This document shows, in pieces, positions 1 through 33,616 of a stretch of 33,616 nt of DNA (positions are counted from its first letter, which is position 1; each line of letters begins with the position of its first letter). Under the pieces are notes generated by a model. The model was not told the DNA's origin. It worked only from the letters and a program-made list of their open reading frames with translations, and searched no databases. The DNA is from Acidobacteriota bacterium. GTDB taxonomy: Bacteria; Acidobacteriota; Blastocatellia; Pyrinomonadales; Pyrinomonadaceae. The position numbers and the translations under genes are program-made. The stretch covers positions 1 to 33,616 of the forward strand of contig QHXI01000092.1 of the NCBI GenBank assembly GCA_003222895.1, given 5' to 3'.

Positions 1-112
1 CAAAGTGAAGATTTGCGCCGTCAACGTTGACGAACCTTGATTTGGCTTGCGCATGCTCGTGCGCCACACGAGAAGAGACAAACGCTTGCTTTAATCGGCC
101 GGTAATTTTCAC
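1..112 (-). CDS. N-terminus of a gene cut by the window edge, possibly alpha/beta hydrolase
   Basis: An open frame on the minus strand starts at a GTG (110-112) and runs off the left edge after about 37 codons without a stop. A purine-rich GGAAG lies about 6 bases upstream of the GTG and could be a ribosome binding site. The visible end reads SRFVNVDGANLHF, which resembles the first beta-strand of many alpha/beta hydrolases (pattern FVxVDGxxLHY). That resemblance is the only hint of function. The next gene upstream on the same strand ends 92 bases away. Both the reality of the gene and the family are tentative because no catalytic motif is visible. Confidence 0.35.
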   Translation of the reverse strand, partial: MKITGRLKQAFVSSRVAHEHAQAKSRFVNVDGANLHF

Positions 113-204
113 GACGAACTTCCGCGCGAGACTAATGGAGGCAAGACAAAAACGAGGGGCTAATTAACTGCTCGTCTGCTTAGACGGCTGACTGAAGGAA
201 TAAG

Positions 205-1365
205 TTACATCTTTGAACGAATCACGCGCAGCGCCTGGCGCGTGAGGATTTGCGTCAGCCCGCCTGGCACCAGCGCGCGGATGATCGCGTGTGCGATCCG
301 CGGCGGAATCGCAACACCCCGCTGGTACAGGGCATACTCGCTCTCCCACCAGGTCGGCACAAATTTTCCTTTGAAGCGGCGCAAACCTTCGAAGTTATAA
401 AAGGTTCCGAATCGTCGCGAAGCCATATCCAAAGCACGCGCAACAACTCGATGCTCGGTCGGCAAGTCATCCGGACCATCCGTGGCTAATGGCGAAGTGC
501 CGAGAGTCGCCAGAGCTGCGCCTTCTTCCTTAAACGTCTTGAGAGCTTCAGACACAAGCAGCGTCGCGGTGCCCTGAGGAGCGCTTGGCTCGCGAATGAC
601 GTCTTCCAGGTACCAACCTTTGCGCGTGGGAATCGGACTCGCGGCGAGAAGGCCGATCAGCTTGCCATCGACCCGTGCACCGAAATAACGCTTGTATTCA
701 GAATGCAAGAAAGGATCGAGCGCTACGAGCCAGCCGAACGTCGTCGCCGATCGATGCGATTCGAGCCAGGAGAGGCAAAGTTGAGCAGCCTCTTTTCTGA
801 ACTTCTCATCGATCTCATCCCCCGACACTTCGACTTCAACCCCGGCTCGATGCGCCTGATTAATTGCCGCGCGTAACTTCTTGGCAGAATCGCCCCTAGG
901 ATTCCATGTTTGCAGATCGAAGTAAGGAGCGGCGCCCACCTTTACCGCGGCAAAATCCCTGGGGGCGACGGTTCGCGCGAAATTCGCGCTCGTGGGCACG
1001 AACGCAACCACGCGATTTTTTCTTTTCGCGAACGCAGCGAACTCGCGCGCTAACTCAGCCATATCTTCGGCCGATGCAAGCGGATCGCCCGCTGCCAACC
1101 AAACCCGGCCGAACTCACCGTAGATAATTGCGCCGTCGATGTCCGGCGTTGTCCAAAGCTCCGCGCCGGGCGCGATGCTTACTAAAGAATGCGCGTTGTA
1201 ACCATAGAGAGTTTGCAGCCGCAGTAATTCACCGGTGGGATCGGGAATGCGTTGGCGACGGCGCTGAGCGAGCGCAAAATTGATCCGCGCCTTCATATAG
1301 CGAGCGGTGTAACCGGCGCCACTGCCCGCAGCCAACCACCACAACTGACGAAGTGGAATTAACAT
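205..1365 (-). CDS. DUF2156 / phosphatidylglycerol lysyltransferase C-terminal-domain protein
   Basis: The 386-residue product has the DUF2156 (LPG_synthase_C) fold, a GNAT-like domain known from the catalytic part of MprF-type aminoacyl-phosphatidylglycerol synthases. Visible family features are IIYGEFGRVWLAAGDPLA (about residues 80-97), a basic helix around KKLRAAINQAHRAGVEVE, and a late YLEDVIREPSAP segment. The MprF flippase membrane domain is absent; only a short hydrophobic stretch lies at residues 8-20. It may therefore transfer an acyl or aminoacyl group to a membrane lipid, but the substrate cannot be read from the sequence. The ATG start is supported by GGAAGG about 9 bases upstream. 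It stands alone, with about 170 bases of noncoding DNA before the next minus-strand gene. Confidence 0.82.
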   Translation of the reverse strand: MLIPLRQLWWLAAGSGAGYTARYMKARINFALAQRRRQRIPDPTGELLRLQTLYGYNAHSLVSIAPGAELWTTPDIDGAIIYGEFGRVWLAAGDPLASAEDMAELAREFAAFAKRKNRVVAFVPTSANFARTVAPRDFAAVKVGAAPYFDLQTWNPRGDSAKKLRAAINQAHRAGVEVEVSGDEIDEKFRKEAAQLCLSWLESHRSATTFGWLVALDPFLHSEYKRYFGARVDGKLIGLLAASPIPTRKGWYLEDVIREPSAPQGTATLLVSEALKTFKEEGAALATLGTSPLATDGPDDLPTEHRVVARALDMASRRFGTFYNFEGLRRFKGKFVPTWWESEYALYQRGVAIPPRIAHAIIRALVPGGLTQILTRQALRVIRSKM

Positions 1366-1539
1366 AAGGGGAAGCCTTCCTTTTACCCCTAGTGATTCAG
1401 TTTAGTCAACTGGTCAACTTAGATAATTGTGAATGCGATTTGGTTTCCAAGCCTGGAATCGCTCCGTGGGGCTCTAACTGTTGAATAAATCGACAGCGCT
1501 TGTGGAGAATGAATCGATTGCGATCACTGATTCTGACCG

Positions 1540-2565
1540 TTATCCGAACAACGATCCCTGCGCGGTGGGCCGGCGAAAGGTTTTGGAATTGGAGCCCTGA
1601 TCGCTGCCGACGCGACGTTCGTTGAATCCCAATCTTTTCACGTAAACCTCGAATAATTTTTCTTGCGCGTCCCAGTATTGACCTTTGCCGCGCATGCGTT
1701 CGCCGAAAACACTGGAGTTCAGTTTGCCGCCGCGTGCATCGCGAATTCGATTCAGGACGCGCTCGGCCTTGGTCGGTAACTTCTCGCGCAGACGCTGTTC
1801 GAAATAAGGAGCGACGCTGCCGGGAAGACGCAGCATGTTGATGAATGCTTTCGTCGCGCCGCAATCTTTCGCCCGCTGCAAGAGTTCCGGGATATCGCTA
1901 CTCAATCCGGGAATGGTCGGAGCGATTCCGATTCCCACCTGAATGCCGGCATCGGCCAATTCTTTCATGGCGGTAAAGCGCGCGTTGGGCGATGGCGCAA
2001 ACGGCTCGACCGCACGCGCAATATCGTAATCGGCAAACGGAATCGAAAAGTAAACCCCGACGCTCGCTTCGCGCGAGAGTTCTTGCAGCACGTCGATGTC
2101 ACGGCGAATCAACGCAGACTTCGTCACGATGCCAACCGGATTGCGAAAGTCGGCGCAGACTTCCAAACACGCGCGCGTCAATTTGTAATTGGCCTCGAGC
2201 GGAATGTACGGATCTGAGGTGAATGAGAAAACGATCTGCCCGCCTTGCCACGACGGCTTCATCAATTCTTTTCGCAGCGACTCGGCCGCGCGCACCTTCA
2301 CGACGATTTTTCTTTCGAAATCAGTGCCCGCGCCAAAGTCAAGGTATTCATGCGTTGGCCGGCTGAAGCAATACGTGCAGCCATGAATGCATCCGCGATA
2401 GCAGTTAATTGAATAATCGAAAGCTACGTCCGGACTATCGTTACGGCTGATGATCGAGCGCGTTTCGGTTTCTTCATAGACTTCAATCTTCGCGGCCGGC
2501 GGTTCGCCGATCCACTCTACGGAATGAGAAAGCCACGGGTTGGGTGGATTGGCGACGAAACGCAT
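1540..2565 (-). CDS. SPL-family radical SAM protein (Rv2578c/PA0069-like)
   Basis: The 341-residue product carries the radical SAM cluster motif CxxxCxxC at residues 59-66 (CIHGCTYC), with another Cys at 55. This arrangement is typical of the spore-photoproduct-lyase-like family annotated as Rv2578c or PA0069 family radical SAM protein. The motif binds a 4Fe-4S cluster that cleaves S-adenosylmethionine to a 5'-deoxyadenosyl radical. The sequence [18 protein letters not shown] and the later [15 protein letters not shown] also fit the family's TIM barrel. The substrate of these non-sporeformer homologues is not established, so a DNA repair role should not be assumed. The ATG has an AGGA about 13 bases upstream, a rather long spacing. 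No operon partner is evident. Confidence 0.9.
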
Positions 2566-2735
2566 CTTTGCAATCTTGTCCTATCGGTGAAACGCAGCAT
2601 ACTCGCTTGCTCAATAATTTTCAAGGACGAACTTGAGACCGCGCAAAGAAATCCCGTTGACAAAATTAATCGAAGCTTATACAAGTGCCGCCGCGAAGAT
2701 TTTGCCAGCCCTGATCGAACGCTAAGGAGACAGAA

Positions 2736-3065
2736 ATGCGAGCAGAAGATGTCGTGGGATTGGTCGTCGGCCTCGGGGTTGTAATCATTGCGCTCAGCCT
2801 TTACATCGGATTGATCGTGCTGGGCGTAAGAATAGCGAAGCGAAAGAACCGATCGCCGCATTGGTTCTGGTTCGCGGTGCATCCCATGGGATTGATCATT
2901 ACCCTGATAGTGATGGCGTGCCTGTCCCCTTTGAAGCGCTGCCCCCGTTGTGCGCAAACGACTCAACAAGCGGCACGACTCTGCGGTTTTTGCGGGTATG
3001 ACTTTGCGGCGACAGCTTACATGCCGCCACCGCAAGGCGTTTACGTTTCTCCGGGCGGGTATTAG
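2736..3065 (+). CDS. Small membrane protein with C-terminal zinc ribbon
   Basis: The 109-residue protein has two predicted membrane spans (about residues 6-30 and 46-63). They are followed by a zinc-ribbon-like pair of knuckles, CPRC and CGFCG, about 17 residues apart, and a Pro/Gly-rich tail. The start is well supported by AAGGAGA 6 bases upstream of the ATG. It converges on the HtrA gene, with only a few bases between the two stop codons. The ribbon presumably lies on the cytoplasmic side and binds Zn, but no partner or function can be named. Similar short two-span zinc-ribbon proteins are widespread and uncharacterised. Confidence 0.75.
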   Translation: MRAEDVVGLVVGLGVVIIALSLYIGLIVLGVRIAKRKNRSPHWFWFAVHPMGLIITLIVMACLSPLKRCPRCAQTTQQAARLCGFCGYDFAATAYMPPPQGVYVSPGGY

Positions 3066-3071
3066 CTCAAT

Positions 3072-4553
3072 CTATTGACGAGGCCGCACCGCCACGTAAA
3101 TCGTGTCGCCACGTCGATTGATCAGCAACAGTGCCGGTTTTATTCCGTTCTTATCGATCGCCGCGCGCAAGTCGTCAACCGATCGAATAGGTTGTCGATT
3201 TACCTCCTGAATCACGTCACCGCGCTGCAAACCCGCTGCGACCGCAGGGCCCGCCGGTTCGACTGAGTCGATCACCACGCCCTGGGTTCCTGTTCGCAAG
3301 TTCAGTTCTTGCGCGAGGTCCGGTGTCAGCGGAACAACCCCGACGCCGAGCTTGCCGCTGCTGCTGCGCGAGTTTGGCGCATTCTGGTTTTCGTTTTGGT
3401 TTTGGGCCGTCTCCGGACTGAACTCGCCCAGCGTCGCGCGAATCTTCTGCTCGCGATTGTCGCGCAGGATGGTAAGCGTCACTTCGCTTCCCGGCGCGTT
3501 GCTCGCTACACGATTGCGGAAAGCATTTGAGTCGTTGACGGGTGTGTCGTTAATTGCGGTGATCACGTCGCCCTGACGAATACCCGCGCGTTCAGCCGCG
3601 GTGCCGGCTCGAACAGAGTTGACGATGACGCCCTTCGCTTCGGGCATTCCCAGACTCGATGCGAGATCGCTCGTCACGCGGCTGACAGTAATTCCGAGCT
3701 GTCCGCGTCGAACTCTTCCATCCTTCACCAGTTGGTCCATGACGCTGCGGGCGATGTTCGAAGGAATCGCAAAGCCGATGCCGATGTTTCCGCCGCCCAT
3801 GCCCGGCAAAATTTGTGAGTTGATGCCAATCAATTCGCCCACCGTATTCACCAGCGCGCCCCCCGAATTACCCTGATTGATCGGGGCGTCGGTTTGCAGA
3901 AAGTCTTCGAAGTTCCCGCTACCTAAACCTGGTCCCGATCGGCCTTTCGCGCTGATGATCCCCATCGTCACGGTTTGCCCTACGCCGAAGGGATTGCCAA
4001 TCGCCAGCGCCACGTCGCCGACGCGAGCTTTGTCGGAATCGCCCGGCGTCAAGGTCGGAAGATTTGCGGCATTAACTTTCAATAAAGCGAGGTCGCTCGG
4101 CGCATCTGATCCGATCAGCTTTGCATCGAGTGTCCGTCCGTCGTTCAAATCGATTTTGATATCTTGTGCACCATCGATCACGTGATGATTCGTGAGGATG
4201 TATCCATCGGCGCTGACGATCACCCCGGAGCCGAGCGCCCGTTGCAGGGTCTCCTGTGGCTGCTGTTGGCCTCTGTCGCCGAAGAGCCCGCGGAAAAATG
4301 GATCGTCGCCAAACGGTGACTGCTGTTGCGTACGGACAACCTTGTCAGCTCGAATCGTGACAACCGCGGGCGCTACTCTGGCGACCAGATCCGCATAAGA
4401 GTTCTGCGGCGGCGTATCTGGAACCGGCGCAAAATTCAACGCCGGATTCGTAGCCTTCGCTTTACAACCTGCAAATAAGAAAAGCAGGACGAGCGCGAAC
4501 GCGGCGCTCCTCAATTTCTGATTTCGGTTCACAAAAACTCGGTCGAGATTCAT
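3072..4553 (-). CDS. HtrA/DegP-like serine protease with two PDZ domains, lipoprotein
   Basis: This is an envelope quality-control protease of the Do/HtrA family (MEROPS S1C). The catalytic triad is visible as LTNHHV (His), SDLALLKV (Asp) and QGNSGGALV (Ser). Two PDZ domains follow, the first beginning near RRGQLGITVSRV and the second near GKLGVGVVPL, separated by a Gln/Asn-rich linker. The start chosen is the ATG at 4551-4553 because AGGAG lies 7 bases upstream; an upstream in-frame TTG at 4574 lacks such support. With this start the N-terminus is basic and then hydrophobic, ending in LFAGC, a good lipobox. The mature enzyme would be lipid-anchored at the Cys rather than freely periplasmic. 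It is about 493 residues, normal for the family. Confidence 0.95.
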   Translation of the reverse strand: MNLDRVFVNRNQKLRSAAFALVLLFLFAGCKAKATNPALNFAPVPDTPPQNSYADLVARVAPAVVTIRADKVVRTQQQSPFGDDPFFRGLFGDRGQQQPQETLQRALGSGVIVSADGYILTNHHVIDGAQDIKIDLNDGRTLDAKLIGSDAPSDLALLKVNAANLPTLTPGDSDKARVGDVALAIGNPFGVGQTVTMGIISAKGRSGPGLGSGNFEDFLQTDAPINQGNSGGALVNTVGELIGINSQILPGMGGGNIGIGFAIPSNIARSVMDQLVKDGRVRRGQLGITVSRVTSDLASSLGMPEAKGVIVNSVRAGTAAERAGIRQGDVITAINDTPVNDSNAFRNRVASNAPGSEVTLTILRDNREQKIRATLGEFSPETAQNQNENQNAPNSRSSSGKLGVGVVPLTPDLAQELNLRTGTQGVVIDSVEPAGPAVAAGLQRGDVIQEVNRQPIRSVDDLRAAIDKNGIKPALLLINRRGDTIYVAVRPRQ

Positions 4554-4647
4554 ACCAATTCTCCTAATAACCAACGAATAAAATGTAGGGGCAGATAAGC
4601 TGTCCTGATTTTAGCAGATGAGAATTGGCGAGTGACAAGTTGCCTGG

Positions 4648-4725
4648 GTCAGAACCGCAAGCGGTAGCGAGCAGATCAAGTTGATTGCCATATCAGACAC
4701 ACAAGCCGTAGCGAACGGACAAGAT
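4648..4725. repeat. Two imperfect direct copies of a ~31-bp GTAGCGA-containing repeat
   Basis: Copy one (4648-4680) contains CAGAACCGCAAGCGGTAGCG. Copy two (4693-4725) contains ACACAAGCCGTAGCGAACGG and aligns to copy one with a few substitutions and small gaps. The same core (CAGAACCGGGAGCGGTAGCG) appears at 19085-19115 and inverted at 19177-19206, so this is a dispersed repeat family in the genome. Here it sits exactly where the 5' part of the neighbouring acetyltransferase fragment is missing. Confidence 0.6.
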
Positions 4726-5082
4726 GAACGCGACGCGCAGATTCAGCACGGGCGCGGTTATCGCCTCGGCGGCAGCGACGATTATGTCGTCCTGATGAAT
4801 CGCACGGATGAAGGTGCGAATGAGTGGAAGTCGCAGTATCGTTTCAAGCTCAAAACGTATTCCTATTCCGACTACGCCGAACGCTGTAGGTTTCATCTGA
4901 GCTCGCCCGATTCCCATTTCACGCAAAATCGAATCTGTTCGATGCTGACTTCTAATGGTCGAATTTCAGTAAGCGATACGCACTTTATCGTAAGCGATAA
5001 CGGCGCGCGCCGCGACTATCCGGTGACCAGCCAAGCGGAAAACGAGGAACTATTGCGGAAGCATTTTGGAATTTTCTTATGA
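4681..5082 (+). pseudogene. 5'-truncated arylamine N-acetyltransferase remnant
   Basis: The frame encodes about 133 residues, of which the last ~105 look like the C-terminal third of an arylamine N-acetyltransferase (NAT). Examples are YRFKLKTYSYSDYAERCRF, LSSPDSHFTQNRICSM, GRISVSDTHFIV and the final [14 protein letters not shown]. Intact NATs are about 260-280 residues and use a Cys-His-Asp triad in the first two thirds; all of that is absent here. The only in-frame start is a TTG at 4681 with no clear ribosome site, and the first ~20 codons come from a dispersed repeat (4693-4725). The 3' end overlaps the convergent oxygenase gene by 6 bases. I infer decay after a deletion or repeat insertion. 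Confidence 0.75.
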
Positions 5083-5961
5083 GAACGCCGTGTCAGGATC
5101 AAACAACAACGGGAAGAACCGGCCATCCATCTTTTCACCCGCCGGAACTGCCGGCACGCCTTCCAACAACGGCCCGTTCGAAGCCGAACACACGCCATCG
5201 CGAAAGACGTTGATGACCGCGCCGCGACGCGGACGATTACTGCGGTTCTCATAAGATCCGTGCACCATCAACGGATGATGAAATGAACACTCGCCGGCTT
5301 TCAACTCGATCGCGACGGGCTTGAACTCCTTCTTCTGTTCCTCATTCAAAACAGATTCGATCGCGTGCATGTCGTTCGCGAGCCCGGTGATCGGCAAGAG
5401 ATTCCAACGATGACTTCCGGGCACGTAATGCACGCAACCATTCTCTTGCGTCGAATCGTCCAGACCAACCCAGCATGAGAGGTGAGCCAGGGGCTGCGTC
5501 CGCGTCCAGTACGAATAATCCTGATGCCAGGCGACCACGCCGCCGTGATGCGCCGGCTTGCAGAACAACTGATCGTGCCAGAAACGTACCGCGCCGCCGA
5601 GCAGTTGCGATGCCGGCATCAGAAACGCAGGATTCCAAGGCAAATCATGAAAGCCCGGCGTGATACGCCACGCGCCCAGCGCATGAAACAGCAAAGTGGA
5701 AGCATCGGTAGATTCGTTCGAATGAAATTCATAGAAGAGATGATGGCCGGGATGACTGGGATCGATTAGTTCGGCGAGCTCTTCACGAAGCACCTCGATT
5801 TGCTCGTCGTTGAGCAAACGAATGGCAGTCAGATATCCGTTGGTTTGAAAGAACTGAATCTGATCGTCGGTGAGACGATATTGATTCCAATCTTCGTCGC
5901 GCGAAGGCGATTCGAAAAGGTCGGTGATCGGTCGGTGATGTCTTGAGAGATCGGCGGTCAT
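5077..5961 (-). CDS. Phytanoyl-CoA dioxygenase (PhyH) family protein
   Basis: The 294-residue product belongs to the Fe(II)/2-oxoglutarate-dependent PhyH family. The iron triad is visible: H146 and D148 in WHQDYSYW, and the distal His234 in PLMVHGS. R246, in the NRPRRGAVI stretch, is positioned to bind the 2-oxoglutarate carboxylate. The segment [14 protein letters not shown] is also typical. It presumably hydroxylates a small molecule, but family members range from phytanoyl-CoA to natural products, so the substrate is open. The ATG at 5961 has no good Shine-Dalgarno match. A REP-like inverted repeat (5965-6110) begins 4 bases upstream of the start, so its leader is unusual. It converges with the NAT remnant. 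Confidence 0.92.
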
Positions 5962-5964
5962 GTT

Positions 5965-6110
5965 CGAAGCGCCGTAGGCGCGAAATATTTATAGCATGAA
6001 CGGCCCAACTATATTTTCCGGCGAGGCGAAATGGATTCATTTCGCCTCGCCGGACAGGACATTAACAACAAACTGTCGACTATAAATATTGCGCTCCTAA
6101 CGGAGCTTCG
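5965..6110. repeat. REP-like composite: inverted arms around a perfect 15-bp hairpin
   Basis: The outer arms are 5965-5994 and 6080-6110. They are inverted copies of a GAAGCTCCGTTAGGAGCG-type palindrome followed by AATATTTATAG. Between them lies a perfect hairpin with a 15-bp stem (6018-6032 with 6039-6053, arm CCGGCGAGGCGAAAT) and a 6-base loop. The element fills most of the gap between the beta-lactamase-like gene and the oxygenase gene. The same architecture, with similar arms but a different inner hairpin, occurs at 16747-16888. Confidence 0.75.
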
Positions 6111-6145
6111 GACAAATCCACGGCTCAACCGAATGGCGGTGCCGT

Positions 6146-7102
6146 CTACTTCATTGATCCGATCCCATCAATAACCACCTTTGCCACCGTCGGAATGATC
6201 TCGCGCTCGTTTGCATGGTCCGTGGTGAAAGTTACCAGCACGAACTTCGCTCCGTTCGATAGTTCAACATAAGCGGCATCGTGACGCGTGGTGCTGGTCC
6301 AGCCGGCTTTTGACCAAAGCTTTGCGCCGGTCATCCCTTGCAAAGCGATGCCCGTAAAGCCATGTCCCTGATCGTCGTTGTCTTTTGAAGTTCCAGCGAA
6401 GTCTCGCTTCAACAACTCCATCATTTGTGCGGTGCGCGCCTGATTCGCCGCGTGGCCGTTAACGATTTCGGAAAGCAGGCGAGCAGTCGCATCAGTAGTC
6501 AACTTGTTTCGATTCTCGCCGTTTGGTCCACGTGACACTCGCTCGCGACCGTAAGCATCTTCACAAAACGTCTTCTGATTTACGTTGATGTTCGTGTATC
6601 CGAGCGACGCGTAAAATCGATTCACTGCATTTCGTTTGTACTGCCACTCTTCCATCTCTTTTGGCGGAAGTTCGAAACCCCCGGTCGTTTGCGTTAGCAC
6701 ATCGACGACGTACTGCGTCGCTTCGTTTGACGAATCGACAATCATGTCGCGCACGGCTCGCCTCAGTTCGTCCGTCTCCTGAATCTTCTTATCTTCCAGC
6801 CAGCGATGCACCGCCACCAGATAGAAGAGCTTGACGACACTGGCGGGATAGACTCGTTCGTTCCCGCGAAAGCTGGCCGTCGTCGGATGCTGCGGATCAT
6901 GCAGATCGATCAGAGTAATTGAGAGCTGAGATTCCGTCAGTTTCTTGTCAGCAAATTTGGTCAGCGCCGTGTGCCCAGCTTCATTCACAAGATCCTGCAA
7001 GGCCGCGCTCTTTGCCGGATTGGATAAACCCAGATGTTGCGCTGCTGCTGAAATCGACAGCACTACCGCTAAGAAACTGGCGACGATAAATCTACTTTTC
7101 AT
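6146..7102 (-). CDS. Exported class A beta-lactamase-like serine hydrolase
   Basis: The 318-residue product has a clear signal peptide (hydrophobic residues 4-20, likely cleavage after SAAA) and the penicillin-binding fold. The SxxK motif is S88-VV-K91. An SSN at 124-126 takes the place of SDN, and KAG (in LWSKAGWTS) takes the place of KTG. I cannot find the ExxLN omega-loop motif that carries the deacylating Glu of true class A beta-lactamases, so hydrolysis of beta-lactams is uncertain; a peptidoglycan-related role is possible. Its ATG overlaps the end of the permease gene by 11 bases, with GGAG about 9 bases upstream of the start, so the two are probably translationally coupled. Confidence 0.85.
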   Translation of the reverse strand: MKSRFIVASFLAVVLSISAAAQHLGLSNPAKSAALQDLVNEAGHTALTKFADKKLTESQLSITLIDLHDPQHPTTASFRGNERVYPASVVKLFYLVAVHRWLEDKKIQETDELRRAVRDMIVDSSNEATQYVVDVLTQTTGGFELPPKEMEEWQYKRNAVNRFYASLGYTNINVNQKTFCEDAYGRERVSRGPNGENRNKLTTDATARLLSEIVNGHAANQARTAQMMELLKRDFAGTSKDNDDQGHGFTGIALQGMTGAKLWSKAGWTSTTRHDAAYVELSNGAKFVLVTFTTDHANEREIIPTVAKVVIDGIGSMK

Positions 7103-8513
7103 TCATGCTCCGATCTCGCTTGGACCAAATCAAATAAACAGGCAAGCCGATCAAGATCAATCCGAGTCCGATCGCGGATTGTTTTGGTGTGTTCCAAATC
7201 GTCGTCGCTATTAACCAGACGTTGACCACCAGGAAAATAATGGGCACGACCGGATAACCCCAGGTTCGATATGGCCGGTGCGTGTCAGGCAGACGGCGAC
7301 GAAAGATAAAAACTGATCCAGCGACGAAAGCGTAGAAGAGCGTCAGCGCGAAAATTGCCGAGTCAGTCAGCATGTCAAACGATCCTGAAAGCGCTAGAAC
7401 GCTCGACCAAACTCCCAACACGACGAGCGAACGAATCGGCACATGCGTGCGTGGCGAAACTTTAGCCAGGCCTTGAAAGAACAAACGATCGCGCGCCATC
7501 GCGTAAGGCACGCGCGAGGTCGCGAGAATCGAGGCGTGCAGCGCGCCGAACGAAGAGGTCATCATGGCCGCTGCGATGAGCGTCACCGCGACTGAGCCCA
7601 GCAAGCGCCTGACGACTTCCGCGGCGACGGATGAGGATGCCGCGACATTTGCGATCTGCGTCGGGGTGAGCACGTGGTAGTAGCTTGAATTCACCAGCAG
7701 GTAAAGACCCATCACGAGAAACATGCTGATGATTAGACCCAAAGGCAGGTTGCGCTCGGGATTCTTCACTTCCCCGGCAAGAAATGTGACGTTATTCCAA
7801 CCGTCATAAGCCCAGAGCGCGCCCAGCATTGCCGCGGCAAATCCCGCGAAACCTCCCGTCGTGATTGCGACCTTCGCGCACGCGCCGCCGGCGTTCGCTT
7901 GTGAGAGATGCGACCAGTCGCCACCGCTGTAGAAGAAAGCACCGACACCGATTCCGATCAAGAGCAGAACTTTGATTGCCGTCAGGAATGTAGCGACGCC
8001 GCCACTGAACCTAACTGCCGCGCAATTGATGATGACGGTGATACCGATTGCCAGGAGCGCAACCAACTGCAATCGGCCAAACGGAAGATCGTAACCGGCA
8101 GGATGCAGCGTGAAGTAAACGTGATTCAGGACACCGCCAAGAAAGTCGTTGAGAAAAATCGCGAATCCGACGGCCAGCGCCGCCGCCGAGGCGCTGCGCG
8201 CAATCGCGAATTGCGTCCAGCCATAAATGAATCCCCACGGTCGACCGTACGCATCGCGCATGATGCCGTACTCGCCCGCCGCGCGCGGAAACATCGCAAG
8301 CAGTTCCGCGTAGGTCAGCGCGCCTGCCAGCGATAGCAATCCCGCGACCAGCCAAACAGTCAAAGCCTTACCCGGCGTGCCGACGTTGCAGGTTATGACG
8401 CGTGCTTTCAGAAACACACCGGTGCCGATGATGTTCGCGACGTTGACGGCGATCGCCGCAGTAAGACCGAGGCCGCGAATAAGATCTGTGTGCTTTGAAG
8501 TTTCAGGTTTCAA
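7092..8513 (-). CDS. APC-superfamily amino acid permease
   Basis: The 473-residue protein is a 12-span APC transporter, most like the LAT/AAE group. The N-terminal IIGTGVFLKARVITC and AELLAMFPRAAGEYGIMRDAYG segments are hallmarks of substrate-binding helices 1 and 3 of the family. It should move amino acids across the inner membrane; specificity is not readable. The only available start is a TTG at 8511-8513, without a Shine-Dalgarno sequence, and an in-frame stop lies a few codons upstream. The first five codons (M-K-P-E-T) lie inside an IVP-type TTTCAAG repeat, so the native start may have been displaced by insertion. The downstream serine hydrolase overlaps and is likely cotranscribed. Confidence 0.92.
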   Translation of the reverse strand: MKPETSKHTDLIRGLGLTAAIAVNVANIIGTGVFLKARVITCNVGTPGKALTVWLVAGLLSLAGALTYAELLAMFPRAAGEYGIMRDAYGRPWGFIYGWTQFAIARSASAAALAVGFAIFLNDFLGGVLNHVYFTLHPAGYDLPFGRLQLVALLAIGITVIINCAAVRFSGGVATFLTAIKVLLLIGIGVGAFFYSGGDWSHLSQANAGGACAKVAITTGGFAGFAAAMLGALWAYDGWNNVTFLAGEVKNPERNLPLGLIISMFLVMGLYLLVNSSYYHVLTPTQIANVAASSSVAAEVVRRLLGSVAVTLIAAAMMTSSFGALHASILATSRVPYAMARDRLFFQGLAKVSPRTHVPIRSLVVLGVWSSVLALSGSFDMLTDSAIFALTLFYAFVAGSVFIFRRRLPDTHRPYRTWGYPVVPIIFLVVNVWLIATTIWNTPKQSAIGLGLILIGLPVYLIWSKRDRSMNEK

Positions 8514-8590
8514 GTTCGAGTTTCAAGTTCCATGTTTCAAGTTCCAAGTTAGTCTTGCTTGAATTTTGGTAGTGGGCTATTAGGAGTTGC
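8498..8590 (+). repeat. Gene-less remnant of a four-helix-bundle (IVP-like) element
   Basis: Positions 8500-8550 hold tandem GTTTCAAGTTC-type units. They are followed after a short AT-rich spacer by GGTAGTGGGCTATTAGGAGT at 8568-8587. Both parts occur inverted around the four-helix-bundle gene on the far side of the island: 8500-8516 matches 12920-12936 exactly (17 of 17), and 8568-8590 matches 12469-12491 at 21 of 23. Here the two parts are only about 50 bases apart and no gene lies between them, so this looks like a deletion derivative of the same element. Confidence 0.6.
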
Positions 8591-8607
8591 TACCCAAATT
8601 TGGTAGT

Positions 8608-8862
8608 TCATTCAATGTTGAACGCGAGACTAACTGCGACCGCAATAATTGAAAGCACTAGCGATAGAATCGATAGGACGAGTGACCAGTTGGACTGTCG
8701 AGCGGCGTCTCTCGCGGTTAATTGAGCGATGATGCGTGGGCGATCAACGTAGAAAGTACCAAGATCGCCAGGAACCGCAAGCGTGATCGGCGGGATGTTG
8801 TACTTGGTTCCAAGCTCGTCTAGCTCGTCATCCGTCATGCTCCAATAGTCTTTTTGAAACAT
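8608..8862 (-). CDS. Small tail-anchored membrane protein of unknown function
   Basis: The 84-residue product begins with an acidic, soluble part (MTDDELDELGTKYNIPPI, then a VDRPRIIAQLTARD segment). It ends with one strongly hydrophobic span (about residues 61-82) close to the C-terminus. This is a tail-anchored layout, so the soluble part should face the cytoplasm. It is the last gene of a three-gene minus-strand operon, starting 7 bases after the stop of the DUF1737-like gene. Its own ribosome site is weak, which suggests coupling to the gene before it. I recognise a recurring pattern of small island proteins with this layout but no characterised family. Confidence 0.7.
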   Translation of the reverse strand: MFQKDYWSMTDDELDELGTKYNIPPITLAVPGDLGTFYVDRPRIIAQLTARDAARQSNWSLVLSILSLVLSIIAVAVSLAFNIE

Positions 8863-8869
8863 GAGCTAC

Positions 8870-9100
8870 TTAGTCGCCAGCGGCGTGCATGAATTCAGAC
8901 ATCTCACGGCGAACCATTGCCTGAGAGTAACCCGAAACAGATTGCGGACTCTCGTCGCCTTCATAAGTGGCGAAATATTCCACAACCTTCAACTCCCCGT
9001 ACAATTCCCAGCCCTCGGCAAGTAAGCGGTTCACCTCTCTCGCCGTATCATCAGCAAAGCGGTTGCTTACGATTGAGTATTCAATGACCTTCCCCGCCAT
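8870..9100 (-). CDS. DUF1737-like small protein
   Basis: The 76-residue product has the short DUF1737 pattern: an initial beta strand (IEYSIVSN), a helix leading to VNRLLAEGWELYGEL, and a final strand reading SGYSQAMVRRE. The GWxxxG turn and the QAMV end are the recognisable parts. Members are small soluble proteins found in phages, plasmids and accessory regions; none has a settled biochemical role as far as I know. Its start codon overlaps the stop of the preceding gene (TAATG), so it is almost certainly translationally coupled to the 314-residue protein. It is the middle gene of the three-gene operon. Confidence 0.72.
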   Translation of the reverse strand: MAGKVIEYSIVSNRFADDTAREVNRLLAEGWELYGELKVVEYFATYEGDESPQSVSGYSQAMVRREMSEFMHAAGD

Positions 9101-10044
9101 TATGCCGCTCCTTTCGCTTTGGTATCCTCAAACTCAAGGTCACTTTCGGGAACGCCGGTATCGCTCTCCGCAATCTTCAAATAGTGTTTCCCGTCCGGCC
9201 CCTCGCCGAGATCGCCGATGACAGTCACAGGCTGATCATGGTCTTTGTTGTGCCAAGTCGCCATGCGTGGCTTATTCAGTTCCTCTACCGTAGGAAAGGT
9301 ATCTTTAGTGAGCCCTAGGTGCTGCATAAGCTTGTCAATGGCTTCCTGAGTGGCGTCACCAATGATCGTAACGCGCGCCTCGCTTCCGCGTGATAGCTTA
9401 AAGGCAAGCTCGGTCGTCTTGCTCGGCAGAGCAGGGGTTCCGTCCAAGTTATAAAACTGAACCAATGATGAAGGCGCGGGCGTCTTGGTTTGTGTGTTAG
9501 CGACTTGGGGTTGCTGCATCGGCGTCTCCCGTGCGGGCTTAGATTCACCTTCTGGCTTACCCGCGTCGGGCGCATTGTACTCCTTCGCCTCATCCGATAC
9601 AAACTTAATTGTTTCGCGATAGACGCGAATAGCCTCGTCAGCCGCCTTTGGCAAAAACTTCTTTTTTATCAGCGAATGCCTCAGGTTTACGTCACTAGGC
9701 AAATTGTCCCCAAATTCTTGTTTCAGATCAGCAAATAGCTTGGGAGTGAAAGCCCTTCGTCTAAGCGCAGCTACCCTTTCGGCGTGGCCCTTCGGTAGTT
9801 CGAGTATGGTCACGGCATCGCCGCCAACTTTTAGCCCGTCTCCTTCCGATTCAAGCAAACCATAGCTATTCAGTGCTCCAATCGTGGTCAGGGAAGCGCC
9901 ATTGAGGGATGTGTATCCCAAATCGCGCGCTATCACCTCCTTATCAGCGGCGTGAGTGTGCTCGGCCTGATAGACTTGGTTAATTTTGGTGATTGCCGTT
10001 TCAAGGTCAAATTTGGGGAAGTTCGGACTTCGTAGTTTAGCCAT
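9100..10044 (-). CDS. Unrecognised protein with a winged-helix-like N-terminus
   Basis: The 314-residue product can be divided by eye. Residues 1-85 have a helical pattern with DKEVIARDLGYTSLNGASLT and NSYGLLESEGDGLKV, which looks like a winged-helix DNA-binding or effector domain. Residues 85-155 are helical (ALRRRAFTPKLFADLKQEF). Residues 160-205 are a low-complexity Pro/Gln/Lys linker. The remainder is a beta-rich domain with HDQPVTVIGDLGEGPDGKHY. I do not recognise a named family for the full length. Start is firm: ATG with AAGGAAGGAG about 9 bases upstream and a plausible sigma-70 promoter at 10073-10102. It leads the three-gene operon, so it may bind DNA and control or act with the two small proteins. 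Confidence 0.75.
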   Translation of the reverse strand: MAKLRSPNFPKFDLETAITKINQVYQAEHTHAADKEVIARDLGYTSLNGASLTTIGALNSYGLLESEGDGLKVGGDAVTILELPKGHAERVAALRRRAFTPKLFADLKQEFGDNLPSDVNLRHSLIKKKFLPKAADEAIRVYRETIKFVSDEAKEYNAPDAGKPEGESKPARETPMQQPQVANTQTKTPAPSSLVQFYNLDGTPALPSKTTELAFKLSRGSEARVTIIGDATQEAIDKLMQHLGLTKDTFPTVEELNKPRMATWHNKDHDQPVTVIGDLGEGPDGKHYLKIAESDTGVPESDLEFEDTKAKGAA

Positions 10045-10072
10045 ATTTGCGGCTCCTTCCTTAACGCGATGA

Positions 10073-10102
10073 ACTTTACACCTAGCCCCGCGATAAAGTC
10101 AA
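10073..10102 (-). promoter_or_regulatory. Sigma-70-like promoter of the three-gene operon, with CGCGAT repeats
   Basis: On the minus strand, TTGACT (10097-10102) is followed after 18 bases by TAAAGT (10073-10078), about 30 bases before the ATG. CGCGAT occurs at 10065-10070, 10089-10094 and 10108-10113, and inverted at 10121-10126. The last pair forms a 6-bp inverted repeat with a 7-base gap. These could be operator sites for the island's XRE protein or the operon's first product; that link is inference. Confidence 0.5.
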
Positions 10103-10144
10103 TAGGCCGCGATGAAATAAATCGCGAATAGCGCGAATAACCAC

Positions 10145-10172
10145 TTGCATCTACGCGAAAGGCGAGTATAAT
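10145..10172 (+). promoter_or_regulatory. Strong sigma-70-like promoter for a noncoding leader
   Basis: TTGCAT (10145-10150), a 16-base spacer and a perfect TATAAT (10167-10172) lie on the plus strand, divergent from the three-gene operon. Transcription would begin near 10179 at ATTGAAAGG, about 275 bases before the transposase start, so a long structured leader or a separate small RNA would be made. Confidence 0.6.
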
Positions 10173-10178
10173 GCCTAC

Positions 10179-10318
10179 ATTGAAAGGCGGTCTTTGAATA
10201 AATGTTAGATATTTAGTTCCTTACGTTCACCGCTTTGCTTACCGGCGTGAGGGGCGATAACAAAGGAAGGCCCGCTCTGAGTTTCCCTGCGAAGGTATCC
10301 AGAACGGGCCGTGGTAAG
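10179..10318 (+). ncRNA. Candidate structured RNA A, upstream of the transposase
   Basis: The stretch follows the promoter at 10145-10172 and has no coding frame of note. It starts ATTGAAAGGCGGT. The AAAGGCGGT (10183-10191) can pair with ACCGCTTT (10229-10236) with one bulge. A second stem pairs GGCCCG (10269-10274) with CGGGCC (10305-10310), with a TCTG/CAGA extension, and is followed by a T-rich run that could act as a weak terminator. The ATTGAAAGG start and the first stem are shared in layout with the candidate at 12134-12413. The rest of 10319-10452, up to the transposase, shows nothing I can name. Confidence 0.42.
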
Positions 10319-10452
10319 TTTCTTATTTAGAAGCCCCGCCAGTTGCTTGTAACAGCTAGCGAGGCCATTGAAAACCTAAACGCGATTGCTCGCATTCAAG
10401 CTTCCGAACAAAAGCATTGTGAGCCTAATCGCAGAAAGAATCAAGGCTCATA

Positions 10453-11400
10453 ATGACGTGTCATAACTGCAAAGCACTCGCCCGAAAATTCGGAAAGAAC
10501 CGACAAGGCAAACAACGCTTCTACTGTAATACCTGTAAACGCGCGTTCATCGAAAGAACCGAAACACTCCGCGACGATCTCCGGCTGCCTTTGGATAAGG
10601 CTCTGCAATGCCTTCACATGCTCCTAGAAGGTTGCTCTATCAGAAGTGTGTCGCGTATGACTGGCGTTCACAAGCAAACGATCATGGACATGCTCGTGAT
10701 CGCTGGGGAGCGATGCGAGAAGCTAATGCAGGATCGGATCAAAGGGATTGCGGTCAAAGATGTTGAGGCCGACGAAATTTGGGGATTCATTGGTTGCAAA
10801 AATCGTCACAAACTTTACAAGGGGATCACCGATTCTAAAGTCGGCGATGCCTATACCTTTGTCGGCATCGAACGAAATACAAAACTGATTCTGGCATGGC
10901 ATCTAGGCGAACGCGGGATTGAGGACACAGAGGCTTTCACTGAGAAGTTGCACGAAGCAACAAGCGGGCGTTTTCAACTTACTACTGACGGCTGGCGTCC
11001 TTATGAATCCGCCGTCGCCTACTCACTAGGCACTCGCGTTGACTATGCGATGTTAATCAAAGTCTATGCAAAGGATCGCGAAGGCGAGCAAAAATATTCA
11101 CCGCCAGAAGTTATCGAGACGGTGACGAAGATTCAGATCGGCGATCCCGATCCGAGCCGCATCTGTACAAGCATTGTCGAACGCTCAAACCTGAGCATGA
11201 GAACATCGATTCGCAGACTGACTCGCTTAACGAATGCGTTTTCTAAGAAGTTGGAACATCTTAGAGCGATGTTGGCGTTGTACTTTGCCTATTACAACTT
11301 CTGCCGGATTCATTCCAGCATTAGGTGCACTCCCGCAATGGAATCAGGAATCACCGGCCACGTTTGGGAGCTTCGCGATCTCGTTTGCGCGGGCTACTAA
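10453..11400 (+). CDS. IS1-family transposase, single-ORF type
   Basis: The 315-residue product has an N-terminal zinc ribbon (C3-C6 and C25-C28) and a helix-turn-helix-like stretch (SIRSVSRMTGVHKQTIMDML). An IS1-type DDE catalytic domain follows: D107 in ADEIWGFIG, D179 in TTDGWRPYES and E243 in SIVERSNLSMR. The end, LTNAFSKKLEHLRAMLALY, matches the IS1 InsB C-terminus. Classical IS1 makes this protein by a -1 frameshift between insA and insB; here it is one uninterrupted frame, as in the ISMhu11-like branch. AAGG lies 6 bases before the ATG. No IS1-type terminal inverted repeats were found close by, so the gene may not be in a standard IS. Its stop overlaps the convergent XRE gene by 4 bases. 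Confidence 0.88.
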   Translation: MTCHNCKALARKFGKNRQGKQRFYCNTCKRAFIERTETLRDDLRLPLDKALQCLHMLLEGCSIRSVSRMTGVHKQTIMDMLVIAGERCEKLMQDRIKGIAVKDVEADEIWGFIGCKNRHKLYKGITDSKVGDAYTFVGIERNTKLILAWHLGERGIEDTEAFTEKLHEATSGRFQLTTDGWRPYESAVAYSLGTRVDYAMLIKVYAKDREGEQKYSPPEVIETVTKIQIGDPDPSRICTSIVERSNLSMRTSIRRLTRLTNAFSKKLEHLRAMLALYFAYYNFCRIHSSIRCTPAMESGITGHVWELRDLVCAGY

Positions 11401-11726
11401 TCGGACAGGTCTAGCTTGTCGTCAATCAGGTTTTCGACGTGCACTTTCGCTAATCTTGCATAGCGCAGCAAGGTCAAAAGATTTGGTTCGCGCGTACCGT
11501 GTTCATAGGCTGATATGACCGTGTAGGCTTTCTTTAGTTTCAGAAGCTTTGCCATCTCTGTTTGACTCGCTTCGAGTCCCTTCCGAATAGCCAGCAATTT
11601 CCGGTGTAAGCGTTTTGGTCTTTCTCGCGGTGGTTTACCCTTGCGGCTGTTCCCGTTTGTATATACACTGTGCGCCGATTTAGAGGATGTCCGGTGCGCC
11701 CGTTTGGTTCGGGCGCGAATCGTCAA
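11397..11726 (-). CDS. XRE-type helix-turn-helix regulator
   Basis: The product is up to 109 residues and has a Cro/CI-like HTH in its second half. RKGLEASQTEMAKLLKLKK forms helices 1-2, followed by YTVISAYEHGTREPNLLTLL and YARLAKVHVENLI, a standard XRE end. The first ~45 residues are very basic (RPKRLHRK and others) and may be disordered or contact DNA. The start is uncertain: the longest frame begins with TTG at 11724-11726, with a GAGG about 11 bases upstream, and no ATG precedes the HTH. It lies tail to tail with the transposase, with a 4-base overlap, so the two transcripts are antisense at their ends. A role as island repressor is inference. Confidence 0.75.
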   Translation of the reverse strand: MTIRARTKRAHRTSSKSAHSVYTNGNSRKGKPPRERPKRLHRKLLAIRKGLEASQTEMAKLLKLKKAYTVISAYEHGTREPNLLTLLRYARLAKVHVENLIDDKLDLSD

Positions 11727-11781
11727 CCAGTAGAACCTCGCGCTTTAGTCAACATCATGATCGGTCAGGTCTGCACAGAAT

Positions 11782-11897
11782 ACGGGAGCAGAGAGTAAGT
11801 AGGCAAGGTGGGAATTGCCGAAACCATACTCCCGTTTGAGCGGGGAAGCCCTTGGGGGCGTTGCAGGGTACGACGCTCGCCGACTTCCCCGCTTTTA
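11782..11897 (+). ncRNA. Structured stretch ending in a terminator-like hairpin
   Basis: Two adjacent structures are visible. First, ACGGGAG (11782-11788) pairs with CTCCCGT (11829-11835) around an inner GGCAA/TTGCC hairpin (11802-11819). Second, AGCGGGGAAG (11839-11848) pairs perfectly with CTTCCCCGCT (11884-11893), enclosing a further GCGTTG/CGACGC pairing. The second stem runs into TTTT, so on the plus strand it could end transcription that passes through the transposase gene. No good promoter was found directly upstream, so a leader or terminator is as likely as a stand-alone RNA. Confidence 0.4.
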
Positions 11898-11904
11898 GAA
11901 ATCA

Positions 11905-12126
11905 ATGTACGTCGTATCTCTCAGCGATCCGGTCTATCACATTGCGAAGGATGAACACTTCACGCTCTGCATGATAAGGATTCATGGTGATCCCGGTCGC
12001 CGTCGCCGCTGGCAGGATCGTAGATTAGTGGGCGAGAAACCTACTGGACGGTTTGCTGTGCTTTGTTCGGAGTGTGAGAGAATAGCCGCGCAATCTGATT
12101 TTTCAAATCTCACTAAGAGCGTATAA
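11905..12126 (+). CDS. Small Cys/His-containing protein, unknown
   Basis: The 73-residue frame starts at an ATG 8 bases after the TTTT of the upstream hairpin, with no convincing Shine-Dalgarno sequence. The protein has His and Cys residues spaced like a small metal-binding unit (HIAKDEHFTLC, then LCSEC) and a basic middle (GRRRRWQDRR). Similar short proteins ending in a CxxC knuckle occur in accessory regions, but I do not recognise a family. Its last codons and stop overlap the -10 box of the promoter for RNA candidate B (TATAAT at 12122-12127), so transcription of one may interfere with the other. Coding status is only moderately secure. Confidence 0.45.
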   Translation: MYVVSLSDPVYHIAKDEHFTLCMIRIHGDPGRRRRWQDRRLVGEKPTGRFAVLCSECERIAAQSDFSNLTKSV

Positions 12127-12127
12127 T
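12100..12127 (+). promoter_or_regulatory. Promoter for structured RNA B
   Basis: TTTTCA (12100-12105), a 16-base spacer and a perfect TATAAT (12122-12127) are followed 4 bases later by ATTGAAAGG. The spacer length and the motif just after the -10 box repeat those of the promoter at 10145-10172. Confidence 0.5.
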
Positions 12128-12133
12128 CCAGAT

Positions 12134-12413
12134 TGAAAGGGGGTACACTGCCAATGAGGAAGCTTACAGCTTACCTTATGAGTCTACCCCGCCGCCAATT
12201 GTGCAGGTACTGAACGGGGTTAGGGCCGAATCAGGCTAGGCTTTCAGTTCTTGCCGCAGGGTCTCGCGAGACTGCGCACTTCATAGCCCTAGCCGAGGTC
12301 AGGGCGATGCTCGGAGAGAGGGGGCCCAAAAGCTAGAGCGATTGAATAAGGCCAATTGGCAAACCTGATGTAGGAGCCGGTAAGAGGGCCTTGCTTCCGG
12401 CTCCGAAACTTTT
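12134..12413 (+). ncRNA. Candidate structured RNA B with own promoter and terminator
   Basis: About 280 bases without a convincing gene lie between a promoter (12100-12127) and a terminator (12373-12413). Visible stems are four. GGGGTA (12140-12145) pairs with TACCCC (12185-12190). Inside it AGGAAGCT (12157-12164) pairs with AGCTTACCT (12168-12176), with one bulge and a 3-base loop. GGCTAGG (12234-12240) pairs with CCTAGCC (12288-12294). Inside that is a GTCTCGCGAGAC hairpin flanked by GCA and TGC. It shares its first bases and 5' stem layout with candidate A. I do not recognise a known class; it is not tmRNA, RNase P, 6S or a group II intron domain V by eye. Confidence 0.5.
12373..12413 (+). 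terminator. Rho-independent terminator of RNA B
   Basis: GGAGCCGG (12373-12380) pairs perfectly with CCGGCTCC (12397-12404), and AAG/CTT extends the stem inward past one bulge. The run after the stem is GAAACTTTTATTCTTTT, which is T-rich though it starts 5-6 bases after the stem. Confidence 0.65.
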
Positions 12414-12435
12414 ATTCTTTTCAGTGCCACGCATT

Positions 12436-12491
12436 GACCCACTATGGCCCATGATGCCCCACTATCCTGCAATCCCTAATAGCCCACTACC
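12436..12491 (-). repeat. TAGTGGG-type repeat at the 3' end of the four-helix-bundle gene
   Basis: Read on the minus strand, the unit TAGTGGG occurs three times: just at the gene's stop (the stop TAG is part of the first unit), then around 12457-12465, then around 12438-12445, with related GGGCCAT units between. The first unit extends to 23 bases (12469-12491) that are matched, inverted, at 8568-8590 with 21 of 23 identical. Confidence 0.6.
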
Positions 12492-12876
12492 TGAATTTTG
12501 TTCTTTTGAGACCTGATTTCTTTAAGTAGGTCATTAGTCCGCTAAGCATCCTACTAATGTCGGTGACACCTGCAATAAGTGGGTCAAATAGGACTTGGCT
12601 TATGTACCCTTGATCAAGCGCGACATACAACTGCGATCTGACTTCGCCTGCGGATCCCTTCGCCGTGGCGAGAAAGTGAGCAAATTCTCCTGTGCCACTT
12701 CGTTCAAAGCCTTCGGCAATATTCGACATTATTGAAACGCTGGCACGACGAATTTGATCCTTGAGGCCAAAGTCCCTTGCGAAATCGCCTTTTGACGTTA
12801 TCTTGTAAATCCTGTTGGTTAGTTCGCGCGAGCGCTGCCAAGCGTCGATGTCTTCGAATCTATTGAACGTGGCCAT
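12487..12876 (-). CDS. Four-helix-bundle protein (23S rRNA IVP-like)
   Basis: The 129-residue product is a four-helix-bundle protein of the kind encoded by intervening sequences in 23S rRNA genes and related to the Avd accessory protein of diversity-generating retroelements. Recognisable parts are FEDIDAWQRSRELTNRIYK, FGLKDQIRRASVSIMSNIAEGFER and FLATAKGSAGEVRSQLYVALDQGYI. The start at 12874-12876 is chosen because GGAGG lies 5 bases upstream; a longer frame from a TTG at 12963 would only translate the flanking TTTCAAG repeat. It does not lie in an rRNA gene, and no reverse transcriptase is nearby. It is enclosed by TTTCAAG repeats upstream and TAGTGGG repeats downstream, which together look like a small element inserted 3 bases after the lysA stop. 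Confidence 0.9.
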   Translation of the reverse strand: MATFNRFEDIDAWQRSRELTNRIYKITSKGDFARDFGLKDQIRRASVSIMSNIAEGFERSGTGEFAHFLATAKGSAGEVRSQLYVALDQGYISQVLFDPLIAGVTDISRMLSGLMTYLKKSGLKRTKFR

Positions 12877-12919
12877 GTACACCTCCGAGGGAGAAACAGA
12901 TGAAAAAGCCGGTCGAAAT

Positions 12920-12950
12920 AACTTGAAACCTGAAACGTTGAACTTGAAAC
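12920..12950 (-). repeat. TTTCAAG-type repeat upstream of the four-helix-bundle gene
   Basis: On the minus strand the stretch reads as tandem GTTTCAAGTTC/GTTTCAGGTTTCAAG units. Bases 12920-12936 are the exact inverted match of 8500-8516. The repeat lies between the lysA stop and the ribosome site of the four-helix-bundle gene. Confidence 0.65.
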
Positions 12951-12956
12951 CACCTC

Positions 12957-14396
12957 TTACCAAACATCATTCATCAGCAGATCCTCGTATGTATCGCGCT
13001 TCCTAATCAGGTCCGCCCGGCCACCATCTCGCACCATCACGGCCGCCGGCAACGGCCGCCCGTTGTAAGGAAACATTTGCGCCAGCGAGTACGCTCCCGA
13101 ATTCAAGAGCGCGAGCACTTCACCCGGCTTCACGTCGCGCGGCAACAGACGATAGTCGGGCAGGCGTCCATGGCGCTCGATGTCGAAATAAACGTCGCCC
13201 GAATCACAGAGCGGCCCGGCAACTTTGTATTGCGCATCCGCGGAAGTGCACGCGCGTGACGCGGAAATCAGATGGTAGTACCACTTGTAATTGTTCATCG
13301 ACAGCAGCAAGTTGTAACCCGCATCCGTCAACAACCAAATGTCATTCGTTTCCGGACGGCGCTTGATGTTCTGCACTTTCGTGAGCACAACCCCCGCGTC
13401 AGCGATGACGCTGCGGCCAGGTTCAAGCAGGATGGTGACTTGATCCAGCAAGTGCTCTGCCTGCGCATCTCGCGCCGCTTCACGCGCTACGCGCAATGCC
13501 TCTGTCAGAACGTCGGAAGGTTCAAGCTCTGCGCCGAGCATGTCGCGCTCGTGCTCCGGCAATTGATCGGCTTGCGATCGATCGCGCAGATAATTCACCG
13601 GGATGCCGCCGCCAAGATTGATGTGCTCGAGCGTCAGGCCGGTTTCGCGATGAATCGTCATGAGATGATTCCACATGCTCTTGAAAGCTTCAGCGAACGG
13701 TTCGACGTCAGGTGTTTGCGATCCCACATGAATGTGAATGCCGCAGACGTGAATCAAATCCGGATTTTGCAAACCCCGGCGAAAGGCATCGAGAACTTCT
13801 GACGAAGAGATGCCGAACTTTGAAGTTAGCAGCGCCGTCTGCAATCCGAGATGCGACCGGGTGCCGATTTCCGGAACCAGACGCAAAGCGATTCGCGCCG
13901 GCGGTAATCCCGTATTCAATTCGCTGCGTGCGCGCCGCATTGCGTCTTCGACTAATTCAATCTCGTAGATCGAATCGACATTGATCGAATAGATGCCGGC
14001 GCGCACCGCTTCATCTAACTCGTCATCCGTCTTACTTGTGCCGTTGAAAATGATCTGGTCGGGACGAAAGCCCGCGCGCAACGCCTTGAAGAGTTCGCCG
14101 CCGCTGTTGACTTCAATGTCGATGCCCGCATCGCGCACGACGCCAAGCACCGCCATGTTTGAATTAGCTTTCGATGCGTAGCAAAACTTGATCGGTCGAT
14201 CGACTTTTTTTGCGGCGGCTTGTAATCGAGCGATGTTCGCGCGAATGCGTGACTCGGAAAAAACAAACAGCGGCGTGCCGTATTGGTAAGTGAGCGCGGT
14301 CGCGTCGGCGGCGCTGATGAAAAGATGATTGTTATCGCGCGCTTCAAGAAAGCCCGGGATGGTCCAGGCGGGCGCATTAGTTAGTACTGAAGACAT
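12957..14396 (-). CDS. lysA: Diaminopimelate decarboxylase
   Basis: The enzyme decarboxylates meso-diaminopimelate to L-lysine with pyridoxal phosphate, the last step of the pathway, in the cytoplasm. The fold III decarboxylase signature is complete. K76 in FCYASKANSN forms the Schiff base, HIHVGSQ and GGGIPVNY bind the cofactor phosphate, and EPGRSVIADAG follows. CDSGDVYF carries the Cys of the active site contributed across the dimer, and GAYSLAQMFPYNGRPLPA is the usual C-terminal block. At 479 residues it is longer than the usual ~420; an insertion near RDRSQADQLPEHERDML explains part of this. AAGGA lies about 6 bases before the ATG. The IVP-like element begins right after its stop. Related PLP decarboxylases for arginine or ornithine are a less likely alternative. 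Confidence 0.9.
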   Translation of the reverse strand: MSSVLTNAPAWTIPGFLEARDNNHLFISAADATALTYQYGTPLFVFSESRIRANIARLQAAAKKVDRPIKFCYASKANSNMAVLGVVRDAGIDIEVNSGGELFKALRAGFRPDQIIFNGTSKTDDELDEAVRAGIYSINVDSIYEIELVEDAMRRARSELNTGLPPARIALRLVPEIGTRSHLGLQTALLTSKFGISSSEVLDAFRRGLQNPDLIHVCGIHIHVGSQTPDVEPFAEAFKSMWNHLMTIHRETGLTLEHINLGGGIPVNYLRDRSQADQLPEHERDMLGAELEPSDVLTEALRVAREAARDAQAEHLLDQVTILLEPGRSVIADAGVVLTKVQNIKRRPETNDIWLLTDAGYNLLLSMNNYKWYYHLISASRACTSADAQYKVAGPLCDSGDVYFDIERHGRLPDYRLLPRDVKPGEVLALLNSGAYSLAQMFPYNGRPLPAAVMVRDGGRADLIRKRDTYEDLLMNDVW

Positions 14397-14444
14397 TCAG
14401 AATCCTTCGCAAATCTTAAGAGGTTTTTATTCATCGGTATGCTC

Positions 14445-14690
14445 TCAGGAATCCAACCGCTCACCGATAACGAGTGCCATCGGCTTTCGGATGGCGAGTA
14501 TCAGCAATCCGAGCGCGATTTCGCACGATCCTTCGATTACTCTTATCTCTGTTGATATGACTAAATGAGAAACAAACTGGCTGTACAAGACGGAAAGCGT
14601 CAAAACGACGAACGCTTTCAAACCCGCGAGCATTGCGACATAAGCATAGACGCTCAACACCACCAAGCCGATCTTCTGGTATTGACTCAC
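14445..14690 (-). CDS. Small two-span membrane protein
   Basis: An 81-residue frame starts at a GTG (14688-14690) with AGAAGG 5 bases upstream, 12 bases after the stop of the SnoaL-like gene. It has two hydrophobic segments, about residues 7-38 and 55-68, and no recognisable motif. The good ribosome site and the tight spacing suggest it is real and cotranscribed with the SnoaL-like gene. I do not recognise a family. Frames on the opposite strand cover the same region but lack membrane or domain character. Confidence 0.55.
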   Translation of the reverse strand: MSQYQKIGLVVLSVYAYVAMLAGLKAFVVLTLSVLYSQFVSHLVISTEIRVIEGSCEIALGLLILAIRKPMALVIGERLDS

Positions 14691-14702
14691 TTGGCCCTTC
14701 TC

Positions 14703-15095
14703 TTACAACTGCGCGATCATCTCAGCCGGATTCCAGTAGGCCCAGACGTTTTGAATCTTGCCATCCTGATTTACTTCGAACACATCGATGCCTTCGAATC
14801 TTACTTCCTTGCCGTTGGCGCTGGTTCCCTTCCCCGTCCACTTCACCGCCGCGCCGTTGCCGGCCACAAAAATCGATTCCTCGGTTAGCCCGACGCTCTT
14901 AAAGTTCTTGCAGATTGAACTCAGGAATTCTCGGATCCCGTCGCGGCCGGCGATCGACGGCGTACCCATCGGATCGCACGTAGTTCCGTCTTCGGCAAAA
15001 GTGTTGGCGAACGCATCTGCGTCCATTGCGCGAATCGCCAAAAAGTAAGCGCGCACTGCGCGTGAAATTTTGTCAGCTGAAATTTGTTCGGTCAT
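14703..15095 (-). CDS. SnoaL/NTF2-like protein
   Basis: The 130-residue product has the cone-shaped SnoaL/NTF2 fold signature. A first helix (ISRAVRAYFLAIRAMDADAFANTF) leads to AEDGTTCDPMGTPSIAGRDGIREFL, and the strands VKWTGKGTSANGKEVRFEGIDVFEV and GKIQNVWAYWNPAEM follow. Members are small isomerases, hydrolases or binding proteins; no catalytic pair can be assigned confidently here. The ATG at 15093-15095 is chosen because GGAGG lies 4 bases upstream; the TTG immediately before it fits less well. It follows the acyl-CoA ligase on the same strand, with a twin-hairpin repeat in between that might attenuate readthrough. Confidence 0.82.
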   Translation of the reverse strand: MTEQISADKISRAVRAYFLAIRAMDADAFANTFAEDGTTCDPMGTPSIAGRDGIREFLSSICKNFKSVGLTEESIFVAGNGAAVKWTGKGTSANGKEVRFEGIDVFEVNQDGKIQNVWAYWNPAEMIAQL

Positions 15096-15107
15096 CAAAC
15101 CTCCAAT

Positions 15108-15160
15108 GTTTAGAGGCGGCCTACCGGCCGCCCCCGTCGGGCAGTAGCCCGACTCTAAAC
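15108..15160. repeat. 53-bp miniature inverted repeat with twin hairpins
   Basis: The ends GTTTAGAG (15108-15115) and CTCTAAAC (15153-15160) are inverted copies. Between them are two perfect 7-bp hairpins with 4-base loops: GGCGGCC-TACC-GGCCGCC (15115-15132) and GTCGGGC-AGTA-GCCCGAC (15136-15153). The ligase gene's stop codon (TAG on the minus strand) lies inside the right end. An element at 16905-16970 has the same plan with GTTAAGA ends. Confidence 0.75.
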
Positions 15161-16735
15161 AACCTTGGCAGACGCGTGTTTGGCTCTTTCCTTTTCAACC
15201 AGCACTCGCCGCAGAATCTTACCTGAAAGTGATTTTGGGATCTGCGCGATGAACTCGACCTCGCGAATCTTTTTGTGCGGAGCCACACGCGCCGCGACAA
15301 ATTCCATGATCGCCTGCGCTGAAGTGTCGGCCTTGGTAACAATGAATGCCTTCGGCACTTCGCCGGCTTCGTCGTCACGACACGGAATGACGGCAGCGTC
15401 CGCTACCGCGGGATGCGTCAGCAGAACCGCTTCGAGCTCAGCCGGCGCAACCTGAAAACCTTTATACTTAATCAGCTCTTTCACGCGATCGACGATGAAG
15501 AAATGCCCGTCTTCGTCGGCATATCCAATGTCGCCGGTGTGCAGCCAGCCATCTTCATCAACCGTGCGCGCGGTTGCTTCCGGATTGTTCAGATAGCCCT
15601 TCATGTTCTGCGGCCCGCGCACGCAGACTTCACCTTCCTGATTTGGACCAAGCTCTTCGCCACTCGCCGCATCGACGAGCTTGCATTCCGTGTTTGGCGC
15701 CGGCGTTCCGACCGATCCGAGTTTCATCTTCGCAGGATCGGCGGGACTGCTGTGCGTCACCGGACTCGTCTCGGTCATGCCGTAGCCCTGACGAATTCCG
15801 CAGCCGATGCGCTTCATGCATTCACTGGAAAGATCCGGTCCCAGGGGTGCTGCGCCTGAGAAGATCATTTTCAAACTGCTCAGATCGTAATTGTCAATCA
15901 GCGGATCTTTCGTGAGTTTCAAAACGATCGGCGGCACGATGTGCGAGAGCGTCACGCGATACTTCTGAATCAACTCGAGAAATTGTTTCAGATCAAAGCG
16001 CGGCATGATCACGATCGTCGCGCCCAGATGCAGCCCCATGTTCAGCACAACCACCAGACCATAAATGTGAAACAGTGGCAGCACGCACAACAGCGTGTCT
16101 TCGCAATGAAAGTAATCGAGCCCGTCCATCTGGCACATGTTCGCGACCAGGTTGTAGTGAGTAAGCATCACGCCCTTTGGCAAGCCGGTCGTGCCGCTCG
16201 AATAAGGCAGCGCAACTAGATCATTCTTCGGATCGATCTCGACGCGCGGAACCTCGCCGTCACTCTCGAGCAACGCCGCGAACGGCGTGGCGCCTTCGGC
16301 TTCACCAAAAACGAACAGCTCTTCGATCTTCGATTCCTTTACCGCCGCGCGCGCTTTGTCGATACATGGCGATGCTGCTATCAGAAATCTTGCGCCCGCG
16401 TCCTTCAATTGAAACGCAGCTTCTTCAGCCGTGTAGAGCGGATTCAGCGTCGTGTTGATGCCGCCGAGCATCGCCACCGCATGAAAGATCACCCCGTACT
16501 CGAGACAATTCGTGCTGAAGATCGCGAACACGTCGCCCTTCTTAAAGCCTCTGCTGGCGAGACTGGCGGCGACCCGCCGCACCGCGTTTTCAAATTCCGC
16601 GTACGTCAAGGCGTAACCACTCGGCCCATCGATCAGGGCTGGTTTGTCTTTGAAATCGCTGATCGAACTGAAGATGAAGTCGGTGAGCGAAACCTCGGGG
16701 ATCTCGACGTCAGGATTTGGGCCGCTAAAAATCAT
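15155..16735 (-). CDS. Acyl-CoA synthetase, 4-coumarate-CoA ligase-like
   Basis: This adenylate-forming enzyme activates a carboxylic acid with ATP and joins it to coenzyme A. The P-loop YSSGTTGLPKGVM (178-190), the GYGMTETSP core, the hinge and ribose-binding GWLHTGDIGYADEDGHFFIVDR, KYKGFQVAPAELE, and the C-terminal catalytic Lys in PKSLSGKILRRVL are all intact. Length (526) is normal. Closest in pattern to 4-coumarate or medium-chain acyl ligases; the acid is not predictable by eye. The ATG has only a weak AAGA ribosome site, and a REP-like composite repeat begins 12 bases upstream of it. The last codons and stop lie in the 15108-15160 repeat. The SnoaL-like gene follows on the same strand. 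Confidence 0.93.
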   Translation of the reverse strand: MIFSGPNPDVEIPEVSLTDFIFSSISDFKDKPALIDGPSGYALTYAEFENAVRRVAASLASRGFKKGDVFAIFSTNCLEYGVIFHAVAMLGGINTTLNPLYTAEEAAFQLKDAGARFLIAASPCIDKARAAVKESKIEELFVFGEAEGATPFAALLESDGEVPRVEIDPKNDLVALPYSSGTTGLPKGVMLTHYNLVANMCQMDGLDYFHCEDTLLCVLPLFHIYGLVVVLNMGLHLGATIVIMPRFDLKQFLELIQKYRVTLSHIVPPIVLKLTKDPLIDNYDLSSLKMIFSGAAPLGPDLSSECMKRIGCGIRQGYGMTETSPVTHSSPADPAKMKLGSVGTPAPNTECKLVDAASGEELGPNQEGEVCVRGPQNMKGYLNNPEATARTVDEDGWLHTGDIGYADEDGHFFIVDRVKELIKYKGFQVAPAELEAVLLTHPAVADAAVIPCRDDEAGEVPKAFIVTKADTSAQAIMEFVAARVAPHKKIREVEFIAQIPKSLSGKILRRVLVEKERAKHASAKVV

Positions 16736-16746
16736 TCTTGTCGATT

Positions 16747-16888
16747 CGCTCCGTAGGAGCGCGATGTTTATAGCCTACGGCATGTCCTTTGAGCAACCGC
16801 ATAGTCAAGAGCGCATTCGCGCTCCTGACTATGCGAGATTCTTTTTGCGCGCCTTATCTATAAACATTCCGCTCCTGACGGAGCTTCG
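16747..16888. repeat. Second REP-like composite with an inner 17-bp hairpin
   Basis: Outer arms lie at 16747-16773 and 16858-16888. They are inverted copies of the CTCCGTAGGAGCG palindrome followed by ATGTTTATAG. Between them, 16798-16814 pairs with 16819-16835 (arm CGCATAGTCAAGAGCGC, one mismatch) around a 4-base loop, followed by a CTTTTT run. This matches the plan of the element at 5965-6110 with a different inner hairpin. It fills the space between the divergent ligase and ATP-grasp genes. Confidence 0.75.
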
Positions 16889-16904
16889 TTGTATAGTGTC
16901 GCGC

Positions 16905-16970
16905 GTTAAGAGTTCAAGCGTCCCAGCTTGTATTTCGACAGCGTGCGAGCCTGCAGGCTGAAGTCTTAAC
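16905..16970. repeat. 66-bp miniature inverted repeat with GTTAAGA ends
   Basis: The end GTTAAGAGTT (16905-16914) matches the inverted right end (reading GTTAAGACTT on the minus strand) at 9 of 10 bases. Inside are CAAGC-GTCCCA-GCTTG (16915-16930) and an AGCCTGCAGGCT palindrome (16948-16959). It ends 7 bases before the start of the ATP-grasp gene, so it forms most of that gene's leader. Confidence 0.6.
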
Positions 16971-16977
16971 ATCACGA

Positions 16978-18189
16978 ATGCAATCTCCGCTCAACATCAT
17001 TTGCTTCGCGACGTTCTTCAAAGGCGGCGATTTCATGCGCGAATGTAAAGCGCGGAAATGTAACGTCATGCTGGTCACGAAAGAAAAGATGCTGGATGAA
17101 AATTGGCCGCGCGAGTCGTTGGATGAAGTCTTCGCCCTCCCGAACGATGCGCCGGTTGAGTTATTTCTCGATCTGGTAAGTCACATCGGCAAGACAAACA
17201 AACCGGATCGAATCGTCGCGCTGGAAGAATTCGACGTCGTGATTGCCGCGCTGGCGCGCGAGCATCTTTGCTTGCCGGGCATGAGCAGCTCGACCGCAAA
17301 GACCTTTCGCGACAAGTACGCGATGGCAATGCGAGCGCGCGATGCCGGGCTAACGGTTCCCGATTTCGTTCCCGCCATCAATAACGAAGAGATTCGCGCG
17401 TACCTCGAACGAGTGCCGGCGCCGTGGGTGATGAAACCGCGGTCGGATGTTTCGGCGATCGGCATTCGCAAACTCGATAATGCGGATGAGGTCTGGGCGA
17501 CGATCGACGAACTAAACAATCGCGACGCTTTGCGGCAACGCGCTTCGTATCACGTGCTCGCGCGCTTTATTCCCGGCGAAGTCTTTCACGTTGATTCGCT
17601 GGTCGCTGACGGGCGCGTCGTTTTCGCCGGCGTGAACAAGTATGGCCGTCCGCCTTTGCAGGTTGCGCACGGCGGCGGCGCTTACATCTCGCAGACCGTT
17701 CCGTATGACTCGGCTGACAGAAAGAAGCTGACCGAGATCAATCGTCGATTGATCAAGTCCATGGAAATGCACACCGGCGCAACCCACGCTGAGTTTATCA
17801 AGAGCGATGCCGACGGTGATTTTTATTTTCTCGAAATCGCGGCGCGGGTTGGCGGCGCGTACATCGCTGATGTTTTGGAAGCCGCATCGGGAATCAATCT
17901 TTGGCGTGAGTGGGCCAGGATGGAAGTTGGCGGCGACAATGATTCGCGCCGGCTGCGTCCACGGCGCGAGCACGCGGGAATCATCCTTTCGCTCGCGCGT
18001 CAGGAATTTCCCGATACGAGCTCGTATGACGACGACGAAATCGTCTATCGTGTAAAGAAGAAGCACCACGCCGGCTTGATCGTTCGATCTAAAAATCACG
18101 ATCGGGTAAGCGAGTTGCTAAACAGTTACGGGGAGCGCTTCCAAAACGATTTCATTGCGGTGCTGCCGCCGTTGGAACGCCCAGAGTAA
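16978..18189 (+). CDS. ATP-grasp domain ligase
   Basis: The 403-residue protein has the three ATP-grasp parts. There is a Rossmann-like N-domain (residues 1-100), then KTFRDKYAMAMRARDAGLTVPDFV leading into WVMKPRSDVSAIGIRKL for ATP binding. The C-terminal lobe has PGEVFHVDSLVADGRVVFAG and the metal-binding DFYFLEIAARVGGAYI. Such enzymes couple ATP hydrolysis to joining a carboxylate to an amine through an acyl phosphate; relatives include carnosine synthase-like and dipeptide ligases. The substrate is not evident. The ATG has no clear Shine-Dalgarno sequence because a miniature repeat ends 7 bases upstream. The methyltransferase gene follows 95 bases later on the same strand and may be a partner. 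Confidence 0.88.
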   Translation: MQSPLNIICFATFFKGGDFMRECKARKCNVMLVTKEKMLDENWPRESLDEVFALPNDAPVELFLDLVSHIGKTNKPDRIVALEEFDVVIAALAREHLCLPGMSSSTAKTFRDKYAMAMRARDAGLTVPDFVPAINNEEIRAYLERVPAPWVMKPRSDVSAIGIRKLDNADEVWATIDELNNRDALRQRASYHVLARFIPGEVFHVDSLVADGRVVFAGVNKYGRPPLQVAHGGGAYISQTVPYDSADRKKLTEINRRLIKSMEMHTGATHAEFIKSDADGDFYFLEIAARVGGAYIADVLEAASGINLWREWARMEVGGDNDSRRLRPRREHAGIILSLARQEFPDTSSYDDDEIVYRVKKKHHAGLIVRSKNHDRVSELLNSYGERFQNDFIAVLPPLERPE

Positions 18190-18284
18190 GAACATTGAAG
18201 GAGGCAATCACGGAAACGTCGGTGTGAATCACAATTTCGCTTCTTATCCGCGAAGATCCGCGTTAATTTACTGCTAACTAATAT

Positions 18285-19073
18285 ATGGTCGGAATCCCAA
18301 CCAACTGGTTCGAAGATTTCTTTCACGGCATCACGCTCGATTTGTGGCGGAAAGCGATTCCAAAAGAAAAGACGAAAGCCGAGGCTGACTTTCTAATCAA
18401 AGTTCTGAGTTGCGGGCCCGGCGCACACGTGCTCGATGTGCCGTGCGGAAACGGACGGCTGTCCTTTGCCTTGGCGAAGCACGGATATCAAATTACAGGA
18501 GTCGATCTCTCTGAGGAGTTTATTTACGAAGCGCGCTCAATGAGTACCGATCTCGCCAAAGATCAACCGGCCGTTACCGCAGGCGGTTCTGACTCGATTC
18601 GGTTCGTCCTCGGTGACATGCGCCGTATCGAAGGCGAATCGATTTATGATGGCGCGTACTGCTTCGGCAACAGTTTCGGATTTATGCAGCACGTCGACAT
18701 GGAAAAGTTTTTGGCCGGCGTTGCGCGCGCGTTGAAACCGGGATCGCGTTTCATCCTTGAGACGGGAATGGCTGCCGAGTCGATTCTGCCTGACTTTGAA
18801 GAGCAGAGTTCACACGAAATCGGCGACATCGTGATGACCGTGAAAGAGAGATACCTGGCCACCGAAAGCTGCATCGACAGCGAATACATTTTCGAGCGCG
18901 ACGGTAAGAAAGAATCACGTTTCGCCAAGCACTGGATTTACACGACGGCCGAGATTCAAAGGATGCTCGAACGCGCGGGGTTTGCAGTGCTCGACACTTA
19001 CGGTTCTTTGAAATTCGAACCGTACAAGCTCGCTTCGGAGGAATTGTTTGTGGTGACAGAAGCCCGAACTTGA
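18285..19073 (+). CDS. Class I SAM-dependent methyltransferase
   Basis: The 262-residue product has the Rossmann-fold methyltransferase motifs: motif I HVLDVPCGNGRLSF (48-61), GVDLSEEFI as the acidic loop after strand 2, RFVLGDMRRI for motif II, and AYCFGNSFGFMQ with RALKPGSRFILETGMA for the later strands. It is a class I, methyltransf_11/25-like enzyme; the acceptor is unknown. The ATG (18285) lacks a ribosome site, and a GAAGGAGG 80 bases upstream at about 18199 is not placed for any frame, so the start is tentative. It follows an ATP-grasp ligase on the same strand, which may indicate a short biosynthetic pair. Confidence 0.87.
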   Translation: MVGIPTNWFEDFFHGITLDLWRKAIPKEKTKAEADFLIKVLSCGPGAHVLDVPCGNGRLSFALAKHGYQITGVDLSEEFIYEARSMSTDLAKDQPAVTAGGSDSIRFVLGDMRRIEGESIYDGAYCFGNSFGFMQHVDMEKFLAGVARALKPGSRFILETGMAAESILPDFEEQSSHEIGDIVMTVKERYLATESCIDSEYIFERDGKKESRFAKHWIYTTAEIQRMLERAGFAVLDTYGSLKFEPYKLASEELFVVTEART

Positions 19074-19084
19074 TGCGGCTACTT

Positions 19085-19206
19085 GTCAGAACCGGGAGCG
19101 GTAGCGACCGGATCAAAAAGTCGTCATGGGAACTAGTCAAAACTCAAGTTTGTTTCATCGGGCGAAAGAGGCTCGCTGATCCGGTCGCTATCGCTCACGG
19201 TTCCGA
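19085..19206. repeat. Inverted-repeat element of the GGTAGCGACCGGATC family
   Basis: The left arm 19085-19115 and the right arm 19177-19206 are inverted copies of about 30 bases with roughly three mismatches (core AGCGGTAGCGACCGGATCA). They flank about 60 bases with no gene. Single, direct copies of the same family lie at 4648-4725. The right arm supplies the last codons and stop of the DUF2071 gene, and the left arm begins 11 bases after the methyltransferase stop. Confidence 0.7.
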
Positions 19207-20016
19207 AACCTTCCGCAGCGGCCAAATATCTACCGCGATCGACTCCGCATAATGAAGCAGCGGTTGTCCGTGCGGCTGCGGAATTCCGAGCGATTCGATC
19301 ATCGTCGAGCGAAGCGAGTCAACGGTCGCGCTTTGCAGCGGCCACGGTTCATGAAGAATCCGCGAACGGTAAATCTGATTTCGGTGAAATGAATACAGAC
19401 AATATCGCTCAGTGAGAAAGAATTCGAGTGAGCCGGGAACAGATTCCCTCAGAGCCTGACCAATACTCCAACGAATATCCAGTTCCGCGCGCGGAAGAAG
19501 CTGAAATCGATCGGGATCAAAGTTCGCCGCGTACCCCGCGCGATCCGCTGCGAAGAACTTTCCGTAAGTCATCGAATCTTGTCGCACTGATGAGTAATCG
19601 ATGCGATTAGCCTTCTGCACCAGCTTCATCTCAGCATTGAAATATGGAAGATGATAGAACGCGCGCGCCCCCCACACTGCCAAACTATTCACGGCGTCCA
19701 GCGAGAAGAACCAAACGCCGGGAACCCCATTAAAGTAAACGTAGGTGCGCACGTTCAATTCGTGAAACGCACTCGTACCGGGAATCGCCGGCAGGAAAGA
19801 CGCGCGGATTCCCCACATCGTGAAAGGCACGACACCGATCCAGGCCTTGCCCTCAAACGTGTCGATTGATAATTGTGCTGGGATCAGAGGACGAAGATCT
19901 TTCGCGTCGATGGCCCAATGCATAAACAGAAGCTTGCCCCAGTTCTGATGCATCAGCGGCAAGCCAACGGGGCGCTGTCGAATAGTTAAACGATCTTCTA
20001 TCGAAGGGTCGCTCAA
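19195..20016 (-). CDS. DUF2071 (YqjF-like) protein
   Basis: The 273-residue product matches the DUF2071 family, whose fold resembles acetoacetate decarboxylase. The segments MHQNWGKLLFMHWAIDAKDLRPLIPA, FEGKAWIGVVPFTMWGI, NVRTYVYFNGVPGVWFFSLDA and FHRNQIYRSRILHEPWPLQSA are characteristic. No enzymatic activity is established for the family. The start is a TTG at 20014-20016; the only later ATG would remove the conserved RPVGLPLMHQNW lead-in, so TTG is preferred despite a poor ribosome site. The C-terminus (SEP and stop) is encoded inside an inverted repeat, so the original end may have been replaced. Confidence 0.88.
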   Translation of the reverse strand: MSDPSIEDRLTIRQRPVGLPLMHQNWGKLLFMHWAIDAKDLRPLIPAQLSIDTFEGKAWIGVVPFTMWGIRASFLPAIPGTSAFHELNVRTYVYFNGVPGVWFFSLDAVNSLAVWGARAFYHLPYFNAEMKLVQKANRIDYSSVRQDSMTYGKFFAADRAGYAANFDPDRFQLLPRAELDIRWSIGQALRESVPGSLEFFLTERYCLYSFHRNQIYRSRILHEPWPLQSATVDSLRSTMIESLGIPQPHGQPLLHYAESIAVDIWPLRKVSEP

Positions 20017-20025
20017 GTTTTTGAT

Positions 20026-20487
20026 TTATTGGTTTACCACCGGATCGCTCGGCCCAGCTCCCCGATCCGCGTTGACATGAATCTGATCAGACTTCGAATC
20101 GACGTAGAAATGCTTTTCGCGGTAATCAGAATCGATCGGATCCGCCGCCAATGTATACGAAGTCGCGGAGCCCATCGGTTTGTCGGCAAGAGACAATGTA
20201 AGAATATAACCATCGGCAACCGGCGGCGTGCCCGCGAACTTCGAACTCAGCATCTTTTCGCTCACCAGATGATCGAATGTACCGAACGTCCGGTTGTGCG
20301 TGTTGAAGTATTGAGTCTCGACGGCGGCGATTGTCTTTAGATTTTGGATTGTGGCCGCTTCATTGCCGGCGCGCGTCGCGGCTCTCCAACCGTAAACGGC
20401 GGCGCCTGTGATAAATCCAACCAAAACAAGCACGACGACAGCAGCTATGGCCAGGCCGATTACGACCTTTTGTGTTTTGGTGGACAT
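20026..20487 (-). CDS. Single-span membrane protein, pseudopilin-like
   Basis: The 153-residue protein has one N-terminal span (about residues 8-32). The globular part begins GNEAATIQNLKTIAAVETQYFNTHNRTFGTFDHLVSE, which resembles the N-terminal helix and first loop of type IV pilin-like or pseudopilin proteins in Acidobacteriota. There is no canonical prepilin peptidase site (G/FTLxE), so it is not a standard pilin. The rest is beta-rich (DGYILTLSLADKP, KHFYVDSKSDQIHVNADRG). ATG start with an AGGTGA upstream. It follows the gene at 20507-20974 by 19 bases on the same strand, so the two probably share a transcript. Function unknown. Confidence 0.7.
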   Translation of the reverse strand: MSTKTQKVVIGLAIAAVVVLVLVGFITGAAVYGWRAATRAGNEAATIQNLKTIAAVETQYFNTHNRTFGTFDHLVSEKMLSSKFAGTPPVADGYILTLSLADKPMGSATSYTLAADPIDSDYREKHFYVDSKSDQIHVNADRGAGPSDPVVNQ

Positions 20488-20506
20488 GAGGTCACCTGCG
20501 ATGTGA

Positions 20507-20974
20507 TCACTGACTGCTGTTCGAATTCACAATGGTCCGTCTGGGACCGTTCTCACAATAATCCTGCACCGGCTGGAATAATTGTTGGCAGTAACTGTCT
20601 TTTGAGAGATCGATGCGGGTGCATTGATCTCGACGCCACTTAGCGCTCTTTATGAATTCAGTTTTCTTGGGCACATCGCTGCAAAAGTTCGGCGTCGGCT
20701 TGCTTGCATCCAGGCACGTGCGCATGAAAATGGCGCTCGAAATTGCGCTCGCGAAACCCGGCTCTTTCTTGTAACGTGAGGTGCTTTCGTCGACGCAACC
20801 CTGGTTATCGGTTTTGCTGCCAAAGTCCTTGGCTTCCGTAACGACTTCTTTGGCGCGGGCCATCAACGCGTCTTTGTTGCGCATCCACCAAAAGACGCCC
20901 GCGCCGACGACACCAACAATCAGCAACACGATAATGATCGCGACGATGAGCAAAGCTTTAAGCCAACCTGGCAT
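20507..20974 (-). CDS. Single-span protein with Cys-rich exported domain
   Basis: The 155-residue protein has a strong N-terminal span (residues 5-30, LIVAIIIVLLIVGVVGAGVF). A helical stretch follows, then a domain with six cysteines in the second half (GCVDE, RTCLDA, NFCSDV, DQCTRID, SYCQQL, DYCENG). The even number and the outside position predicted from the span suggest disulfides. GGAGG lies 8 bases before the ATG. It is followed closely by another single-span gene on the same strand. I do not recognise a family. An inverted repeat (20998-21077) separates it from the S9 peptidase remnant. Confidence 0.7.
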   Translation of the reverse strand: MPGWLKALLIVAIIIVLLIVGVVGAGVFWWMRNKDALMARAKEVVTEAKDFGSKTDNQGCVDESTSRYKKEPGFASAISSAIFMRTCLDASKPTPNFCSDVPKKTEFIKSAKWRRDQCTRIDLSKDSYCQQLFQPVQDYCENGPRRTIVNSNSSQ

Positions 20975-20997
20975 GGGGAACCTCCAGACTAGTACGA

Positions 20998-21077
20998 GCC
21001 ACAGATGAACACAGATTTACACAGATAGAAAACGAAAAGCAGAATTTTTTCTGTGATCATCCGTGCCCATCTGTGGC
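20998..21077. repeat. CCACAGATG...CATCTGTGG inverted repeat
   Basis: GCCACAGATG (20998-21007) and CATCTGTGGC (21068-21077) are perfect inverted ends. Inside are further ACACAGAT units and, on the right, a related CTGTGATCATCCGTGCCCAT. This matches a widespread dispersed repeat seen in many bacterial genomes. It could fold as a hairpin and end the S9 peptidase transcript. Confidence 0.65.
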
Positions 21078-21085
21078 TGGCTGTC

Positions 21086-23019
21086 TTACTTCAAATGCTT
21101 ATCCAACCAATCAAACACTGTGTTGTGCCAGAAAGCTGAGTTCGCCGGCTTGGTAACCCAGTGACCTTCGTCAGGAAAATCGACGAGCTTTGATTCTACG
21201 CCCATGCGCTGCACGGCGGTGTAAAATTGCAAACCTTCGCCCTCGGGCACGCGATAGTCCAAACCATTTGTGATGATCAAAATCGGTGTCTTGAAGTTCT
21301 GCACGAACTTGTGCGGCGACCAGCGATCGTACATCGCCGGATTCGTCCAGGGTGTGCCTTTGAACTCCCATTCCGGAAACCAAAGCTCTTCGGTTACGCC
21401 ATACATTGCCGTCAGGTTGTAAACGCCGTCGTGTGAGACGAGCACCTGATAATGAAAACGCGGATCGTTGTTATGACCTTCGATCCAATCGATCATATAG
21501 CCGCCATAGCTCGCGCCGGCAGCGCCGATGCGGTTCTTATCGATGTAAGGTTGATTCGCCATCATCGCGACGCCGTTGCTGAGGTCGGTGAAAACTTTGC
21601 CGCCCCAATCTCCGGAAATATCTGCGACGAACTTTTGCCCGTAACCGGTCGAACCGCGCGGGTTCGGCAGAAACGCGACGTAACCATCGCCCGCATACAT
21701 CTGCGGATTCCAGCGATAACCCCAGTTGTCATTCCACGCGCCCTGGGGACCGCCGTGAATCAAGACCACCAGCGGATATTTTTTTCGTGGATTGAAGTTC
21801 GCGGGTTTCACGATCCAGCCCATCACTTTTGCGCCCAGCGCTCCGGTCCACGTGACTTCTTCCGCCGGCTGAAGTTTGAACGACGAGAGAAACGCGTCGT
21901 TCGTCGTCGTTAATGCCGTCACGCCGCTGCCATCAATATTCGCGCGATAGATTTCGCTCGGCTTCGCGGACGAGCTGCGCGAGAAAACAATCGTGCGGCC
22001 ATCGTCGGTGATATGAATGTCGCCATTGGCGCCTTCTCCGCTAACCACTTTTGTGATTGGTCCGCCGCTGACCGGAACCGAATAGATCGGACCGCGCCCA
22101 CGCTCTTCGGCGGTCAAGTAAATCGTCTTGCTGTCAGGACTGAACGTGAATTCATCAACCCACGAATCGAGAGACTCGCTCAAAGAAACCGCGCGATTAG
22201 TCTTACGATCGTAAAGCATCAAGCGAAAGCGATCGCTTTCGTATCCCGGTGTGACTTGCGAACGATACGCGATGAAGCGGCCGTCAGGCGAGAATTGCGG
22301 TGAGCCGTCGTATCCTTTGTTCGCGGATCAGGTGAGAAGGCATAATCGGTCGGTCCGCCGAGACTGAATGGCGGCGCGTCGTAATCGCCCGCCGTCATGT
22401 CTTTCGCTTCGCCGCCCGCCGACGAAACTACAAACACGTGTGTGCGCATGCCGTTCTTCCAGGATTTCCAGTGCCGATAAAGCAACCGCTCGGCGACGTG
22501 CGCTTTCACTTTGCTGCCCGCAACTTCCCCGGCGCGTCTCTTGTTGCACGCGTCGTCGTTACACTGCGGATAAATATCTGAAACGAATGCGAGCCACTTT
22601 CCATCAGGCGACCAAACGGGATCGCCCGCGCTGGTCGAGATCGTTGTGATCTTTTTCAACGCGCCATTCGACACATCAATGGTCCAAATCTGATCTTCGC
22701 CATCGCGACCGGAAATGAACGCCAGCTTCGCGCCATCAGGCGACCAGCGCGGCGTGGTCGAGGAATTTTCGTCGTTCGTCAATTGGCGCACTTCGCCGCC
22801 ACCGAGGGGCACCAGATAGATTTGCGTCGTGCTTTTGTTCGCGACTCTGTCGACGTCACTGATCGTGAATGCGACGAGATCGCCTTTTGGCGAGACCTGC
22901 GGATCGCCGACGCGACGAACTTTCAGGAGATCGTCAATCGTGAAGCGGCGCTCTTGCGCATGGACCAGCGCCGACAAAGCAAACAAACTGATAATCGAGA
23001 CAGCCAGGAAACGTTTCAT
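21086..23019 (-). pseudogene. S9 family peptidase (prolyl oligopeptidase type), broken by deletion and frameshift
   Basis: Two frames together make one S9C-type dipeptidyl/acylaminoacyl peptidase. The first (22219-23019) has a signal peptide (FLAVSIISLFALSALVHA) and the start of the beta propeller (PRWSPDGAKLAFISGRDGEDQIW). The second (21086 to about 22222) has the rest of the propeller and the hydrolase domain, with GASYGGYM (Ser), NGLDYRVPEGEG (Asp) and DEGHW (His). At the break, frame one reads YAFSPD and then shifts. The other frame resumes at KGYDGSPQFSPDGRFIAYR, and the ~30 residues normally between these parts are missing. So about 100 bp seem to be deleted out of frame near 22320. The catalytic part might still be made from an internal start, but lacks a signal peptide. 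Confidence 0.85.
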
Positions 23020-23235
23020 AATTACCTCTCAAGAGTTTTAGCAATTAAAGCGTGAACGTCATATTATCGCACTAAGCAATTTGTCGCGCAGGTGCCGGCC
23101 ATCTTGAACCGGCTCTAACAGGCAAACTCGAACCCTAAAACCTACTGTTTCGAACAACATCGTGCTACTCTGCGCCCGTAAGAATAGAGTGAAACTGCTC
23201 GTCGCCCTCGATGAGTCCTCAAAGGAGAAAGTTCA

Positions 23236-26200
23236 ATGACTTCCACAGCTTCCCGTTCGATGCTTTTCTTTGGGCCACTTTTGCTCCTGGCCCTGGCATA
23301 CCAATCTCACGCCAACTCGGCCGCCGCTGGCGGCGATGGACGTGTTGAGCTCTCGATACTACAGGAACCGCAAAAAGAATCGGCTAAGAAATTTTTCGAA
23401 GAAGCAGAGAGACTGCGTCAGGGAGGGTCTGCTGAATCTCTCCAGAACGCGCTCGCGAAATACGATCGCGCCCTGCTGTTGTACCGAGCAGCAGGCGATC
23501 ATAAGGGCGAGGCCGAGGCTCTGAACTGCATCGCGTCGATATACAGTACTCTGGGCGACACAGGGAAAGCACTCGAAGAATACAAGCAGGTGCTGTTAGC
23601 GTACCGGGCGCTCGGCGATCGTGCCGGTGAGTGTAACGCTCTTGACCTGATGGCCATCAAATACTACTGGGTTGGGGAGATGGACAGCGCCCTGGACTCC
23701 GTTAAGCAGGCTTTAGCGCTGGCCCGGACGATTGGAGATCAAAGTCTGTTAGCGCGAGTTTTGGAAAACACTGGATTCATTTACAACAAACAGGGCGAGA
23801 AACGGAAAGCCCTGGTTTTTTTTGAAGAAGCCTTGCCGATTTCACAGGCCATTAAAGATCGCCCCAGAGAAGCATCGGTCTTCAATCGCTTGGGCCTAAT
23901 CTATTACACGTGGGGTGAAACCCAGAAAGCCCTGGATAACTATGACAAGGCATTGTCGATAGACGGCGAACTAAAAGATGGTTTTGCCGAAGCAGCCACT
24001 CTACACAATGTTGGCCAGGTCTATCTTTCCGCAGGAGACAAGCCGAAGGCGCTTGAATACTTTAATCGGGGAATCACTCTTTCGCGGTCGTTGGGAAATA
24101 CCAACATTGAGGCCGATTGCCTTCACGATATCGGTTTGACTTATGAAGAAATGGGTCGGTTGCAACAGGCGCTGGAGGCCTTCAATAAGTCTCTGGAAGC
24201 GAGGCGCGCGTCGGGAGATAGGCGCGGCGAAGCAGAGGCGCTAGGGAGCCTGGGTCAGATCTACGAAGTGCTCGGAGAAAAGCAAAAAGCTCTGGAGTTC
24301 TACGAGCAGGCCCTCCCGATATACCGAAAGTATCGTTATCCGCGCGGCGTCGCCGCCACGCTGCTGAGTATTGGTTATGTTCATTTATCTGACGGCGCCT
24401 TCCCTAAAGCGCTCGATTGCGCCAACGAAGCGCTGACTGCCTATCGAGAGGTCGGTGATCGAAGCGGCGAAGCAGCGGCCCTTGGTCTAACCGCCTGGTC
24501 CTATTTCGACAAAGGTGAAGATAGACAAAAAGTGATTGACCTGCTAAGTCAGGAGCTCCTTATCTTCCATGAGACTGACCAGTTAGGATCCGAAGCCGCT
24601 ACTCTCAATGATCTTGGTTACATGCACAGCAGGTCGGGTGACAAGGAAAAAGCTCTTGAATTCTTCAATCGGGCGCTGGCACTTCAGGATAAACTGCGCG
24701 AACCGGAAACTATCGGATCCATTTGTGGAAGTTTGATGGCGATTTGGAAGGCTGCTAAGAAGCCGGGCATCGCGATCATTTATGGCAAGAAGGCAGTGAA
24801 CGCTTATCAACAGATCAGGGCGAACCTGATGGGACTTGACAAACAGCTACAGAGAAATTTCCTGGTTTCAAGAGAAGATACGTACAGAGAGCTGGCCGAC
24901 CTGCTCATTTCAGAAGGACGGTTGCCCGAGGCGCAACAAGTCCTCGGTTTCCTAAAAGAGGAGGAGTATTTTCAATATGTGCGACGTGATTCTGATGAAG
25001 CGTCGCTAATGAGCGCATCCATAGCCTTCAGTGCTTCCGAAACTGAACTCGAAAAACGGTTTGTGGATTTATCCGGGCGGATCGCAGCTATTGGCGCTCA
25101 ACGAAGTGCCTTGCTGGCAATTAAGGAGCGCACTCCAGAAGAGGAAAAGCACTTAGCAGAATTAGAGGACCAACTTGAGATTAGTAATCTGGGATTTCAA
25201 AAGTTTCTCGACCAATTAGAAGTCGAGCTGAAAAGGAATCCGCGCCGCGGCGTCGATATAGCCACGTTGAGAGAGTCGCAGGCCTTTAAGGACACGCTGC
25301 GTGATCTAGACGCGATTGCGCTGTTTACCGTCGTGGGACATAACAAATACAACGTAATTCTAGTCACGCCTGATTTCGAAAAGGCTTACGAGTATCCCAT
25401 AACGGAAGCAGCTTTAAACAATAAGATTTCGAGATACGACGACGTGCTGCGAGATCCGGCCAGCAATCCTCTCCCACCGGCGCAGGAACTCTATCGCATT
25501 CTGATTGGCGCCGAATTAGGGCGGGATATTGCGCAGACGAAGAAGCAGACCATCCTGTGGTCACTCGATGGGTCTCTGCGATACTTGCCCATGGCGGCGC
25601 TGCATGATGGGCAAAAATACCTGGTTGAAACTTACCGTAATGTTGTCATCACTCTCGCCAGCCGCGACCACTTGAAAGATCGGGTAAGCCCAAAGTGGCA
25701 GGCGCTTGGCCTCGGGGTTGCGAAAGAATCGGTGCTGAAGTCAGGAACTGGCGATAAGCACTTTCCACCTTTACCGGGTGTTCGCGAAGAGTTGAGGGCT
25801 ATTGTCCGCGACGAGAGTTCAAGCCGGCGACAACAGGGGGTCTTACTTGGAAAGATAATGCTTGACGATGAGTTTACCGCTGATGCTTTGAAATCCAATC
25901 TGCGATTGCGCGCTAACGAGCAGCCCTATAAGGTGGTGCACATCGCCAGCCACTTCCACTTTGAGGCTGGTGATGAAACCAAGTCGTATTTACTCCTCGG
26001 CGGTGATCAAATCCTGACGGTCTCTCAACTCAAGAACATGTCGCAGCTTTTCAGCCGCGTTGAATTATTGGCTCTCTCCGCCTGCGAGACAGCCACCGGT
26101 GGCGAGAAGGACGGAAAGGAAGTCGAAGGTTTCGCGGTGCTGGCACAAAGACAAGGTGCTGAAGCGATCATCGCGAGTCTCTGGGAGGTCAACGATCAGA

Positions 26201-26406
26201 GTACCAGCTTGTTAATGCAGCGGTTCTACAAATTCCACGAGGCTCATCCGGATATGTCCAAAGCTGAGGCGATGCGCCAGGCCCAACTTTCACTCCTGCG
26301 CGGTTTGCAGGCCGACCCCCAGTCGAGCGGCAGCACCGCGGCAGAGTTGATCTACGCGCATCCACATTTTTGGGCGCCTTTCATTTTGATTGGGAACTGT
26401 CGGTAG
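23236..26406 (+). CDS. Exported TPR-CHAT protein
   Basis: The 1056-residue protein starts with a signal peptide (hydrophobic residues 9-22, QSHANSA cleavage region). About eleven tetratricopeptide repeats follow between residues ~60 and 540 (pattern GDxxGEAxxLxxIGxxYxxxGExxKALxxYxxAL). Then comes a helical linker (EEEYFQYVRRDSDEA and on to residue ~690) and a C-terminal CHAT domain, the caspase-like protease of the HetF/TPR group. The CHAT dyad is His906 in HIASHFHF and Cys950 in LSACETATGG. Start: ATG with AAAGGAG about 8 bases upstream. TPRs normally bind a partner or the substrate; target unknown. CHAT proteases such as Craspase TPR-CHAT act in the cytoplasm, whereas this one should be outside the inner membrane. 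Its end overlaps the convergent membrane gene by 26 bases. Confidence 0.93.
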   Translation: MTSTASRSMLFFGPLLLLALAYQSHANSAAAGGDGRVELSILQEPQKESAKKFFEEAERLRQGGSAESLQNALAKYDRALLLYRAAGDHKGEAEALNCIASIYSTLGDTGKALEEYKQVLLAYRALGDRAGECNALDLMAIKYYWVGEMDSALDSVKQALALARTIGDQSLLARVLENTGFIYNKQGEKRKALVFFEEALPISQAIKDRPREASVFNRLGLIYYTWGETQKALDNYDKALSIDGELKDGFAEAATLHNVGQVYLSAGDKPKALEYFNRGITLSRSLGNTNIEADCLHDIGLTYEEMGRLQQALEAFNKSLEARRASGDRRGEAEALGSLGQIYEVLGEKQKALEFYEQALPIYRKYRYPRGVAATLLSIGYVHLSDGAFPKALDCANEALTAYREVGDRSGEAAALGLTAWSYFDKGEDRQKVIDLLSQELLIFHETDQLGSEAATLNDLGYMHSRSGDKEKALEFFNRALALQDKLREPETIGSICGSLMAIWKAAKKPGIAIIYGKKAVNAYQQIRANLMGLDKQLQRNFLVSREDTYRELADLLISEGRLPEAQQVLGFLKEEEYFQYVRRDSDEASLMSASIAFSASETELEKRFVDLSGRIAAIGAQRSALLAIKERTPEEEKHLAELEDQLEISNLGFQKFLDQLEVELKRNPRRGVDIATLRESQAFKDTLRDLDAIALFTVVGHNKYNVILVTPDFEKAYEYPITEAALNNKISRYDDVLRDPASNPLPPAQELYRILIGAELGRDIAQTKKQTILWSLDGSLRYLPMAALHDGQKYLVETYRNVVITLASRDHLKDRVSPKWQALGLGVAKESVLKSGTGDKHFPPLPGVREELRAIVRDESSSRRQQGVLLGKIMLDDEFTADALKSNLRLRANEQPYKVVHIASHFHFEAGDETKSYLLLGGDQILTVSQLKNMSQLFSRVELLALSACETATGGEKDGKEVEGFAVLAQRQGAEAIIASLWEVNDQSTSLLMQRFYKFHEAHPDMSKAEAMRQAQLSLLRGLQADPQSSGSTAAELIYAHPHFWAPFILIGNCR

Positions 26407-27013
26407 GCGCGCGTCTTGTCTTATGGTGCTGCCGGCGCATCTGGCTGCACGACAGCGCCTGGACGACTGCAATAATGCACATGGTGAAGAGCGGCATGTT
26501 CAAAATGTAGACGGCCGCGAGGAGGTATCGCGATTTATCAATAGATTCTCTGGTCCAGACTTCCTCTTCCTTTCCAGCGAAATCCTCCAGAAGACTGGTA
26601 CAAGTGGAAGTCGGATTGCGATTGAGATAAGTCAGGCCAGCCTCGGTGTATTGCTTTCCGATGACTACTGGCTGACTCGCGTATTGGCAAGTTCGCGTGT
26701 CGAGCAGGTGCTGATATGCGGAAAACGTCAAGAGCGACGCAGCCAGTGAGACGACCGCAAAAATAGTCCAGCGTTCAACGTCTTTTCTGTGATTCCATTT
26801 CTGGATCAGCAAGAATATCAGCCCCACAAGAACCGCTACGATAAACTGCGCCAGGCGCACCACCGTCTGGTGCCCGCGAGCTGAAATCCAGCCCGGAGGC
26901 GGGATCAAGAAGCCGCTAATCACACCACAGACAAAGACCGCGAGTTGGGTAATCAATCCCCATCCCTTCTTTGTACTCTGTATCCAGTTTTTAAGCTGCG
27001 CGTTGGACGCCAT
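26381..27013 (-). CDS. Four-span membrane protein next to the CHAT gene
   Basis: The 210-residue protein has four likely membrane spans (around residues 22-40, 52-70, 83-100 and 165-185). Between the third and fourth lies a ~60-residue loop with two cysteines spaced about 28 apart (RTCQYASQ and TSTCTSLL) that should face the periplasm. The tail is basic (RRQHHKTRRA). No motif is recognised. It starts 20 bases after the stop of the exported-protein gene 27034-27729, so the two form a pair. Its 3' end overlaps the convergent TPR-CHAT gene by 26 bases. A functional link to the CHAT protein is possible but rests only on position. Confidence 0.75.
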   Translation of the reverse strand: MASNAQLKNWIQSTKKGWGLITQLAVFVCGVISGFLIPPPGWISARGHQTVVRLAQFIVAVLVGLIFLLIQKWNHRKDVERWTIFAVVSLAASLLTFSAYQHLLDTRTCQYASQPVVIGKQYTEAGLTYLNRNPTSTCTSLLEDFAGKEEEVWTRESIDKSRYLLAAVYILNMPLFTMCIIAVVQALSCSQMRRQHHKTRRAPTDSSQSK

Positions 27014-27033
27014 TTTTGATGTATCTTAGAGGG

Positions 27034-27729
27034 TCAAGGCACAACCAGGTCGATCTCCTGCTTCAACTCGCCATTCACACCAATATTGATAAGTTTGTGT
27101 TCCGATTCCGATCGCTCTTTGGTAAGCCAGAAATAATATCTTCCGGGCGAGAGAGTCATGCTGGAAGGATTCGAAAGATTGGTGAGTTTGTCGAATCTTC
27201 TGCGGTGCTGCGCGTCAAACTCCCAGGCTTTGGGAGTGCACCAGATCTCATAAGCACTGACATCCTGATCGCCTTTCTTCGCGCGAACGAAGACCTGTAC
27301 GACTCTGGCAATGTCCCCTCCGCCGCGATTGTTCGTCACTTTAATCGCCAGGTCGGCTTCCAGGTCTTTCAATTTGTCATACAGTTGTAGTTCAGGATGA
27401 AACTTCGTTTCGCGGTTCGCGATTCGCTGCAGCAATTCTGCGTCGAGTGCGACCCCTTCCAGAAATTCATCAGGGACCGGCTTGTCCGAAGCGAAGACGG
27501 CCTCTAAGAACTTCACGTAGTCGGCAATATTCGTGAGTGACTCCGCAATATCACTTTCGTTTTCCGTCTCCTTGTTGGCTTTCATCGGCGTCTCTCGTCT
27601 GAGACTCTGCAGTGAATCATGGAAAGACCTGAACACAGCGCTCGCCCGCGCTTGTTGCTCCGCCGGCCGCTGTAGAACAAACGATGACGAAATAAGGAGC
27701 GGCAAGAGAAGGGATGCGATCATGTTCAT
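27034..27729 (-). CDS. Exported protein of unknown function
   Basis: The 231-residue product has a short signal-like N-terminus (MNMIASLLLPLLISSSFVLQ). A helical region follows (TNIADYVKFLEAVFASDKPVP, then LEGVALDAELLQRIANRE). The C-terminal half is beta-rich and looks like an immunoglobulin-like or carrier fold (DLAIKVTNN, VQVFVRAKKGDQDVSAYEIWCTPKAW, SMTLSPGRYYFWLTKE). The last piece resembles cell-surface beta-sandwich domains, but no family is recognised. Ribosome site is weak for either ATG at the start (27729 or 27723). It is the first gene of a two-gene operon with the four-span protein. Confidence 0.72.
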   Translation of the reverse strand: MNMIASLLLPLLISSSFVLQRPAEQQARASAVFRSFHDSLQSLRRETPMKANKETENESDIAESLTNIADYVKFLEAVFASDKPVPDEFLEGVALDAELLQRIANRETKFHPELQLYDKLKDLEADLAIKVTNNRGGGDIARVVQVFVRAKKGDQDVSAYEIWCTPKAWEFDAQHRRRFDKLTNLSNPSSMTLSPGRYYFWLTKERSESEHKLINIGVNGELKQEIDLVVP

Positions 27730-27856
27730 TCTTGTGACTTTGGATATTAATCGCCTGTGAAGCTGGCGTATTATTACACTTTTGGATTTGATTGGCGACT
27801 GAAAACAGTGGCCTTCTTTAGTGCTAATATTAATTGTTTTTTATTAGAATAAAAGC

Positions 27857-28372
27857 GTGAAAAGTCCCGGCCTGAATTCAATCACCTTCCGTGCGATTAC
27901 TGAAGCTAACCGGTTGTTCCTGGTTCAGCTTTATAAGAGCAGCCGCGGCGACGATCTGCGCGGGCTTGGTTGGGATGAAGATCGCATCCGCGAGTTTCTC
28001 GAAATGCAGTACGCAGCCTATGGAAACTTTTACAGAAATGATTTTCCGAACGCTTCCGACGAAGTGGTGTTGTGGGATGCGAAACCGATCGGAAGACTAA
28101 TTATCGATCGGCGGTCGGATGAAATCCGTTTGGTGGATATCGCGGTGCTTCCAGACTACCAGAATCGCGGGTTCGGATCGCAAATCGTTCGCCGATTGCA
28201 AACAGAGGCCGCAGCTCAGCACAAACCTCTGCGCCTGCAGGTGATCAGATTCAATCGCGCGGTGGGATTATTCGAACGGCTCGGCTTCGTTCGCGCGAGC
28301 GAAACCGGGACACATTTCCAGATGGAGTGGTTATCCGAAGCCCCGGCCGTGAGGGAGGGCAACACTCGTTAA
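27857..28372 (+). CDS. GNAT family N-acetyltransferase
   Basis: The 171-residue product has the acetyl-CoA-binding motif A, VDIAVLPDYQNRGFGSQIVRRL (QxxGxG pattern around residues 100-106). The usual first helix (ITEANRLFLVQLYKSSRGDDLR) and the final GLFERLGFVRASETGTHFQMEW also fit. It should transfer an acetyl group from acetyl-CoA to an amine; the acceptor is unknown. The start is GTG at 27857. An AT-rich gap of about 130 bases separates it from the divergent exported-protein gene and must hold promoters for both, though I see no clear consensus boxes. Confidence 0.88.
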   Translation: MKSPGLNSITFRAITEANRLFLVQLYKSSRGDDLRGLGWDEDRIREFLEMQYAAYGNFYRNDFPNASDEVVLWDAKPIGRLIIDRRSDEIRLVDIAVLPDYQNRGFGSQIVRRLQTEAAAQHKPLRLQVIRFNRAVGLFERLGFVRASETGTHFQMEWLSEAPAVREGNTR

Positions 28373-28410
28373 AGACATCGATTGTCTGCAAAAACTTTCC
28401 TGGAGGAATG

Positions 28411-28710
28411 CTACCGCTTCTTCGCCGCTTTCTTCGTGCGCTTGGTTGCAGTCTTCTTCTTCGCAGTCTTAGTGCGCACGCGCCGGCCCTTGCGGCCCTC
28501 GCGCTGAATCACGCCGGCCTTCTCGAGGTATTCGTAACTTCCGCGCACAACATTTCGCGCGACACCCAGAGAATTCGCCAGCGTGCGCTCGCTTGGCAAT
28601 AAACTGCCCACGGCGAGAGCGCCGGAACTAATTAAGCTTCCGAGCTGATCGGTAATCTGTCGCGTCATCGAGTCAATACTCTTGCGATTGATCCTGATTT
28701 TGAGAGTCAT
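28411..28710 (-). CDS. GntR-type winged-helix protein with lysine-rich tail
   Basis: The 99-residue product has a GntR winged helix over residues ~12-75: QITDQLGSLISSGALAVGSLLPSERTLANSLGVARNVVRGSYEYLEKAGVI in family terms, where SERTLANSLGV is the recognition region. No effector-binding domain follows. Instead the last ~25 residues are almost all Lys, Arg, Ala and Thr (KTAKKKTATKRTKKAAKKR), like the tail of histone H1 or AlgP-type proteins. It probably binds DNA more as an architectural or broad regulator than as a ligand-responsive repressor. GGAGG lies 5 bases before the ATG. It stands between GNAT and P1 peptidase genes. Confidence 0.82.
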   Translation of the reverse strand: MTLKIRINRKSIDSMTRQITDQLGSLISSGALAVGSLLPSERTLANSLGVARNVVRGSYEYLEKAGVIQREGRKGRRVRTKTAKKKTATKRTKKAAKKR

Positions 28711-28794
28711 CGTTCCTCCAACTGATTTTTGAGTGGCGCGTATTCTAGTTAGTCATCGATTGAGTGTCAACGAAGATGAATCGGCTGGGCCCCG

Positions 28795-29979
28795 TCATTG
28801 TTTCAACGCGCCGTGCCGGCGAAGAATCTCCAGACTCCGATCGATCGGCAAAGCTTCAACTGTGTGACCGCGGCCGGTCGTGGTCGTTGCTCGAAACAGT
28901 GAGTTGTAGATTGCTTCTTCCGTGGCTTCGATCACCGCGAGAAACAACGGTGACATTACTTCGTTCGAAAGTAACGTCACGTTCGATTTTTGATTACGCG
29001 CATTCGGAATGTTTCTGATGCGAAGGTCGGGCGCCGTTGAAAACGCAATCGCATAATCGCCGCTGCCGTTCGAACCGGCGGCGCCCGTGCGAGCGAGACC
29101 CATCATCGATCGCGCGGCGAGTCTTTGCAGATTGCGATGGTCGATGGGCGCGTCGGTCGCGATTACGATAATGACGGATCCATCCGCTGACTGGTCCGAC
29201 GAGTTTGACTTCGTCGAACTCAGCTCTTCTTTCAGATAATACTTACCCAACTCAAGACCCACCGGCGCGCCATTAATCGTGAGAATTCCGCCGAAATTCG
29301 TTTGCACCAGCACGCCAACGGCGTATCCGCCCAAAGCCGACGGCAGCTTACGCGACGACGTTCCAATACCGCCTTTGAAACCGAATGCGACGGTTCCTGT
29401 GCCCGCGCCGACGGCGCCTTCTTCGACCGTTCCGCCACGCGCGTTCTTGATCGCGGCAAACACTTCATCGCGCCCAACGTGTCGACCCCGAATGTCATTA
29501 AGAAAACCATCGTTCGTTTCGCCAACCAGCGGATTGATCGATTGCACGTCTTCATTGCCCGGCAGCGCGAGCATGTAATCGATCGTCGCGTCGGCGACGC
29601 GCGGCACATTCAGAGTAGACGTCAGCATGATCGGAGTCTCGATCTCGCCAAGCTCATTCACCTGCGTCGAGCCGGCAAGCTTGCCGAATGCATTCCCGAT
29701 GAAAACCGCACCCGGAACTTTCTCGCGGAAGAGATTTCCGCCGTGCGGCAGAATCGCGGTGACGCCGGTGCGTACGTTGTCGCCTTTGATTAAGGTCGTC
29801 TGACCAACCGCGACTCCGGCGACATCGGTGATAGCGTTCAGTGGCCCAGTTGGGAGCACGCCCACCAACACACCCGCATCACGCGCCCGCGGTCGCTTTG
29901 GATCTTGCGCGTTTGCGCTCGCCACTTGCACGATGAATGCGGCAAGAATCAGAAAGCAGCACTGGAAAGTCTTTTTCAT
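28795..29979 (-). CDS. P1 family peptidase (DmpA/BapA-like aminopeptidase)
   Basis: The 394-residue protein has a signal peptide (FLILAAFIVQVASANA) and the DmpA (MEROPS S58) Ntn-hydrolase-like fold. Family marks are NAITDVAGVAVGQTTLI, GVTAILPHGGNLF, GNAFGKLAGSTQVNELGEIETPI, and GAGTGTVAFGFKGGIGTSSR. The self-cleavage and nucleophile site appears as ADGSVIIVIATDAP, where cleavage before the Ser would give the alpha and beta chains. These enzymes release N-terminal D- or beta-amino acids from small peptides. The signal peptide places it in the periplasm. The next gene upstream on the strand is the 38-residue peptide, 8 bases away, so it may be the last gene of the glycosidase operon. Confidence 0.92.
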   Translation of the reverse strand: MKKTFQCCFLILAAFIVQVASANAQDPKRPRARDAGVLVGVLPTGPLNAITDVAGVAVGQTTLIKGDNVRTGVTAILPHGGNLFREKVPGAVFIGNAFGKLAGSTQVNELGEIETPIMLTSTLNVPRVADATIDYMLALPGNEDVQSINPLVGETNDGFLNDIRGRHVGRDEVFAAIKNARGGTVEEGAVGAGTGTVAFGFKGGIGTSSRKLPSALGGYAVGVLVQTNFGGILTINGAPVGLELGKYYLKEELSSTKSNSSDQSADGSVIIVIATDAPIDHRNLQRLAARSMMGLARTGAAGSNGSGDYAIAFSTAPDLRIRNIPNARNQKSNVTLLSNEVMSPLFLAVIEATEEAIYNSLFRATTTTGRGHTVEALPIDRSLEILRRHGALKQ

Positions 29980-29987
29980 TAACTCGG

Positions 29988-30104
29988 TTAGTCAGTGGCC
30001 CACAACGCGAGCAAAGCCGGAATCGCCAGCCACAGAAGTCCCTTCAATAGAAAGAACATGAATCCCCAGAAGCCCAAACGCTTGATCCAGGTTTTGATTT
30101 CCAA
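29988..30104 (-). CDS. 38-residue single-span membrane peptide
   Basis: A short frame starts at TTG (30102-30104) with GGAG about 7 bases upstream, 12 bases after the stop of the 8-span membrane gene, and ends 8 bases before the P1 peptidase start. The peptide is basic at the front (EIKTWIKRLGFWG) and then strongly hydrophobic (MFFLLKGLLWLAIPALLALW), ending in ATD. Small peptides with an IKRLGFWGFxFFLLKGxxWLA pattern recur in bacterial genomes, which together with the spacing supports it as real. Orientation by charge suggests the N-terminus is cytoplasmic. Function unknown; it may assist the neighbouring membrane protein. Confidence 0.6.
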   Translation of the reverse strand: MEIKTWIKRLGFWGFMFFLLKGLLWLAIPALLALWATD

Positions 30105-30116
30105 CTTGCTACTCCA

Positions 30117-30998
30117 TTAGGACGGGCGCAGAAGGATCTCGCTGCCCTGCGTTCGCTTGTTCGGTTGCAGCAGCGATCGCCCAAAGATATAGATCACCCA
30201 GCATTCAACGGCAAACGGTGGAAACCCGAGATAGCCAAGCACGGGCATCTCGAAAATTTTGATATTGCCGAAATATGGAACCGTGTACGTCCATTTCGAC
30301 AGCGCCCAATAATTCCAAAACTCCCAAAGGAATCCGCAAACAAAACCGCCCGCCAGCAACGAGAGCAACCGACGGAAATCACCGCGCGCGAGGTCGCCGG
30401 CGATTGATTCCGATCCGCGCATCGCATTAATTGGATCGAGGAGCAAAATGAACGACAGCCAGACTATCGGCGCGAACCATTCGTTTGGCGATACGAGCGG
30501 GATAACAACACCGGCGGCCCCGATCAAAATCGTCACAAAGAAGAAGAACCTGCCCAACCTGATCGGTGATGCTTTTCTCTCTCGTTTGAAAACTGTCGCC
30601 CGGAAGAGATCTGCAGTCTCGAGCAACGCCGGTGTGATCGTCGCGAAGGCCCAATCATAGCCAATCCTGCGCACCCAAAGATTCGGCTCCAGATTCTGAT
30701 AGTGCCACCAAAGCTCGAGGTTCGAATTCCAAAAACGCGGCGCATTGTAGAACTCAAACAACCACCAGCTCGCGATTGAAATGATTGCGACGACGAGGAA
30801 CTCTAAACGATCGTTGGCCAGCAGCGAGCGGCGTTTCAGCTTGTAAACCAGCGCATCAACCAACAGGATGTAACCAGTCCAAACAATTGGCGTGAACCAG
30901 TGTCCGACGAGTTGGTTGCCCCTGAAGAGCAGTGCTTCGGCGGCCACAATGACGGCGACGCCGAAATAACCATGGACAGGAAAGCCCTTGTTTTTCAC
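30117..30998 (-). CDS. Eight-span membrane protein in the glycosidase operon
   Basis: The product (293 residues from the GTG at 30996-30998) has about eight membrane spans, in two similar halves. Each half has a hydrophobic pair, then a WWLFEFYNAPRFWN-like or FLWEFWNYWALSKW-like aromatic segment (WLFEFYN / FLWEFWN), and each also repeats a WFTPIVWTGYILLVDAL / WFAPIVWLSFILLLDPI segment. This points to an internal duplication. The start is chosen because GTG overlaps the glucanase stop (GTGA) and GGAAGG lies 4 bases upstream; a longer frame to 31187 only runs over the glucanase gene. No family is recognised. It may transport or process the sugar products, an inference from position. Confidence 0.8.
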   Translation of the reverse strand: MKNKGFPVHGYFGVAVIVAAEALLFRGNQLVGHWFTPIVWTGYILLVDALVYKLKRRSLLANDRLEFLVVAIISIASWWLFEFYNAPRFWNSNLELWWHYQNLEPNLWVRRIGYDWAFATITPALLETADLFRATVFKRERKASPIRLGRFFFFVTILIGAAGVVIPLVSPNEWFAPIVWLSFILLLDPINAMRGSESIAGDLARGDFRRLLSLLAGGFVCGFLWEFWNYWALSKWTYTVPYFGNIKIFEMPVLGYLGFPPFAVECWVIYIFGRSLLQPNKRTQGSEILLRPS

Positions 30999-32383
30999 GC
31001 TGCCTTCCGTAATAGCGCCAGTCTTTGGTGCTGAACCTTGTGATATTTCTGCAAGCCGATCAAATCCATCGCTCTGGGAATTTCTGAATTCTTCATGAAC
31101 CATCGCCAGACGCTTCCGCGCCGTGCGTTCTCCGCAGCCAACAAAGTGATGCCGAGATCGATTCCAATTACGTCGCGATCGATCCATCCGTTGTTCGGAT
31201 TGAACGCATCAGCAAAACCGTAGCGGCCATAATTCTGTCTGCCATATTTATCTCGCATCGTCTTTAACGCAGCCACGGACAAATGCGGAATGAACATCAT
31301 CGAACCGGCGGCGGCATACGGAACGACGGTGCCGTCGATTGCCGGATCGCGCGGTGGCCCACCCCAGGCGACATAACCTTTAGCGCTGTCGGACGCGCTG
31401 ATTCCCCAAACGTTTGGTCCATAGCCGGGAAAATCTTTTGAAAGGTCAATGCAGAATTGACGATGAGCCAACGAGGCTCTAACTGAGTTTTCAAAATAGT
31501 CGACGTGCTCGCCCTTAGTTTCGCGGCGATCCCGAAAATCGACCCAGGCGTGCGGATACTGGTAAGTAAAGAGCGGCGTCTTGCCGAGGTACTTGTAGCC
31601 GGCGTAGTAATTCCAATTCCGCTTCCATGCGTACCACGCTGCCGGCATTAGCGGATGCGTCGGCGATCCAATCGCTATCAAATAAAGGATCAGATGCTCA
31701 CTATAATCATCCCAACGCGAAGTGATGAAACCGCTTTCAGGACGCCAGCCCATCGAGAGAATGGTCGGGTGGCCATTCAGCATCCAGGGAAAATCGATTC
31801 GTTCATAAATCGCTGTCGATAAGCGAACAATTTCTGCGTCGTCATGAAAGTACTGCCGGACGGTCAGCGCACCCGCGACCAACAACGCGGTGTCGATTGA
31901 AGAGACTTCACTCTTCCATTTTCTCTCGCCAGTATTCACATCCAACCAGTGATAAAACCAGCCATGCTCCTGCAAAGCGCGGTCGGCAAAAAACTTCACC
32001 GTCGTGCGCACGCGATCACGCACAGCCTCGCGCTTAACCCAACCGCGTTCAGCAGCGATGCAAAGCGCGGTCAGGCCAAAGCCGGTGGCCGCGATGCTCG
32101 CGACGGTCCGATGATCTTCATCTGCTGGAGCACCATCAGCGCGCGTCCGATCGAGCACCAGGCCCGTGCTGGCGCCGGCTTGCTCCCAGAAATATTGAAA
32201 CGATCGGCGCTCAAGATCTTCGAGAAAAGCTTCGTCCCGGCCCGAAAAAGATTTGCGCGGATTAACGAGAGAGGCATTCGCGAAAACCGGCGAACCTATC
32301 TGAATGAGGAGCGTGAAAGTGAGAAATGATAAGACAAACGTTTGCCGTGAGAGACGGGCAACTCGACTGGCTGGACGGTGCAT
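30995..32383 (-). CDS. Exported glucoamylase-family (PF10091, GH144-like) protein
   Basis: The 462-residue protein has a signal peptide (TFVLSFLTFTLLIQIGSPVFA). The rest is the glycoamylase-like alpha/alpha-barrel: FLEDLERRSFQYFWEQAGASTGLVLDR, VASIAATGFGLTALCIAAERGW, GWFYHWLDVNTGERKWKSEVSSIDTALL, SSRWDDYSEH-type and NPNNGWIDRDVIGIDLG segments. Characterised members (GH144) are endo-beta-1,2-glucanases. That reaction is likely but not certain because the family is broad and I cannot verify catalytic residues. It lies 12 bases after the GH3 stop and its stop overlaps the membrane gene start, so all are one operon. The ribosome site is weak, suggesting coupling. Confidence 0.88.
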   Translation of the reverse strand: MHRPASRVARLSRQTFVLSFLTFTLLIQIGSPVFANASLVNPRKSFSGRDEAFLEDLERRSFQYFWEQAGASTGLVLDRTRADGAPADEDHRTVASIAATGFGLTALCIAAERGWVKREAVRDRVRTTVKFFADRALQEHGWFYHWLDVNTGERKWKSEVSSIDTALLVAGALTVRQYFHDDAEIVRLSTAIYERIDFPWMLNGHPTILSMGWRPESGFITSRWDDYSEHLILYLIAIGSPTHPLMPAAWYAWKRNWNYYAGYKYLGKTPLFTYQYPHAWVDFRDRRETKGEHVDYFENSVRASLAHRQFCIDLSKDFPGYGPNVWGISASDSAKGYVAWGGPPRDPAIDGTVVPYAAAGSMMFIPHLSVAALKTMRDKYGRQNYGRYGFADAFNPNNGWIDRDVIGIDLGITLLAAENARRGSVWRWFMKNSEIPRAMDLIGLQKYHKVQHQRLALLRKAA

Positions 32384-32395
32384 TGAATCGAGGGG

Positions 32396-33616
32396 TTACT
32401 TCACCACTTCAAAAGTTGTCGACAGTTGGTGTTCATCGGCGGAACTTGTGCCGAGCATTAACTTAAACTCGCCAGATTCGACCACGAAATGCATTTCACG
32501 ATTGTAAAAGCCAAGCAACTCAGGCGTAAGTGTAAATTCAAGCCGGCGTTTTTCTCCGGCCCGCAAAGTGACACGCTGAAAACCCTTCAGCTCCATAACC
32601 GGACGCGTCACGCTGGCGACCATGTCTCTAATGTAGAGTTGGACCACTTCATCGCCCGCGCGTTGACCTGTGTTCTCGACTTCGGCGCTGACCGTCAGCC
32701 GGCCGTCGGCCCGAATACGCTCGGCGCTAGTCTGTAAATTCGATAAACGAAACTGTGTATAGCTCAATCCGTATCCAAACGGAAACAGCGGCGTCCAACT
32801 AACATCAAGATATTTCGACGTGTACTTTTTGTTGGCATCCGGCGGCCGGCCCGTATTCATGTGATTGTAGTAGAGAGGCTCCTGGCCCACGGTGCGCGGG
32901 AAAGTCGCCGGCAACTTGCCACCCGGGTTTACATCGCCAAACAAAACGTCAGCGATCGCGTTTCCCGCTTCGGTGCCGGCGAACCATGTTTCCAAAATGG
33001 CCGGCGAGTTTTCGGCAATCCAATTGATCGTCAACGGCCGGCCGTTCATGAGCACGACCACCACGGGCTTTCCTGTCGCCTGCAAAGCCTTCACTAAATC
33101 TAATTGTCGTCCCGGCAAATCCAACGAGCTGCGCGAAGACGCTTCACCGCTCATCGCGGCCGACTCGCCGACAGCGACGATGACGACATCTGATTCGCGC
33201 GCAGCGCGCACCGCTTCATCGAATCCTTGTGCCGAGTCTCCGCCGATATCAGATCCCCTGGCGTAATTAATTTTGGTTGCAGAAGAAAGCTTAGACTTGA
33301 TGCCTGCGAGCAGCGTCACCGCGTCAGCGACCTGACCATCGCCGGTCCAAGAGCCGAGCATGTCTTCCTGATCATCTGCCAGCGGCCCAACGACGGCGAT
33401 CGATTTCACATTCTTTTTTACCGGCAAGGTTTCATGTTCGTTCTTCAGCAGAACGATTGAACGCGCGGCAATCTCGCGCGCCGCGGCACGATTCGCCGGG
33501 CTAAAGATTACTGAGCGCTCGCGCGATTCGTCAGCGTAAGGATGATCGAACAGACCGAGCCGAAACTTGATCCGAAGAATGCGACGCACGGCTTCGTCAA
33601 TTGTCGCTTGTGATAG
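32396..33616 (-). CDS. GH3 beta-glucosidase, C-terminal part (5' end beyond window)
   Basis: The open frame continues past the right edge; 406 residues are visible. It begins in the N-domain end (IDEAVRRILRIKFRLGLFDHPY), so the (beta/alpha)8 domain with the nucleophile Asp lies outside. The GH3 C-terminal sandwich follows (ARSIVLLKNEHETLPVKK, IAVVGPLADDQEDMLGSWTG, then LMNGRPLTINWIAENSPAILETWFAGTEAGNAIADVLFGDVNPGGKLP in family terms). The end is a fibronectin III-like domain (FGYGLSYTQF to VESGEFKLMLGTS). GH3 enzymes remove terminal glucose from oligosaccharides. It is followed 12 bases later by the GH144-like gene, so the two may digest beta-1,2-glucan in sequence. Confidence 0.93.
   Translation of the reverse strand, partial: LSQATIDEAVRRILRIKFRLGLFDHPYADESRERSVIFSPANRAAAREIAARSIVLLKNEHETLPVKKNVKSIAVVGPLADDQEDMLGSWTGDGQVADAVTLLAGIKSKLSSATKINYARGSDIGGDSAQGFDEAVRAARESDVVIVAVGESAAMSGEASSRSSLDLPGRQLDLVKALQATGKPVVVVLMNGRPLTINWIAENSPAILETWFAGTEAGNAIADVLFGDVNPGGKLPATFPRTVGQEPLYYNHMNTGRPPDANKKYTSKYLDVSWTPLFPFGYGLSYTQFRLSNLQTSAERIRADGRLTVSAEVENTGQRAGDEVVQLYIRDMVASVTRPVMELKGFQRVTLRAGEKRRLEFTLTPELLGFYNREMHFVVESGEFKLMLGTSSADEHQLSTTFEVVK

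Follow-up and report, generated by a model that had tools for sequence, protein, structure and literature searches.

An IS1-like passenger transposon encloses the flagged stretch

The window analyzed here (the whole 33,616-nt stretch of DNA) contains an IS1-like passenger transposon, and within it lies a stretch that the initial annotation described as a complete promoter-RNA-terminator cassette for an unknown structured RNA (Table 1). That annotation mentioned neither the transposon nor the structured RNA candidate R2 located 200 nt upstream. The borders of the element were placed by inverted repeats (8562–8590 and 12469–12497) that resolve to GGTAGTGGGCTATTAGG... ends at 8568 and 12491. Both features of IS1-family ends, terminal inverted repeats and a short target duplication, are present. 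Target duplications in this family are usually about 8–9 bp. The element also resembles IS1-family and passenger transposons in its DDE transposase, which carries an IS1-like signature and similarity to the N-terminal zinc-binding domain. Unlike IS1-family elements, it spans 3.9 kb with passenger genes and non-coding stretches, and its transposase scores 97.9 bits against the NCBIfam transpos_IS1 model (cut-off 100) and 27 bits against transpos_IS1595 (cut-off 75). Relatives of the transposase were found in 63 of 162 genomes of the class.

Table 1. Features of the transposon and related places in other loci
Feature	Coordinates	Strand	Remarks
Left target-site duplication, TGAATTTT	8560–8567		
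IS1-like passenger transposon, 3,924 bp	8568–12491		Contains flagged stretch; inverted repeats, 8-bp duplication, transposase
Left terminal inverted repeat, GGTAGTGGGCTATTAGGAGTTGC	8568–8590	+	
Transposase, IS1-like, 315 aa	10453–11400	+	Pfam DDE_Tnp_IS1, 39.4 bits (cut-off 24.1)
XRE-type HTH regulator, 109 aa	11397–11726	−	Pfam HTH_3, 25.7 bits
Structured RNA candidate R2	11778–11897	+	
Small three-cysteine ORF, 73 aa	11905–12126	+	Conserved; non-conserved tail carries promoter-like hexamers
Promoter-like hexamers, TTTTCA-16-TATAAT	12100–12127	+	Consensus match only
Flagged stretch	12132–12413	+	Orphan, non-coding, possible RNA
5′ hairpin	12140–12190	+	Sole sub-region with notable fold (z −2.98 for 12136–12196)
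Terminator-like hairpin	12373–12413	+	Faces right end of transposon; T-run 5 nt past stem
Subterminal right-end sequence	12437–12466	+	Common to other elements of the genus (L011, 93% over 30 nt; L008, 86% over 28 nt)
Right terminal inverted repeat, GGTAGTGGGCTATTAGGGATTGC	12469–12491	−	
Right target-site duplication, TGAATTTT	12492–12499		Exact 8-bp copy of left
Other R2 places	L008 5948–6067; three in L010 (G001 contig C5); L009 (G001 contig C14)		
Other members of small ORF family	L008 6074–6292; L049 4307–4552; L046 7225–7491; L010 4879–5103 and 2220–2435 (minus)		

Three further ORFs on the minus strand of the transposon had no match in Pfam, NCBIfam, or PADLOC, and one of them matched weakly a PHROG of unknown function. 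The element is inserted at the end of a gene for a four-helix-bundle protein (23S_rRNA_IVP, 12487–12963). We also noticed inverted GTTTCAAGTTC-type repeats at 8500–8544 and 12919–12950, flanking the four-helix-bundle gene.

A conserved three-cysteine gene and its candidate RNA neighbor

The passenger gene closest to the flagged stretch codes for a 73-aa protein without a match in Pfam, NCBIfam, PHROGs, or PADLOC. Its relatives (85, 55, and 42% identity) occur in 2 of the 162 genomes of the class, and two more were identified in the related genome G001, one read by eye and added to the profile and the other retrieved with that profile (E 4e-22). The comparison with the nearest copy, on contig C104 of the same genome, revealed 13 synonymous and 5 non-synonymous differences over 58 codons. 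Therefore, the ORF is under selection and represents a real gene. The five aligned members of the family all share cysteines 22, 54, and 57, and the motifs TLC and LCxxC are likewise invariant; that the cysteines bind zinc is a guess. By eye, members of the family often diverge from an XRE-type gene (L008, L046, and L049).

Resemblance to the C104 element breaks off sharply at 12076, within the tail of the 73-aa ORF. In C104, the order of the modules differs: the small gene is followed directly by the transposase, in the opposite orientation, and not by the flagged stretch. Because the C104 gene precedes a transposase instead, the flagged stretch lies outside the conserved module.

Upstream of the small gene, R2 folds into two hairpins, one of them terminator-like with an internal loop (GCGGGGAAGCCCTTGGGGG...CTCGCCGACTTCCCCGCTTTT). 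The fold has a z-score of −2.75 in the window and −3.24 in the C104 copy. Three additional copies are on contig C5 of G001 and one is on contig C14 of the same genome. A covariance model of R2 retrieved six full-length places in 2 of the 162 genomes, and five of these six had seeded the model; a third genome gave a partial match that was weak (24.9 bits, E 0.009). Across the five full copies, 96.1% of the pairings in the 31 pairs are standard, and both partners have changed in 5 of the pairs. The paired cells, the doubly changed cells, and the covariation score all exceeded 500 of 500 shuffles, whereas 26 of 500 shuffles reached the observed number of doubly changed pairs and 435 of 500 the number of pair types. 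Since the structure was derived from the tested alignment and five related sequences may beat shuffles without any structure, we take the covariation as support rather than proof. No Rfam family matches R2. An integron attC site was also considered, by eye against the attC consensus, and dropped.

The small cysteine ORF lies downstream of four of the six R2 copies, at a distance of 7 nt in the window, 6 nt in the C104 element, and about 240 nt for two of the G001 copies. A third copy in G001 sits upstream in a tandem arrangement; around the C14 copy, the locus read contains no small cysteine ORF. Conversely, the family members in L046 and L049 lack an R2 match at the corresponding place. All R2 copies found in the 162 genomes belong to one genus. 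R2 is a better-supported candidate for a new RNA than the flagged stretch and is the item of the window that deserves follow-up.

Fold and sequence marks of the flagged stretch

The flagged stretch begins 1 nt past the stop codon of the small gene. As the initial annotation proposed, it contains no convincing gene: the ORFs that overlap it are short (26, 32, 57, 39, and 41 aa), and the 57-aa minus-strand ORF, the one compared with protein families, had no match in PHROGs. The stretch also matches no RNA class in Rfam. None of 4227 Rfam families reached its curated threshold anywhere in the window, relaxing the search to E values up to 10 yielded a single chance match outside the flagged region, and no tRNA or tmRNA was predicted in the window. 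We rejected the idea that the stretch is a copy of R2, the best score of the R2 model being 7.0 bits for a match that overlaps the start of the region (12070–12184, E 0.28).

As a whole, the stretch folds barely better than chance. The fold of 12132–12415 has a z-score of −1.34 on the plus strand, with 14 of 200 shuffles folding equally well, and −1.11 on the minus strand. Four pieces were then evaluated, all picked after the whole fold was seen; the piece 12136–12196 was matched by 3 of 200 shuffles, and the others had z-scores of −0.95 (12196–12310), −1.14 (12200–12330), and −1.36 (12360–12420). Among the nested stems proposed initially, the 5′ hairpin with its inner stem (12157–12176) and the GTCTCGCGAGAC palindrome are present, but a stem at 12234–12294 is missing from the minimum-energy fold. 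The middle hairpins are weaker than the 5′ hairpin. A second region named in the same annotation (10179–10320) folds with a z-score of −0.49.

The proposed terminator has an 8-bp perfect stem formed by GGAGCCGG (12373–12380) and CCGGCTCC (12397–12404), but its T-run is broken (GAAACTTTTATTCTTTT) and starts 5 nt after the stem. With a loop of 16 nt, the hairpin was omitted by the program's terminator scan. It is the one terminator-like hairpin of the window under our own definition, against 0.9 expected, and the program's scan of 8500–13000 found 2 terminator-like sites against 5.1 expected. Between the hairpin and the subterminal repeats are 32 nt.

The promoter-like hexamers are where they had been reported, but all of the −35 and the larger part of the −10 fall within the end of the small gene, the −10-like hexamer overlapping its stop codon. 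Because the similarity to C104 ends at 12076, the −35-like hexamer is in the non-conserved tail of the gene. With a promoter in a gene end and a T-run detached from its stem, to call the stretch a complete cassette was an overstatement. Chance levels for both kinds of marks were computed on first-order Markov sequences. The window has 4 promoter-like sites matching at least 10 of 12 positions (3.4 expected) and 1 with an exact TATAAT (0.45 expected); considering the transposon alone, a site of the latter kind occurs in 13% of random sequences. The program's scan of 8500–13000 returned 5 promoter-like sites (4.2 expected). Each mark by itself is, therefore, ordinary. The two together on one strand within 300 nt are uncommon, at a roughly estimated 0.002 per window, a figure that is the product of the two chance rates under a criterion set after the data were seen.

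We also observed the sequence ATTGAAAGG(C/G)GGT at 10179–10191 and 12132–12144, both times a few bases past a TATAAT, a recurrence that may be due to chance. The first copy is upstream of the transposase, and the two are identical at 12 of 13 nt.

Searches for relatives

We found no convincing homologue of the flagged stretch in the collections searched. Within the genus, blastn retrieved the stretch from its own genome only (1 of 7). In the 162 genomes of the class, with scoring limited to the top 3 preliminary candidates of each genome, nothing matched within 12077–12436 beyond the locus itself. In 396 genomes of the phylum, with 2 candidates scored per genome, matches were at chance level (37 genomes besides its own at E ≤ 0.1; best E 9.5e-4). 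Phages (E 1e-5) and plasmids (E 1) gave no match, and exact 35-, 22-, and 32-mers were absent from viral contigs. A local blastn search of the loci fetched (98, minus 4 that contain the window itself, and 12 more added later) returned only the preselected places and the own locus. The other transposon loci fetched contain no match to the stretch, which therefore belongs neither to the machinery of transposition nor to the components common to this transposon family.

A covariance model (R1) was built from one sequence entered twice and spans 12136–12310 only; because it is built on a single sequence, it is weak for distant relatives. R1 retrieved no convincing relative from the 162 genomes, a search run under stricter filters, and across 49 loci it scored 219.5 bits for its own locus and 9.8 bits for the next-best match. 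Run unfiltered on nine loci representing weak places of the phylum search (L090–L098), it gave 23 matches at E values up to 10. The best non-self match, and the best candidate against the absence of homologues, is L095 1429–1555 (18.2 bits, E 0.0034 in one run and 0.0068 in another). We take it for chance because it overlaps two ORFs (206 and 210 aa) in sequence with 70% G+C, has several broken pairs, and was preselected from 396 genomes.

A probable non-coding tail at the transposon end

With somewhat more confidence than doubt, we read 12127–12436 as a non-coding tail that closes the passenger module at the right end of the IS1-like transposon. The tail would span from the stop codon of the small gene to the right-end repeats. 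The 3′ hairpin (12373–12404) probably ends transcripts arriving from the small gene, and termination at this site would keep transcription from leaving through the transposon end. Both the terminator activity of the hairpin and the transcripts it would act on are inferred; its detached T-run weakens the terminator itself and, with it, this reading. The promoter-like hexamers in the tail of the gene most likely match the consensus by chance or mark a weak start of transcription inside the gene. The transposon borders with their 8-bp duplication, the real gene upstream, the break in similarity to C104, promoter counts at chance, and a whole fold near chance count in favor of a tail; on the other side are the exact TATAAT site and terminator-like hairpin on the same strand less than 300 nt apart and a 5′ hairpin whose fold beats those of 197 of 200 shuffles. 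The stretch resembles 3′ untranslated regions that carry intrinsic terminators in its position directly after a stop codon, its lack of a frame, and the hairpin near its end, but it has a promoter-like site at its start. It is also longer than usual 3′ untranslated regions.

The same marks could belong to a passenger gene that encodes an independent small RNA, the main alternative though a rather unlikely one, in which a folded transcript of about 280 nt starts from 12100–12127, ends at 12373–12413, and acts in trans or via a 19-codon ORF (12154–12213, read by eye inside the ORF 12133–12213). Promoter-like hexamers, hairpins, and a terminator-like hairpin come in the order seen in bacterial small RNA genes that have a promoter and an intrinsic terminator of their own. 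The frame-free interior and the 5′ hairpin would fit such a gene, and R2, the better-supported RNA candidate, is nearby in the same transposon. The 13-nt sequence after TATAAT also speaks for it, although short two-copy repeats often arise by chance. Unlike such genes, the stretch has no detected homologue, a near-chance fold (whole-fold z −1.34), hexamers at chance counts with the promoter in a gene tail, and a detached T-run. Nor does it pair with the transposon's own transcripts better than random sequences do (best −106.5 against a median of −113.3 for 30 random sequences in a crude scan), and an antisense role against these transcripts was rejected. Improbable, in our estimate, is that rearrangement between transposons left the stretch behind as functionless debris, either a decayed gene or a fragment that had been captured. 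The break in C104 similarity at 12076 and the differing module order look like the aftermath of a rearrangement, and no collection searched held a match, but no protein remnant was recognizable in the comparison made, that of the 57-aa minus-strand ORF with PHROGs. An unknown structured RNA is, in sum, less likely than an ordinary non-coding tail. A promoter and a terminator read by eye do not suffice to claim a new RNA; homologues and context are needed first. The flagged stretch itself is of little consequence.

A broader and doubtful proposal is that two unrelated RNA genes, R2 upstream and an orphan RNA (12132–12413) downstream, flank the small cysteine gene and form a mobile regulatory module. 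If true, passenger transposons of these little-studied bacteria would carry lineage-specific RNA genes, an idea for which R2 is a testable object.

The passenger transposons of the genus (the element in the window and those in L008, L011, and L047) have similar ends but differ in cargo and module order, as if their modules had been shuffled. The cargo in L011, for example, resembles by eye a restriction-modification specificity gene. ARAGORN predicted tRNA genes near such transposase loci in L048 (4189–4272 and 5055–5131) and L046 (8940–9029); the types are Gly (ccc) and Asn (gtt), with Pro (agg) in L046, and one of them looks unusual by eye.
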